Of a stretch of 64,000 nucleotides of DNA, positions 1 through 64,000 are shown piece after piece. The notes under the pieces were generated by a model, which did not search any database, was not told the DNA's origin, and saw nothing but the letters and a program-made list of their open reading frames with translations. Position 1 is the stretch's first letter. The number at the start of each line of letters is the position of its first letter. Origin of the DNA: Exiguobacterium sp. s124 (GTDB lineage Bacteria > Bacillota > Bacilli > Exiguobacteriales > Exiguobacteriaceae); assembly GCF_018617485.1 (NCBI RefSeq), contig NZ_JACSKH010000001.1, forward strand, positions 1,550,001 through 1,614,000, given 5' to 3'. Both the position numbers and the translations under genes were made by a program.

Positions 1-496
1 CTGATGTTTCTGCTTCTGCCGCCTTCTCACGAAGAATTTCCATTCCAACTACCGTCGCACTATATTCTGCGAGGACGAGGTCATCTTCTGTGAATTCGTT
101 TGCCAGTCGACCTAGCACGAGCGTACCTAGACGCTCACCACCACCGATGATTGGGACAATCGTCGTCTTCGAGTTTAGGAATAAATCGTGGTTCTCGACA
201 GGGAACGCCGTATATTCGCTATCAATATCGATATTCGCTGTTGTTTCTTTCACATTAAACAAGTTAGAAGCATACGGTTCTGGGAACTGTCGGTCCACCA
301 AGAATGCCTTCATGCGGTCGTTCTCAATCTGTTGTTTGATCGCAAAGCCGAGTAGGCGACCACGACGGCTTACGATAAACGTATTGGATTCAAGTACTTC
401 ACGCATTTTATCCGCCATTTCTTTAAAGTCAACGTGCGCACTCGCTTCTTGTTGAAGCATCGTGTTTAATTGGCGAGTTTTGTCTAGTAAGTTCAT
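1..496 (-). CDS. codY: CodY, global nutrient-responsive repressor (N-terminal part, cut by window edge)
   Basis: CodY is a GTP- and branched-chain-amino-acid-sensing repressor of stationary-phase and amino-acid genes. About 165 N-terminal residues are visible, starting [15 protein letters not shown] and covering the GAF-type sensor domain, including [16 protein letters not shown] and [15 protein letters not shown]. The C-terminal winged helix-turn-helix lies beyond base 1. The ATG at 496-494 follows GGGAGG with about 11 bases of spacing. It is the last visible gene of xerC-hslV-hslU-codY, 36 bases after hslU, as in B. subtilis codVWXY. A CodY-type box near the operon promoter suggests autoregulation (inference). 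Confidence 0.95.
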
Positions 497-512
497 AATG
501 TCTATTTCCTCC

Positions 513-528
513 CTGTATGTGCATACAG
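513..528 (-). other. Perfect inverted repeat just ahead of the codY ribosome binding site
   Basis: CTGTATGTGCATACAG is a 16-base perfect palindrome between hslU and codY. On the transcript its 3' arm runs straight into the GGGAGG Shine-Dalgarno of codY. It could be a protein-binding palindrome or a weak RNA hairpin that modulates codY translation. No U-tract follows, so it is not a terminator. Function unknown. Confidence 0.4.
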
Positions 529-532
529 AATC

Positions 533-1903
533 TTATAAAATATATTGGCTGAGGTCTCGGTCATCTGCGATTGACCCGACTTTAGCTTGTACGTAAGCGG
601 GTGTGATTTCCACGCTTGTTTGTGGCATGTCTGCCGCTTCAAATGAAAGATCTTCAAGCACACGCTCCATAATAGTATAGAGTCGACGTGCACCGATGTC
701 ATCGGTCTCGCGATTGACATGCGTCGCAATTTTTGCGATTTCTTCAATCGCTTCATGCGTGAATCGGACCGTTATTTCTTCCGACTCTAATAATGCGGTG
801 TATTGCTTGATCAAAGCCTGAGATGGTTCAGTTAAGATTTTGACGAAGTCTTCCTCCGTCAAACTATTCAATTCGACGCGAATCGGGAAGCGACCTTGCA
901 ACTCCGGAATCAAATCAGACGGCTTCGCCATATGGAACGCACCGGCTGCGATGAAGAGAACGTGATCCGTTTTGACAGGTCCGTACTTCGTAACGACCGT
1001 AGACCCTTCGACAATCGGAAGGATATCGCGCTGCACACCTTCACGAGAGACACCAGCATGGTCTTGTGACTTCGTCGCAATTTTATCGATTTCATCGACG
1101 AAGATGATTCCCATCTGTTCACTGCGCTGAACCGCTTCGTCATGCACTTCATTCAAATCTAAAAGATTTTCAGCTTCTTCCGCCACGAGGAGCGGTCTTG
1201 CTTCGCGGACAGTCAACTTACGTTGCTTCCGTTTCTTTGGAACGATTTGCCCGAGCATGTCTTGAAGGTTCGATAACCCTTCCATCCCTTGTCCTTGGAA
1301 CAAATCCATCGTCTGCTTTTCTTCCAGTTCAACTTCAATGACCCGTTCTTCAAGTTCACCAAGTTCAAGAAGACGGCGAAGTTGTGCCCGATCATTTTTT
1401 GACGTATCGGTTGTCGATTCTGGTTGTTGGGTCTGTCCACCGAACAGTGCCTCAAACGGGTTTGAAGCACTCGGTGCAGCTTTCGCTTTCCCTTGCAAGG
1501 CGTCTAACAACCGCTCTGTCGCTGCTCGTTCTGCAGGCTCCTTGACGTCTTCTTTCTTCTCTTCTTTCACGAGACGAACGGACGCTTCGACAAGATCTCG
1601 AACCATTGACTCAACGTCCCGACCGACGTAACCAACTTCCGTAAACTTTGTCGCTTCCACTTTGACGAATGGTGCTCCGACTAACTTAGCTAAACGGCGG
1701 GCGATTTCGGTCTTCCCGACCCCTGTTGGACCAATCATTAAAATGTTTTTCGGTGTGACTTCGTCGCGAAGGTCCGCACTCAATTTCTGGCGACGGTAAC
1801 GGTTACGTAAGGCGATCGACACAGCCCGTTTGGCGTCCTTTTGTCCGATGACGAACTTGTCTAGTTCCGATACGATTTGTCTTGGTGTCAACTCTCGATT
1901 CAT
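533..1903 (-). CDS. hslU: HslU (ClpY), ATPase subunit of the HslUV protease
   Basis: AAA+ unfoldase that feeds substrates into the HslV peptidase in the cytoplasm. The 456-residue protein starts [20 protein letters not shown]. It has Walker [20 protein letters not shown] near residue 57, the I-domain at about 110-240, Walker [12 protein letters not shown] near 260, and the C-terminal ending SQYIL that docks into HslV in this family. Length is normal. Its ATG overlaps the end of hslV by 4 bases, so the two subunits are probably translationally coupled. Operon: xerC-hslV-hslU-codY. Confidence 0.97.
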
Positions 1904-2448
1904 TCAGCAACGCCTCCGATCGTTTCTACAATGACTTGATCATTCGTATACACGCAAAGCTCACCGGCAATTTCGAGAGCGGCTCTCGCGATCTCTTCTG
2001 CTGACTTCTCAGCAGAATGGCGGACGAGCGCGCGTCCTGCCGCGAGTGCATAGTTCCCGCCTGACCCGATTGCAAGGATGCCATCGTCTGGCTCAATGAC
2101 TTCTCCATTCCCAGAGACGAGCAACAAATGTTCCGCGTCCATGACAATCAATAGAGCCTCGAGCTGTCGCAACATTTTATCACCGCGCCACTCTTTAGCA
2201 AGCTCGACCGCGGCACGCGGTAAGTTACCGTTATACATTTCAAGTTTCGATTCAAACTTCTCAAACAATGTGAAAGCATCGGCTACGCTACCTGCAAAAC
2301 CGGCAACGACTTTACCACCGTACAGGCGTCTCACTTTCTTCGCCTTGTTTTTCATAATGACGGCATTCCCGAACGTAACTTGGCCATCTCCGCTCATCGC
2401 GCATTGGCCATTGTGTCGAACTGCAAAAATCGTTGTTGCATGAAACAT
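1900..2448 (-). CDS. hslV: HslV (ClpQ), peptidase subunit of the HslUV protease, with an atypical N-terminus
   Basis: Proteasome-beta-like peptidase that forms the dodecameric core closed by HslU. The 182-residue product begins [20 protein letters not shown], followed by the conserved SGDGQVTFG and [14 protein letters not shown] segments. The ATG is well supported by AGGAGG seven bases upstream. Family enzymes use an N-terminal Thr, exposed by Met removal, or a Ser in the B. subtilis homologue. Here Phe follows Met, so Met should be retained, and the TT pair sits at residues 5-6. Activity would need processing between Ala4 and Thr5, or another mechanism. Confidence 0.95.
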
Positions 2449-2459
2449 ATCGTAACCTC

Positions 2460-3341
2460 CTACTTTCTTGGATGTGTCGCTTGATAAATCGAACGTAGTC
2501 GTTCTGTCGATACGTGGGTATAGCGTCCAGTCGTGGACAACGATTCATGACCGAGCAACTCTTGGACCGCGCGCAAGTCAGCCCCCCGCTCCAATAAGTC
2601 CGTTGCAAAACTATGTCGCAACGAGTGCGGGGTCAACGGCTTATGTACCCCACTCTGTTTTCTCAAGCGCTTCATGACATACCGAATTTGGTCTGTTGTC
2701 ATCCGATTCCCTTTTTGACTCAAAAATAATGCGTTTTCTGTCGGGAGTCCGACGTCTTTACGTATTTCGATGTACCGTTTCAATGATTGTACGGCATATT
2801 GACCAATCGGAACGTACCGTTCTTTCTTTCCTTTGCCCATCACATGAACGAAAGCTAAGACTTCGTCAAAGGATGAAAGGTTCATCCCACAAAGCTCTGC
2901 GACGCGGATGCCCGTTCCATACAACACTTCGACGATGGCGACGTCTCTCGCCTGTAAAAAAGGATCATCTTGAATGGAAGCCGCTTCTAATAATTGTTCG
3001 ACCTCGGTCGGGACGGCGAACGTCGGCAAGGATTGTCGCTTTTTCGGTGAAGTCAGGTCATGAAACAAGGGCTCTCCCCCGTGCTCCCTTGCCATATACT
3101 TCCCGAACTGTTTAAGGCAAGATACTTTCTGAGACACCGTAGATGTGGCCAATTGTTTCTCATAAAGGACATATAAATAACGCCGCGCCGTCTGTGCATC
3201 GTAGGGATCTTGATGCGTCGATTGGCAATATGCGGCGTACTGGTCGAGCGTTTGCTCGTAGGAGCGTTTCGTATGAGGAGACAGTCGACGTTCAATTTGG
3301 CAGTAGCGTAAAAATGATTGTCGATCCTCTAAGAATCCCAT
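2460..3341 (-). CDS. xerC: XerC-type tyrosine recombinase (CodV)
   Basis: Site-specific recombinase that, with XerD, resolves chromosome dimers at dif. The 293-residue protein starts [20 protein letters not shown], with an N-terminal SAM-like DNA-binding domain to about residue 95. The catalytic set is visible: Arg in [12 protein letters not shown], Lys in [31 protein letters not shown] with the Tyr nucleophile. The ATG at 3341 is preceded by AGGAGG seven bases away; a longer in-frame reading exists upstream but lacks a ribosome site. It is first gene of the xerC-hslVU-codY operon. Confidence 0.95.
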
Positions 3342-3395
3342 TTTATCGCCTCCTCGATGACACGTAAAAACGCATGTTCTCGTCAAATCGAAATT

Positions 3396-3424
3396 AGCAT
3401 AGCATACAGAATGTATGGTGACAA
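3396..3424 (-). promoter_or_regulatory. Sigma-A-type promoter of xerC-hslV-hslU-codY
   Basis: Reading on the minus strand, TTGTCA at 3424-3419 and TATGCT at 3401-3396 are separated by exactly 17 bases. The spacer contains the inverted repeat CATACA-TTC-TGTATG (3403-3417), a possible operator. It lies between the trmFO terminator and the xerC ribosome site. Confidence 0.65.
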
Positions 3425-3437
3425 TAGATAGTCGTTC

Positions 3438-3452
3438 AATAATCTGAAAATT
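3438..3452 (-). promoter_or_regulatory. Candidate CodY-binding box upstream of the xerC-codY operon promoter
   Basis: AATTTTCAGATTATT on the minus strand matches the CodY consensus AATTTTCWGAAAATT at 13 of 15 positions. It lies 14 bases upstream of the -35 hexamer and overlaps the palindrome GAAAATTTTC (3446-3455). Because codY is in the operon downstream, this would be an autoregulatory site (inference). Confidence 0.5.
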
Positions 3453-3496
3453 TTCAAAGTATGAAACAAAATACACAATTGAAATTTTATTTCAAA

Positions 3497-3525
3497 ACAA
3501 AAGAGCCAAAAAATGGCTCTCTTGT
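3497..3525 (-). terminator. Rho-independent terminator after trmFO
   Basis: On the minus strand AAGAGAGCCA is followed by a T-rich loop, GGCTCTT and a T-rich tail. It ends the topA-trmFO unit directly after the trmFO stop codon and isolates the xerC operon. Confidence 0.75.
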
Positions 3526-4836
3526 TCAAAGGTCCTTAAACTGCTGAATCGTTTCTAAAGCTCGGTTGGCGTAACGCTCATACCGTTCTTGTTTTTTCAT
3601 TTTCTTCGGAGCGTCCTCTAACGTTGGGACCAATCCAAAGTTCGCATTCATCGGCTGGAAATGCTTTCCGTCAGCTGTCGTGATGTAGTGCGCCATCGAA
3701 CCGAGCATCGTTTCACGTGGTAACACGACGAGCTCTTCTCCCGCGATCATCTTCGCTGCGTTGATTCCTGCCAACAATCCAGATGCCGCTGACTCAACGT
3801 AACCTTCCACGCCTGTCATTTGACCAGCGAAGAAGAGCGTGTCTCGCGTGCGTGCTTGATACGTCGGTTTCAACAAGCTCGGCGAATTGATGAACGTGTT
3901 GCGGTGCATCACACCATAACGAACGATATCTGCATTCTCAAGTCCAGGAATGAGACGGATGATCCGTTTCTGCTCGCCCCATTTCAAATGCGTCTGGAAA
4001 CCGACAAGATTATAAAGCGTTCCTGCCGAGTTATCCTGACGCAACTGTACGACCGCATAAGGACGTTTACCTGTCTTCGGATCTTCTAAACCGACTGGCT
4101 TCATCGGTCCGAAGAGAAGTGTCTTCTTCCCACGCTGGGCCATTACTTCAAACGGCATACATCCTTCGAAGTAAATCTCCTTTTCGAACTCTTTCAGTGG
4201 AACGACTTCTGCTTTGACCAGTTCTTCATAAAACACGTCAAACTCTTCTTCCGTCATTGGACAGTTCAGGTAAGCAGCTTCACCTTTATCGTAACGTGAC
4301 TTCAAATAGACTTTATCACGATCGATCGTATCTCCGTCTAGAATCGGAGCGGCCGCATCGTAGAAGTAAAGATAATCTTCACCTGTGAACGCTTTGAGCG
4401 ATGCCGACAAATCTGGAGATGTCAGTGGGCCTGTCGCAACGATGACAATCCCTTCAGGAATTTCTTTTAGTTCTTCAGTATGCACTGTGACGTTCTCGTG
4501 GTTCTTCAGTTTCTCGGTGATGAACCCAGCGAATTCATGACGGTCGACAGCGAGTGCGCCACCAGCTGGGACGCTTGCCGTGTCTGCCGCCTTCAAGATG
4601 AGTGAGTCAAGCGTTCGCATCTCTTCTTTCAAAACACCGACCGCGTTTTGAAGACCGTTCGCACGGAGTGAGTTCGAACAAACAAGCTCCGCGAATTGAT
4701 CCGTGTGGTGCGCCGGCGTTTGACGTACCGGTCTCATTTCATACAAATCTACTTGAATACCACGCTTGGCGAGTTGCCAAGCCGCTTCGGAGCCGGCCAA
4801 TCCGGCCCCGATTACAGTTACACGTTGTCGCAACAT
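3526..4836 (-). CDS. trmFO: TrmFO, methylenetetrahydrofolate-tRNA (uracil-54-C5) methyltransferase
   Basis: Folate- and FAD-dependent enzyme making ribothymidine 54 in the T-loop of tRNAs. The 436-residue product starts [20 protein letters not shown], an FAD Rossmann motif, and contains the family segment [17 protein letters not shown] and a C-terminal [20 protein letters not shown]. The ATG overlaps the topA stop (TAATG) and has GAGGAGG just upstream, so it is coupled to topA, as in many Firmicutes. A longer upstream reading inside topA is rejected. Confidence 0.96.
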
Positions 4837-6932
4837 TAATCCTCCTCTTGCTGATGTACCTCGGTATGGGTACAGTTCGTACATTGATATTTCACGCCGT
4901 CTTTAATTTTCTTCTCGACCATCAAACTGTCGCACACCGGGCACGGTTTCGCAACTGGTTTGTCCCATGAGACGAATTCACATTCTGGATAGTTCGAGCA
5001 CCCATAGAAGAGGCGACCTTTTTTACTTCGACGTTCCACGATTTGTCCGTCCTTACAGTCTGGGCAAGGTACACCAATCTCAACTTGAACTGGCTTAGTG
5101 TTCGTACAGTTCGGGAAGTTTGAGCAAGCCATGAACTTACCGTATCGTCCCATTTTGATGACCATCGGCGAACCACATACTTCACAGTCAATTCCTGCAG
5201 GTTCATCTTTTACTTCGATTTTCTCAATCTCTTCTTCTGCACGTTTTAAGCGCTTCTCGAATGAACGATAAATCGGGGCCACGACTTCTGTCCACTCGAC
5301 TTCTTTATGCTCGATCGAGTCAAGGAGCGTCTCCATGTCTGCCGTGAACTGAACGGTGATGAAGTCATTGAAATATTCGTCAATCATTTCAATCACGAGT
5401 TCACCGAGCTCTGTCGGAAGGAATTTCTTCTCTTCTAAGACGACATAACCACGGCGTTGGATTGTATCGAGTGTCGGCGCATACGTCGACGGGCGACCAA
5501 TACCGAGCTCTTCCATCGCTCGGACGAGTCGTGCTTCTGTATAACGTGGCGGTGGTTGCGTGAAGTGTTGTTTCGGTTCAATCGCTTCGAAGCTGACCGT
5601 ATCTTCGACTTCAAGAGGTGGTAACAAGCCCTCTTTCTCTTGATTCGTATCTTCGATGTCATCGTCTTTCGATTCGATATACACTTTCATGAAACCTGGG
5701 AATTTGACGGTCGAGCCATTCGCACGGAAGATCATACCGTTCGATTCGACGTCGATTTTGACAGTGTCGAGCACTGCCGGCGCCATTTGACTTGCGATCA
5801 AACGCTCCCAAATCAATTTATAAAGGCGCAACTGGTCACGAGACAAATAAGGTTTTAGAGAAGCAGGGTCACGGAGTGCTGAAGTCGGACGAATCGCTTC
5901 GTGCGCATCCTGTGCGTTTGCCGCTTTCTTTTCCTTTTGCTTCTGTGAGGCGACGTATTCTTCACCGAATGTCGATTCGATGTACTCTTTCGCCTCTCCC
6001 TTCGCCAAGTCCGAGATTCGTGTCGAGTCTGTACGCATATACGTGATCAGACCGACCGTCCCCTCTTTCTTACCGAGGTCAATCCCTTCATATAGTTGTT
6101 GGGCGAGCATCATCGTCTTCTTCGCACGGAAATTCAATTTACGTGCCGCATCCTGTTGCAACGAACTTGTCGTGAACGGCAACGAAGCGTTTCGTTTTCG
6201 TTCTTTCTTCGTCACGTCGATGACTTTAAATTCGTCGTTGATGGCGTCAAGAACGGCTTGAGCGTCTTCTTCAGACTTCAATTCCATTTTCTTCCCATCT
6301 TTTCCGTAAAATGAAGTCTCAAACGTTTCCCCATCGTGATTCAAGTCGAGCTTGATTGTCCAATACTCTTCTGGGTCGAACGCATTGATTTCACGTTCAC
6401 GGTCAATAATCATCTTCACGGCAACTGATTGTACTCGTCCGGCAGACAATCCTTTTTTGACTTTCTTCCATAATAGAGGACTCATCCCGTATCCGACGAG
6501 GCGGTCTAAAATACGTCGAGCTTGTTGCGCGTCGACGAGGTCATGATTGATTTTACGTGGATGTTTGAATGATTCTTTAATCGCATCTTTTGTAATCTCG
6601 TTAAAGACGACGCGACATTCCGTCGTTTCGTCTACGCCGAGTGCGCGAGCCAAGTGCCAGGCAATCGCTTCCCCTTCTCTGTCGGGGTCGGCCGCGAGAA
6701 AGATTTTTGTGGCTTTTTTCGCCGCTGTCTTCAATTCTTTTAATACCGGTCCTTTACCACGGATGGTAATATACTTCGGTTCAAAGTCATGTTCGACGTC
6801 TACACCGAGTTGACTCTTCGGTAAGTCGATGACGTGTCCCATCGAAGCTTTGACCATATAATTCGGACCTAAATAACGTTTAATTGTTTTTGCTTTCGCA
6901 GGTGACTCAACGATCACCAAATATTTTGCCAT
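4836..6932 (-). CDS. topA: TopA, DNA topoisomerase I
   Basis: Type IA topoisomerase that relaxes negative supercoils. The 698-residue protein begins [20 protein letters not shown] (Toprim domain, with acidic [15 protein letters not shown]). The catalytic Tyr is in [14 protein letters not shown] near residue 300. Three C-terminal four-cysteine zinc ribbons follow: [29 protein letters not shown] and CPVCDSL..CTNC. The start is supported by GGGGAG. trmFO follows with a one-base overlap. Confidence 0.97.
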
Positions 6933-6971
6933 ACATCTGCTCCCCTTTTAGAGGTCATTTAAATCCCTACC

Positions 6972-7001
6972 ATAATATTCATGTTCTCACCGGTTTGTCA
7001 A
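6972..7001 (-). promoter_or_regulatory. Promoter of topA-trmFO, overlapping the dprA stop codon
   Basis: TTGACA (7001-6996) and TATTAT (6977-6972) are 18 bases apart on the minus strand. The TGA inside TTGACA is also the stop codon of dprA, so topA is separately transcribed with no room for a dprA terminator. Confidence 0.6.
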
Positions 7002-7792
7002 CGTACAATCCTGAGATCTCGAATAATTTGATCGGAATTCGTCAATGGAATCGCCCCTTCTTCAATCAATCGATTCGGTCCTTCCGCTAGAGGATCAAGC
7101 GGTGAACCCGGTACCGCGAAGACCGTCTTTCCCTGCTCTAGCGCGTGTCCGACCGTGTTCATCGTCCCGCTCTTTCGTCTCGCCTGTAAGACGACGAGTG
7201 TATCACCTAGACCACTCACCAATCGATTTCTTTCCAAAAATTGAAATTTTTGAACAGGTGTGTTCGGGGCATATTCACTCAAGAGAATTCCTTGCTTCGG
7301 AATTCGCAAGAGCATATTTCGATTCGCTGCTGGATAGAGGTTGTTCAGTCCAGCTCCGAGCACCGCCACGGTCGGACAATTTTTATTTAAAGCATGCTCG
7401 TGCACGAGACCATCAATGCCAAGCGCTCCGCCCGAAACCGAAATAGTTTCTTCTATTAAAGAGTGATAGTGTCGCACTAACGATTGACTGATCCGATTCA
7501 ACTCACGACTTCCGACCATTGCGGTCGTTCTTTCTTGTAGTACCTCTAAATCCCCATCGTAAAACAAACAGTATGGCGGGTTTGGAATCTCGAGCAATCG
7601 CTTTGGAAAAGACTCATCTTCCCATGTGACAAAATGAGTATACGATTCGCTTGAGCGAAGAGCCAAACTGGCTCGCTTCCAAACATGTGTAGAAAATTGA
7701 GTGCGATGTGTGTCTAACGTCCCGTTCAAATAATGATGCACGAATTCAACAGGAATGCGCGCAGCAGCAAACCGAGCTATTGTTTGATTCAT
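6998..7792 (-). CDS. dprA: DprA/Smf, ssDNA- and RecA-binding protein of natural transformation (divergent)
   Basis: DprA loads RecA on incoming single-stranded DNA. The 264-residue product starts MNQTIARFAAARI after GGGGAG. The Rossmann core shows PPYCLFYDGD, VGSREL, AVLGAGLNNLYPAANR, LLSEYAP, FLERNRLVSGLGDTLVV and HALEQGKTVFAVPG. The motif usually written ARGID reads GALGID here, so the common Arg is Leu. No C-terminal winged helix is present. It lies between sucD and topA, as in B. subtilis. Function in transformation is by family only. Confidence 0.88.
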   Translation of the reverse strand: MNQTIARFAAARIPVEFVHHYLNGTLDTHRTQFSTHVWKRASLALRSSESYTHFVTWEDESFPKRLLEIPNPPYCLFYDGDLEVLQERTTAMVGSRELNRISQSLVRHYHSLIEETISVSGGALGIDGLVHEHALNKNCPTVAVLGAGLNNLYPAANRNMLLRIPKQGILLSEYAPNTPVQKFQFLERNRLVSGLGDTLVVLQARRKSGTMNTVGHALEQGKTVFAVPGSPLDPLAEGPNRLIEEGAIPLTNSDQIIRDLRIVR

Positions 7793-7806
7793 CACAATCT
7801 CCCCTT

Positions 7807-7838
7807 TAAAAAAATGAGGGATGCAAGCATCCCTCATG
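7807..7838 (-). terminator. Rho-independent terminator after sucCD
   Basis: The stem ATGAGGGATGC / GCATCCCTCAT at 7814-7837 is followed by seven T on the minus strand. The T-run runs into the dprA ribosome site, so dprA must be expressed by read-through or an internal promoter. Confidence 0.85.
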
Positions 7839-7842
7839 ATTC

Positions 7843-8760
7843 TTATGTCGTCGGTTGACCCGTGACACACGCTTCGTATAGACCTTCTTTTTTCAAGACA
7901 CGAATCAACGTTTCACCGATGACAGCTGGTGTTTCAGCTACTTCGATCCCATTCGCGTTCAATGTCTTGATTTTTTCAGCAGCCGTCCCTTTACCGCCTG
8001 AGATGATCGCGCCAGCGTGTCCCATACGTTTGCCTTCAGGAGCCGTCTGTCCGCCGATGAAGCCGATGACCGGTTTCGTCATGTTCGCTTTCACCCATTC
8101 AGCCGCCTCTTCTTCAGCCGTTCCACCGATTTCCCCGATCATGATGACAGCTTTCGTGTCCTCATCATCGTTGAACGCTTTAAGCGTATCGATGAAGTTT
8201 GTTCCATTGACTGGGTCTCCACCGATTCCGACAGCTGTCGATTGACCGATTCCTGCCGTCGTCAACTGATGAACTGCTTCATACGTGAGCGTTCCAGAAC
8301 GTGACACGATTCCGACATGCCCTTTCGTATGAATATAGCCAGGCATGATTCCAAGTTTTGCTTCTCCTGGCGTGATGATTCCAGGACAGTTCGGTCCGAT
8401 CAAACGAGCCGGTTTGTCTTCGAGATAGCGTTTCACTTGAATCATGTCCACTACAGGAATGCCTTCTGTAATACAGATGATGAGTTCAATCCCACTGTCC
8501 GCTGCTTCCATGATCGAGTCAGCAGCGAAAGCTGGAGGTACGTAGATGATTGATGCGTTCGCACCCGTCGCCTCGACCGCCTCAGATACCGTGTTGAAGA
8601 CTGGAACGTTGTCGAGGACCGTCGTTCCACCCTTACCTGGTGTGACACCACCGACTAATTTCGTGTTATACGCAAGCATTTGTTCACCATGGAACAAACC
8701 TTGCTTCCCTGTAATCCCTTGAATGATGACTTTCGTATCTTTATTCGCCCAAATACTCAT
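7843..8760 (-). CDS. sucD: SucD, succinyl-CoA synthetase alpha subunit
   Basis: Catalytic subunit of the TCA-cycle enzyme that interconverts succinyl-CoA and succinate with nucleoside triphosphate formation. The 305-residue protein starts [20 protein letters not shown] (CoA-binding Rossmann domain). It has [20 protein letters not shown] in the ligase domain and the phosphorylated His in [15 protein letters not shown] near residue 248. It follows sucC by 12 bases with GGGGGA upstream of ATG, and is closed by a strong terminator. Confidence 0.97.
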
Positions 8761-8772
8761 GTCGTTTCCCCC

Positions 8773-9933
8773 TTATCGAACAAGTGCTGCGATTTTTTCC
8801 GCACCGTCAGCCATCGAGCTAGCTGTCGTGATCGCAAGTCCAGATTCATCGAGAATGCGCTTCCCGGCATCAACGTTCGTTCCTTCTAAGCGAACGACGA
8901 GTGGTAAGTCGAGTCCGATTTCTTTCGTCGCTGCGACAATCCCCTCTGCGATGATGTCACACTTCATGATTCCACCGAAAATGTTAACGAAGATTCCTTT
9001 GACTTGGTCATCTGACAAAATCAATTTGAACGCTTCCGTTACTTTTTCTTTTGTCGCACCGCCGCCTACATCGAGGAAGTTAGCGGGTTCAGCGCCGTAA
9101 TGTTTGATGATATCCATCGTCGCCATCGCAAGGCCAGCACCGTTGACGAGACAACCGATGTTTCCGTCAAGCGCGATGTAGCTGAGGTCATGTTTAGATG
9201 CCTCGACTTCACGTGGATCTTCTTCCGTCGTATCGCGAAGTGATAGGATGTCTGAATGGCGATAGAGTGCGTTGCTATCGAAGTTCAATTTCGCATCAAG
9301 CGCGATGACGTTTCCGTCTTTCGTCGTGACGAGTGGATTGATTTCTGCGATTGTGCAATCTGTCTCGACGTATACTTTGTACAACTTCATGACCATGTCA
9401 CTGAACTTGTTCACAAGTTTCGTCGGGACTTCCATTTTAAATGCGAGACGACGTGCTTGGAATGGACGCAAGCCCACAACCGGGTCGACAATCTCTTTAT
9501 GAATCTTCTCAGGTGTATGTTCAGCGACTTCCTCGATGTCCATACCACCTTCAGATGAACCCATGATGACAATTCGGCCGATCGAACGGTCAAGCACGAG
9601 TCCTAAGTAAAATTCTTGGTCAATCGCAGAACCTTCTTCGATATAGAGACGCTGGACAACTTTTCCTTCCGGACCTGTTTGGTGTGTCACGAGCGTTTTC
9701 CCGAGAATTTCTGAAGCGTATTGCTTCACTTCTTCATCTGTCTTCGCAAGTTTGACGCCACCTGCTTTACCGCGGCCACCTGCGTGGATTTGTGCTTTCA
9801 CAACTTTCAAATCACCGTCAAGCTTGGCAGCAGCTGCTACAGCTTCTTCAACAGTAAAGGCTGGATAACCCGTCGGAACGGCTACCCCAAACTCTCTTAA
9901 CAATTCTTTCGCCTGATACTCATGGATATTCAT
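8773..9933 (-). CDS. sucC: SucC, succinyl-CoA synthetase beta subunit
   Basis: ATP-grasp subunit that binds the nucleotide and pairs with SucD. The 386-residue product starts [20 protein letters not shown], with [18 protein letters not shown] in the ATP-grasp fold, the metal-binding region [10 protein letters not shown], and [18 protein letters not shown] plus [10 protein letters not shown] in the C-terminal domain. The start at 9933 follows AAGGGGGAAAAACAT. A CcpA-type site overlaps its promoter, which suggests repression in rich sugar (inference). Confidence 0.97.
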
Positions 9934-9973
9934 ATGTTTTTCCCCCTTAGTCCCCTTTAATATCGGCACGTCT

Positions 9974-10003
9974 ATTGTAACGAAAAACTGAAAGCGCTGT
10001 CTA
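9974..10003 (-). promoter_or_regulatory. sucCD promoter
   Basis: On the minus strand TAGACA (10003-9998) and TACAAT (9979-9974) are separated by 18 bases. A cre-like sequence sits between and over these elements. Confidence 0.55.
9989..10002 (+). promoter_or_regulatory. CcpA catabolite-responsive element (cre) in the sucCD promoter
   Basis: TGAAAGCGCTGTCT matches the cre consensus TGWAANCGNTNWCA at all but the last position. It overlaps the -35 box and spacer of the sucCD promoter, a position suited to repression by CcpA in glucose. Binding itself is inferred. Confidence 0.6.
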
Positions 10004-10054
10004 TCGTTCTTGCTTTAAGTTTTCATCTTTTTTTCACATATAACCCTAGACAAA

Positions 10055-10315
10055 TCAAATTTTATCTTGTTCCATCTGATAAAGAAACACAAAAAGTTCG
10101 GCAATGACCTGATAGACGTCCTCTGGAATCTGCTCTTCGATGTTTAAGGCTGAGAGTAAGGAAAGGAGTGCCGGGTCCTCATGAACAGGGATTCCGTTCG
10201 CCTGGGCAATCTCAAGCATCCGCTCAGCGACGATGCCTGTCCCTTTCGCCACGACGTGCGGGGCATCCATCGATTGCTCATAAGAGAGTGCGATTGCTTT
10301 CTTTGGATCGTTCAT
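10055..10315 (-). CDS. ylqH: YlqH-like protein, stand-alone FlhB cytoplasmic-domain homologue
   Basis: Small 86-residue protein resembling the C-terminal cytoplasmic domain of the flagellar export switch FlhB without its membrane part: NDPKKAIALSYEQSMDAPHV, VVAKGTGIVAERMLEIAQ, GIPVHEDPALLSLL, ELFVFLYQMEQ. The NPTH autocleavage motif of FlhB is replaced by NDPK. It overlaps the end of ylqG by 4 bases. B. subtilis has the same pair between rnhB and sucC. Its biochemical role is not established; a chaperone-like or export-related role is a guess. Confidence 0.8.
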   Translation of the reverse strand: MNDPKKAIALSYEQSMDAPHVVAKGTGIVAERMLEIAQANGIPVHEDPALLSLLSALNIEEQIPEDVYQVIAELFVFLYQMEQDKI

Positions 10316-11157
10316 ATTTGGAGATCCACCTTTCCAAGAGGCGCAAATGTTTCGGGTACACGTTCACGCTTTGCTTCGTATGAAAATGAAGACAAATCAA
10401 AATCGACACGTTTCAACCCTTCTTTTAGAAGCGGTTCGTATGTACGAACGTATGGACTTAAATCGTGAGTCTCATTAAATACCCGAACGGACACGTACCG
10501 TTTTTGGATCAATACATCGATTCCTGTTTCACCAAAACGTGGTGTTTCGAGAAACAAGACGATGCGGGCATGGTCGGAATCGATCGCCTCTCGCTTCGGT
10601 GCCTCTAAACGAAGTTGAACGTGCTCGAACGGACCTAGTTGCGGTATGTGAAATGCTTGTGCGACGAACGGTGGACTTTGGGTCGCGTTAAACGCTTCCT
10701 GAGCTCGCACAAACTGTTCGAATTTCGGCTCGCCTTTCGCTTTGAACAGTTCGCCGACGAGCGTCTTTACATCAGACCCCGCCCCGCTCTCTAGCATCGC
10801 TTTCCCGGCTGTCTTGACCGATTCTGGTGTCGGAATCGGTTCCCGAATGAAACGGGCGAGCTGTTCGCCTAACGCCTGGAGAGGCGACTTGGCAGCTGTA
10901 AGTGATTCTGATGCTTGTGGGACGACTTTCAAGACAAGCTTCGGCTCGACATCCGTGACGACCATTTTATACGTCACATTCTCTTTGACGTTCGCATTGA
11001 CGCCGACCCGGAAGATTCCTTGCGGCAACTGCATGACCGCCTCATTTCCGGGCAGAAGTTGTAACACTTTCCCGACAATTGTATTCCCGAGTAAAAGCGG
11101 TCGCGACGTCTGTTCGGTCACTTTGAACGGTAAGACTCCTTGATGATCGATCCGCAA
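10312..11157 (-). CDS. ylqG: YlqG-like protein, possible FliK-type hook-length domain
   Basis: The 281-residue reading starts at a TTG (MRIDHQGVLPFKV) placed eight bases after AAAGGAG; a GTG six codons earlier is possible but lacks a good ribosome site. Visible parts are an N-terminal beta-rich region (LLLGNTIVGKVLQLLPGNEA), an Ala/Glu/Lys-rich middle, and a C-terminal region FEHVQLRLEAPKREAIDSDH..IVLFLETPRFGETGIDVLIQ. The last part resembles the C-terminal domain of FliK-like proteins. It lies between rnhB and ylqH, as in B. subtilis. Function is not known. Confidence 0.7.
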   Translation of the reverse strand: MRIDHQGVLPFKVTEQTSRPLLLGNTIVGKVLQLLPGNEAVMQLPQGIFRVGVNANVKENVTYKMVVTDVEPKLVLKVVPQASESLTAAKSPLQALGEQLARFIREPIPTPESVKTAGKAMLESGAGSDVKTLVGELFKAKGEPKFEQFVRAQEAFNATQSPPFVAQAFHIPQLGPFEHVQLRLEAPKREAIDSDHARIVLFLETPRFGETGIDVLIQKRYVSVRVFNETHDLSPYVRTYEPLLKEGLKRVDFDLSSFSYEAKRERVPETFAPLGKVDLQI

Positions 11158-11171
11158 CGCTACCACTCCTT

Positions 11172-11924
11172 TCACATGTGCTTGATTGGGGCGAATGTAC
11201 GACGATGGATCGGCGTCACCCCGTGACGTCTCAAGCCTTCTAAATGTGCCTCCGTCCCATAACCAGCATTGTTGGCAAACCCGTAGCCAGGATACGTACG
11301 GTCGTATTCTTCCATCATCCGGTCCCTGACGACTTTAGCGATGACACTCGCCGCTGCAATCGATACGCTCAGCGTGTCCCCCTTGATTAGAGACTGTTGG
11401 GGAAGATCGAGATCGAGTTTCATGGCGTCGATCAACAGGGCATCGACCTCACCGACTTGACGAATCGCCTCCATCATCGCAAGCTTCGTCGCTTCATAGA
11501 TATTGATGTCATCGATTACCGCAGGCTCGACGATTCCGACACCGACTTCCGCGACTTCCATGATGAGATCATACGCCGCGTTTCTAGCCGTTTTCGACAT
11601 TTTCTTCGAGTCGTCCAATCCTGCAATATAAAACCCTTCCGGCAATAGAACGGCGGCCGCCACGACGGGTCCCGCGAGAGGGCCCCGTCCGACCTCATCC
11701 ACCCCGACAATTCGAGTGAACCCTTCCGCCTTCCATTCACGCTCATACGCCATCCGACGTTCGAAATCGACCCGTTGCGCCTGAACTCGTTCGAATTGGC
11801 GCTGTTTTTGCTTAAGCAACGTTTGTACGCCCGCTCGGGGGTCTTGTGACAGGGTGGGAAAGAGTTGTACCCATTCTTCATATCGGATGTCCTCTAGTTG
11901 TTGTTTAATCTGTTGAATCGTCAC
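11172..11924 (-). CDS. rnhB: RnhB, ribonuclease HII
   Basis: Removes ribonucleotides misincorporated in DNA by cutting RNA-DNA junctions. The 250-residue protein starts at GTG (MTIQQIKQQLEDIRYEEW), six bases after AGGAGG. An N-terminal extension of about 70 residues is typical of Bacillales RnhB. Catalytic acidic residues are in GVDEVGRGPLAGPVVAAAV, DALLIDAMKLDL and the later ASVIAKVVRDRMM. It is separated from rbgA by a terminator hairpin and followed with overlap by ylqG. Confidence 0.96.
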   Translation of the reverse strand: MTIQQIKQQLEDIRYEEWVQLFPTLSQDPRAGVQTLLKQKQRQFERVQAQRVDFERRMAYEREWKAEGFTRIVGVDEVGRGPLAGPVVAAAVLLPEGFYIAGLDDSKKMSKTARNAAYDLIMEVAEVGVGIVEPAVIDDINIYEATKLAMMEAIRQVGEVDALLIDAMKLDLDLPQQSLIKGDTLSVSIAAASVIAKVVRDRMMEEYDRTYPGYGFANNAGYGTEAHLEGLRRHGVTPIHRRTFAPIKHM

Positions 11925-11939
11925 GGTCTTCCTCCTATT

Positions 11940-11967
11940 CAAAAAAGCCCTGTTTACACAGGGCTTT
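11940..11967 (-). terminator. Rho-independent terminator after lepB-rbgA
   Basis: AAAGCCCTGT / ACAGGGCTTT with a short loop is followed by TTTT on the minus strand. It overlaps the rbgA stop codon and reaches the rnhB ribosome site. Confidence 0.8.
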
Positions 11968-12826
11968 ACGCCATTTCATGGTCAGCCGGTGTCTCGAGCG
12001 AGATCCGTCCGATTTTCTCATGTCGTAGTTCATTCAAAAGCAGTTCGCTTGCCTTTTCAAAGTCGACATAACCGCCACTGATTAAACCGCGCTTCTTCCC
12101 GATCATCTCAAGGAGCTCCACGCCGTCTTCAGGTAACGTTTCGAGCTTGAATCGTTCCTTTAATTGTTCCGGATAACGAGCATGCAACTCACGAACCGTA
12201 TACAAGGCGATATCGTCCAAGTTAAGAATCTCATCTTTAATCGCGCCTGTCGCGGCTAGACGATACCCGACGAGCTGGTCCTCGAATTTCGGCCAGAGAA
12301 TCCCTGGCGTATCCAAGAGCTCCATCTCGCCGCCCTTCATCTTGATCCACTGCTGACGCTTCGTCACGCCTGGTCGGTCACCTGTGATGGCGATGTTACG
12401 CCCGGCAAGACGGTTGATGAGTGTCGACTTCCCGACGTTTGGGATCCCGATGATGAGCGCACGAATCGGTCCAGGGTTACGTCCCTTTTCACGCATGCGG
12501 TCATGTTTTTCTTTCATCAACTTTTGAGCACCTGTGATGAGCTGTTTCAAGCCTTTGCTATGCTTCGCATCGACTGCGACGACTTCAACGTCCTCACTCT
12601 TCAAGGCGCGTAACCATGCATCCGTCACGGCCGGGTCGGCCATGTCTGCCTTGTTCAAGACGATGAGTCTTGGCTTACCAGCCGTAATCTCGTCGACCAT
12701 CGGGTTGCGGCTCGATTGCGGTACACGTGCATCCACGAGCTCGATGACGACATCAATCAATTTTAATTTTTCAGTAACTTGTCTTCTTGCTTTGGCCATG
12801 TGGCCAGGAAACCATTGAATTGCCAA
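11966..12826 (-). CDS. rbgA: RbgA (YlqF), 50S ribosome-assembly GTPase
   Basis: Circularly permuted GTPase needed for late maturation of the large ribosomal subunit. The 286-residue protein starts [20 protein letters not shown] from a TTG codon with AAGGTGGTGC upstream. G motifs are in permuted order: G4 NKADM near 58, G1 [14 protein letters not shown] near 127, G3 DTPGI near 171. A C-terminal ANTAR-like helical domain follows. It is placed after lepB and near rplS, in keeping with its ribosomal role. Confidence 0.96.
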
Positions 12827-12838
12827 AAAAGCACCACC

Positions 12839-13387
12839 TTAATCTTCTACCGTGCCAACATCGTCGAGCGGCCAGAAGATGAAGTTCGTCTTGCCGACAA
12901 TCTCCTCTTTCGACACAAATCCGATTTCACGACTGTCCTTCGAGTTTTGACGGTTATCTCCCATGACGAAGTATGAGTCTTCAGGAACGACTGACTCGCC
13001 TGTCACTTGTTCAAGCGTGAAGTTCTCCGTCAACGGGAAACCGTTCATCTGTGCGCGGAACTCGTCTAAATACGGTTCTTCAACCGCTTCACCGTTAATA
13101 TAGAGCACGTCATCTCGATATTCGAGCGTGTCGCCTGGGATGGCGATGACACGTTTAATATAGTCTTTTGATTCTGTCGCATGGAATACGACGATATCGC
13201 CTCGGTCTAGCTCACCAACATAGTTCGAAATTTTACTGACGATCATTCGATCCGCATTGTGGAGTGTCGGCATCATCGACTCCCCTTCAACGATGACAGG
13301 AACGAAGATGAACGTCCGGATGACGAACGCGATGACAAGAGCGACAACGATGGCCTTTAGCCAACTAAACACTTCTTTCAACTTCAC
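12839..13387 (-). CDS. lepB: LepB/SipS-type signal peptidase I
   Basis: Membrane-bound protease that removes signal peptides from exported proteins. The 182-residue product has one N-terminal membrane segment at about residues 9-30. The catalytic Ser is Ser37 in GESMMPTL and the general-base Lys is Lys78 in DYIKRVIAIPGD. The conserved box VMGDNRQNSKDSR follows. The size fits the short P-type of Gram-positive bacteria. Its promoter lies within the rplS terminator region; rbgA follows after 12 bases. Confidence 0.96.
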   Translation of the reverse strand: MKLKEVFSWLKAIVVALVIAFVIRTFIFVPVIVEGESMMPTLHNADRMIVSKISNYVGELDRGDIVVFHATESKDYIKRVIAIPGDTLEYRDDVLYINGEAVEEPYLDEFRAQMNGFPLTENFTLEQVTGESVVPEDSYFVMGDNRQNSKDSREIGFVSKEEIVGKTNFIFWPLDDVGTVED

Positions 13388-13411
13388 TCACTCCTCTATC
13401 CATTTGAACTT

Positions 13412-13440
13412 ATTGTACTAGAAAAAAAGAAGCTTGTCGC
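13412..13440 (-). promoter_or_regulatory. lepB-rbgA promoter embedded in the rplS terminator
   Basis: TACAAT (13417-13412) lies 17 bases after GCGACA (13440-13435) on the minus strand. The -35 hexamer is part of the 3' arm of the terminator stem, and the T-tract is inside the spacer. Confidence 0.45.
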
Positions 13441-13453
13441 AAGCGACAAGCTT
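13420..13453 (-). terminator. Rho-independent terminator after rplS
   Basis: AAGCTTGTCGC / GCGACAAGCTT forms an almost perfect stem (13431-13453), followed by CTTTTTTT on the minus strand. It ends the ribosomal-protein transcript. Confidence 0.85.
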
Positions 13454-13463
13454 AATTCCCATC

Positions 13464-13817
13464 TTAACGACGGATTTCTTTAATACGTGCTGCTTTACCG
13501 CGAAGGTTACGGAGGTAGTAAAGTTTCGCACGGCGAACTTTACCGTAGCGTACTACTTCGATTTGCGCAACGCGTGGTGAGTGAAGCGGGAATGCACGCT
13601 CAACACCTACGCCGTAAGAAATCTTACGGACTGTGAATGTTTCGCTGATGCCGCCACCTTTACGCTTGATAACAACGCCTTCGAAGATCTGGATACGCTC
13701 ACGCGTTCCCTCTACAACTTTAACGTGGACACGTACTGTGTCACCAGGACGGAAAGCAGGTACGTCCGATTTGAATTGTTCTTCTGTGATTTCACGGAAC
13801 AGTTTTTGTGTGTTCAT
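13464..13817 (-). CDS. rplS: Ribosomal protein L19
   Basis: Large-subunit protein at the 30S-50S interface. The 117-residue sequence shows the family pattern: [79 protein letters not shown]. The start codon follows AAAAGGAGATATGATTC. It has its own leader region with likely autoregulation and its own terminator. Confidence 0.98.
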
Positions 13818-13862
13818 GAATCATATCTCCTTTTTCTTCAATGTTCATATCTTCATATGCCC

Positions 13863-13913
13863 AAGCATCCAATAGCGGAACATCGGTAATCGATGGGTTT
13901 AACCCACATGCTC
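13863..13913 (-). ncRNA. Probable L19 leader, cis-regulatory RNA of rplS
   Basis: The 114-base gap between trmD and rplS holds a compact fold on the minus strand. GAGCAT (13913-13908) can pair with ATGCTT (13868-13863) and close a multibranch containing TGGGTTAAACCCA and ATCG..CGAT stems. A CATATGAAGATATG hairpin follows before the ribosome site. This resembles the Bacillales L19 autoregulatory leader as I remember it; a covariance-model match was not run. Confidence 0.5.
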
Positions 13914-13914
13914 A

Positions 13915-13943
13915 AACATAGCATATATTTCTCAATCGCGCAA
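13915..13943 (-). promoter_or_regulatory. Candidate rplS promoter
   Basis: TTGCGC (13943-13938) and TATGTT (13920-13915) are spaced by 17 bases on the minus strand, overlapping the end of trmD. Transcription from it would begin at the 5' end of the putative L19 leader. Confidence 0.4.
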
Positions 13944-14648
13944 CGATTGAAGAAACTTTTTATCGTCTTCCGTCAGCTCGATTTGCTCGAGTAAATCCGG
14001 ACGACGTCGATACGTTCTCGCGAGCGATTGCTCGCGTCGCCACGTCTCGATACGAGCGTGATTTCCAGACAGGAGGACGTCCGGCACTTTCAACCCGCGA
14101 AATTCCGCAGGGCGTGTGTAGTGCGGATACTCAAGGAGACCGGTCGAGAACGAATCGTCTTCGTGGCTCGCCTGATCACCAAGGACGTCCGGGAGCAGTC
14201 TCACCGTCGCATCAATCATCACCATCGTCGCGAGCTCCCCACCCGTCAAAACGAAATCGCCGATGGACACTTCGTCCGTCGCCAGTTCATCGTGGATGCG
14301 CTGGTCGAATCCCTCATAATGTCCACACAAAAAGATCAGATGCTCTTCACGGGCCCATTCTTCCGCCATCTGTTGATTGAACGGCTTTCCGGTCGGCGTC
14401 GTGAGAATGACACGTGGTGACTTCGCTTCGATCGAGTCAAATGCATCAAAGATTGGTTGTGGGGTGAGCAACATGCCCGCCCCTCCTCCGTACGGATAGT
14501 CATCGACTTTATGATGCTTGTTCGTTGAAAAATCCCGAAAATTGATGAACGACATATCCACTTGTCCGAGCGCTCTCGCTCGGCCGACGATGGAATGGTC
14601 GAGCGACTTGAACATGTCCGGGAATAACGTCAACACATCAATCTTCAT
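13932..14648 (-). CDS. trmD: TrmD, tRNA (guanine-37-N1) methyltransferase
   Basis: SAM-dependent enzyme that methylates G37 next to the anticodon and prevents frameshifting. The 238-residue product starts [16 protein letters not shown], with the trefoil-knot SAM site [15 protein letters not shown] and [20 protein letters not shown]. The ATG at 14648 overlaps the rimM end by 11 bases; a TTG two codons earlier is less likely. Order rimM-trmD-rplS is standard. Confidence 0.97.
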
Positions 14649-15153
14649 CGTCAATCATTCCAGGGATTGGGGTGATGACGACCCGTTTCGCTTCCACGTC
14701 AATCTCTTTCACGACCGATTCGATGTAAGGAATGAGCGCGTCCGACTTGCCTGGTCGTTTGATGACCCATACGTCGTTCGCACCTGTCTCAAAGATATCA
14801 TCGATTACCCCGATCGCCTCGCCATCGACAATCGCCTCGCAACCGATAATCTCGTGATAGTAATATTCATTCTCCGAGAGATTGTGCACGTGTTCGGCAT
14901 GGACGTACAACTTCAACCCTTTATATTTCTCGATGAGGTTGATGTTTTCAAATCCTTTGAACGTGACGAGATGAAACTGTTTATGCGGACGATATGTCGT
15001 GATCGTCATCTCTTGTTTCGTTCCGTCCACGTCAAGGAACAACGTATTTCCTTTTTTAAATCGTTCTTCAGGGAAGTCTGTCGCCGCCAAAATCTTTACT
15101 TCCCCTTTAAGGCCGTGCGTATTGGCGATTTTCCCAACGTATAACCAATCCAT
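14638..15153 (-). CDS. rimM: RimM, 16S rRNA processing factor
   Basis: Assists maturation of the 30S head by binding S19. The 171-residue protein starts [20 protein letters not shown] (N-terminal beta-barrel) and ends with the PRC-barrel: [40 protein letters not shown]. The ATG is preceded by GAGGAGGGA. It is transcribed after rpsP across a hairpin and overlaps trmD. The khpA and ylqD genes found between rpsP and rimM in B. subtilis are absent here. Confidence 0.96.
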
Positions 15154-15170
15154 TCGCGTTCCCTCCTCAA

Positions 15171-15201
15171 CAAAATAGGCCGACCTCAGAAAAGGTCGGC
15201 C
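15171..15201 (-). terminator. Terminator-like hairpin between rpsP and rimM
   Basis: GGCCGACCT / AGGTCGGCC with a six-base loop is followed by TATTTTG on the minus strand. It may partly terminate transcripts after the abundant rpsP message. Confidence 0.65.
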
Positions 15202-15207
15202 ACATCA

Positions 15208-15483
15208 TTACTTCGCGTTTTTCGCGTTGTGGAATTTCTCCATGATCCCTGCTTTAGAGAACAAGTTACGTACTGTGTCAGATGGCTTCGCGCCGTCTGC
15301 CAACCATTTGAGAGCGAGTTCTTCGTTGATGCGAACTTCAGCTTCTGGTTTTGCAACCGGGTTGTAGTGACCAACTTGCTCGATGAAGCGACCATCACGT
15401 GGTGAACGTGAGTCTGCTACAACGATACGGTAGAAAGGTGATTTTTTTGCGCCCATGCGCTTAAGACGAATTTTAACTGCCAT
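15208..15483 (-). CDS. rpsP: Ribosomal protein S16
   Basis: Small-subunit assembly protein. The 91-residue sequence starts [20 protein letters not shown] and continues [20 protein letters not shown], with [20 protein letters not shown] near the end, matching S16 throughout. A strong promoter lies directly upstream, and GGAGG precedes the ATG. Confidence 0.98.
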
Positions 15484-15527
15484 GGTAATATACCTCCATC
15501 ATGTGTTTAAGAATTGACAACTTTTAT

Positions 15528-15556
15528 AGTATACAGCTTTTTTGTCCGACTGACAA
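15528..15556 (-). promoter_or_regulatory. rpsP promoter
   Basis: TTGTCA (15556-15551) and TATACT (15533-15528) are separated by 17 bases on the minus strand, between ffh and rpsP. The -35 overlaps a small hairpin (15537-15559) that has no U-tract in the direction of ffh transcription. Confidence 0.7.
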
Positions 15557-15565
15557 AAGTTTTTG

Positions 15566-16906
15566 TTAGAAGAACGGAAGACCTAAGCCCTTTTTCTTCC
15601 CTTTCATTTGTCCTGACATTTGCTTCATCAGCTTCTTCATGTCATCGAACTGTTTGATGAGACGGTTCACTTCCTGAATCGAGCGACCGCTCCCTTTTGC
15701 GATCCGTTTCCGACGACTCGCATTGAGCACTTCCGGGTTGGAACGCTCATGTTTCGTCATCGAACGAATAATCGCTTCGACGTGATCGAGTTGTTTCTCG
15801 TCGATTTGGACGTTCTTCAACCCTTTCATCTTACCTGCACCAGGTAACATCGAAAGTAATTCATCAATCGGGCCCATGTTTTTCACTTGACCCAACTGTT
15901 CAATGAAATCATCGAACGTGAATGACGCGTCGCGAATTTTGCTTTCTAGCTCTCTCGCTGCGTCTTGGTCCATTTGTGTCTCGGCTTTTTCAATGAGCGA
16001 GAGCACGTCCCCCATTCCAAGAATCCGTGACGCCATGCGCTCTGGATGGAATGGTTCGAGGGCATCCAACTTTTCTCCGAGACCGACGAACTTAATCGGC
16101 GCTCCCGTGACTGCCTTGATCGAAAGGGCTGCCCCGCCTCGTGTATCTCCGTCGAGCTTTGTGAGCACGACCCCGGTGATTCCGAGTTTCTCATTGAAAC
16201 TGTCGGCCACATTGACCGCATCTTGACCTGTCATCGAGTCGACGACAAGGAAGATCTCATTTGGTTTGGCAATCGTCTTCACATTTTCGAGCTCACCCAT
16301 GAGCGTCTCGTCGATATGAAGGCGACCCGCCGTATCGATCAACACGAAATCGTGATGATTTGTTTTTGCGTACTCGAGTGCTTTCGTCACAATCTCTTCC
16401 GGCTTCACTTGATCGCCAAGTGAGAAGACCGGTAAATCAAGTTGTTTCCCGAGTGTCTCGAGCTGCTTGATTGCCGCCGGACGATAAATATCCGCCGCGA
16501 CGAGAAGTGGACTGCGGTTATGCTTTTTACGAATCAAGTTCGCTAGCTTCCCGGTCGTTGTCGTCTTACCTGCCCCTTGTAGCCCGACCATCATGACGAC
16601 TGTCGGTGGTTTCTGACTAAATGAGATCGGGACGACATCGCTTCCCATCAAATTCGTCAACTCTTCGTGAACGATTTTGACGACTTGTTGACCTGGCGTC
16701 AATGATTTCATGACATCCTGACCAACCGCACGCTCTTTCACGTCATTGACGAATTGCTTGACCACTTTAAAGTTGACGTCGGCTTCTAGTAAGGCGAGGC
16801 GAACCTCACGCATCATCTCTTTGACATCAGTCTCCGAGATTTTCCCTTTACCACGCATCTTTGAAAGCGTCGCTTGCAACCGTTCTGATAATCCTTCAAA
16901 TGCCAT
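15566..16906 (-). CDS. ffh: Ffh, signal recognition particle GTPase
   Basis: Binds signal peptides and SRP RNA for co-translational membrane targeting. The 446-residue protein starts MAFEGLSERLQATLSKMRGK (N domain), has P-loop GLQGAGKTTTTGKLANLI near residue 108, DTAGRLHID, TKLDGDTRGGAA, and a Met-rich M domain (GSGRSIQEVNRLIKQFDDMK, then KKLMKQMSGQMKGKK). It is preceded by its partner gene ylxM with an 11-base gap, and ftsY lies just upstream. Confidence 0.98.
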   Translation of the reverse strand: MAFEGLSERLQATLSKMRGKGKISETDVKEMMREVRLALLEADVNFKVVKQFVNDVKERAVGQDVMKSLTPGQQVVKIVHEELTNLMGSDVVPISFSQKPPTVVMMVGLQGAGKTTTTGKLANLIRKKHNRSPLLVAADIYRPAAIKQLETLGKQLDLPVFSLGDQVKPEEIVTKALEYAKTNHHDFVLIDTAGRLHIDETLMGELENVKTIAKPNEIFLVVDSMTGQDAVNVADSFNEKLGITGVVLTKLDGDTRGGAALSIKAVTGAPIKFVGLGEKLDALEPFHPERMASRILGMGDVLSLIEKAETQMDQDAARELESKIRDASFTFDDFIEQLGQVKNMGPIDELLSMLPGAGKMKGLKNVQIDEKQLDHVEAIIRSMTKHERSNPEVLNASRRKRIAKGSGRSIQEVNRLIKQFDDMKKLMKQMSGQMKGKKKGLGLPFF

Positions 16907-16917
16907 GCTCCAGCCCC

Positions 16918-17241
16918 CTACTCTAAATTCTCAAGCGCAGAAATCGTGGCATTCACGTCATCCGTGAGCTCGACTTGACGTTTGAGGGTCTGAAGAAGTT
17001 GCTGACGCTGTTCGAATTTTTCGAATAGAGCGAGCTTTTCCTCGTACTGTTCAAGCATCGTTTCTGTACGCTTTATGTTATCGTAGACCGCTTGACGGCT
17101 GACTTCAAACTCTTCCGCTATCTCTCCGAGCGAGTAGTCATCTAGGTAATAAAGAGACATATAGTTGCGCTGTTTCGGTGTGAGGAGCGCTTGATAGAAA
17201 TCGATGAGATAGTTCATGCGATTCGTTTTTTCGAGCGTCAA
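16918..17241 (-). CDS. ylxM: YlxM, SRP-associated helix-turn-helix protein
   Basis: The 107-residue protein starts at TTG ([20 protein letters not shown]) six bases after GGAGGTG; an upstream GTG reading is not supported. It contains a sigma-like [23 protein letters not shown], and a C-terminal coiled coil ([20 protein letters not shown]). In streptococci YlxM binds the SRP and modulates Ffh GTPase activity; the adjacent ffh supports the same role. It heads the ylxM-ffh unit behind a near-consensus promoter. Confidence 0.93.
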
Positions 17242-17286
17242 ACCTTTCACCTCCACATGTTAAGTGAAATCCCTTTACAACTACCT

Positions 17287-17315
17287 ATAGTACAGCCGTG
17301 CCTAGTACTTGTCAA
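17287..17315 (-). promoter_or_regulatory. ylxM-ffh promoter
   Basis: TTGACA (17315-17310), 17-base spacer, TACTAT (17292-17287) on the minus strand, between ftsY and ylxM. This is one of the best sigma-A matches in the window. Confidence 0.75.
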
Positions 17316-17337
17316 GTTTTTTTCTTAACAGCAAAAC

Positions 17338-18363
17338 TTAGGCGAGGTCTTTGTTTGTGTCCTCTTTTTCAGTCGAGTCGTCTTCTGACTTCTCTTCGAA
17401 AACGTCCCCGAATAACCCTAGGACGAACTGTTCTGGATCGAACTCTTGTAAATCGTCCATCTTTTCACCAAGACCGACATATTTGACCGGGATGTCGAGT
17501 TCATTTCGAATCGCGAGCACAATCCCACCTTTAGCCGTCCCGTCGAGCTTCGTCAAGACGATTCCGCTCACGTTCGTCGCTTCTTTGAACGCTTTAGCTT
17601 GAATCATGGCGTTTTGTCCTGTCGTTGCATCTAATGCGAGCAAGACCTCATGCGGACCGTTCGGAACTTCTCGTTCGATGACACGCTTCACTTTTTCGAG
17701 TTCTTTCATTAGATTCACTTTATTTTGAAGACGTCCCGCCGTGTCACAGATGAGGACGTCCATGTTACGCGACTTCGCGGATTGGACGGCATCGTATACG
17801 ACAGCAGCCGGATCTGATCCTTCCGTTTGACGGATAACAGGAACGCCGACACGCTCTCCCCAAACTTGGAGTTGTTCGATTGCCCCTGCACGGAACGTAT
17901 CCCCTGCCGCGAGCATGACGTTACGACCTTCCGACTTCAATTGATGCGCCAGTTTTCCGATTGTCGTCGTCTTCCCGACCCCGTTCACACCGACAAACAA
18001 GATGACCGTAAGTCCATCTTGCATATTCAGTTCGCGGTCTGATTCGTCTTCTTGGAGGCGTTTCGCTACTACTTCAACGAGTGCATCCCGAACTGCGACC
18101 GGGTCTTTTAAGTTGCGACGTTTCACTTCTTCTTTCAAATCTTCGACAAGATCCATCGTCGTCGTGACGCCGACATCCGCTTGGATGAGCAAATCTTCGA
18201 GTTCATCGAAGAAGTCCTCATCCACCTCGCGGAAACGATAGACGAGGTCGTTGACGGCACTCGCAAACCCGTCACGTGTCTTCGTCAACCCGTCTGTAAA
18301 CTTTTGTGACACCTCTTGGGTAGATGTCGTTAATTTCTCTTTTAATTTCTTGAAAAAACTCAA
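17338..18363 (-). CDS. ftsY: FtsY, SRP receptor GTPase
   Basis: Membrane-associated receptor that docks SRP-ribosome complexes. The 341-residue protein starts at TTG (MSFFKKLKEKLTTSTQEVSQ), overlapping the smc stop. It has P-loop GVNGVGKTTTIGKLAHQL near 125, AAGDTFRAGAIEQL, DTAGRLQNK and TKLDGTAKGG. The N-terminal A domain is very short, while a C-terminal acidic tail (EEKSEDDSTEKEDTNKDLA) extends beyond the usual NG-domain end. GGAGG lies upstream of the TTG. Confidence 0.97.
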   Translation of the reverse strand: MSFFKKLKEKLTTSTQEVSQKFTDGLTKTRDGFASAVNDLVYRFREVDEDFFDELEDLLIQADVGVTTTMDLVEDLKEEVKRRNLKDPVAVRDALVEVVAKRLQEDESDRELNMQDGLTVILFVGVNGVGKTTTIGKLAHQLKSEGRNVMLAAGDTFRAGAIEQLQVWGERVGVPVIRQTEGSDPAAVVYDAVQSAKSRNMDVLICDTAGRLQNKVNLMKELEKVKRVIEREVPNGPHEVLLALDATTGQNAMIQAKAFKEATNVSGIVLTKLDGTAKGGIVLAIRNELDIPVKYVGLGEKMDDLQEFDPEQFVLGLFGDVFEEKSEDDSTEKEDTNKDLA

Positions 18364-21300
18364 CGTGATTCCTCCATCTCTTCATCCATTTCTACGACAC
18401 GTTTTGCTTCAGACAGTTCGACCGATAACACTTCGGACACCCCGTTCTGTTGCATCGTGACGCCATAAAGCGTGTCCGCCGCTTCCATCGTGCCTTTTCG
18501 GTGCGTAATGATGACAAACTGCGTATCAATCGATAGCGTGCGAATATATTCCCCGAACCGGTGTACGTTCGCCTCATCAAGAGCCGCCTCGACCTCATCG
18601 AGGACACAGAACGGTACCGGACGCGTCTTCAGTATCGCAAACAATAAGGCGATCGCTGTGAGTGCGCGTTCTCCACCAGACAATAGACTGAGCGTCTGTA
18701 GCTTTTTGCCAGGCGGTTTGGCAACGATCTCGATTCCTGTGTTCAGCAAGTCCGATTCATCAACAAGTTTTAAGTCGGCCTCACCTCCACCGAATAACTC
18801 GGTGAACGTCTGTTTAAAGTGTGCCCGTACGTTCGTATACGTTTCTTTAAAGAGACGTGTCACTTCACGGTCCATCTCGGCGATGATCTCATACAAATCT
18901 TCTTTTGCACTAACCAAGTCATCTCGCTGTTCAGACAAGAACGTAAAGCGTTCGTGAACGCTATCGAACTCTTCGATTGCATTCAGATTGACCGGTCCGA
19001 TCTCCTCAATCTGACGAACGAGCAATTTAAACTCTTCTTTCGCTTCATCAAGAGGAATCTCGAGCGCTGGTAAAAGTTCTGCGACAAGCCCCTGTTCTTC
19101 TAACGCATCGAGCTTCCATTGTCGCTTTAATTCGAACTCTTGCTTCGCCGTCTCTAGTTTTCGGACGACCGCTTCTGCCTGTCGTCGCGCTTCCGTCGCC
19201 TGGTCGACACGCTGACGCATGATCCGGTACGCTTCTTCATTCGACTTGAGCGTTGTTGCCATTGCTTGTAGCGACTCTTGAATCTCGTTGAATTCGAGCT
19301 TGGCCGTGGTAAGCGTCGCTTCTAATTCAGCAGATGAAACGACTTCTCCACTATCGAGGCGTGTGAGTTCACGCTCCATCTGATTGTTTCGTTCCTGTAG
19401 ACGATTAAGTTCAGTCGTCAAGCGCTCCAATTCATATCGAACACGTTCTTCTTCGAGCGTATGGCGTTGCAGGTCGAGTTCGTTTTGGCGAAGCGCCGTT
19501 TCGAGTTGCCCCGTACTCTCGGCACTTTTTGACTGTTCGGCACGGAGCGATTCTAGACGGACACGAATATCCGCTTGCTCTTTGTCCGTATCTGCCAAGG
19601 CTTTCGTCAATCGTTCGAGCTCGGCTGTCGACGTCTCAATCGTCCGTTCATAGCGCATCATCTCGTGATCGAACAGTTCAAGTTGTGATTTGGCATCGAG
19701 TGAGGCACGTTCAGCAGTGCGGTAAGTAGCCTCGACATCTCGAAGCGTGACTTCGACGGTACGTTTTTCGTCTCGAAGTGTCGATAGTGCTTGAGTAATC
19801 GTTGTCAATGCTTCCGTATACTCTTGAAGACGTTGCTTTTGCTCATGGAGCATGGCAAGACCTTGTGTCAATCCTTGTTTCAAGTCATCTAGTTCACGCG
19901 ATTGTGTAAACAAAGCCACACCTTGCTTACGACTACCACCTGTCATCGAACCGCCGACGTTCACGATGTCTCCCTCGAGTGTGACGACGCGGAAACGATA
20001 TCCGGTCGACTGTGCCATTCGGTTCGCGACTTCTAACGTCTCCGCGACGAGCACCGCACCGAGGAGTGATTGTTTTAACGTCTCAAACGATTCGTCCGTC
20101 TCGACCAAATCGGACGCCACACCGACAAACCCATTCATCGATTCGAGGCGATGCATCACTTCGGTCGGTACGAATCTCGGCTTGATCGTCGTCAGCGGCA
20201 AGAATGTCGCACGACCCGCGTTCGCTTTTCGCAATTGATCGATTTCACGGCGACCGACTGTCTCGTCTGTGACGACGACATGTTGCTGCGTCTGACCGAG
20301 AGCTGTTTCGATCGCTGCTTCATACGAAGGACGAACACGAATGAGTTCAGCGACGGCACCGAGCACACCTGCAGAACGATTTTTCAACACGAACTTGACC
20401 GCATGGAAATAACCTTCATACGATTGCTTCATCCGTTCGAGCATTTCGATCCGATCTTCTGTTTTTTGACGACGACGCTCGAGATCATAGTAAGACGTCT
20501 CCGCCCGCGTTAATTTCTCACGGATCGTCGTTTCTTGATCGTGAAGTTCCGCCTCTTTATCAGTCAATTGTTCAAAACGACTTTGTACCTCTTCGTACTG
20601 TTTTTGCGCCGCTAACAGTGTCGCTTCTTGTGAAGAACGGTCATCGAGACGGTGTTTATTCTCACGAAGAAGTCGTTCTTTCGACTCGATGGCGACATCG
20701 ATATCCCGTTGTTCCCGCTTTTGTTGGTTACTGATTGTCGCTCGCGTGGTCGCGAGTTCGAACGCTTCACTTTGTAACGCTTCGATTTCAGAATTGAAAT
20801 CACGCGATGCGGCTGTCAATTGTTGTTGAAGCGCATCTCTCGCCTCAGTCGTTTGGCGCAACGTATCTACTTTTTGAGACAATTCATCACGAACGGTCTG
20901 CAACCGTGTCTCAAGCTCTGCCATCTCAGCTTTTACTTCTTCACGTTGACGCAAGAGACGGTCTTTCATCTCGGCACCGTGCTCTTCTTGGGCTTTTGCG
21001 AGCTTGATGTCACCCGTCAAACGCTCGACATACGTCGACTGTTCGCGCTCCTTTTGATTCAATTCAGCCAACTCGTCACGAAGTGTCGAAAGTGTCGCCT
21101 CGAGTTGACTACGTTCTTCGGTAAGGTTCTGTACCGAACGGTCGGAGTTAGACAATTGCTGAATGGATTCTGTGTGACGTACCGTCACCTGCTCGATTTC
21201 TTGTTGAAGCATTTGAATTTCGGCACCCATGATACCCGTTTCAAGCTCGTCATGACGGGCTTTTGCCACTTTATACTCCCGAGCAAGCGCTGCTTGTTCG

Positions 21301-21917
21301 CGAAGGGGTTCTACCCGGTCAGCCAACTCAAATAAGATGTCGTCGACACGAGATAAGTTCAACTCCGTATCTTGTAATTTACGCTCAGCCTGTTTTTTAC
21401 GCTGGCGATACTTGAGGACTCCCGCCGCCTCTTCGATGACAGCCCGGCGATCTTCCGGTTTCCCGGAAATGACTTGTTCGACCCGACCTTGCCCGATGAT
21501 GGCGAATGCATCGCGGGAAAGACCTGTGTCTAAAAACAAATCAATCACGTCTTTTAGACGACATGGTTTTTTATTCATAAAATAGTCGCTGTCCCCACTC
21601 CGGGTCACGCGACGGGTCACACTCACTTCTTCATAAGGGAGACGTAACTGTTCGTCGCGATTATCGAGGACGAGTGTGACCTCGGCGACGTTTCGGTGAT
21701 TCTCACCTTCACTTCCGGCAAAGATGACATCTTCCATCTTGGCACCGCGCAGTGATTTGGCCGACTGTTCTCCAAGTACCCAGCGAACAGCGTCCGATAT
21801 ATTGGATTTCCCGCTCCCGTTCGGCCCTACTACAGCCGTGACGCCGGGACGGAAATCTAATTCAATTCGCTTGGCAAATGATTTAAAGCCAGCGAGTTCG
21901 ATTCGTTTTAAGTGCAT
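18360..21917 (-). CDS. smc: SMC, chromosome condensation ATPase
   Basis: Long coiled-coil ATPase that compacts and segregates DNA with ScpAB. The 1185-residue protein starts MHLKRIELAGFKSFAKRIEL and has Walker A GPNGSGKSNI near 32. Two coiled-coil arms surround a hinge near residue 520-640 (AGVLGAVAELIRVRPSYEAA, VTLEGDIVNVGGSMTGG). The signature LSGGERALTAIALLFAI and Walker B FCVLDEVEAALDE follow near the C-terminus. The ATG at 21917 has only a weak site (AGGATGG). ftsY overlaps its end. Confidence 0.97.
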   Translation of the reverse strand: MHLKRIELAGFKSFAKRIELDFRPGVTAVVGPNGSGKSNISDAVRWVLGEQSAKSLRGAKMEDVIFAGSEGENHRNVAEVTLVLDNRDEQLRLPYEEVSVTRRVTRSGDSDYFMNKKPCRLKDVIDLFLDTGLSRDAFAIIGQGRVEQVISGKPEDRRAVIEEAAGVLKYRQRKKQAERKLQDTELNLSRVDDILFELADRVEPLREQAALAREYKVAKARHDELETGIMGAEIQMLQQEIEQVTVRHTESIQQLSNSDRSVQNLTEERSQLEATLSTLRDELAELNQKEREQSTYVERLTGDIKLAKAQEEHGAEMKDRLLRQREEVKAEMAELETRLQTVRDELSQKVDTLRQTTEARDALQQQLTAASRDFNSEIEALQSEAFELATTRATISNQQKREQRDIDVAIESKERLLRENKHRLDDRSSQEATLLAAQKQYEEVQSRFEQLTDKEAELHDQETTIREKLTRAETSYYDLERRRQKTEDRIEMLERMKQSYEGYFHAVKFVLKNRSAGVLGAVAELIRVRPSYEAAIETALGQTQQHVVVTDETVGRREIDQLRKANAGRATFLPLTTIKPRFVPTEVMHRLESMNGFVGVASDLVETDESFETLKQSLLGAVLVAETLEVANRMAQSTGYRFRVVTLEGDIVNVGGSMTGGSRKQGVALFTQSRELDDLKQGLTQGLAMLHEQKQRLQEYTEALTTITQALSTLRDEKRTVEVTLRDVEATYRTAERASLDAKSQLELFDHEMMRYERTIETSTAELERLTKALADTDKEQADIRVRLESLRAEQSKSAESTGQLETALRQNELDLQRHTLEEERVRYELERLTTELNRLQERNNQMERELTRLDSGEVVSSAELEATLTTAKLEFNEIQESLQAMATTLKSNEEAYRIMRQRVDQATEARRQAEAVVRKLETAKQEFELKRQWKLDALEEQGLVAELLPALEIPLDEAKEEFKLLVRQIEEIGPVNLNAIEEFDSVHERFTFLSEQRDDLVSAKEDLYEIIAEMDREVTRLFKETYTNVRAHFKQTFTELFGGGEADLKLVDESDLLNTGIEIVAKPPGKKLQTLSLLSGGERALTAIALLFAILKTRPVPFCVLDEVEAALDEANVHRFGEYIRTLSIDTQFVIITHRKGTMEAADTLYGVTMQQNGVSEVLSVELSEAKRVVEMDEEMEESR

Positions 21918-21952
21918 CGTGACCATCCTATCCGCAGTAAGCATTCATCTGT

Positions 21953-21981
21953 ATATTTTACCACAGTTAACAGTTCGTCAA
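21953..21981 (-). promoter_or_regulatory. Candidate smc-ftsY promoter
   Basis: TTGACG (21981-21976), 17 bases, AAATAT (21958-21953) on the minus strand; an alternative -10 TAAAAT lies two bases upstream. Because a plus-strand gene separates rnc from smc, smc needs its own promoter here. Confidence 0.45.
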
Positions 21982-22031
21982 AATGCCAGAATCATGCTAT
22001 TCTTAAAAGAACTGTAGAAAGGGGTATACAG

Positions 22032-22226
22032 ATGACGAATGAACAGATGATTGAAGCGATTTTGGATAAGATGAACATTATTAACCGCGGTGCGATCAAA
22101 GCGGAAGAATATAATGAGGCTGACCCATCAGCGGTGAAAGAGATTTATGAGTACGTGATGACACGTTCTTCCCTCTCTTTATCAGAAGTCGACGGAATCG
22201 TCGAAGAGCTCGGTCAATTGACATGA
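22032..22226 (+). CDS. DUF1128 family small protein
   Basis: A 64-residue acidic protein, MTNEQMIEAILDKMNIINRG, then AIKAEEYNEADPSAVKEIYE and a C-terminal SLSEVDGIVEELGQL. It resembles the DUF1128 (YfkK-like) proteins of Bacillales; no function is known. The ATG is preceded by AAAGGGG. It is transcribed opposite to its neighbours rnc and smc, which are adjacent in B. subtilis. The plus-strand reading is closed by a bidirectional terminator. Confidence 0.82.
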   Translation: MTNEQMIEAILDKMNIINRGAIKAEEYNEADPSAVKEIYEYVMTRSSLSLSEVDGIVEELGQLT

Positions 22227-22265
22227 AAAAGGAGTGGAACCATGGTGAATGGTCCACTCCTTTTG
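22226..22265. terminator. Bidirectional terminator between the DUF1128 gene and rnc
   Basis: AAAAGGAGTGGA-type arms form a long stem around CCATGGTGAATGG. T-runs are present on both sides, so it can stop the plus-strand gene and the minus-strand fapR-rnc operon. Confidence 0.85.
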
Positions 22266-22266
22266 T

Positions 22267-23046
22267 TTATAAATCTGCGTATCGCCGATTAAAAGCGATG
22301 AGCGCTTCTTTCGCTGCCAATTGTTCCGCTTCTTTTTTAGAACGCCCGACCCCTTCACCGACAATATCGTCGCTGAGACGTGCATGAGCCACAAATTCTC
22401 GGCTATGTGCCGGTCCGCGCTCTTCGATGATCTCATAAGTGACCGGACCTAACCCTTCACGTTGCACGCTTTCCTGCAACTGGCTCTTGAAATCAGTCTG
22501 TTCTTCAAATACTCCGGCTAAGACTTTCGGAAAAACCGCTTCGGCGAGGAATCGTTCGACTGCCTCAATCCCTTGGTCTAAATAAAGAGCACCGATATAG
22601 GATTCGAAGACATCGGCAAGTAATGCCGGACGTTTTCGTCCACCAGTCAACTCTTCACCTTTTCCAAGCAAGATAAAGTCAGAGAAGGCATAGGCCTCCG
22701 CAAAATTCACGAGTGACGGTTCACAAACAATCGCCGCCCGTAATTTTGTTAATTCCCCCTCGGAGCGCTCCGGATAAGTCTCATATAGGAACCGGGATAC
22801 GGTCAATTCTAATACGGCATCCCCTAAAAACTCTAAGCGTTCATTGTCTTTTCGCAATCCACGCTGCTCATTCACATATGATGAATGCGTGAACGCCTGC
22901 ATGAGCAAGTCGTGATTTGAAAACTGAACGTCTAAACGCTCTTCTAATGACTTGAATAACTCTAAGATGCGTGCTCGTTCCATTTCCTGACGTCGACGTC
23001 GCTGCGCCGATCCTTGACGGTCAAACCGCCGTTTTTCTTTTGTCAT
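22267..23046 (-). CDS. rnc: Ribonuclease III
   Basis: Double-strand-specific endoribonuclease that processes rRNA precursors and antisense duplexes. The 259-residue protein starts [20 protein letters not shown]. It has the signature [20 protein letters not shown] with the catalytic acidic residues, later [15 protein letters not shown], and a C-terminal double-stranded RNA-binding domain ([20 protein letters not shown] to [16 protein letters not shown]). ATG follows GGAGGGAACT. It is last in the lipid operon. Confidence 0.97.
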
Positions 23047-23071
23047 AGTTCCCTCCATGAATAAGCACAAG

Positions 23072-23097
23072 CCCACCACTCGGGACCGAGCGGTGGG
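23072..23097 (-). other. GC-rich intercistronic hairpin between acpP and rnc
   Basis: CCCACCGCTCGG / CCGAGTGGTGGG forms a strong stem but is followed by CTTGTGCTTATT rather than a clear U-tract. It may stabilise the 3' end of acpP message or be an RNase III target upstream of rnc itself (inference). Confidence 0.5.
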
Positions 23098-23106
23098 ATG
23101 GCTTGA

Positions 23107-23346
23107 TTACACTTTTGTTTCGATGTACGCGACTACGTCGCCAACAGTTGCAAGTTTCTCAGCGTCTTCGTCTTCAATCGTGATGTCGAATTTGTCTTCG
23201 AGGTCCATCACCATTTCCATTACTTCAAGCGAGTCAGCGCCAAGGTCGTCCTTGAACGATTTCTCTGCCGTGATTTCAGAAACGTCTTTTCCGAGTTTCT
23301 CTGCTACTGCTTCTTGTACGTCTACTAAAATTTGTTCTTTTGTCAT
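23107..23346 (-). CDS. acpP: Acyl carrier protein
   Basis: Carries growing fatty acyl chains on a phosphopantetheine arm. The 79-residue acidic protein has the attachment Ser39 in [20 protein letters not shown]. It lies between fabG and rnc, with its own promoter and GGAGGG before the ATG, consistent with the high level of ACP needed. Confidence 0.98.
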
Positions 23347-23367
23347 GATAAAATCCCTCCAAAGGTA

Positions 23368-23396
23368 AGTATATTAAATGTCTGTCTATTGGTAAA
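23368..23396 (-). promoter_or_regulatory. acpP promoter
   Basis: TTTACC (23396-23391), 17 bases, TATACT (23373-23368) on the minus strand in the 66-base fabG-acpP gap. Confidence 0.55.
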
Positions 23397-23412
23397 GTTC
23401 TCTTTTATGCCT

Positions 23413-24153
23413 TTATGCCATCGTCATGCCGCCATCGACGGCAATCGTCTGGCCAGTCACGTAAGCAGCCTGTTCAGACGCCAAAAATGAGACGAGGTTC
23501 GCTACATCTTCCACTTGTCCGAAACGGTTGAACGGAATTTGCTCGAGTGTAGCGTCTCGCTGCGCATCTGTCAAGGCATCGGTCATGTCGGTTTGAATGA
23601 AACCAGGACAAACGGCATTGACCGTCACATGACGACTTGCGAGTTCGCGTGCCACAGATTTTGTCAATCCAATCAACCCTGCTTTTGCGGCCGCATAGTT
23701 TGCTTGTCCCGCGTTCCCAGTGATGCCGACGACCGAGGCGATATTGATGATACGCCCTGATTTTGATTTGAGCAACGGACGTGTCACCGCTTGCGATGTG
23801 AGGAATGCCCCTTTCAAATTCGTCGATAAGACGTCATTGAAATCTGCCTCTTTCATACGCATGAGTAACCCATCACGTGTAATCCCTGCATTGTTCACAA
23901 GACAATCGACGCGTCCATACGTATCGACTGCCGTCTTGACGAGTGCTTTGACGTCGTCTGCGTTTGAGACATCTGCCTTCACAGCAATGGCTTCTCCGCC
24001 TGCTTCGGTGATGGCTGCCACGACGGCGTTTGCCTTCTCTTCACTACCCGAGTAGTTCACGACGACACGGAAGCCGTCTTCCCCTAAACGTTTCGCGATG
24101 GCCGCACCGATTCCACGGGACGCACCAGTCACGATCGCTACTTGATCATGCAC
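23413..24153 (-). CDS. fabG: FabG, 3-oxoacyl-ACP reductase
   Basis: NADPH-dependent reductase of the fatty-acid elongation cycle. The 246-residue SDR protein starts at GTG ([20 protein letters not shown]) after AGGAGGAG. It has [14 protein letters not shown], the catalytic Ser in INIASVVG, the YxxxK motif in [20 protein letters not shown], and a C-terminal GGMTMA. It overlaps fabD by 8 bases. Confidence 0.97.
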
Positions 24154-25066
24154 GAACTTCTCCTCCTAACGAGGCGACTTCTTCAAGCGTGGTCGCCTTT
24201 TGAATCGAAACGTTCGAATCGATTCGTTTAATCAACCCTGAAAGGGGTGACGATGGACCGAACTCGATGAACGTGTCCACTCCGTCTGCAATCGCTTTTC
24301 GAACACATTCTTCAAAGCGCACTGACGAATAGAGTTGTTTCGTCAACAACGCTTTTAACTGTTCAGGATCGCGATGTACAACTGCATCCACGTTCGAGAT
24401 GAAATCGACAGACGCCTCTTTGAACGGTGATGAGGCGAGGACATCCTGGAAACGTGTCGCCACCGGCATCATATATGAACTGTGGAACGCACCGGAGACG
24501 TTTAACGGTAACACTCGTTTCGCGCCGGCTGCTTTCAATTCTACACCTGCCTGTTCGACAGCATCGATATGCCCGGAAATGACAAACTGACCAGGGCAAT
24601 TCAAGTTAGCGATTTGTACCAAATCCCCACTCGCACTAATTTTTTCAGTGATATGAAGCGCTTCTTGAAGATCGGTCATGCCGACAACTGCCGCCATCGT
24701 CCCGTCTTTCACTGAAGACATCAAATTACCACGTTCTCGAACGAGCACGGTCGCCTCTTCTAAATCGATGACCCCTGCCGAGACGAGCGCAGCATACTCT
24801 CCTACGCTATGTCCGATGACGACATCTGGTGTCGCACCATTTGCCGCATAGGCTTGTGCCAGTAACGAGGCATGCGCCACGATTGCCGGTTGTGCGACTT
24901 CTGTTTCTTGGAGGTCTTCTTTCGACCCAGCAGACATGACTTCAAGAAGGTCAAATCCGAGTCGACGCCCGATTGCCTGAAGAGTTTCAGGTTGGCCTAA
25001 AAATGTCTGTCCCATTCCGACGGCTTGAGAGCCTTGTCCCGGGAACACCCATGCTACTTTCCCCAT
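24146..25066 (-). CDS. fabD: FabD, malonyl-CoA:ACP transacylase
   Basis: Transfers malonyl groups to ACP for chain elongation. The 306-residue protein starts [20 protein letters not shown]. The nucleophile is Ser87 in [17 protein letters not shown], and the catalytic His is in [11 protein letters not shown], with a C-terminal [15 protein letters not shown]. It lies between plsX and fabG within the FapR operon. Confidence 0.97.
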
Positions 25067-25084
25067 GTCCTCACCTGCTTTCGC

Positions 25085-26074
25085 TTAGTCTATCGCTTTG
25101 GCACGCTTGATTTTATCGACGACATCGTGGTCTACCATGATTTTCGCCTGTTTCAACGCACTCATCATTGCGAGTGCGTCACTCGATCCGTGCGCCTTGA
25201 TGACAGGCGCATTGATTCCAAATAACCCGGCTCCCCCATGTTCGCGATAATCAAGCGTTTCTTTCAATCGTCTTAATTTCGGTTTTAAGATGAGAGCGGC
25301 AAGTTTCGATACAAGATTGCTCGTGAATTGTTCTTTCATCATCTTCATAAGCATTGCTGAGGATCCTTCTACACCTTTTAACAAGATGTTTCCGGCAAAT
25401 CCTTCTGTCACGATGACGTCCACGTCTCCTGACATCGCTTCACGCGCTTCGACATTCCCGACAAAGTGGACAGGGGCCTGTTCAAGGAGGGGGAACGCTT
25501 CTTTCGTGAGCGCATTTCCTTTTCCGGCTTCTGTCCCGATATTGAGAAGAGCGACACGCGGTGTTTTGATGCCACGAACATGTTCGGCATAGAGTGAGCC
25601 CATGATCGCATAATCCACAAGATGTTCGGCTTTCGCATCCGGATTCGCTCCGACATCCAACACGACGACACCACTACCTGTATATGTAGGGAACGTCGGA
25701 GATAATGCCGGACGCTCGATTCCTGGGATTCGTCCGATGATGAAGAGAGATGCAGCCATCAAGGCGCCAGTGTTTCCAGCAGACACGAGAGCATCCGCTT
25801 TACCTTCTTTGACGAGATTGGCCGCTACGACGAGCGAACTGTCCTTTTTACGGCGGACCGCTCGAACCGGCTCGTCCTCTCCTGTAATGATTTCACTAGC
25901 TGGAACGACCGTCACACGAGGATCGTCAAGTCCGTAAGAGGCGATTTTCACCTCGTCACCGACTAAAAAGAGCTCCATCGGCTCGTTCGGATATTGTTCG
26001 ACGAACCGTTTCACACCTTCTACGATTGCTTTCGGTGCGTGGTCGCCACCCATTGCATCAATTGCTAATTTCAT
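25085..26074 (-). CDS. plsX: PlsX, phosphate acyltransferase
   Basis: Makes acyl-phosphate from acyl-ACP for PlsY in phosphatidic acid synthesis. The 329-residue product starts [20 protein letters not shown] and shows [51 protein letters not shown] and [16 protein letters not shown]. The ATG overlaps the fapR stop (ATGA), so the two are probably coupled. Confidence 0.97.
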
Positions 26075-26640
26075 GCTTGTTCCTCCTCACCACGTCGGTA
26101 AATCGTGAAGTCGCCTTCAAAGACGCGCTCCTCGCCGACATAACTTTCGACTGTGACGTCTGTTCTTCCGTCTCCTCTTAGCTTAATCACACGAGCCTTG
26201 GCAACGACTCGCTCTCCAAGATGAACCTGGCGACTAAATCGGATCTCCGCTTTAGTGGTCAACGCCAATTCATCATTGATGAGCGCCACCGCTAACGAGT
26301 TGGCTTGCGCGAACAAGACGTGTCCACGAGCAATCTCATTGCGGCTAAAGACGTGTTCTTTTTCGATATCGAGGACAGAAATCGCAGAGTCATCGAGTTT
26401 CAAGTCAATCATATCACCGATGACCTCGCTCATTGAAAGCGATTTGACTTCATCGAGGTGTTCAGAAGCCACATGTTTGATTCGTTCCCTCACTTCTGGA
26501 ATTTTTAATTCCATCCGATCGAGACGAATCGTCTGGATGCTGACGGAAAACTGTTTTGACAGTTCCTCGTCTTTGATGAACGGGTTGCGCTCAATCGTTT
26601 CTTGTAACAAGCGTTGCCGCTCTTTCTTAGGTACCCGCAT
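26071..26640 (-). CDS. fapR: FapR, malonyl-CoA-responsive repressor of lipid synthesis
   Basis: Repressor released from DNA by malonyl-CoA. The 189-residue protein has an N-terminal HTH ([20 protein letters not shown]) and a C-terminal hot-dog effector domain ([39 protein letters not shown]). It heads fapR-plsX-fabD-fabG-acpP-rnc. A near-perfect FapR operator directly upstream indicates autoregulation. ATG follows AGGAGGG. Confidence 0.97.
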
Positions 26641-26672
26641 TCAGTTCCCTCCTAAACTAATCGCTAAAGAAC

Positions 26673-26689
26673 TTAATACCTGGTACTAA
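26673..26689 (-). promoter_or_regulatory. FapR operator
   Basis: TTAGTACCAGGTATTAA on the minus strand is a 17-base near-palindrome that matches the FapR consensus TTAGTACCTRRTACTAA closely. It starts five bases after the -10 box, covering the likely transcription start, an effective repressing position. Confidence 0.85.
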
Positions 26690-26693
26690 TAGC

Positions 26694-26722
26694 AGTATAT
26701 ATTCTTTAGTCGTCATTTTCAA
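26694..26722 (-). promoter_or_regulatory. fapR operon promoter
   Basis: TTGAAA (26722-26717), 17 bases, TATACT (26699-26694) on the minus strand, in the short gap after recG. The FapR box follows immediately. Confidence 0.75.
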
Positions 26723-26725
26723 GTA

Positions 26726-28756
26726 TTATTCTAACCTTTCCCCTACGAGGAGGTCGAGTTGTTTCAAATAGCCACGTAACCCTTCATATTGGGCGTCCTG
26801 CCAAAACGCATCGCTTCCAAGAAGTGCCACGGCGTCACGCATCGCCACTTCCATCACTTTTAAATCGAGAACCGGATCGGCGACCCGGAAGCTAGGCAGC
26901 CCGCTTTGGGCGGTACCAAAGAAATCACCGGCACCACGTAACTCTAAATCTTTCTCCGCCAATACGAATCCGTCATTCGTCTCCGTCATCGTTTTCAGTC
27001 GAACTTTTCCAACATCTGACTTCGGATCCCCGACGAGGATGCAGAAGGACTGATGGGCACCACGACCGACACGTCCTCGCAACTGGTGCAGTTGTGCGAG
27101 ACCGAAGCGCTCAGCGTCATGAATAATGATGAGTGAAGCGTTCGGAACGTTTACCCCGACTTCGACGACCGTCGTCGAGACGAGAATTTGTGTCGCATTG
27201 TCGGCAAATGATTTCATCACGTCGTCTTTTTCTGCGCTCGATAGCTTCCCGTGCATCAAACCGACGGCATAGTTTGGGAACCGTTCTTTCAACAGTTCAT
27301 ATAAAGCTGTCGCACTTTCGACTTCGAGCGTATCCGACTCCTCGATGAGTGGTGCAATCACATAGGCTTGACGGCCAAGCGCTAGCTCTCGATCGACCAT
27401 CGAATGGACACGGTCGATTTGGTCTTGCTTCGCCCAATATGTTTCAATCGGTTTTCGGCCTTTTGGCATCTCATCAATCGTCGAGACGTCCATCTCTCCG
27501 AACGCACTGATTGCAAGTGTCCTCGGAATCGGGGTCGCTGTCATATACAAGACGTCCGCAAATTCGGCTTTATCACGAAGTTTCTTCCGTTGTTCGACAC
27601 CGAATCGATGCTGTTCGTCTGTAATCGCCAAATGCAAATTCGAAAATTCGACCGGTCCTTGAATGAGGGCATGCGTTCCGACGATGATGTCGACATCACC
27701 GGATCGAATCGCAGTCAGAAGCGCCTCCCGGGCTTTTCCTTTCACCGAGCTCGTCAAGAGGGCGATGGTGATGCCAAACGGCTCAAACAATTCCTGTAAA
27801 GATGTCGCGTGCTGTTCGGCTAAAATTTCGGTCGGTACCATCAATGCGCCTTGATACCCAGCCATGACGGTCGCATACAAGGCAATCGCGGCAACGACGG
27901 TCTTCCCGCTCCCGACATCCCCTTGCAACAATCGATTCATCCGTTCTGGCTTTTCGAGATCGGACACGATTTCACGGATGACCCGTGTTTGAGCTCCCGT
28001 CAACGGGAATGCGAGTCGTTTGACGAATTCGTTCAATTGAGGCTTATCGAGTTGAAGGGCCCGACCGTTTCCTGACCGCTCCATTTTCCGAAACGCCTGC
28101 AATTTCAATTGATACATGAGACACTCTTCGTATACGTAGCTCCGTCTCGCCTGCTTATATGTCTCCACCGTATCCGGGAAATGCATCCCGCGAAGCATGG
28201 TCATCCGGTCCTCTAGTCGATACCTGTCTCGTATGGACTGTGGCACCCGTTCCGGGAGGTCCGTCACTTGTTCGAAAGCTAACTTGACGATTCGACTAAA
28301 GTTTTTTTGCGTGAGTCCGGCTCGTAACGAATAGATGGGCTGAAGGCCGCCTGACGGTGCACCGAATTCGAGGTCGGTCGCACTGATCGTCATCCGATTC
28401 ATATCCCATTTCCCTTTGACCGTGACGGTTTCGCCAATCGTCAACTTATCCTTATAGAACGCCCGATTGAACATCGTCACTTGGACTGCATACCGTTCTT
28501 CTAGCAATAATCTAAACTGAAGGCGGTTCTTCCCTTTACTATAGTACCGAACGAGCGGCTCTGCTTGAACCGTCCCACTCCATTTGACGAGGTCCCCGTG
28601 AACAGCGGTCGTTACGGTCCCACTATTATAATTCTCATAACGAAACGGGACGTGCTCTAGCACGTCCTCGATTCGAACAAGTCCCATCATTTCTAGTTTT
28701 TTGGCCATCTCTGGCCCGACTCCTTTCAGAGTCGTCAGCCGTTCATTGTTTTGCAT
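26726..28756 (-). CDS. recG: RecG, ATP-dependent branched-DNA helicase
   Basis: Remodels stalled replication forks and branched DNA. The 676-residue protein starts MQNNERLTTLKGVGPEMAKK, with a wedge/OB domain at about 60-160, Walker A GDVGSGKTVVAAIALYATVM near 278, the DEQH box in ITDEQHRFGVEQRKKLRDKA, TATPIPRTLAISAFGEMDV, and motif VI in GLAQLHQLRGRVGRGAHQSF. Its ATG lies inside the end of sdaAA (14-base overlap). No terminator separates it from the fapR promoter. Confidence 0.97.
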   Translation of the reverse strand: MQNNERLTTLKGVGPEMAKKLEMMGLVRIEDVLEHVPFRYENYNSGTVTTAVHGDLVKWSGTVQAEPLVRYYSKGKNRLQFRLLLEERYAVQVTMFNRAFYKDKLTIGETVTVKGKWDMNRMTISATDLEFGAPSGGLQPIYSLRAGLTQKNFSRIVKLAFEQVTDLPERVPQSIRDRYRLEDRMTMLRGMHFPDTVETYKQARRSYVYEECLMYQLKLQAFRKMERSGNGRALQLDKPQLNEFVKRLAFPLTGAQTRVIREIVSDLEKPERMNRLLQGDVGSGKTVVAAIALYATVMAGYQGALMVPTEILAEQHATSLQELFEPFGITIALLTSSVKGKAREALLTAIRSGDVDIIVGTHALIQGPVEFSNLHLAITDEQHRFGVEQRKKLRDKAEFADVLYMTATPIPRTLAISAFGEMDVSTIDEMPKGRKPIETYWAKQDQIDRVHSMVDRELALGRQAYVIAPLIEESDTLEVESATALYELLKERFPNYAVGLMHGKLSSAEKDDVMKSFADNATQILVSTTVVEVGVNVPNASLIIIHDAERFGLAQLHQLRGRVGRGAHQSFCILVGDPKSDVGKVRLKTMTETNDGFVLAEKDLELRGAGDFFGTAQSGLPSFRVADPVLDLKVMEVAMRDAVALLGSDAFWQDAQYEGLRGYLKQLDLLVGERLE

Positions 28757-29630
28757 CTTCTTTCGCTCCAAAAATATTTCGTTCGAGGCGACGAGCCGTC
28801 GGCGTATTCGCCAATCCACCTTTAGCCGTCTCTTTCAACGCAGTCGGCATCATTTGACCGACTTCATGCATCGCTGAGATGACTTCGTCACAAGGAATAC
28901 GCGATGTGATTCCCGCGAGGGCCATGTCCGCTGCGACAATGGCATTGGCACCGCCCATGGCGTTCCGTTTCACACACGGCACTTCAACGAGTCCTGCCAC
29001 AGGATCACAGACAAGGCCGAGCATGTTTTTAAGGGCGATTGCAAACGCCGTAGCCGACTGGTCCGGTGTCCCGCCGGCCGCTTCGACAATCGCTGCTGCT
29101 GCCATTCCGGTCGCTGAACCGACTTCTGCCTGGCATCCCCCTGCCGCTCCTGAAATCGAAGCGTTGTTCGCCACAACAAACCCGAACGCTCCTGACGTGA
29201 ACAAGTAGCGAATCATGGCATCGCGGTCCATCTCGAGGCGATCTTTCACCGCGAATAACGTTCCTGGCACGACGCCCGCACTCCCCGCAGTCGGTGTCGC
29301 ACAAATTCGTCCCATCGCCGCATTCACTTCGTTCGTCCCGATTGCTTTTGACACGGCATCTAAAATAAGGTCTCCGGCAAGTGATTTGCCTGAACGTATA
29401 TAATCTTGCATGAGTACGGCATCGTTCCCCGTCAATCCCGTCACCGATGTGACACCTTGAAGCGCACGTTCGACCGCTTCTTCCATGACCTCGAGGTTAC
29501 GGTCCATCATCCCGATGATGTCTTCCCGGCTCGAGCGTCTGACGTGCATCTCTTGTTCAATCATCACCTCAGAAATCGGGATACCTCGTTCTGTTGCCAT
29601 CGTCACTAACTCTTCTACTGATTTAAACAT
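28743..29630 (-). CDS. sdaAA: L-serine dehydratase alpha subunit (iron-sulfur)
   Basis: With SdaAB converts L-serine to pyruvate and ammonia. The 295-residue catalytic subunit has conserved cysteines for an oxygen-sensitive 4Fe-4S cluster in GRICATPTAGSAGVVPG, GLVCDPVAGLVEVPCVKRNA, and the GGCQAEVGSATGMAAAAIVE segment. ATG follows AAGGAG. It lies 12 bases after sdaAB, as in B. subtilis. Confidence 0.96.
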   Translation of the reverse strand: MFKSVEELVTMATERGIPISEVMIEQEMHVRRSSREDIIGMMDRNLEVMEEAVERALQGVTSVTGLTGNDAVLMQDYIRSGKSLAGDLILDAVSKAIGTNEVNAAMGRICATPTAGSAGVVPGTLFAVKDRLEMDRDAMIRYLFTSGAFGFVVANNASISGAAGGCQAEVGSATGMAAAAIVEAAGGTPDQSATAFAIALKNMLGLVCDPVAGLVEVPCVKRNAMGGANAIVAADMALAGITSRIPCDEVISAMHEVGQMMPTALKETAKGGLANTPTARRLERNIFGAKEDAKQ

Positions 29631-29642
29631 CTCACATTCTCC

Positions 29643-30305
29643 TTATTCCCCAAAAATAGCGATCCGTTCGATCTGCGGTAACCGTTCTAGCTCTGCTAAC
29701 ACTTCAGCAGGAATCGTTTCATCAATCTCAATGGCCATCAAGGCTTGCATTCCTTTTTCGTGACGACTCACTTCCATATGTCCAATGTTCAATTGATGAT
29801 TCGCCAAGACACCTGTCACTGCGGCGATTGCCCCGAATCGGTCATGATGCAAGACGACGAGCGCAGGTCCCCCACCTGTCAACTTTAACGGGAATCCATT
29901 CAGTTCCGTGATTTCAATCGTTCCCCCACCGATTGAGATCCCGACGATTTCAAACGTACCGAACTCGTCTTCGAGCAAGACACGCGCTGTATTCGGATGA
30001 TCCGTCAACAAATCGCTCGTCTCAAAGATGACTTCGATTCCTTTTTCACGGGCAATGTCTAACGCTTGTGGGATTCGCAGGTCGAACGTATCAAACCCCA
30101 TAATTCCACCGACAATCGCGACATCCGTACCGTGACCACGATACGTGTCCGCAAACGACCCATAAAACGTGATGCGTGCGGTGCGTGGCGTTCTTCCGAA
30201 TAATTTCCCTGCCATCAGCCCGATGCGCGCGGCACCTGCTGTATGCGAACTCGATGGCCCGACCATGACAGGACCAATGATGTCAAACACACTACGATAT
30301 TTCAC
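29643..30305 (-). CDS. sdaAB: L-serine dehydratase beta subunit with ACT domain
   Basis: Regulatory subunit. The 220-residue protein starts at GTG (MKYRSVFDIIGPVMVGPSSS) with GGGGG upstream. It has HTAGAARIGLMAGKLFG, GHGTDVAIVGGIMGFD and a C-terminal ACT domain (VVLHHDRFGAIAAVTGVLAN..MEVSRHEKGMQALMAIEID) that probably senses serine. It starts just after the fakA terminator. Confidence 0.96.
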   Translation of the reverse strand: MKYRSVFDIIGPVMVGPSSSHTAGAARIGLMAGKLFGRTPRTARITFYGSFADTYRGHGTDVAIVGGIMGFDTFDLRIPQALDIAREKGIEVIFETSDLLTDHPNTARVLLEDEFGTFEIVGISIGGGTIEITELNGFPLKLTGGGPALVVLHHDRFGAIAAVTGVLANHQLNIGHMEVSRHEKGMQALMAIEIDETIPAEVLAELERLPQIERIAIFGE

Positions 30306-30320
30306 CTAATTTTCCCCCTT

Positions 30321-30357
30321 TCAAAAATCCCTACCTTCATTATACAGAAGGTAGGGA
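30321..30357 (-). terminator. Rho-independent terminator after yloU-fakA
   Basis: TCCCTACCTTC / GAAGGTAGGGA with TTTTTG following on the minus strand. The loop contains TATAAT, which might act as a -10 for sdaAB, but no convincing -35 is present. Confidence 0.85.
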
Positions 30358-30368
30358 CTTGAAACAGC

Positions 30369-32048
30369 TTATTCCACACTAAAAATATAAGAGTAAAGCG
30401 GTTGTTTGCCGTCGTGTACTTCAATCTCAATCTCATCATTTACAGATTCGATATATGACGTCAACGCTTCTACGTCTGCTTCAGATGAACCTTCACCCGT
30501 TAAAATCGTGATGATTTCATCATCTGCTTCGACGAGTGCATCGACCAACTTTTTAGCCGCTTCGAGGCTCGACGTTGAGGAAGAAACGATTTTCTTCTCT
30601 GCAATCGCCATGTGCTCGTCTTTCTTGATTTCCACACCATCGATGCTCGTGTCACGAACAGCGTAAGTGACTTGTCCGGACTTCACAGTCGAGGCAGCTG
30701 ACTTCATCGCTTGTTCGTTCATCTCGACATCCGCCTCTGGGTTGAAGGCGATTGCTGCCGCAAGACCTTGTGGGACCGTCTTCGTCGGGATGACAGAGAC
30801 GCCGCATGGTGCGACAGACGCTGCTTGCTCAGCAGCCATGATGATGTTTGAGTTGTTCGGGAAGATAAAGACGTGTTCCGCATGTGCAGACTCAATCGCC
30901 TTGACGATATCTTCTGTTGATGGGTTCATCGTTTGACCGCCCTCGATGACGTGTGCCGCCCCGAGTGAACGGAACAATTCGCTGACGCCTTCACCCATTG
31001 CTACCGTGACGATCGCAAATGGTGCTTTCGGCTTCTCTGCCTGTTGAACACCGTGTTGATTCGCACCATGTTCTTCTTCGAGAATGGTCGAGTGTTGTTG
31101 ACGCATGTTCTCGATTTTAACGGCGACGAGTTCACCGAAACGTTGACCTTTCGTGATGACCTCACCCGGTGTCTCAACGTGAACGTGAACTTTTAAGAGT
31201 TCTTCGTCCGCGACGACAAGGAGAGAATCTCCCAGTTCAGACAATTCGTTACGGAACGCATCTTCATTGAACGGTGCATCCTTTAACTTTTCGTCTTGGA
31301 AACGAACCATGATCTCTGTGCAATAACCGAATTCGATATCTTCTGTAGACATGAACCCTTGTGCCGCATGCGCATGGTGTTCTGCCTCGATCAACGCATC
31401 CATGACAGGAGCATGTGGTTTCTCGAGCTCTTTGCCTTCAAGGCTAGCAAGGAAACCTTCGTAGATGACGAGAAGTCCTTGACCGCCCGAGTCGACGACG
31501 CCGACTTCTTTTAATACCGGCAACAAGTCCGGTGTACGGTCTAACGATGCTTTCGCTTCTTCGATGACGCGTTTCATAAATTCAGTGAAATCACTTGTCG
31601 ACTCTGACGCAAGGAGCGCTTCGTCGGCCGCTTCACGAGCAACCGTTAAAATCGTTCCTTCAACCGGTTTCATAACCGCCTTGTATGCCGTGTCGACACC
31701 GCGCTTGAGCGCTTCTGCAAAATCAACTGTTGTCAGTTCTGCTTTTCCTTCAACAGCTTTACCGAATCCACGGAACAACTGACTTAAAATAACACCCGAG
31801 TTTCCGCGTGCCCCCATAAGTAGTCCACGTGCAAACTTTGATGACACCTCTGCGATATCTGATGAGTTCATCGCCGCTACTTCTTTCGCGCCCGACGTCA
31901 TCGTCAAGTTCATGTTCGTCCCCGTGTCTCCGTCTGGAACCGGGAAGACGTTAAGCGAATCTACATAATCTGCGTTTTGGCTCAAGTTGGCCGCTCCGTT
32001 CGCGATCATGTTTGAGAGCGCCAATCCATCTAAACGTTTTAAACCCAC
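30369..32048 (-). CDS. fakA: FakA (YloV), fatty acid kinase catalytic subunit
   Basis: Phosphorylates FakB-bound fatty acids so that exogenous acids enter phospholipids. The 559-residue reading starts at GTG (MGLKRLDGLALSNMIANG) seven bases after GGAGGAGG; the longer ATG reading lacks a ribosome site. The DhaL/DAK2 nucleotide domain shows LNVFPVPDGDTGTNMNLTMT and MGARGNSGVILSQLFRG. A middle domain carries FGYCTEIMVRF and HVHVETPGEVI; a C-terminal DegV-like part follows. It is paired with yloU. Confidence 0.95.
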   Translation of the reverse strand: MGLKRLDGLALSNMIANGAANLSQNADYVDSLNVFPVPDGDTGTNMNLTMTSGAKEVAAMNSSDIAEVSSKFARGLLMGARGNSGVILSQLFRGFGKAVEGKAELTTVDFAEALKRGVDTAYKAVMKPVEGTILTVAREAADEALLASESTSDFTEFMKRVIEEAKASLDRTPDLLPVLKEVGVVDSGGQGLLVIYEGFLASLEGKELEKPHAPVMDALIEAEHHAHAAQGFMSTEDIEFGYCTEIMVRFQDEKLKDAPFNEDAFRNELSELGDSLLVVADEELLKVHVHVETPGEVITKGQRFGELVAVKIENMRQQHSTILEEEHGANQHGVQQAEKPKAPFAIVTVAMGEGVSELFRSLGAAHVIEGGQTMNPSTEDIVKAIESAHAEHVFIFPNNSNIIMAAEQAASVAPCGVSVIPTKTVPQGLAAAIAFNPEADVEMNEQAMKSAASTVKSGQVTYAVRDTSIDGVEIKKDEHMAIAEKKIVSSSTSSLEAAKKLVDALVEADDEIITILTGEGSSEADVEALTSYIESVNDEIEIEVHDGKQPLYSYIFSVE

Positions 32049-32070
32049 ACCAAATCCTCCTCCGTTTTCG

Positions 32071-32433
32071 TCAGTCATTCGTCAGACGAACGCCTTGAAC
32101 GAATATATTTACCGACGAAACGTTTAATCCTAAAGTTTCTCCGAGCGTATACTTGACTCGGCTCTGCACGTTGTATGCGACTTCAGATACTTTCGTCCCG
32201 TAGCTTACAATGATGTGCATGTCGATATGTACGTCTTCGTCTTCTTGACGTACGACGACACCACGCGCGTAATTTTCACGTTTTAACAATTCAGCAATGC
32301 CGTCTTTCAATTGTGCTTGTGAAGCCATGCCGACCACACCGAAGCATTCCATCGCTGCACCACCTGCGAGTGTCGCGATGACGTCACTTGTGATGTCAAT
32401 ATTGCCATATGTTGTCTTCATTTCAATTGCCAT
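32071..32433 (-). CDS. yloU: YloU, Asp23/Gls24 family protein
   Basis: The 120-residue protein starts MAIEMKTTYGNIDITSDVIA and shows the Asp23 pattern GVVGMASQAQLKDGIAELLK, VVRQEDEDVHIDMHIIVSYG, VQSRVKYTLGETLGLNVSSV. Members of this family are linked to envelope stress and membrane association. The adjacent fakA is a constant partner in Bacillales, but the reason is not known. ATG follows AGGAGG. Confidence 0.93.
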   Translation of the reverse strand: MAIEMKTTYGNIDITSDVIATLAGGAAMECFGVVGMASQAQLKDGIAELLKRENYARGVVVRQEDEDVHIDMHIIVSYGTKVSEVAYNVQSRVKYTLGETLGLNVSSVNIFVQGVRLTND

Positions 32434-32482
32434 ATGGAGTAGCCTCCTTTATTCGGAATGATTCCTAATGTACATTCTACAA

Positions 32483-32499
32483 TAAGTACCTAGTTATTA
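32483..32499 (+). promoter_or_regulatory. Weak FapR-like box upstream of yloU-fakA
   Basis: TAAGTACCTAGTTATTA matches the FapR consensus TTAGTACCTRRTACTAA at 13 of 17 positions, with the core GTACCT intact but imperfect symmetry. It lies in the 5' leader of yloU-fakA. As FakA feeds the same phospholipid pathway as PlsX, co-control by FapR is plausible but unproven. Confidence 0.3.
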
Positions 32500-32547
32500 A
32501 AAGAACCTGCTCCAGAAACTCGGTCAATTAACGCGATAACCTCATTC

Positions 32548-32576
32548 ATTATTCAAATCCTTGAGAGTAATGTCAA
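32548..32576 (-). promoter_or_regulatory. yloU-fakA promoter
   Basis: TTGACA (32576-32571), 17 bases, AATAAT (32553-32548) on the minus strand. It is divergent from the rpmB promoter and gives a leader of about 100 bases. Confidence 0.55.
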
Positions 32577-32607
32577 GTTTTTTTCTTGTCATGGTACGAT
32601 TTTCTAG

Positions 32608-32636
32608 TTGCATCGGGAAAAAAGCCGTGCTAATAT
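32608..32636 (+). promoter_or_regulatory. rpmB promoter
   Basis: TTGCAT (32608-32613), 17 bases, TAATAT (32631-32636) on the plus strand, about 50 bases upstream of rpmB. Confidence 0.6.
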
Positions 32637-32685
32637 AAACGAGTGTCTATTAGGACGAACCCACATAAAAAAGGAGGGGAAACGC

Positions 32686-32874
32686 ATGGCACGTAAATGC
32701 TACGTAACAGGTAAATCACCTAAATCAGGTAACAACCGTTCGCACGCACTCAACAAGACAAAACGTACTTGGGGTGTAAACGTACAAAAAGTTCGTATTC
32801 TCGTTGACGGTAAACCGAAACGCGTTTGGGTTTCAGCTCGCGCACTTAAATCAGGTCTCGTTGAACGCGTATAA
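32686..32874 (+). CDS. rpmB: Ribosomal protein L28
   Basis: Large-subunit protein, 62 residues: [63 protein letters not shown] follows AAGGAGGGGAAACGC. It is transcribed alone and opposite to its neighbours, as in B. subtilis, but without the spoVM gene that flanks it there. Only one cysteine is present, so this is a zinc-independent form. Confidence 0.98.
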
Positions 32875-32892
32875 TACTTATACACGAACGAA

Positions 32893-32927
32893 TAAATCCC
32901 AGCGGCATTCGCCGATGGGATTTTTTT
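32893..32927. terminator. Terminator between convergent rpmB and thiN
   Basis: AAATCCCAGCGGC and its complement GCCGATGGGATTT form a stem followed by TTTTTTT on the plus strand; a shorter T-rich tail on the minus strand allows use by thiT-thiN as well. Confidence 0.8.
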
Positions 32928-32931
32928 GTGC

Positions 32932-33519
32932 TCATTTTTTGACAATCATGACGAGAACGGTCCCTTGATGGACCGTCAACCGGGCAGAATCCGTAGACCA
33001 TTCATTTGAGATCGTCAGCGCCTCTCCGCTAGTCACGTCATGATGGTCAAGTGGATATTTGACATCTTTAATGGAAATCGTAGCTGTCTTCCATGGCATG
33101 AAGGACAAATAGTGACCGTCCCGTTTCGGAATCGTATAGTCTCCTATTCTTACAAGATAGACCGTTTGCCCTTCATTATGAAGGTGCATCTCCGGATAGG
33201 ACTCCAGTAAGCCTACATTCGCAAACGTCATATCGATCCGTCCCCCGAGAGCCCCATACACATCGATTCGTGTTGCTCCCCGTTCTCTTGCTAACTCCAA
33301 TGCAATTTCTAAGTCTGTCACATCTTTCTCCGAAGGATAGCGTAACGCTTGATCAGGTGGTGTCCCATCGAACGAATCAAAATCTCCCACCACGACGTCT
33401 GGTACAACTCCTTCATCTAACAGTCTTTGATATCCACCATCCACACCAATCACAAAATCGGCATCACGCGGTAAGTCCGGAATAGGTGCCGGACTCGCCG
33501 CGACGATTAGTACGTTCAT
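32932..33519 (-). CDS. thiN: ThiN, thiamine pyrophosphokinase
   Basis: Converts thiamine to the cofactor thiamine diphosphate. The 195-residue protein has the TPK pattern FVIGVDGGYQRLLDEGVVPD, VVVGDFDSFDGTPPDQ, EKDVTDLEIALELARERGAT, VYGALGGRIDMTFANVGLLE, and a C-terminal B1-binding domain with YPLDHHDVTSGEALTISNEW. The ATG overlaps the thiT stop (ATGA). Uptake and activation of thiamine are thus expressed together behind the riboswitch. Confidence 0.96.
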   Translation of the reverse strand: MNVLIVAASPAPIPDLPRDADFVIGVDGGYQRLLDEGVVPDVVVGDFDSFDGTPPDQALRYPSEKDVTDLEIALELARERGATRIDVYGALGGRIDMTFANVGLLESYPEMHLHNEGQTVYLVRIGDYTIPKRDGHYLSFMPWKTATISIKDVKYPLDHHDVTSGEALTISNEWSTDSARLTVHQGTVLVMIVKK

Positions 33520-34091
33520 TGACGGATATCCCGTGTCGCCACACGCGTGAAACGTGGTGCTGTCGTGAAGAGAAGTACTAACACGATGGCCGAGATGACA
33601 AAGGATGGGAGCATATACGTGGCGTTATATCCGAGCGAGTAGGCCACGACCGGACCTTCTGCGTATTCAGCGAAGAAGACGATACCCGAGATGACGTGCG
33701 CTGCGTATCGTAACATCGACCCGAGCAATGCCCCGAGCACTAAATAGATGGCAAGCGTCTTTGTCGCACCTTGACTCGCAGCATGTTTCACTCGCCCTGC
33801 GAATACCCCGGCCATACCGACGAGGCCATATGCGACCGTATAGTCGAGCAAGAATTGTACAGGTGTGAAAATGTATGCTCCGAACAAGAGTTGAAGTGTC
33901 CCGACGAGCGCGCCTGTCGCAAGACCACCCTTCAGCCCGTGACGGAACGCCATGACAAAGATCGGGAGCATCGCTAAACTGATAGACCCACCTTGTGGTA
34001 AACGATATGGAATGAGCAAATCAAAAATAAGCCCGAGCGCCGCAAACAATGAAATTTCAATGAGCGCTTGTAATTTGAAACGTGATTTCAT
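33516..34091 (-). CDS. thiT: ThiT, thiamine-specific substrate-binding subunit of an ECF transporter
   Basis: Membrane S-component that binds thiamine and works with the shared EcfA-EcfA'-EcfT module encoded elsewhere. The 191-residue protein starts MKSRFKLQALIEISLFAALG, has about six membrane segments, and carries the family motif YRLPQGGSISLAMLPIFVMA and YIFTPVQFLLDYTVAYGLVG. ATG follows AGGAGG. The TPP riboswitch upstream confirms the substrate. Confidence 0.95.
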   Translation of the reverse strand: MKSRFKLQALIEISLFAALGLIFDLLIPYRLPQGGSISLAMLPIFVMAFRHGLKGGLATGALVGTLQLLFGAYIFTPVQFLLDYTVAYGLVGMAGVFAGRVKHAASQGATKTLAIYLVLGALLGSMLRYAAHVISGIVFFAEYAEGPVVAYSLGYNATYMLPSFVISAIVLVLLFTTAPRFTRVATRDIRQ

Positions 34092-34120
34092 CCTTCTTCC
34101 TCCTTTATTTGTTTGAACGA

Positions 34121-34154
34121 CAAAAAGCAGCATGACGTAAACGCCATGCTGCTT
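34121..34154 (-). terminator. Expression-platform terminator of the TPP riboswitch
   Basis: AAGCAGCATGGCG / CGTCATGCTGCTT with TTTTTG after it on the minus strand, just downstream of the TPP aptamer and upstream of thiT. High TPP should favour this stem and stop thiT-thiN transcription. Confidence 0.9.
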
Positions 34155-34173
34155 GAATTCGCAACGTGCATTT

Positions 34174-34263
34174 TCGCCACATCCCTACGTCCGTGTGAAC
34201 GGAACAGGTTCAAAGGGTTAGCGTATGCCTCTCAGCCACATGATGTGACACCCCTTGCGACTC
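34174..34263 (-). ncRNA. TPP riboswitch (THI-box)
   Basis: On the minus strand the conserved elements appear in order: GGGGTG, GTGGCTGAGAGGC, ACCCTTTGAACCTG and GTAGGGA, closed by TCGC / GCGA. The CUGAGA element binds the pyrimidine and the ACCCUUUGAACCUG segment shapes the diphosphate site in this family. It is followed by an intrinsic terminator and by thiT-thiN. Confidence 0.96.
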
Positions 34264-34284
34264 TATCTTGTTGTTCTACCGTCG

Positions 34285-34313
34285 ATTATACACGAGATGC
34301 GCCACGAATGCTA
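34285..34313 (-). promoter_or_regulatory. thiT-thiN promoter overlapping the rpe stop codon
   Basis: TATAAT (34290-34285) contains the TAA stop codon of rpe; TAGCAT (34313-34308) lies 17 bases upstream on the minus strand. Transcription would begin just ahead of the TPP aptamer. Confidence 0.55.
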
Positions 34314-34942
34314 TCGATGGCTGCTTTATAATCCGATTGACTATAGATGGCTGATCCTGCCACAAGCACATCAGCTCCAGCATCGATGCAACGTTTTGCC
34401 GTTTCTGCGTTCACACCACCATCGATTTCAATCTCAAAATCAAGTTGATGGTCTTGACGAAGTTGGCTAAGCGCTGAAATTTTTGGCACGACCGATTCAA
34501 TAAACGCCTGACCCCCGAATCCTGGGTTGACCGTCATGAGCAACACCATATCGACGTCCGTGAGTACGTGTTCAATCGTCGAAAGTGGTGTATGTGGGTT
34601 TAAGACGACCCCACATTTCGCACCTGCCGCTTTGATTTGCTGTAAGACACGATGCAAATGATTCGTCGCTTCCACGTGTACGGTTACGATGTCCGCACCG
34701 GCTTTCACGAAATCTTCTACGTAGCGTTCTGGTTGGTCAATCATCAAATGTACATCGAGTACCATGTCTGATTTTTTACGCAAGCTCGCGAGAACAGGTA
34801 GACCAATCGAGATGTTTGGTACGAATTGCCCGTCCATCACGTCAAAATGGATATAGTCAGCCCCTGCTTCTTGAACGGCTTTTACTTCAGCTTCCAAGTT
34901 GGCAAAATCGGCAGCTAAAATAGATGGTGCAATTTTAATCAT
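34286..34942 (-). CDS. rpe: Ribulose-phosphate 3-epimerase
   Basis: Pentose-phosphate pathway enzyme interconverting ribulose 5-phosphate and xylulose 5-phosphate. The 218-residue TIM barrel starts MIKIAPSILAADFANLEAEV, with metal-binding IHFDVMDGQFVPNISIG, LDVHLMI, MTVNPGFGGQAFIE and EIDGGVNAETAKRCIDAGAD. It follows rsgA by three bases and ends the long gmk-to-rpe operon. Confidence 0.97.
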   Translation of the reverse strand: MIKIAPSILAADFANLEAEVKAVQEAGADYIHFDVMDGQFVPNISIGLPVLASLRKKSDMVLDVHLMIDQPERYVEDFVKAGADIVTVHVEATNHLHRVLQQIKAAGAKCGVVLNPHTPLSTIEHVLTDVDMVLLMTVNPGFGGQAFIESVVPKISALSQLRQDHQLDFEIEIDGGVNAETAKRCIDAGADVLVAGSAIYSQSDYKAAIDSIRGASRV

Positions 34943-34945
34943 CTG

Positions 34946-35830
34946 TCAATACCTCCGTTTTCGATCGTTTAACTCCTCCATAAAGGTAACATAATTTTCG
35001 TACCTTGTTGAAGCAATTTCGCCATTTTCAACCGCTTGTTTGATGGCACATCCTGGTTCATTAACGTGGACACATCCCCGGAACTTACAATCGTCATGGC
35101 GTTCCACGAATTCGGGGAAGCACCATCTGAGCTCATCTGTCTCAAGTTCCTGAGGAAACTCTAGACTTGAAAAACCCGGTGTATCGGCAACGAGACCATC
35201 CGCCAATTGGATTAACGTCACGTGACGTGTCGTATGTTTTCCTCGTCCGAGCGATTTCGAGATTGCACCTGTCGCCAACTCGAGTTCTGGCGCAACTGCA
35301 TTGAGTAACGAACTTTTCCCGACACCGGTCTGACCGGCGAAGACGCTCGTTTTTCCCTTGAATAGACTACGCACTTCATCGACACCGTGCCCATGCTCCG
35401 TCGATGTTTCAATCACGTCATACCCAATCGCCCGATAGCGAGCAATCGCCACTTGAATCGGTTCGACTTCACTTTCATCGAGCAAGTCCATCTTCGTCAA
35501 TACGATGATTGGATGAATTTGCTTCGATTCAATGAGAATGAGAAAACGGTCAAGCAAATGATAGGAAAACGCTGGTTCCTTAACTGAAAAGAGGAGGAAC
35601 GCTTGATCAATATTCGCAATCGGTGGCCGAACGAGATGGTTTTGACGCTCTTCCACTTCAAGAATATAACCGGTCCCATCTTCTTGATCTTGAATCACCA
35701 CATCGTCGCCGACGACAGGTGAGATATTGCGTTTTCGAAAATTCCCTCTTGCCCGACAACGAATCTCTTGGTTCGCCTCGGTCATCACATCATAAAACCC
35801 GCCTTGAAGACGAATGATTGTTCCTTTCAT
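34946..35830 (-). CDS. rsgA: RsgA (CpgA), 30S-assembly GTPase
   Basis: Circularly permuted GTPase that matures the small ribosomal subunit. The 294-residue protein has an N-terminal OB fold, G4 TKMDLLDESE near 112, G1 FAGQTGVGKSSLLNAV near 166, G3 DTPGFSSLEF, and a zinc motif DCKFRGCVHVNEPGCAIK. ATG follows AGGAGG. In B. subtilis its homologue is phosphorylated by PrkC, encoded directly upstream here. Confidence 0.97.
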   Translation of the reverse strand: MKGTIIRLQGGFYDVMTEANQEIRCRARGNFRKRNISPVVGDDVVIQDQEDGTGYILEVEERQNHLVRPPIANIDQAFLLFSVKEPAFSYHLLDRFLILIESKQIHPIIVLTKMDLLDESEVEPIQVAIARYRAIGYDVIETSTEHGHGVDEVRSLFKGKTSVFAGQTGVGKSSLLNAVAPELELATGAISKSLGRGKHTTRHVTLIQLADGLVADTPGFSSLEFPQELETDELRWCFPEFVERHDDCKFRGCVHVNEPGCAIKQAVENGEIASTRYENYVTFMEELNDRKRRY

Positions 35831-35846
35831 TATGACTACCTCCTTT

Positions 35847-35879
35847 TAAAAAAGAGGTGACGACACCGTCACCTCTTTA
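35847..35879 (-). terminator. Terminator-like hairpin between prkC and rsgA
   Basis: AAAGAGGTGACG / CGTCACCTCTTT with TTTTAAAA following on the minus strand; it overlaps the end of prkC. Partial read-through must feed rsgA-rpe unless they have another promoter. Confidence 0.75.
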
Positions 35880-37835
35880 TTGTGCCTCTTCGGCTTGCGC
35901 ATATGTGACTGAATCCGTTCGAACAATCTCACCATCAACTTCAATCGTTGCTGTCCCGACTTCGTCAGGGGCAATGACTAGCGTGTACGAGTACGTTGTC
36001 GTCTCTGTGATTTGATCACGAAGTACCTCAATTTCACCACGTGCGTCAACCGTACGAATGACGACTTCGACCGCTTTCGGCTTCTTATCCTTATCCGGTT
36101 GCTCGACTTCAACACTCACTTCACGTTCAATCGAGATATCGGTCGGTTCGACGCCTCCCGATACAATCACCGTGAGCTCCGTTCCCGGGTCGACTGCCGT
36201 CCCGGCTGTCGGAAGTTGACGGATGATTTGACCTTTTGGAACACTTGTCGAAAATTCATCCTTCTTCACGATTTTCAATTTGTTCTGTTCAGCATAAATA
36301 GATGCTTCGTCGAACGTATACCCGGCAAGGTTAGATAGTTCCACTTTGTTGCTACCTGTCGACACAACGAGCGTGACCGTCACCTCTGAAGGAACGACCT
36401 CTTCACCTGGGTCAACCGATTGTGAAATTACATCCCCACTGTTTACTGTTTCAGAAGCTTCAGTTTTGATTTCAAGATCGCTGAATGCCAAGTCTTTTAG
36501 CATACGCTCAGCGGCAGTCTGTGAAAGACCTTCCACGTTCGGCATCTCGACCGTCTCTTTTCCGGCCGATACGACAATCGTCACAGTCGTGCCGCGTTTC
36601 GGTTTACGTCCTTCTTGCGGATTTTGCGAAATGACCTCACCCTCCGCAATATCATCGCTCGCACGTTCTGTCACTTCGACGACAAATCCAGAAGCCTCGA
36701 GTTCTGTCGTCGCGTCCCCGATACTCATGCCGACGACATCAGGCACGACGGCGCGCGACATTTCGTCGGCGACCACATACGCCGCAATGCTTCCCCCAAT
36801 TAAGAGAATGACGAGTAATATCCAAATCCACCATTTGCGTTTCTTCTTTTTAACCGGTTCCTCATTTGGCTCCTGTTCCTTTGGTGGTGTGACCGGGGGC
36901 GGTGTCACCGGTACATCTTGTTTTTCTTCGGGCATGACCGCCGCCATGACGAGTGTTTGGTCGAACTCGTCCTGATTGGCTGAGACTCGTCTCGGCTCAT
37001 TGGCACGTTCTCGGCTTAATGCGGTCATACAATCTTTCTTGAAGGCTGCGACCGATATATGACGGGCACCCGGTGATTTCGACAAGGCTTGCATGACACA
37101 ATTCTCAAGCGCTTGTGGAATATTCGGATTCAAATCCATCGGCCGAATCGGGTCATCTTGCAAATGTTGAAGCGCGACTGCGACCGGCGTCTCGCCGATA
37201 AACGGTACGCGCCCCGTCAACAATTCGTACAAAACGGCACCGAGCGAGTAAATATCCGACTTTTCATCCGCGAACTTCCCGCGAGCTTGTTCAGGTGAGA
37301 AATAGTGGACAGAGCCTAGGACGGACATCGTATGCGTCAACGTCGCATTCGACATCGCGACCGCAATTCCAAAATCGGTCACCTTCACATTTCCATGCTG
37401 ATCGATCATCATATTTTGTGGTTTGATGTCCCGATGAATGATTCGATTCGCATGGGCGTGATCAATCGCATCACAAATCTGTCCCATGATGCGCAACGCC
37501 TCATCGACAGATATGTATTCTTCTTGCAAATATTGTTTTAACGTCACGCCATCGACGTGTTCCATGACGATATAGTATAAATCATCTTCATCACCGACGT
37601 CGTAGATGGCGACGATATTCGGATGGTTCAGACTCGTAGCCGCGTGGGCTTCTCGCTCGAACCGACGTATAAATTGTTCGTTATGTGAGAATTCAGATCG
37701 CAACACCTTGATGGCGACGGTTCGGTTTAAAATCTCGTCATGAGCCCGGTAGACATTTGCCATGCCTCCGCTGCCGATTTGTTGTTCGATCCGATAACGA
37801 TCGTTGATTCGTTCTCCGCTTCGCATCGGATTCAT
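35877..37835 (-). CDS. prkC: PrkC, membrane PASTA-domain Ser/Thr kinase
   Basis: Eukaryotic-like kinase that senses muropeptides or peptidoglycan. The 652-residue protein has a kinase domain at about 14-270: GSGGMANVYRA, Lys in TVAIKVLR, HRDIKPQNMMI, DFGIA, activation-loop ATLTHTMSVLGSVHYFSPEQ. A Lys/Trp-rich stretch precedes one membrane helix near 336-357, followed by three PASTA repeats (VPDVVGMSIGDATTELEASG, MPNVEGLSQTAAERML, LSNLAGYTFDEASIY) and an 80-residue tail. ATG overlaps the stp stop; Met4 is an alternative start. Confidence 0.96.
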   Translation of the reverse strand: MNPMRSGERINDRYRIEQQIGSGGMANVYRAHDEILNRTVAIKVLRSEFSHNEQFIRRFEREAHAATSLNHPNIVAIYDVGDEDDLYYIVMEHVDGVTLKQYLQEEYISVDEALRIMGQICDAIDHAHANRIIHRDIKPQNMMIDQHGNVKVTDFGIAVAMSNATLTHTMSVLGSVHYFSPEQARGKFADEKSDIYSLGAVLYELLTGRVPFIGETPVAVALQHLQDDPIRPMDLNPNIPQALENCVMQALSKSPGARHISVAAFKKDCMTALSRERANEPRRVSANQDEFDQTLVMAAVMPEEKQDVPVTPPPVTPPKEQEPNEEPVKKKKRKWWIWILLVILLIGGSIAAYVVADEMSRAVVPDVVGMSIGDATTELEASGFVVEVTERASDDIAEGEVISQNPQEGRKPKRGTTVTIVVSAGKETVEMPNVEGLSQTAAERMLKDLAFSDLEIKTEASETVNSGDVISQSVDPGEEVVPSEVTVTLVVSTGSNKVELSNLAGYTFDEASIYAEQNKLKIVKKDEFSTSVPKGQIIRQLPTAGTAVDPGTELTVIVSGGVEPTDISIEREVSVEVEQPDKDKKPKAVEVVIRTVDARGEIEVLRDQITETTTYSYTLVIAPDEVGTATIEVDGEIVRTDSVTYAQAEEAQ

Positions 37836-38566
37836 CCTCTCTTTCTATCTGTGAATTGAACGAGCGCGACCGTGATGTTGTCGCTCCCTCCCAATTGATT
37901 GGCTTCAGCAATGAGTTGATCTGCTTTTTGATCAGCCGATACAGCTTGTTGTAACACGTGTTGAATTGCGCCATCCGTCAGATGTGTCGTCAATCCATCC
38001 GTACAAATTAATATCACATCAAACTCAGGGTCAGCGAGCACTTGCACGTCAGGTTCGACTTGTTCGCTTGAACCGATCGCCCGGGTGATGACATTTCGTT
38101 TCGGATGAACGCGCATCTCCTCTTCTGTCAATTCACCGAGCTGTTTAAGCACGTTGACGTAAGAATGATCTTCTGTGAGACGTCTTAATTCATTTGCTTG
38201 CAAGGCATAGACACGGCTGTCACCGATATGAACGATGACCACCGTCTCTCCGTTCCAACAAACGGCTGCCACAGTCGTTCCCATCATGACGAGGTTCGAC
38301 TGCTTTGCAAATTGCAACACTTGTTCATTCGCCAAGTGAATGTGATGACGGAACCATCGCTCGATATCGACCGGGGTCGACGGGAGAGACGGGAAAGCCC
38401 GTCGAAACTCCTCAATCACGATTTGACTCGCGACCTCTCCCGCTGCATGTCCACCCATCCCGTCGGCAACGAGCGCAATTCCTGAGAAGGCATCGCCTAA
38501 GATTAAAACTGCATCTTCATTTTGTGTGCGTACTTGTCCACGATCTGTTCGAAATGCTAATTCCAT
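37832..38566 (-). CDS. stp: Stp (PrpC), PP2C-type protein phosphatase
   Basis: Metal-dependent phosphatase that reverses PrkC signalling. The 244-residue protein starts MELAFRTDRGQVRTQNEDAV and has the PP2C motifs VADGMGGHAAGEVAS, VVIVHIGDSRVYAL, ICTDGLTTHL and GGSDNITVALV. The reading can be extended upstream into rlmN, but Met at 38566, 8 bases after the rlmN stop, fits the family start. It overlaps prkC by 4 bases. Confidence 0.96.
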   Translation of the reverse strand: MELAFRTDRGQVRTQNEDAVLILGDAFSGIALVADGMGGHAAGEVASQIVIEEFRRAFPSLPSTPVDIERWFRHHIHLANEQVLQFAKQSNLVMMGTTVAAVCWNGETVVIVHIGDSRVYALQANELRRLTEDHSYVNVLKQLGELTEEEMRVHPKRNVITRAIGSSEQVEPDVQVLADPEFDVILICTDGLTTHLTDGAIQHVLQQAVSADQKADQLIAEANQLGGSDNITVALVQFTDRKRG

Positions 38567-38574
38567 CTTTCTGA

Positions 38575-39660
38575 TTACCTCGTTTCTTGTTCGCGCTCCT
38601 TCGCTCGAAGTTGCCCACAAGCAGCATCGATATCTGACCCTTGCTCGCGACGAATCGTCACGTTCACATTGCGGTCTTTGAGCACTTTTTCGAAGGCAAA
38701 GATTTGAGCTCTCGGTGTGCGTACATAATCGCGTTCCAATACGTGGTTAACCGGGATCAAGTTGACGTGACATTTGATTCCTTTCAACAAGTCAGCCAAT
38801 TGATGGGCATGGTCTTCTGTATCATTGACGCCACCAAACAATCCGTATTCGAACGTGATGCGACGACCGCTCTTCTCCGTATAGTAACGGACGGCATCCA
38901 TCAACTTGTCTAAGTCAAAGGCACGGTTGATTGGCATGAGACGTGTACGTAGTTCTGTCGTAGCCGCATGAAGCGAGATGGCGAAGTTAATGCGCATTCC
39001 TTCATCCGCAAACTTGTAGATTTTTGGAACGATTCCACTTGTTGATACTGTGATGTGGCGTGCTCCGATGTTGAGTCCGTGATCATGGTTGACCGTGCGC
39101 AAGAAACGCATTAACTCATCATAGTTATCAAACGGCTCACCGATTCCCATGACAACGATTGAGTCGACACGCTCACCTGTCGCGTCTAACGCACGCTGTA
39201 CGTCGAGCACTTGTGCCGTGATTTCACCGGCTTCTAAGTTTCGCTTCAATCCACCGAGTGTTGAAGCACAGAACGTACAACCGATTCGACAACCGACTTG
39301 TGTCGTGACACAAATTGAGTTCCCATATTCGTGACGCATGAGAACCGTTTCAATTGAATAACCGTCTTGAAGTTCAAATAAGAATTTGATTGTACCGTCC
39401 TGTGATTCTTGTTTGACCAATTCTTTTAACGTCGTCAATTGGAATGATGCTTCTAATTGGTCACGTAGTGCCTTTGGAACGTTCGTCATATCGTCGAATG
39501 ACGTGACACGTTTAACGTACATCCAATCATATAATTGTTTCGCACGGAATGATTTTTCTCCTGCTTCCACGACCCACGCTTCAAGTTCAGGGAACGTCAA
39601 CGAATAAAGTGACGGTTTTGCGCCTAAAAGTGGGGTTTTTTCTACTGCTTTTGGATTCAT
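38575..39660 (-). CDS. rlmN: RlmN, dual-specificity 23S rRNA/tRNA adenine-C2 methyltransferase
   Basis: Radical-SAM enzyme that methylates A2503 in 23S rRNA and A37 in some tRNAs. The 361-residue protein has the cluster motif in [20 protein letters not shown] near 120, [57 protein letters not shown], and the C-terminal catalytic Cys in [14 protein letters not shown]. It sits between rsmB and stp, as in B. subtilis. Confidence 0.97.
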
Positions 39661-39663
39661 TTT

Positions 39664-40995
39664 TTATACCTCTTTCTTAAATGCGGCGATATAGAAGCCG
39701 TCGGTCCCGAATGTCGTCGGTAATAGTTTTAATTCAGCACGGTCCGATGCCATGATCGGACGAACAGATTGTGGGAGACGTTCTCGTAACGTTTCGTCCC
39801 AGACCAATCCTTTTGATAACACATAGTCAGCCTGTGTCTCGTTCTCAGACGGATCAATTGTACATGTCGAGTAAACAAGCGTACCACCTGGCTTGAGCAG
39901 TGGCAATACGGCATCAATGATTTGTCGTTGAATCTTCGGTAAGTTCTCGAGCTGGGCTTTGTCTTTCGTCCATTTGATATCAGGCTTGCGACGAATAACA
40001 CCGAGCCCTGAACAAGGAACGTCCAGAAGGATTCGATCAAAACTCTCTTTTTCGAACTGTTCACCTGCCAGACGAGCATCAAGGGCAAGTGCGGTCACTC
40101 CATTGATGTGAAGACGTTTGGCTTGCTGGTCAATCAATTTCGCTTTATGTGGGTGTAAATCGAGCGCTGTGAGCGATCCACTTTCCATCCGTTCAGCCGT
40201 ATGCATCGCTTTCCCACCAGGGGCGGCACACGCGTCTAAAATATGGTCATCTTTCGAAACGCCGAGCGCATCTGCGACAAGCATAGAGCTCTCATCTTGA
40301 ACCGATAAAAGTCCTTCCTCGATGAATGGGGTCGAATGGACGTTGCCCGATTCGACAACGAGTCCATCGCTCGATAGTTCAGAGCGAGATGTCAAGACGC
40401 CCAAGTCGGCCAAGCGATTCATCATTTCGTCGACAGACGCACGTTTCCGGTTGACGCGTACCGTGACAGGAGCCGGCTCATTGTTTAACTGACAGATGGC
40501 TTCAGCCGTCTCGACACCGTAAAAATCAATCCAGTCCGAAACGAGCCACTTCGGGTGACTATGCTCAATCGAGATTCTCTCCGCATCCGTCAATTCACTA
40601 AAATCAGGGAATCCTTCACGGAGAACGTTACGTAACACCCCGTTCACGAACTTACTCGTCCCGAGATGATGTCCTCGTTTTTTTGCGATTTCGACGGCTT
40701 CGTGCAAGACGGCACGATCCGGTACCTTATCAAGGTAAAAAAGTTGATATACACTCATTCGAAGAAGCGGAAGCACGAACTTGTCGAGCTTCTTCGGAGA
40801 ACGGATTCGATCGTTTAAGATGTAGTCCAACGTCCCTTTCCGACTGAGTGTCCCATAGACGAGTTCGGTATACAGACCCACATCTTTCGGGGCAACTTTT
40901 TTTTGTTTTAATACATCATTGACGGCAATCGTTGAATACGCGCCGCCTTGTTCAATTTTCATCAGCGTATCGAGCGCTGCTTCACGTACGTTCAT
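39664..40995 (-). CDS. rsmB: RsmB, 16S rRNA (cytosine-967-C5) methyltransferase
   Basis: SAM-dependent m5C methyltransferase. The 443-residue protein has an N-terminal NusB-like RNA-binding domain ([20 protein letters not shown] to about 130) and a Rossmann domain with [38 protein letters not shown] (the PC catalytic motif) and [20 protein letters not shown] with the second catalytic Cys. It overlaps the end of the def-fmt fusion by 14 bases. Confidence 0.97.
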
Positions 40996-42382
40996 GAGTT
41001 CCTCCTAATCGGTCACCAACACGCAACTTCTGTCCAGCTCCGCGCATGAAGGTCGCACCATCCATTCGCTTTTTACCTGCTGGTTGTAGGTCCGTCACTT
41101 TGATGGCGACATTGTTTCCGGTCGCCACGACGAACCCGTCTTCTTCTAGGCGAATGACTTCTCCCGGTTGACCTGCACCGGTCGTCTTTTCTCCCATGAA
41201 CAGTTTCACCCGTTCTCCGTCAAGCGTCGAGTAGGCAGTCGGGAATGGGTTCATCCCTCGAATATGGTTATAGATGGCTTCTCCACCGATACTCCAGTCA
41301 ATCTGTTCGCGCTCACGGCTAATGTTCGGCGCAAACGTCACCTCCCGCTCATCTTGAGGGACCGCTTCAATCCATCCTTCTAAGAAAGCTGGAAGTGTGC
41401 GAATGAGAAGATCACTTCCCGCTACGGCAAGTTTATCAAATAGCGTTCCGACCGTATCCATCTCTTCGATTGGGACGATTGTATTCGCAATCATGTCACC
41501 CGCGTCTAACTTGTCGACCATATACATGATCGTCACACCTGTCTCCGATTCACCATCGATGATGGCTTGATGAATCGGGGCGCCTCCCCGATATTTTGGA
41601 AGAAGTGAGGCATGAACATTGATCGCTCCGTGAGGCGGTGCCTCGAGTAATGCGGTCGGCACGATTTGTCCATACGCTGCCGTGACGATGAGGTCCGGGC
41701 GCAACTCTAAAATTCCGGCATAATCTGTTCGAACTTTCTCAGGTTGTAAGACAGGAATACCGTGACGGAGTGCACACTCTTTCACAGGCGTTGGTTTGAG
41801 TTCACGTTTTCGTCCGACCGGTTTGTCCGGTTGCGAAACGACACCTACGACATTGTATCCTTCTTCGAGCAGTCGCTCAAGTACAGATACCGCAAATGTC
41901 GGAGTTCCCATAAAGACGATTCGCTTGTCTTTTCCAGGGTTTGGAACCGCTAGCTTGTCAGTGAACAAGACCCCATCCAAATGATCCATCTCATGCTGAA
42001 TCGCACGAGCGAAGAAACCGCTCGCTTGAATGGTATGCGTCCGGCCTTTCAAGTCCTGATTTTTGACGACGATCGACTCATGACGTTCCACGAATCCGAA
42101 TTCTCCTGGGATGCTCAAACATCCTTCAAGACCGACCTCACGTCCAGACGTTTCAATGATTTCAGGATTGATCAAGACGAGTGGACCCGTCTCATCATCG
42201 GTATGGACGACAGCGAGTCGCTGATTCAAATTGACCTGTGGCGCCGCGACTCCGACTCCGTCGTACTCATACATCGTATCAAACAAACGGTCGACCGTTT
42301 GTCGCAATTTTTTATCGAACTTCGTTACCGGTTCGCATGTCACACGTAAAATATCGTTTGGTACTTCTACTACTTTATACAT
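40982..42382 (-). CDS. def-fmt: Peptide deformylase / methionyl-tRNA formyltransferase fusion
   Basis: One 466-residue reading joins two enzymes that are separate neighbours in B. subtilis. Residues 1-144 are a deformylase with all metal-site motifs: GVGVAAPQ (42-49), EGCLS (86-90), QHEMDHLDG (129-137). A linker of about eight residues (AVPNPGKD) leads into formyltransferase from residue 153: [55 protein letters not shown], and a C-terminal tRNA-binding OB fold ([16 protein letters not shown]). The ATG at 42382 follows AGGTGG; the GTG at 42397 lies upstream of that site. Both halves look intact. Confidence 0.93.
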
Positions 42383-42393
42383 GTCTCTCCACC

Positions 42394-44718
42394 TCACATG
42401 AATACGTATGGGTTCACATCGATACTCATTTGATATTCTTTCTTACTGATTGCTTTTGCTCTTGCTTGTTGAAGTCTTGCTAGTTCCGCGTAAAGTGTGT
42501 CAGGTTGTTTCGTTTTAATGAACACTTGATAACGATACGCGTTCTTTAATTTTGATAACGGGGCAGGCATCGGACCATTCAAGCGGCTATTCTCTACTTG
42601 CGCTTGTAAAAAGTCCGATGCGAACAGTTCCGCTTCCGCTTTGGCGACGAGCGGGTTCTCTGCTGAGAACGTGACGAGCGTCAAAAACCAATACGGCGGG
42701 TGGTTCCCGACTTGACGAAGACCCATCTCTTTCGCAAAGAACGTTTCATAATCATGTTCACTCGCTGTCTCAATCACGTAATGGTCCGGGTTGTACGTTT
42801 GCACGAATGCCTCACCTGGAAGTTTGCCGCGCCCCGCCCTTCCCGCCACTTGGGTGACGAGTTGGAAAGTCCGTTCGGTCGCTCGGAAGTCAGGCATCCC
42901 GAGTGTCGCATCTGCCGCGAGTACTCCGACGAGGGTGACGTTCGGGAAGTCGAGTCCTTTGGCAATCATTTGGGTGCCGAGTAAAATGTCGGCCTCTCCT
43001 TCTTCAAAGCGTCGTAACAGTTGTTCATGGGAACCTTTCCGCGACGTCGTATCTTGGTCCATGCGGATGATGCGCGCCTCTGGAATCCGGTTCAACAGCT
43101 CCGTTTCGATCTTTTGCGTCCCTGATCCGAACTGCTTGATTTTTTTGCTGTTACACGATGGACACGTCGACGGCATCCCGACTTCGTAGCCACAATAATG
43201 ACACTTCAATCGATCACCATACTGGTGATACGTTAAATTGACGGCACAGTGCGGACACGTCATCCCTTCCCCACAGTCCCGACACATGACAAATGTCGTA
43301 AACCCACGACGGTTCAACAGAATGACACATTGCTCTTTTTTTGCGATTCGGTCGAGAATCCCGTCGAACAATTCTTCCGAGAACATCGTCGTATTGCCTT
43401 TTGCCAGTTCGCGGCGCATATCGATAATGTGGACAGGCGGCATTTCCCCGCCGTACCGCTCTTTCAAGTGCAAATAACGATATACACCTTTTTGCGCCCG
43501 TGCGTAAGATTCGAGAGAAGGTGTCGCACTTCCCAATACGACGGGACACCCATGATAGCGAGACCGCCAAATGGCGACATCACGCGCATGATAACGTGGA
43601 TTTTCTTCTTGTTTATACGTCGTCTCATGCTCTTCATCCAAGATGATGAGACCGAGACGGTCGAGCGGCGCAAAAATCGCAGAACGGGCCCCGACGACGA
43701 CGTCGACTTCTTTCCGCTTGATTTTACGCCATTCATCATACTTCTCACCTTTTGAAAGAGCACTGTGTAAGACTGCGACGCGTTCCCCGAAGCGACGCTT
43801 AAATCGCTTCACCATCATCGGGGTCAAACTGATTTCAGGCACGAGCAAAATGGCCTGTTTTCCTTCATCGATGACTTGCCCAATCGACTCTAAATACACT
43901 TCGGTTTTTCCGCTACCCGTCACGCCATGGACGAGCAATGTCTCTCCTGCATCCGCCTCATGAATCGCCTGGACCGCATTCGCCTGACTATCATTTAACT
44001 GCACAGATTCCTGTACTTGTTCAATCGTCGCGTAAGGGTCGCGATTCAATTCAACTTCCGTCAACCGTACCGCCCCAATGTCTTCAAGCTTTTGAAGTTG
44101 TGGGCGAGTCAATCCGATTTGACGAAGTGCCGACCAGTACATACGCGGCGTCTCTTCTAACTGCTGAATCGCTTCAAGCTGTTTTTTCGCGCGTTTCGAG
44201 ACGACGGTCGCTTCGAGCAGTTCGACGACGATGTCGGTTTTGACCGTTTTCTTCTCTTTCAGAACAGGGGCGAGGGTAAGCTCCCCTTTTTTAGCGAGTC
44301 CTAAAATGACAGACTGTATGTCTTTCGGATACTCCGATAAATGTGTCCCTAGACGAACACCGTCAGGCACATGCCCTTCTTTGATTTCTTTGTCATAACT
44401 GACTTTCAGCGCTGCAGGTAGCATCGCGAGAAGCGCGGAAGACCGAAAGCAAAGCGTCGTCTCTTTCACATGAATGGACAAGTCGAGCAGTTCATCTGTG
44501 AGTGACGATTCTTCATCTAATAAAGCTTCCAGTGGCTTCAATCCATCTCTCGTCCCGTCAGACGTGCCGACGACGATTCCTAACAGACGGCGTGAGCCGA
44601 AAGGAACCGAGACGCGCATCCCTGGTTCAATCAAGGATTCGAACTGTTCGGGCACTTCATAGTCAAACGGACGATCGATCGTGATCACCGGTGCATCGAC
44701 ATGGACGTGGGCAATCAT
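42394..44718 (-). CDS. priA: PriA, primosomal replication-restart helicase
   Basis: Rebuilds replication forks away from the origin. The 774-residue protein has an N-terminal 3'-end-binding domain, Walker [16 protein letters not shown] near 265, [20 protein letters not shown], the paired zinc module [17 protein letters not shown] and [17 protein letters not shown], and a C-terminal helicase domain with [19 protein letters not shown] and [16 protein letters not shown]. The ATG overlaps the coaBC stop. Confidence 0.97.
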
Positions 44719-45905
44719 CGGACCGCTTCCTTAAAATGTGTGAGCAGTTCGAACGCCAACTGTTTCTTCGATTGTTTCGGTAAGTTGAGCGTCGTCCCGT
44801 CTGCATGAAAGAGGACTGCTTCATTGTCGTCTGCACCGAATCCGATGTCGCTGCCGGATACATCGTTTGCGACGAGGAAATCGACGTTCTTTTTCTTCAG
44901 TTTGGCTGCGGCATGTTCTTCGAGCCGTTCTGTCTCGGCAGCAAACCCAACTAATATTTGATGAGTCTTTCGTTCACCGAGTGTTTTTAAAATGTCCGTC
45001 GTTTCTTCGAGTTCGATGGTGAGTGGTCCGTGAACTTTTTTATGTTTCTCTGCATGAACCGTTTTCGGACGATAATCCGCAACGGCCGCCGACTTCACGA
45101 CGAGGTCGAGTGAATCAAAACGACTTGTCACTTCATGTAGCATCTCTTCACTCGACATAACCGGAATCGCCGTCACGCCGTCTGGTACCGGGACTTGAAG
45201 CGGACCGTGGACGAGTGTGACACGGGCACCCATATCACGTGCCACTTCTGCGAGCGCGACACCCATTTTCCCTGATGAGTCGTTTGATAAGTAACGAACC
45301 GGATCGATGCGCTCTACCGTCGGACCTGCTGTAATCAATACTTCTTTTCCGAGGTATAGTTTCGGGACGAACTGGCTTTCGATGATGCGTACCAAATCTT
45401 CTGGTTCTGGTAGGCGTCCACCACCAATCCAACCACATGCCAAGTTGCCGACGCCCGGTTCGATCAACTGATAGCCGTATGATTTCAACGTCTCGATATT
45501 CCGCTGTGTGGCAGGATGTTCGAGCATATTCACGTTCATCGCCGGTGAGACGATGACCGGGCACTTCGCCGCAAGAATCGACGTCGTGATAAAGTCATCT
45601 GCAATCCCGTTCGCCAGTTTTGCGATCATGTTTGCTGTCGCAGGAGCAACGACGATCAAATCACTCGAGTCGACGACATCGATATGCGCAATCTTTGTCG
45701 GGTCGTGCTCTTCGAACACATCGGTATAGACCGGGTTTCGACTGAGCGCCTGGAAGGTCGCCTGACCCACGAATTGTTCTGCCGATTTCGTCATCGCGAC
45801 ACGAACATTCGCTCCGGCTTGAACCAATTTCGATGTGAGCGCACACGCCTTATAGGCGGCGATGCCACCACTCACACATAACAAAATAGTACGATCCTTC
45901 ACCAT
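44715..45905 (-). CDS. coaBC: CoaBC, phosphopantothenoylcysteine synthetase/decarboxylase
   Basis: Bifunctional enzyme for two steps of coenzyme A synthesis. The 396-residue protein starts MVKDRTILLCVSGGIAAYKA (flavin decarboxylase with PAMNVNMLEHPATQRNIETL and CGWIGGGRLPEPEDL). The synthetase half begins near 185: EVLITAGPTVERIDPVRYLS, NDSSGKMGVALAEVA, VKSAAVADYRPK. ATG follows GGGGGAG; an earlier in-frame Met is rejected for lack of a ribosome site. Confidence 0.97.
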   Translation of the reverse strand: MVKDRTILLCVSGGIAAYKACALTSKLVQAGANVRVAMTKSAEQFVGQATFQALSRNPVYTDVFEEHDPTKIAHIDVVDSSDLIVVAPATANMIAKLANGIADDFITTSILAAKCPVIVSPAMNVNMLEHPATQRNIETLKSYGYQLIEPGVGNLACGWIGGGRLPEPEDLVRIIESQFVPKLYLGKEVLITAGPTVERIDPVRYLSNDSSGKMGVALAEVARDMGARVTLVHGPLQVPVPDGVTAIPVMSSEEMLHEVTSRFDSLDLVVKSAAVADYRPKTVHAEKHKKVHGPLTIELEETTDILKTLGERKTHQILVGFAAETERLEEHAAAKLKKKNVDFLVANDVSGSDIGFGADDNEAVLFHADGTTLNLPKQSKKQLAFELLTHFKEAVR

Positions 45906-45927
45906 TCCCAAACTCCCCCTTATAGAC

Positions 45928-45958
45928 AATGAGACCCAAGTCGCAAACGACTTGGGTC
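45928..45958 (-). terminator. Hairpin between rpoZ and coaBC
   Basis: GACCCAAGTCG / CGACTTGGGTC with a four-base loop is followed by TCATTGTC on the minus strand. The tail is weak, so it is more likely a partial terminator or processing site than a full stop. Confidence 0.5.
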
Positions 45959-45963
45959 ACACT

Positions 45964-46173
45964 TCATCCGTTGTTTTTTTCGTTCACGATGATTGTCGTA
46001 TCACCCGAAAATAGTTCTTCTAACGCTTGACCGACCGGCTTATATGATTTTGGCTCGGCGACTTTCGGTGCTTTTCCATCTTGAATCTGACGCGCCCGTT
46101 TCGCAGCGACCGTAACGATCGTATATTTTGACGGGATAGTACGTTGTAAGGCATCAATCGAAGGGTATAACAT
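45964..46173 (-). CDS. rpoZ: RNA polymerase omega subunit
   Basis: Small subunit that chaperones beta-prime assembly. The 69-residue protein starts [20 protein letters not shown] and shows the family motif [13 protein letters not shown] followed by [14 protein letters not shown]. It directly follows gmk (one-base overlap), the standard order. Confidence 0.95.
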
Positions 46174-46796
46174 TAAATGACCTCCATCATGGCTTTTTTA
46201 TAGAGTGACGCAACACGTTCACGTTTACAATGCTCAGCTGTCACGATCGCTTTAATTCGATCGATGGCTTTGTCGACCTCGTCGTTCGTGACGACGTAAT
46301 CATAGGCGTCCATCAACTCGATTTCTTCACGCGCGACGAGCAGGCGTTGCTTAATGACTTCTTCTGACTCCGTGCCTCGTCCGATTAGACGATTGCGAAG
46401 TTCTTGAAGACTTGGTGGTGCCAAGAATAAAAAGACGGCTTCCGGGAGAAGTTCCTTCACTTGGAACGCCCCTTGCACCTCAATTTCAAGAATGACATCT
46501 TGGCCGCTTTCGAGCGTTTCACGCACCCACTCTACAGGCGTCCCGTAATAGTTGCCGACGAACTCGGCGTGTTCGAGCAATTCTTTTTGTTCGATCATGC
46601 GTTCGAACTCTTCTCTCGATTTGAAGAAGTAATGTACTCCCTCGACTTCCCCTTCACGTGGCTTTCGAGTCGTCGCCGACACCGAATATTGAAGGTTATT
46701 GTCCTCTTCCTCGCGAAGAGCACGACAAACGGTCCCTTTTCCGACACCGCTCGGTCCAGACAAAACGATTAATAATCCTCGTTCTTTAAAATTCAC
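46173..46796 (-). CDS. gmk: Guanylate kinase
   Basis: Phosphorylates GMP/dGMP to GDP/dGDP. The 207-residue protein starts at GTG ([20 protein letters not shown]) six bases after GGAGGG; the upstream in-frame start lacks such a site. It has the P-loop [28 protein letters not shown] for GMP binding, and [15 protein letters not shown]. It heads the long operon to rpe. The remA and yicC-like genes that precede gmk in B. subtilis are missing. Confidence 0.97.
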
Positions 46797-46828
46797 TGCA
46801 AGCCCTCCATCTTCTAACATCACATTTA

Positions 46829-46856
46829 ATTATAATAGCAGTCAATCAATTGTCCC
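46829..46856 (-). promoter_or_regulatory. gmk operon promoter
   Basis: TATAAT (46834-46829) with GGGACA (46856-46851) 16 bases upstream on the minus strand, in the divergent gmk-rqcH gap. The -10 is perfect and the -35 is weak. Confidence 0.5.
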
Positions 46857-46951
46857 GGCAAGAAGAAGTTCGGATTTCCTACTCCATCGTACCATATTTT
46901 CTGTTTTTCTGATAACGTAGAGACAGAAAATGAACAAAGGTGATGAGATCA

Positions 46952-48643
46952 TTGGCTTATGATGGATTAATGACATATCGTGTCGTACAAGAATTACAAT
47001 CGCTCGTCGGAGGACGAATCAATAAAGTACATCAACCGTATTCTCTCGATTTGATGCTCCAGATTCGTTCGAACCGACAGAACGCGCAACTACTCATATC
47101 AGCAAATGCGATGTATGCCCGTCTCCAGCTGACGGATACACCGATTAAAAACCCACAAGAACCCCCGATGTTCTGCATGATGTTACGGAAACATGTAGAA
47201 GGCGGATTTATCACGGCGGTCGAACAAATTGGACGTGACCGCGTCATCGTCATCTCTGTCCGCTCTCGAAATGAGCTCGGCGACGAAGAATCAAAAAAAG
47301 TTTACATTGAACTGATGGGACGTCACTCAAACGTCGTCCTAACGACAGAAGAGGGGAAAATCTTAGATGCAATCAAACATCTCCCACCTTCGCAAAACAC
47401 CTATCGAACGATCATGCCGGGAAGTGAATACCTCCTCCCGCCTGAACAACATAAGTTCGACCCGTTGTCTGATTTGACGGAAGGACTGAAGCGAATCGAC
47501 TGGAATGCCGGTAAACTCGACAAACAGATTGTCGCCACGTTTGCTGGTGTCAGCCCTCAAATCGCCCAGGAAGTCGTTCATCTTGCGAAGATGCCCAACC
47601 GCGACTCGGTTCAGCAAGCGTTCGAGAACGTACTACGTCAACTCGAAGGACCTTACGTCTTTCAACAACTCGCGAATGGTAAAGAGCGTTTCGCTCCGAT
47701 TGTATTAACGGCCGGAGACATCGTCTCCGAGGAAACATACGCATCAAGTAAAGAAGTGCTCGACCGTTTCTTCTATGAAAAAGCAAACCGCGATCGTGTC
47801 AGACAGCAAGCTCACGATGTCGAACGTCTCTTAAAATCAGAACTCGAGAAAAATCAATTGAAGCGTCGCCGTCTCTTAGAAGACTTAAAGGCGACAGAAC
47901 GAGCAGATGAATTACAAAAGTTCGGTGAGTTATTGACGACCTATTTGTTCCAACTTGAGAAAGGAATGCGTGTCGCAGAAGTCGTCGATTACTATGACGA
48001 AGACGGTGCGACCATCTCGATTCCGCTCGACCCGCTCAAAACACCAAATGAGAATGCACAGCAATACTATAAGAAATACAACAAGCTAAAAGTTGCGAAA
48101 GTCGAAGTGAAGAAGCAACTCGAATTAAACGACGCGGAGATCGAATATTTGGAAACACTCACCGCTCAGCTCGATGTTGCTTCTCCTTCCGACTTGCTCG
48201 AAATTCGGGAAGAGCTCGCCGAAGAAGGATATATCCGTCAAAAACGTCAAAAGAAAAAAGCGAATCCGAAAATTTCGCTTGAAGCGTACACGTCTTCGAC
48301 CGGAACGGACTTCTTTGTCGGCAAAAACAATACACAAAACGATCATTTGACGTTCAAGTTCGCCCGTCGTGACGAGATTTGGCTTCACGTCAAAGATATC
48401 CCCGGCTCTCATGTCATCATTCGTTCGACGGAACCGGATGAAACGACGCTTCTCGAAGCCGCATCGGTCGCTGCTTACTTCTCGAAAGCACGCGCATCGA
48501 GCGGTGTACCCGTCGATTATACACGCGCCCGCTACGTGAAAAAACCAAGCGGCGCCAAACCTGGTTTTGTCATCTATACGGATCAACAGACCGTCTATGT
48601 GACGCCAGATGAACAATTGATGAAGTCGTTGAAACAGTCGTAA
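46952..48643 (+). CDS. rqcH: RqcH (YloA/FbpA, NEMF family), ribosome-associated quality-control factor
   Basis: Binds stalled 50S-peptidyl-tRNA complexes and recruits tRNA-Ala to add C-terminal alanine tails. The 563-residue protein starts at TTG (MAYDGLMTYRVVQELQSLVG) after AAAGGTGATGAG; ATG three codons upstream is possible. The NFACT-N domain includes PPMFCMMLRKHVEGGFITAV and the functional Asp96-Arg97 pair in GRDRVI. Coiled coils at about 270-330 and 370-430 precede the NFACT-R domain (DEIWLHVKDIPGSHVIIRST, AAYFSKARASSGVPVDYT). It is on the plus strand, divergent from gmk. Confidence 0.95.
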   Translation: MAYDGLMTYRVVQELQSLVGGRINKVHQPYSLDLMLQIRSNRQNAQLLISANAMYARLQLTDTPIKNPQEPPMFCMMLRKHVEGGFITAVEQIGRDRVIVISVRSRNELGDEESKKVYIELMGRHSNVVLTTEEGKILDAIKHLPPSQNTYRTIMPGSEYLLPPEQHKFDPLSDLTEGLKRIDWNAGKLDKQIVATFAGVSPQIAQEVVHLAKMPNRDSVQQAFENVLRQLEGPYVFQQLANGKERFAPIVLTAGDIVSEETYASSKEVLDRFFYEKANRDRVRQQAHDVERLLKSELEKNQLKRRRLLEDLKATERADELQKFGELLTTYLFQLEKGMRVAEVVDYYDEDGATISIPLDPLKTPNENAQQYYKKYNKLKVAKVEVKKQLELNDAEIEYLETLTAQLDVASPSDLLEIREELAEEGYIRQKRQKKKANPKISLEAYTSSTGTDFFVGKNNTQNDHLTFKFARRDEIWLHVKDIPGSHVIIRSTEPDETTLLEAASVAAYFSKARASSGVPVDYTRARYVKKPSGAKPGFVIYTDQQTVYVTPDEQLMKSLKQS

Positions 48644-48647
48644 TCGA

Positions 48648-48679
48648 AACCTCGCCGTGTTCTCATGGCGAGGTTTCAT
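48648..48679 (+). terminator. Hairpin after rqcH
   Basis: AAACCTCGCC / GGCGAGGTTT around a 12-base loop lies just past the rqcH stop codon. The following tail TCATCT is T-poor, so termination efficiency is uncertain. Confidence 0.55.
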
Positions 48680-48764
48680 CTAAATATTGGGAAAGATAAA
48701 AATCGCACTCGGCTTTCTTGCGCCCACGCTTTCCGAAGGCAAGGCAAACAAAACAATTCTGCAA

Positions 48765-48803
48765 AAAAGTCAGGCCCGCCATTTCTTGATGGCGGGCCTT
48801 TGT
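48765..48803. terminator. Terminator for the ArAE-family exporter gene (probably bidirectional)
   Basis: AGGCCCGCCAT / ATGGCGGGCCT forms a strong GC stem between convergent rqcH and the exporter gene. On the minus strand CTGACTTTTTTG follows; on the plus strand TTTGT follows. Confidence 0.8.
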
Positions 48804-48810
48804 AGCTTGT

Positions 48811-49749
48811 TCACGCTTTTGGGTCATGCTTAAACGCTTCGAGCTGTTCATGATAATCGAGCAAGTGCCCGTGTAAAATTTCTGAAACGGATAAATCTTC
48901 ATGCGGTAGTCTAAACAGTGAATATGGTTTATCGCACGTATAGAGAACATCATGATGGTGCGCGAGCAAATATAAGAACTCCGATTCGAACGCCTGACGT
49001 TCTTCCTCACTCATCAGCAGGAAGGCTTCACGGTGCTCGGCCAGACTTTCTAACAATAAGACGAGCTTGTCTTCTAGATGAATCAGTAATCGATATTGCT
49101 TGATTGTCATATACTTCAACTTCACGTTCGTCACTTTCATATCCTCTTGAAGCATCATGTGGAGTTCCTGATGACCGAGAATACGAGCACGCGTCTCTAA
49201 TAGCTCCGCCGGGGAGCCAACGAGTTCACGCCAATGATGGAACAAGTAGGATGAGGTCTTTCTAACTTCATTTAATAACCGATCCTCATAACGTGGTGGC
49301 AAGAACGCGTAGTTCACACCGAGTGAGACAAATACACCGACCGCCGTCAATAAAGAACGCGTCCATGCATAATGAAAGAAATCCGAGGTCGGGTTCTCTA
49401 GCATCATGACGATGGCGAACGCCGCATACGTCGACATGTGTGTCTTATCGAACGTCGTATTGAGCGTGAGCGAAACGATGACCGCTAACCCGATCGAAAT
49501 GGGATTGACACCGAACAAATAGACGATGAACAGTCCACACATGAGCCCGAGGACCGTTCCAAATATTCGACTGAATACAATTTTAGACGAACGCTTGACG
49601 GTCGGTTGCATCGCCACGACGGCTGCAATCGCACCCATTCCGGAATAAATTCCAAATACATACCACGAGATTGCGACGGTAATCGATACGGCAATTCCCG
49701 TCTTTAACGTACGAAGCCCGATTTTCGGGATGTAACGTTTTCTGTTCAT
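48811..49749 (-). CDS. ArAE/FUSC-type aromatic acid exporter family membrane protein
   Basis: The 312-residue protein has about five to six hydrophobic segments in the first 150 residues (TGIAVSITVAISWYVFGIYS, MGAIAAVVAMQPT, GTVLGLMCGLFIVYLFG, LLTAVGVFVSLGVNYAFLPP) and a C-terminal cytoplasmic helical half. The motif AAVVAMQPTVKRSSKIVFSR is typical of the ArAE_1/DUF939 family of Bacillales. The substrate is unknown. Its ATG overlaps the stop of the DUF4097-like gene, indicating co-translation. Confidence 0.82.
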   Translation of the reverse strand: MNRKRYIPKIGLRTLKTGIAVSITVAISWYVFGIYSGMGAIAAVVAMQPTVKRSSKIVFSRIFGTVLGLMCGLFIVYLFGVNPISIGLAVIVSLTLNTTFDKTHMSTYAAFAIVMMLENPTSDFFHYAWTRSLLTAVGVFVSLGVNYAFLPPRYEDRLLNEVRKTSSYLFHHWRELVGSPAELLETRARILGHQELHMMLQEDMKVTNVKLKYMTIKQYRLLIHLEDKLVLLLESLAEHREAFLLMSEEERQAFESEFLYLLAHHHDVLYTCDKPYSLFRLPHEDLSVSEILHGHLLDYHEQLEAFKHDPKA

Positions 49750-50576
49750 TTCAGCTCGACCTTCCCTGTCTCAGAAATCAACTCAACGACGGGTCGATTC
49801 GATGTCGACAACTGATAGACACCTGGCTCAACTTCGTCGTAACGGTCGCTACTTGAAATTTTTCCGGCCGTCGTCACGTTCACTTGCCCAGTCGCATGTT
49901 TTGGTGCATAACTGAGCGTTCCCGCTTCCGTTTGAACGGTCATCGCCTGATTCACGACGACATCCTTGACGGTCGCATGGCGATAGGAACGAATATCTCC
50001 CGTTACGAGACGTGCTGATTCGATTGTCGCATCGCTTTTCGTCTCAATTCGGAGGCGATCACTGTCGATTTGTTTCAAATTGACCGCGTTCGCATCCATC
50101 ACGATCGTTTTCACATTCAGTCCTTGCCCGGTCACTTGTTCAGCCCCTAAATGGACCGAAGTCATCGAGCTAGGCAAGGCGACACGTAGCTTATAGCGTG
50201 ACGGTTCTTCACTGGCACGACTGCCGAAGTAACTGAACCATCCATACCGTTCGACGACATAGATCGTATCGCCGACCGATTTGACTTTAATCCGTCGTTC
50301 TTTCGAATTGGTCTGTACCACTTCGATTTGTACTTTTTCATTCGGACTACGGACAAACTCGACGTTCCCATGATACGTCTCGAGTCGTAACTTTTTCATT
50401 TGGTATCGATCTTCATACTGATCTCCCAACGCCAACAGATGGCTGAATACGAATAAATTCACGAGAAAGAGCGTTGGGATGACCGTCAAGACGAGACCAA
50501 AGGCGATTTTACGATGTTTCGGAATTGCCCGAAACCGTGCCCTCCATGTTTTTTCCTTGCTTCTTGAATACGCCAT
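49746..50576 (-). CDS. Membrane-anchored DUF4097-like beta-repeat protein
   Basis: The 276-residue protein has a basic N-terminus, one membrane helix (IAFGLVLTVIPTLFLVNLFV, about residues 24-46) and an extracytoplasmic domain of repeated short beta strands: RLETYHGNVEFVRSPNEKVQ, LRIETKSDATIESARLVTGD, NVTTAGKISSS. This pattern resembles DUF4097/adhesin-like beta-helix proteins, which occur with envelope-stress regulators. Its function is unknown. ATG follows AAGGAGAGG. Coupling to the exporter gene suggests a shared envelope role (inference). Confidence 0.7.
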   Translation of the reverse strand: MAYSRSKEKTWRARFRAIPKHRKIAFGLVLTVIPTLFLVNLFVFSHLLALGDQYEDRYQMKKLRLETYHGNVEFVRSPNEKVQIEVVQTNSKERRIKVKSVGDTIYVVERYGWFSYFGSRASEEPSRYKLRVALPSSMTSVHLGAEQVTGQGLNVKTIVMDANAVNLKQIDSDRLRIETKSDATIESARLVTGDIRSYRHATVKDVVVNQAMTVQTEAGTLSYAPKHATGQVNVTTAGKISSSDRYDEVEPGVYQLSTSNRPVVELISETGKVELK

Positions 50577-50635
50577 ATGCCTCTCCTTCTTGGTTCACTT
50601 TCATCAGTTTACCATGAAGTATGACATATGCCGAA

Positions 50636-50668
50636 TTGAAAAAGAATCCGCCCGAAGGTGGATTCTTA
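50636..50668 (-). terminator. Terminator of the pyr operon
   Basis: AAGAATCC..CC-TTCG-GG..GGATTCTT with TTTTC following on the minus strand, overlapping the pyrE stop codon. Confidence 0.8.
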
Positions 50669-51275
50669 CGATGTGACAAGGTCGCTCCAGGCGCGAGGAT
50701 CCTGCTGCCACTCACGAAGAGAAAGAATTTCTGATTCGTTCAAGATTCCGGTCGACTGCGCAACATCGATCAGTTCGAGGAATGTCGTCAATGAAGCAAC
50801 TTCGAGATGTGAGTCCGCTAGATTCTTCTCTAAAATCGGCAATCCGTAAGAGAAGATGGCTTGAATACCGACGACCTCACCGTCCGCCTCACGAATCGCC
50901 TGCGCCGCCTCGATACTCGACATACCTGTCGACAATAAATCCTCGATGACAAGGACACGTGCCCCGCTGTCAAGTTTCCCCTCGATTTGATTTCCTTTCC
51001 CGTGTCCTTTTGCACTCGAACGAACGTAAATGAACGGAAGCCCGAGACGGTCGGCAAGCAAAGCTCCATGTGGGATACCGGCTGTGGCCGTTCCCGCGAT
51101 CACATCGATTTCTGTTGACTCGACTGCATCGACCAACCCATCGATGATTCTGTTACGGATGTCGGGATAACTGAGCGTCAATCGGTTGTCACAATAGATT
51201 GGACTCTTCAATCCGCTCGACCATGTATATGGCTCCGTCGGTGATAATGTGACAGCCTCAATTTGTAATAATGCT

Positions 51276-51292
<17 letters not shown>
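50666..51292 (-). CDS. pyrE: PyrE, orotate phosphoribosyltransferase
   Basis: Joins orotate and PRPP to form OMP. The 208-residue protein starts MKQIAEALLQIEAVTLSPTE, with the flexible-loop SSAKGHGKGNQIEG and PRPP motif RVLVIEDLLSTGMSSIEAAQ. It overlaps the 3' end of pyrF by 17 bases and is last in the pyr operon. Confidence 0.97.
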
Positions 51293-53593
<2,301 letters not shown>

Positions 53594-53597
<4 letters not shown>

Positions 53598-56500
53598 ACC
53601 ATCACCCCGAACTTAGTGAATGCCGGGATGCTGACCGTTTGGAACGACAGGCTTTCGATGACTTGTAGCAACGCTTCAACCGTATCGAGCGATGTGAGGC
53701 AAAGCGTGCCTTGCTCGGCGGCCGTACGGCGAATCAAGAAGCCATCTTTTGTCACGAGTGCGTCGCGACTCGTCGTATTGATGATCAAGTCGACTTCCCC
53801 GCGCTCGATCACGCTCAGCATCGTCTCACCCGATTCTTGAATTTTCCCAACCCGTCTGACACGCATCTGTTCCGCTTCTAGCGTATCTGCTGTACCGCTC
53901 GTCGCCATAAGACGGAAGCCGAGACGGTCAAATCGTTTGGCTAAGGCAACCGCCTCTTCCTTGTCGTGGTCTGCGATGGTCATCAGGACATTTCCTTTTA
54001 AAGCGATGTTCATTCCTGCTGCGACAAGACCTTTATAGAGTGCTTTTTCAAGTGTGCGGTCTGTCGCCATGACCTCCCCGGTCGACTTCATCTCAGGTCC
54101 GAGCGACGGATCGACTTCTTTTAATTTCGCAAACGAGAAGACCGGCACTTTGACCGAGATACTGTCTGACTCAGGATGGATGCCCGTTCCGAGACCGAGT
54201 TCTTTCAGGCTCGTGCCAAGGATCGTTTGCGTCGCAATTCGCGCGACCGGTAAGCCTGTCACTTTCGAGATGAACGGGACCGTCCGACTCGCACGCGGAT
54301 TTACTTCGATGACGTACAAGTCATCTGCATAGACGAACTGGATGTTGAGCAGTCCCTTGATGCGGAATGCCTTCGCCAATTTGATCGTGTAGTCGACAAC
54401 CTTTTGTTTCAACGCATCACTGAGACGTTGCGGTGGATATACTGCGATTGAGTCGCCAGAGTGTACGCCGGCACGCTCGATATGCTCCATGATGCCTGGG
54501 ATATAGACGTCCGTTCCGTCACAGATCGCGTCGACTTCAATCTCAATCCCCGTCAAATAGCGGTCGATGAGGACTGGACGATCTTTTGAGGCGATGACGG
54601 CATTTCGCATGTACCGCTCGAGCTCCGACTGCTCATATACAATCTCCATCGCCCGTCCGCCAAGGACGTAAGATGGTCGGACGAGCACCGGATATCCAAG
54701 GTCGTTCGCGCAGGCTACTGCTTCTTCGACGTTCGTCGCTGTCTTGCCTGGTGGTTGAGCCAATCGTTCGGCAGACAACGTAGCTTCGAACGCCTTTCGG
54801 TCTTCAGCCCGATCGATGTCTTCTAGCGTCGTCCCGAGAATTTTCACACCGTTCGCCTCAAGCGATGCCGCTAAGTTGATGGCAGTCTGTCCACCAAATT
54901 GAACGATGACGCCGAGCGGCTTTTCGTTATCGATGACTTCTAACACATCTTCTGTCGTCAACGGCTCGAAGTACAATCGATCGGAGATCGAAAAGTCTGT
55001 CGAGACCGTCTCTGGGTTGTTGTTAATGATGATGGCTTCATATCCGGCGTCGCGAATCGTCTGAATCGAATGGACGGTCGCATAGTCGAACTCGACTCCT
55101 TGACCGATTCGAATCGGACCTGATCCGAGGACGAGGATCGATGGACGTTCCGTCTTCATCGCCTCGTTCTCCACTTCATACGTCCCGTAGAAATATGGCG
55201 TCTCCGATGCGAACTCCGCCGCACACGTATCGACCATCTTATACACCGGTCGAATGTTCCATCCGTGACGCTGCGAACGAATCGTCTCAACGTCTGATGC
55301 AAGGATGCGGGCAATCGCCACATCACTGAAGCCAAGTCGCTTCACGTCGAGTAAACGTTCTGACGTCAACGGTTCGTTAGCGAGTTGTTGCTCGGCTTGC
55401 CAAATATGATTCAATTTGTGTAAGTAGAAACGATCGATTTTCGTCAATTGGTGAAGTGCTTCCACCGTGTATCCGCGACGTAGCGCTTCATATACCATAA
55501 ACAAGCGCTCGTCTGTCGGATGAACGAGCCCGTGCTCGAGCTGATCTGTATTCAATTGCTCAAGTTGCGGAACGTATAATTCTTCCATCCCGAGTTCGAG
55601 CGAACGCACTGCTTTCAACAATGCCTCTTCTAAATTTCGACCGATGGCCATGACCTCACCCGTTGCTTTCATTTGTGTGCCTAAGCGGCGATCCGCGGAC
55701 TCAAACTTATCGAAAGCGAAACGAGGAATTTTGGCGACGACATAGTCAAGTGCCGGTTCGAATGAGGCGTAACTCGTCTCGGTGACCGGGTTTTTCAGTT
55801 CTGACAACTTATAGCCGACAGCGACTTTTGCAGCGAGTTTGGCGATCGGATAACCAGTCGCTTTTGATGCGAGTGCCGAGCTTCTTGAGACACGTGGGTT
55901 CACTTCGATGACGTAATATGTGAAGCTGTCCGGGTCGAGTGCGAACTGGATGTTGCATCCCCCTTCAATCCCGAGTGCCCGGATGATATCGAGCGAGACA
56001 CTACGAAGCATCTGGTAATCCCGGTCCGACAACGTCTGGGTCGGTGCGAATACGATCGAGTCTCCCGTATGGACACCGACCGGGTCAAAGTTTTCCATCG
56101 CACAGACGATGATGGCTTGGTCGCTCGAGTCACGCATGACCTCAAACTCGACTTCTTTCATCCCAGCAATCGATTTCTCGAGCAAGACTTGTGTCACTGG
56201 ACTCGCTTTTAATCCAGATTCGACGATTTGCTCGAACGATTCTCGGTCATGGGCAATCCCTCCACCGGTACCGCCAAGCGTGTAGGCAGGTCGAATAATG
56301 ATTGGATATCCAATGCGCTCCGCGAAGCCCCAAGCGGATTCAAGCGTATGGACGATTTCACTCTCAGGTACGCCATGTCCGAGTTCGAACATGAGGTTAC
56401 GGAACTGTTCACGGTCTTCAGCTTGTACGATGGCGGCTAGGTTCGTCCCGAGTAATTCCACACCACAGTCTCGTAAGACCCCTCGCTTATCGAGTTCAAA

Positions 56501-56797
56501 CACCAAGTTCAATCCCGTCTGTCCACCGAGTGTCGCGAGTAACGCATCAGGGCGTTCTTGGCGGATAATCCGCTCCACAAATTCTGGTTCGAGTGGTTCG
56601 ATATAGACACGGTCCGCTGTCGTCGGATCCGTCATAATCGTTGCCGGGTTCGAGTTGACGAGAATGACCTCGTAGCCTTCTTCTTTCAAGGCGAGACATG
56701 CCTGTGTACCAGCATAATCAAATTCTGCTGCTTGTCCGATCACAATCGGTCCTGATCCGATTACAAGGATTTTCTGAATATCTGGTCGTTTTGGCAT
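53594..56797 (-). CDS. carB: CarB (PyrAB), carbamoyl-phosphate synthase large subunit
   Basis: Makes carbamoyl phosphate from bicarbonate, glutamine ammonia and two ATP. The 1067-residue protein has two ATP-grasp halves: [20 protein letters not shown] near 8 and [20 protein letters not shown] near 555. A C-terminal MGS-like allosteric domain ([20 protein letters not shown]) follows. Start at 56797 after GTGGGAATTTGAC. It lies 1 base after the carA stop. Confidence 0.97.
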
Positions 56798-56798
56798 G

Positions 56799-57881
56799 TC
56801 AAATTCCCACTTTCTGTTTGTTTTCTTGAACGAGTTGCATGAAACGGTCAAATAAATCGTTGGCGTCAAATGGTCCAGGTGCTGCTTCCGGGTGGTATTG
56901 TACCGAGAATGTCGGATGGTGTAGATGTTTCACTCCTTCGATTGTTCCGTCGTTGACCGCGCGATGCGTCACGATGAGCGCAGTATCGAGAAGCGATGAC
57001 TCTTCTACCGCATATCCATGGTTTTGTGACGTGATTGTCACGGCGCCTGTCTCTAATTCGAGCACCGGATGGTTCGCCCCACGATGTCCAAACGGAAGCT
57101 TGAACGTGTTCGCACCGTTTGCAAGGGCGATCAGTTGATGCCCAAGACAAATCCCGAACATCGGTGTCGTCGGCATGAGTTGTTGAATGAGCGGAATCGC
57201 TGTCGGGACGTCTTTCGGGTCCCCAGGTCCGTTCGACAACATGATGCCATCTGGCTCATACCGCAACACCTCTTCTGAGGTGGCGTCATGTGGGAAGACG
57301 ATGACTTCACAGTCTCGTTTCATCAACTCGCGCATAATCCCAAGCTTCGCCCCGAAGTCAATCAACGCGATTCGTGGTCCCTTACCTGTACTCACATACG
57401 TCCGCTTCGTCGAAACTCGCGCCACTTGGTCGTTCGGTGACAGTTCGTCAAAGCGTGACTGTACCTCGTCCCACGTCAACTCCCCATCGATAAGGACACC
57501 TCGCATGACACCTTGCGCCCGCAAGTGACGTGTTAACATACGCGTATCGATGTCCGACAAGCCAGGGATACCGAACCGCGTAAGCGTCGCGTCAAGCGTT
57601 GCCGTTGAACGGAAGTTTGATGGTGTGTCACACGCCTCTTTCACAATCAACGCCTTTGCCATCGGAACCGTCGTTTCAAAGTCCTCACGATTAACTCCAT
57701 AGTTTCCGATCAACGGGTTCGTCAAGACAATCATCTGATCGCAATACGAAGGATCCGACAAGATTTCTTGATAGCCGGTCATACCTGTTTGGAAGACGAC
57801 TTCCCCCATCGTATCCGCTGATGCTCCGAATCCTTTTCCGACAAATTTCATTCCATCCTCAAGCCATAATGTTCGTTTCAT
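56799..57881 (-). CDS. carA: CarA (PyrAA), carbamoyl-phosphate synthase small subunit
   Basis: Glutamine amidotransferase that supplies ammonia to CarB. The 360-residue protein starts [20 protein letters not shown]. The class I amidotransferase domain shows [13 protein letters not shown], the nucleophilic Cys in [20 protein letters not shown] and the catalytic His-Glu in [14 protein letters not shown]. Its ATG, after AAGGGG, lies 23 bases inside the end of pyrC. Confidence 0.97.
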
Positions 57882-59139
57882 CAAATCGCCCCTTATATAC
57901 AATTTCGCCACCGACCATCGTCATGACCGGCCACCCGACAAGTTGTTTCCCCGTAAACGGTGTGTTCTTCCCTTTAGAATAGAACGTCGTCGGATCTACC
58001 GACCGTATCGTCTCTGTATCGATCAGTACTAAATCAGCATCCGCCCCTACTTCCAGTTCACCTCTTGATAGGCCGAACACATCGCTCGGACGCTTCGTCA
58101 TCCAGTCGATCAACTGGTGCTCTTCCATGACACCCTCTTTCACGAACGTCGTGTATAGAAGTGGGAACGCCGTCTCGAACCCGGTAATCCCGAACGGAGC
58201 TCTCTCGATGCCTTGCGCTTTTTCCTCTGCCGTGTGCGGGGCATGGTCGGTCGCAATCATGTCGATCGTCCCGTCGAATAACCCTTCGAGTAGCGCCTGT
58301 CGATCATCTTCGCTTCGGAGCGGTGGATTCATCTTAAAGTTGGCATCGAGCCCCGGGATATCCTCTTCGCTCAAGACAAGATGATGGGGTGTCACTTCTG
58401 CCGTCACTTGAATGCCTGCCCGCTTCGCATCTCGGATGACACGAACCGATTGACGAGATGAGACGTGACACACGTGATAGTGGCAACCGGTTTCTTCCGC
58501 AATCAAGACGTCACGGGCGATGTGGATGCTTTCTGCAAGGCTTGGAATCCCTTGAATCCCGTGAGCCTCACTGAACTTCCCTTCGTGGACCGAACCCGCT
58601 TTGAGCGTATTGTCTTCACAGTGTGCGACGACCGCTTTGTTCAATCGCTTGGCTTCGCGCATCGCTTGACGCATCATCGCCGCTGATTGAACACCGACGC
58701 CGTCATCGGTGAACGCGAATGCATCTGATAGAGATTCCATATCGACCTGTTCTTCGCCGAGTTGTCGTTTCGTGATGGCGGCGTAAGGAAGGACACGGAC
58801 AACCGCGTCTTGCTTAATCTTTTCAAGGAGCGCGTCCATCGTTTCTCGATTGTCTGGTACCGGTCGTGTGTTCGGCATCGAACAAATCGTTGTGAATCCG
58901 CCTGCCGCCGCAGCCATCGTCCCCGTTTTGATTGTCTCTTTCGCTTCGCCTCCTGGTTCACGTAAATGTACATGTACATCGACAAGCCCTGGTGCGAGCA
59001 AGTAGCCCGTCGCATCGATGATCTCTTCACCGGCTGTCGTCCCTTTATAGTCGAGCGATTCGATTTTCCCGTCTTTCACGAAGATGTTTGTCGTGCGCTT
59101 TGTCCCGTTGTCATACCATGTCGCGTGTTGAAGTATCAT
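57859..59139 (-). CDS. pyrC: PyrC, dihydroorotase
   Basis: Zinc enzyme that cyclises carbamoyl aspartate. The 426-residue protein has [20 protein letters not shown] with the metal-binding Hx[31 protein letters not shown] and [20 protein letters not shown] with the catalytic Asp. It overlaps pyrB by 4 bases. Confidence 0.97.
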
Positions 59140-60050
59140 TGTAGTCCTCCTAGTGCTCGATTTAAGATGCTCATGCGTGCATAGACGCCGTTCTTCATTT
59201 GTGGGAAGATGCGCGAACGTTCATGTTCAATCAGACTGCCTGCAATCTCCACATCCCGATTGACCGGTGCCGGATGCATGATGATGGCTCCTTCTTTCAT
59301 CCGCTCGACTCGTTCGACCGTCAAGCCAAACTGCGTGTGATACTCCTCTTTCGAGAAGATGTCTCCCATGATATGCCGCTCGTGTTGAACACGGAGTAGC
59401 ATGATGACATCACTTTCTGCTAGAACGTCATCGAGCTCCTTACGCTCGAGTCCCATTGAGTCGTCCCACCAAGAAGCAGGACTGCATCCGACCACATTTG
59501 CACCAAGACGTTTCAACACACTCGCATTCGATCGTGCGACGCGGCTGTGGACGAGATCTCCACAGATGGCGACGTTTAAGCCTTGAAACGTTTTGAACTC
59601 TTCAAAGATGGTGACGAGATCGAGTAACGATTGAGAAGGATGTTCGCCGCTCCCATCGCCCCCGTTCAGTACCGGGATGTTCAACTTTTCGACGAGTTCA
59701 TGATAGTATCCCGCTTCCGGATGTCGGATGACGAGCGCATCGACGCCGATTGCCTCGAGCGTCTTGCACGTGTCATACAGTGTCTCGCCTTTCGTGACCG
59801 AGGATGTCGTCACGTCGAACGGAATCTCTTGCATGTTCAGATGTCGCTCGGCCATTTGAAACGAGTTTTTTGTACGTGTCGAGTTTTCAAAGAACAGGTT
59901 CGCGACCGTCTTCCCGTCAAATAATGGCGGTAGATCTCCTTGCTTATAGCGCAAAGATTCTTCAATCATGCCCATGATCTCATCGAGCGAGAGTGTGTCT
60001 AAGCTGACGAAGTGTTTCACTGGTTTCACATTGGTTTGCATCGTATTCAT
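59136..60050 (-). CDS. pyrB: PyrB, aspartate carbamoyltransferase
   Basis: Condenses carbamoyl phosphate and aspartate. The 304-residue protein has the carbamoyl-phosphate motif [20 protein letters not shown] near residue 53, [34 protein letters not shown] and [15 protein letters not shown] follows AAGGAGGAGACGAAC. It is preceded by a PyrR-type attenuator. Confidence 0.97.
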
Positions 60051-60082
60051 GTTCGTCTCCTCCTTTTGTTAGAGGCAAAGAG

Positions 60083-60185
60083 AAAAGGCGTCTCTTCACC
60101 GATGTGAAGGGACGCCTTCATTTGGGCAAGGTACACCCAAATAAACGAGCCTTCACTTTGCCGACCTCACGGGATCGAATTAAAA
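60083..60185 (-). promoter_or_regulatory. PyrR attenuator between pyrP and pyrB
   Basis: On the minus strand a PyrR-type loop CCCGTGAGGTCGGCAAAG (within 60153-60177) overlaps the end of pyrP. GTGAAGG just after it can pair with CCTTCAC in the 5' arm of a terminator AAGGCGTC..GACGCCTTTT (60083-60119). A second stem ATTTGGG / CCCAAAT lies between. This is the classical layout: UMP-PyrR binding blocks the antiterminator. Confidence 0.8.
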
Positions 60186-61484
60186 GTTACTTGCTTGTTT
60201 CGTTTCTTCAGTTGTGTTGACTTCAACCGCTGTCTCGACTTCTTCTTTCGGTAAGATGGCGTTCAAGAGAATCCCGACGACCGTTGCGAGCGCCATCCCT
60301 TGTACCGGGAAGCTTCCAAGTTGAATCATCGCCCCGCCTAGACCGATGACGAGGATGACCGATGAGATGATCAAATTGCGTTTTTCTGCCAAATCGACGT
60401 TGCTCTCCACCATCGTGCGTAGTCCGTTCGACGCGATGACCCCGAACAAGAGGATCGAGATGCCGCCTTTGACCGGATTCGGAATGGTTGAGATGAATGC
60501 CTCGATATGACCGAGGAACCCGAAGCTGATGGCCATGAGCGCTGCTCCGGCGATGACGTAGACGCTGTATACACGAGTGATGGCCATGACGCCGTTGTTC
60601 TCCCCGTATGTCGTACATGGCGGACCACCGAGTGCGGAAGCGACCGCTTTCCCTACTCCGTCGCCGAGTAGCGTGCGATGAAGGCCAGGATCTTTCATCG
60701 TCTCTCGTCCGATGATTTTAGATGTGACCATTTGATCGCCGATATGCTCTGTCATCGTGACGAGTGCGACCGGTACGATAGCGAGGAGTGCACCGACTTG
60801 CCACATCGGCATATAGTCGACGAACACCATCGTGAAGTCAGGGAGTTGGAACAAGCTTGCTTGTTGGATCGGTGAGTAGTCGATGATTCCGAATGCTGCG
60901 GCAATCCCATATCCTCCGACGATTCCGAAAAGGATTGGAACCGCTCCCCAAACGCCTTTCAGTTTCGTCATGGCGAGCATTGTGATCCCGAGTGTAAGAA
61001 GTGCGATTGTCATGAACGTTCCATTGTAGGCTCCATCTTGATTCATGGACATGTCGATGGCGACCGGCGCGAGCGACAATCCGATGACCATGATGACCGG
61101 TCCGACGACGACCGGCGGGAGCAACCGGAGCAACCAGTTGACGCCTGTCTTGTAGATGATCAAGGAGACGACGCCGTATACCGAACCGGCAATGATTCCG
61201 CCGAACAGTGCGGCTTCGACACCCCATTGCTGACTGACCGCAATGATTGGAGCGATGTAGGCAAAACTTGAACCGAGGTATGTCGGGACTTTGAAGCGAG
61301 TAATCGCTAAGAATGAGAGCGTGGCCACTCCGGAAGCGACGAGGGCGACCGATGTATTTAATCCTGTTAAAATCGGGACTAAAATCGTCGCTCCGAACAT
61401 GGCGAAGACGTGCTGAAGACTGAATAACAGCCATTGTGGAAAGTGAGCAGGACGCTCGTGGATGTGTAGAACGGGTTGTTTCAT
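60180..61484 (-). CDS. pyrP: PyrP/UraA-type uracil permease
   Basis: Imports uracil by proton symport. The 434-residue membrane protein of the NCS2 family has about 12-14 hydrophobic segments (QHVFAMFGATILVPILTGLN, YLGSSFAYIAPIIAVSQQWG, LLPPVVVGPVIMVIGLSLAP). The family signature is seen in VALVTMTEHIGDQMVTSKII and GDGVGKAVASALGGPPCTTY. It lies between pyrR and pyrB. Its ribosome site is inside a PyrR-type hairpin. Confidence 0.95.
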   Translation of the reverse strand: MKQPVLHIHERPAHFPQWLLFSLQHVFAMFGATILVPILTGLNTSVALVASGVATLSFLAITRFKVPTYLGSSFAYIAPIIAVSQQWGVEAALFGGIIAGSVYGVVSLIIYKTGVNWLLRLLPPVVVGPVIMVIGLSLAPVAIDMSMNQDGAYNGTFMTIALLTLGITMLAMTKLKGVWGAVPILFGIVGGYGIAAAFGIIDYSPIQQASLFQLPDFTMVFVDYMPMWQVGALLAIVPVALVTMTEHIGDQMVTSKIIGRETMKDPGLHRTLLGDGVGKAVASALGGPPCTTYGENNGVMAITRVYSVYVIAGAALMAISFGFLGHIEAFISTIPNPVKGGISILLFGVIASNGLRTMVESNVDLAEKRNLIISSVILVIGLGGAMIQLGSFPVQGMALATVVGILLNAILPKEEVETAVEVNTTEETKQASNF

Positions 61485-61493
61485 ATTGAATTT

Positions 61494-61527
61494 CTCCTTC
61501 CTGGCCTCTCTGGACCACCTTAAAGGT
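61494..61527 (-). promoter_or_regulatory. PyrR-type hairpin sequestering the pyrP ribosome binding site
   Basis: On the minus strand ACCTTTAAGG, GTCCAGAGAGGCC and AGGAAGGAG follow one another. GTCC-AGAGA-GGCC is the PyrR recognition stem-loop. The lower stem CCTT/AAGG uses the bases of the AAGGAG Shine-Dalgarno of pyrP. No terminator fits in the 49-base pyrR-pyrP gap, so control is probably translational. Confidence 0.65.
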
Positions 61528-61533
61528 ATGGGA

Positions 61534-62082
<549 letters not shown>

Positions 62083-62097
62083 TTACTTTATCCAAAA

Positions 62098-62222
62098 AGA
62101 AGACTCCCTCGTCCGGCTGGAAAGGGAGTCTTCATCAAAAACGGCAGTCTGATGCCGGGTTGAATTGACGTTAGTGTGACCGCGGTCACAATCCTTTCGC
62201 AGCCTCTCTGGACTGGGTTTAA
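62098..62222 (-). promoter_or_regulatory. PyrR-controlled transcription attenuator in the pyr leader
   Basis: On the minus strand CCCAGTCCAGAGAGGCTG (62217-62200) is the PyrR-binding loop. GGCTGCGAAAGG (62204-62193) pairs with CCTTTCCAGCC (62125-62115) to form the antiterminator. The terminator is GAAGACTCCC / GGGAGTCTTC with TTTTT (62098-62133). A perfect 16-base palindrome TGTGACCGCGGTCACA (62175-62190) lies between. Confidence 0.92.
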
Positions 62223-62240
62223 AGGTGTTATGCTTCCTAG

Positions 62241-62269
62241 ACTATAAATCGGAACGTGATAGAAGTCAA
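62241..62269 (-). promoter_or_regulatory. pyr operon promoter
   Basis: TTGACT (62269-62264), 17 bases, TATAGT (62246-62241) on the minus strand. The TGA in the -35 hexamer is also the stop codon of the upstream pseudouridine synthase gene. Confidence 0.75.
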
Positions 62270-63177
62270 CGAGTTTTCTCGATTTTATCTAACTTTGCGA
62301 GTTCTGCTTTAAAGTCTTCCGGAAGTGGTGCCTCAAATTCCATCCATTCTTTCGTACGTGGATGGTGGAATCCAAGCGTTGCCGCATGTAAGGCTTGACC
62401 GCCTAAATCAATCGTACGGCGCGGTCCATATTTCGGATCTCCCGCAAGCGGATGCCCGATATAGCGCATATGCACACGGATTTGGTGTGTGCGACCTGTC
62501 TCGAGCTTACACTCGACGAGCGTGAAGTCTTTATAGCGCTCGAGTAATCGGAAATGCGTCACCGCTTCTTTTGCGTTCTTGTCCGTCACGGTCATACGCT
62601 GACGGTCATTCGTATCACGACCAATCGGTGCCTCGATCGTCCCGAGTTCGTGAACGAGTTCGCCGTGAACGAGCGCGATGTATTCGCGTTTAATCGTCTT
62701 ATCTTTCAATTGGCTCGCGAGCGACTCATGAGCCAAGTCATTTTTAGCGACCATGAGGAGACCCGTCGTATCTTTATCGATTCGGTGCACGATTCCTGGG
62801 CGTTTCACCCCATTGATACCTGAAAGGTCATCACAATGTCCGAGTAGCGCATTGACGAGCGTTCCAGACGTGTGACCAGCTGCAGGGTGAACGACCATCC
62901 CACGTGCTTTATTGACGACAATCATATCTTCATCTTCGAACACGATCTCAAGCGGAATGTTTTCAGGTAATACTTCGAGTTCCACAGCTTCAGGTACGTG
63001 CACTTCGATTTCATCGCCCACTTGGAGCTTGTAGTTCGGTTTGACGGCACTTCCATTGACGAGAAGCGCACCTGTCTTAATCCATTCTTGTACTTGTGAG
63101 CGTGACCATTCACCCTGGTCACTCACCCACTTATCAATTCTTGCCTTTTCATCGGCGACAAAAGTATAGGATTCCAT
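62266..63177 (-). CDS. ylyB: RluD-family 23S rRNA pseudouridine synthase (YlyB)
   Basis: Isomerises uridines in 23S rRNA. The 303-residue protein has an N-terminal S4 RNA-binding domain (ARIDKWVSDQGEWSRSQVQE) and the synthase core with the catalytic Asp in GIVHRIDKDTTGLLMVAKND. Further motifs are LETGRTHQIRVHMRYIGHPL and GDPKYG. Which uridine it modifies cannot be read from sequence. Its ATG overlaps the lspA stop (TAATG), as in the B. subtilis lspA-ylyB pair. Confidence 0.95.
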   Translation of the reverse strand: MESYTFVADEKARIDKWVSDQGEWSRSQVQEWIKTGALLVNGSAVKPNYKLQVGDEIEVHVPEAVELEVLPENIPLEIVFEDEDMIVVNKARGMVVHPAAGHTSGTLVNALLGHCDDLSGINGVKRPGIVHRIDKDTTGLLMVAKNDLAHESLASQLKDKTIKREYIALVHGELVHELGTIEAPIGRDTNDRQRMTVTDKNAKEAVTHFRLLERYKDFTLVECKLETGRTHQIRVHMRYIGHPLAGDPKYGPRRTIDLGGQALHAATLGFHHPRTKEWMEFEAPLPEDFKAELAKLDKIEKTR

Positions 63178-63650
63178 TACGATTGTCCCCTTTCTTTGTG
63201 TAATTTTTCTTCAAATAAAATCGCGATGACCATCAAGATGACACCGAATGTGAGTGCCATGTCGGCCACATTAAATATCGGGAAGTTGTAGCCAAACGGA
63301 TACGTATCGACAAAGTCGACGACTTCGCCACGGAACAAGCGATCGATAAAGTTACCAATCGCACCGGCCAAGAGTAGCCCAACACTATATCCAAGAAGCT
63401 GATACCCGTTTACTTCTTTATGCAAGAAGTAAACAAGTCCCGCAACGACAAGAATCGTGATGACGAAAAAGAACACCATCTGTCCTTCTAACATCCCCCA
63501 AGCCGCTCCTTTATTGCGATAAGAGGTCCAGTATAACAAGTTCGGGATGACTTCAATCGATTGACCGATCGTCATCGTCTGAACGACAACCCATTTTGTG
63601 AGTTGGTCGATCAAAATCAAGATGACGGCCAATCCGTAATATCGTTTCAT
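63177..63650 (-). CDS. lspA: LspA, lipoprotein signal peptidase (signal peptidase II)
   Basis: Membrane aspartyl protease that cleaves prolipoprotein signal peptides. The 157-residue protein has four hydrophobic segments. The catalytic Asp pair is in GNFIDRLFRGEVVDFVD and FPIFNVADMALTFG. ATG follows AAGGAGACGCAT. It is transcribed after ileS across a terminator. Confidence 0.97.
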   Translation of the reverse strand: MKRYYGLAVILILIDQLTKWVVVQTMTIGQSIEVIPNLLYWTSYRNKGAAWGMLEGQMVFFFVITILVVAGLVYFLHKEVNGYQLLGYSVGLLLAGAIGNFIDRLFRGEVVDFVDTYPFGYNFPIFNVADMALTFGVILMVIAILFEEKLHKERGQS

Positions 63651-63669
63651 ATGCGTCTCCTTTCAAGCC

Positions 63670-63704
63670 GTTAAGAAACCGGAGTGGGGACGCCACTCCG
63701 GTTC
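63670..63704 (-). terminator. Rho-independent terminator after ileS
   Basis: AACCGGAGTGGCG / CCACTCCGGTT with TTTCTTAA following on the minus strand, directly after the ileS stop codon. Confidence 0.75.
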
Positions 63705-63707
63705 GTC

Positions 63708-64000
63708 TTAACCGATTACTGATGCACAGCGTGGGCAAAGCTCAGGATGCTCTTCGTTTTGTCCAAGCTCTGTCGAGTATGTCCAACAACGTGCACAAGC
63801 AGCTCCATCCGCTTTCATGACTGTGATTTTCGTCGTCGCATAATCGACGTCTGCCGTCTCAGCCCATTCTACTTGTGAAACTTGAAGCAACTGACTGACG
63901 TTATCGATTGTTTCCAACAACGATGCAGTCTCAGCTTTCGGTGCGAGAATCAACTTCGCTTCAAGCGGTTTCCCGATCAATTTCTCGCCACGTGCGATTT
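63708..64000 (-). CDS. ileS: Isoleucyl-tRNA synthetase (C-terminal end, cut by window edge)
   Basis: About 97 C-terminal residues of IleRS, the enzyme that charges tRNA-Ile. The segment KPLEAKLILAPKAETASLLE precedes the zinc-binding end ACARCWTYSTELGQNEEHPE and LCPRCASVIG, with four cysteines, typical of bacterial IleRS. The catalytic and editing domains lie beyond base 64000. It is followed by a terminator and lspA, the usual Bacillales order. Confidence 0.93.
   Translation of the reverse strand, partial: IARGEKLIGKPLEAKLILAPKAETASLLETIDNVSQLLQVSQVEWAETADVDYATTKITVMKADGAACARCWTYSTELGQNEEHPELCPRCASVIG

Follow-up and report, generated by a model that had tools for sequence, protein, structure and literature searches.

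A fused peptide deformylase–methionyl-tRNA formyltransferase gene in Exiguobacterium and a second, apparently independent fusion in the Thermaerobacter class of the Bacillota

The window, a 64,000-nucleotide stretch of the Exiguobacterium sp. s124 genome, carries on its minus strand a gene (40982..42382) in which def, for peptide deformylase (PDF), and fmt, for methionyl-tRNA formyltransferase (Fmt), are read as one frame of 466 codons plus a TGA stop. The start ATG lies at 42382 and the stop at 40984-40982; the preliminary description of this DNA had proposed the in-frame fusion without stating its strand. The predicted product has 466 residues and a mass, computed from the sequence, of 51.1 kDa. 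Domain searches bear the proposal out, with every match above its curated cut-off. Residues 1-145 (41948..42382) match Pfam Pep_deformylase (PF01327; 165.6 bits, cut-off 22.8) and NCBIfam TIGR00079 (pept_deformyl; 174.8 bits, cut-off 103.95). The Fmt catalytic domain occupies residues 153-330 (41393..41926; Formyl_trans_N, PF00551; 145.9 bits, cut-off 26.1) and the Fmt C-terminal domain residues 353-449 (41036..41326; Formyl_trans_C, PF02911; 84.6 bits, cut-off 21.1), and the equivalog family TIGR00460 (fmt) is matched at 334.1 bits against a cut-off of 201.5, so that both Fmt domains are accounted for. Only seven residues, 146-152 (41927..41947), separate the PDF and Fmt Pfam matches, and this junction holds no start codon with a ribosome site.

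Both enzymes had been described as complete, and the motifs agree. All three PDF metal-site motifs are found: motif I, GVGVAAPQ, at residues 42-49 (42236..42259), whose G42, G44, A46 and Q49 are invariant among 52 fused proteins; motif II, EGCLS, at residues 86-90 (42113..42127); and motif III, HEMDH, at residues 130-134 (41981..41995). Together they presumably supply the metal ligands Cys, His and His and the catalytic Glu. On the Fmt side are NVHASLLP at residues 255-262 (41597..41620) and a DAGD motif with D293 (41504..41506); N255, H257 and D293, which we take to be the catalytic Asn, His and Asp, are likewise invariant among the 52 fused proteins.

The gene is tightly packed among others on the same strand. 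Its likely ribosome-binding site, GAGGTGGAG (42387..42395, minus strand), was picked by eye and overlaps the stop of the upstream gene (42394..44718), which from its protein sequence we take to be priA. Downstream, a gene that is presumably rsmB (sun) (39664..40995) shares its first 14 nt, from its ATG on, with the end of the fusion, and the gene that follows (38575..39660) is presumably rlmN; a further same-strand neighbour looks to us like a prpC-type phosphatase.

An AlphaFold model of the fusion, made with 52 fused sequences (mean pLDDT 94.0, pTM 0.82), places the last PDF helix at residues 140-143, followed by the first strand of Fmt at 154-159. Foldseek superposes the PDF half of the model on 1ws0 (TM 0.93, rmsd 0.9) and the Fmt half on 4iqf (TM 0.96 of the target, rmsd 1.1). 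Among PDB sequence matches to the fusion, each of the best 60 of 61 covers one half alone. ArnA likewise contains, in fused form, a formyltransferase of this fold family, but its substrate is different and its partner is a decarboxylase, and only the formyltransferase half aligns.

The fusion itself is already known. A def-fmt fusion has been published for four Exiguobacterium reference genomes, together with the finding of a second PDF in all Exiguobacterium genomes and a functional test, in which a codon-optimised E. alkaliphilum fusion rescued growth of an E. coli delta def-fmt strain (Mol Biol Evol 2025, msaf311, PMC12690207). The window gene comes from the same genus, has the same fused architecture and likewise sits in a genome with a second complete PDF. 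What goes beyond the published fusion is its occurrence in every species sampled from the order, the anatomy of the junction, from which the fmt start has been erased, and a second origin in another class.

The sample from the order comprised 38 genomes, 19 of Exiguobacterium and 19 of its sister genus, and the protein search took in 81 genomes. All 38 species carry the one-frame fusion, each in a match that starts at query residue 1 and reaches at least residue 460; the junction was read base by base in 30 of them, and the search rows for the other eight contain no stop. A first impression that 12 of the 19 same-genus genomes are split was rejected on reading the DNA, where the single stop listed for each is the C-terminal one. 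Separate def and fmt genes were found among the sampled genomes only in other families. The fused proteins are 458-466 residues long at the 30 loci read on DNA, and the PDF and Fmt motifs are complete at all 33 Exiguobacterium loci tested (the 30 genomes plus L117, L178 and L187, of which L117 repeats genome G006). Within the genus of the window the C-terminus varies, ending at 461 residues in loci L010-L021 and at 466 in L001 and L004-L009. These data dispose of the worry that the fusion is a sequencing error, since no stop or frameshift is present at 41940-41965 and no sampled relative in the order has two separate proteins at the locus. The conserved architecture and the extra stand-alone def for which the preliminary description suggested searching were both found, the latter at C1:1673152-1673523 of the same genome with motifs GVGIAAPQ, EGCLS and HELDH.

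The preliminary description traced the fusion to neighbouring def and fmt genes that lost the stop between them. The first part is upheld by split Bacilli, in which the same genes adjoin with the same enzymes and order (priA-def-fmt-rsmB) and many of the pairs share a frame with an intervening stop; the split pairs retain the def tail and stop, which the fusion lacks. Loss of the stop, although real, is too small a change. From the HExDH motif of PDF to the FMG motif of Fmt the distance is 66-87 nt (median 81) at 30 Exiguobacterium loci, compared with 98-231 nt (median 114) at 25 split Bacilli loci, drawn mostly from genomes with an in-frame pair, since it was these that yielded spanning matches. 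In 13 of the nearest split relatives, picked for a pair lying in one frame, it is 102-117 nt with one stop between. The Exiguobacterium junction is thus some 30 nt shorter than in split relatives, and it varies in sequence and length from locus to locus. In the 15 codons preceding FMG, none of the 30 Exiguobacterium loci has a start codon with an SD-like site, compared with 20 of 26 split Bacilli loci (one more than could be measured for spacing), and so the fmt initiation region is gone, not the stop alone. Half of the Exiguobacterium loci (15/30) have an in-frame GTG or TTG in this interval, without an SD-like site. The shortened junction and erased fmt start fit an in-frame deletion, or a stop loss followed by trimming. 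Judging from the relatives, adjacent def and fmt would have been joined in the ancestor of Exiguobacterium by a change that kept the frame but took away the tail and stop of def together with the ribosome site and start codon of fmt.

A second fused lineage emerged from a pattern scan for tight def-fmt junctions, which yielded at least 119 loci. At least four of these are fused, L087, L117, L178 and L187, the last three being Exiguobacterium. L087 belongs to a Bacillota MAG (SLSY01000245.1). Its protein, searched against 299 genomes of the phylum, gave 52 matches at an E value of 1e-110 or better, of which six are stop-free (G523, G624 and four genomes of one genus, including G452); all six proved to be fused on DNA. 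In the class of G452, to which Thermaerobacter marianensis belongs, def and fmt share one frame in at least 72 of 151 genomes by DNA reading. The count, which includes L087 as G702, is a minimum, since only some of the remaining 79 were read. Every class fusion counted was checked on DNA; among the 72 are a few that are cut short by a contig end or whose PDF is partial. The fused loci are L208 and L213-L290 (less L221, L251, L275-L278 and L280); L002 and L003 were left out of the frame scan. One motif, as the pattern was written, is missing in eight of the 72 fused sequences.

This second fusion was not found in the literature searched (open-licence PubMed Central papers), and the main text of the article on the Exiguobacterium fusion (PMC12690207) does not name Thermaerobacter.

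PF01327 searched over the 151 class genomes finds a single PDF in 58 of the 72 fused genomes, two in 13 and three in one. Assemblies in the class are often broken into scores to hundreds of contigs, and a missing second PDF may therefore be an assembly gap in some of them; 41 of the 58 single-PDF genomes reach 90% completeness or more with contamination of 5% or less, and G452 and G406, both of the Thermaerobacter genus and each a single contig, have one PDF each.

Class junctions were measured at 61 of 71 fused and 32 of 38 split loci, the fmt-start motif being unfound in the others. The median HExDH-to-FMG distance is 96 nt in fused versus 161 nt in split loci, and 7/61 versus 18/32 have a start codon with an SD-like site ahead of FMG. 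Some start codon within 15 codons before FMG occurs at 46 of the 61 fused loci, including those seven with an SD-like site, and at one of the 61 such a site accompanies the FMG methionine itself. Two further features were seen in the Thermaerobacter genus (L209-L212), a Gly/Ala/Pro/Glu-rich insert in the Fmt C-terminal region and a basic stretch ahead of PDF in frame. An apparent triple fusion with the upstream gene in G714 (a frame of 987 residues) was rejected by eye, the upstream part being a low-complexity GC-rich frame.

The relationship of the two lineages was examined with a 148-row tree of concatenated PDF and Fmt, which took in 11 of the 30 Exiguobacterium loci and 23 split Bacilli loci and left out L199, L214, L277 and L312 (near copies or contig ends), L278 (no PDF) and L208 (fused). 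All 11 Exiguobacterium rows group in a single clade (SH-aLRT 100) that lies among split Bacilli; the branch dividing Bacilli from the class rows has support 98. On a hand-picked 48-row subset, with the bootstrap unsettled, a single clade of all fused rows was rejected (p-AU 9.25e-05); on the same 48-row tree a single clade of the class fused rows was not rejected (p-AU 0.308). Within the class, the 148-row tree calls for seven changes (gain or loss), two of them forced by well supported branches. Rejection of the single clade and separate placement on the trees thus point to at least two origins, the class fusion having apparently arisen independently of that in Exiguobacterium.

Stop-free pairs did not turn up in two larger controls, neither among the 57 spanning matches listed from 360 Bacilli genomes outside the order nor among the 86 listed from 398 genomes of the phylum of G829 (Burkholderiales). 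Both controls cover pairs matched as one span, and long-linker fusions would appear there as two separate matches. Nor did three further single genomes yield a spanning match free of stops. G050 and G075 had the appearance of fusions but were rejected, both being split on DNA.

We are confident that the window gene encodes one bifunctional PDF-Fmt protein and that its Fmt is never made without its PDF. PDF comes first and fmt has no recognisable initiation site of its own, so Fmt would always be made behind PDF. Residues 1-145 would deformylate finished proteins, and the remaining residues would formylate initiator Met-tRNA. Bifunctionality is very likely, given two intact active sites and the published rescue by a related fusion; for the window protein itself deformylase activity is a prediction, by analogy with the complementation published for the E. 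alkaliphilum fusion (PMC12690207).

As to why such a gene is kept, formylation without deformylation would be a harmful state, and a single chain would exclude it; we propose that coupling of this kind may be what maintains the fusion. PDF and Fmt pass no intermediate or product between them. Because Exiguobacterium has a second PDF, the idea of a fail-safe is weak there. Also counting against the overall reading are the 14 of 72 fused class genomes with more than one PDF, the eight of 72 sequences short of one motif, and the start codons that persist ahead of FMG at 15 of 30 Exiguobacterium loci and at 46 of 61 fused class loci, seven of the latter with an SD-like site. We think it probable that the PDF-Fmt fusion arose at least twice in the Bacillota and that in the Thermaerobacter class it is widespread and, in most fused genomes, the sole deformylase, so that formylation would never occur without deformylation.

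A strong rival to coupling as the cause of retention is neutrality: a deletion that happened by chance in a tight operon would have become fixed, and the fusion would persist because both halves fold independently; we put its chance a little under even, and fixation without selection accounts for the pattern about as well as coupling does. The junction is short and varies in sequence and length, def and fmt are already in-frame neighbours in many split relatives, and the seven changes on the class tree leave room for several gains or losses. Against neutrality, all 38 species sampled from the order have kept the fusion, as have 72 or more of the 151 genomes sampled in a different class, and stop-free pairs are absent from the 86 matches listed in the other phylum and the 57 listed in Bacilli outside the order.

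Another reading takes the PDF half for a leftover, with the stand-alone PDF deformylating and only the Fmt half mattering. The stand-alone protein at C1:1673152-1673523 has all its motifs, and in B. subtilis the main PDF is reportedly a stand-alone one, YkrB. A second PDF is, moreover, published for all Exiguobacterium genomes (PMC12690207). We nevertheless consider a leftover PDF unlikely: all 33 Exiguobacterium loci tested have intact motifs, a mutant without def and fmt is rescued by a related fusion (PMC12690207), and 58 of the 72 fused class genomes show one PDF match only.

The preliminary description had further suggested that one chain could pass both activities near the ribosome. PDF does act on nascent chains at the ribosome, but Fmt acts on free Met-tRNA. 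The segment that follows the core of E. coli PDF (chain residues 149-168 of 168), which we take to be its ribosome-binding helix, has no aligned counterpart in the fusion, and no ribosome-binding feature was recognised in the fusion in analyses that included no dedicated search for one. Co-delivery of both enzymes to the ribosome is thus very unlikely as the point of the fusion. That two proteins are still made, by internal initiation or by cleavage at the junction, is more doubtful still: the start codons with SD-like sites retained at 7 of 61 class fused loci and the GTG or TTG codons, without such sites, at 15 of 30 Exiguobacterium loci speak for it, but none of those 30 loci has a start codon with an SD-like site and in the model the FMG methionine lies where the first Fmt strand (residues 154-159) ends.

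If the wider result, a second and independent fused lineage, holds, then both ends of the formyl-methionine cycle have been joined independently and long kept so, often as the only deformylase found. The fused lineages would then offer a natural test of why bacteria keep def beside fmt, and of whether formylation without deformylation is the danger. There may also be a bearing on PDF inhibitors. The commonest route to reduced susceptibility is reported to be inactivation of formylation, through fmt, folD or glyA (PMC12690207); in fused species with a single PDF, mutations that disrupt the shared gene would tend to abolish both activities at once.

Other arrangements of these genes were seen in passing. 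In two Clostridia, L082 (an Oscillospiraceae MAG) and L155 (Clostridiaceae bacterium M8S5), tandem PDF frames lie directly before fmt. Phage records labelled Enterococcus and Listeria (H1-H3) contain a def-fmt stretch with 49-50% identity to the window protein, which is perhaps host DNA.
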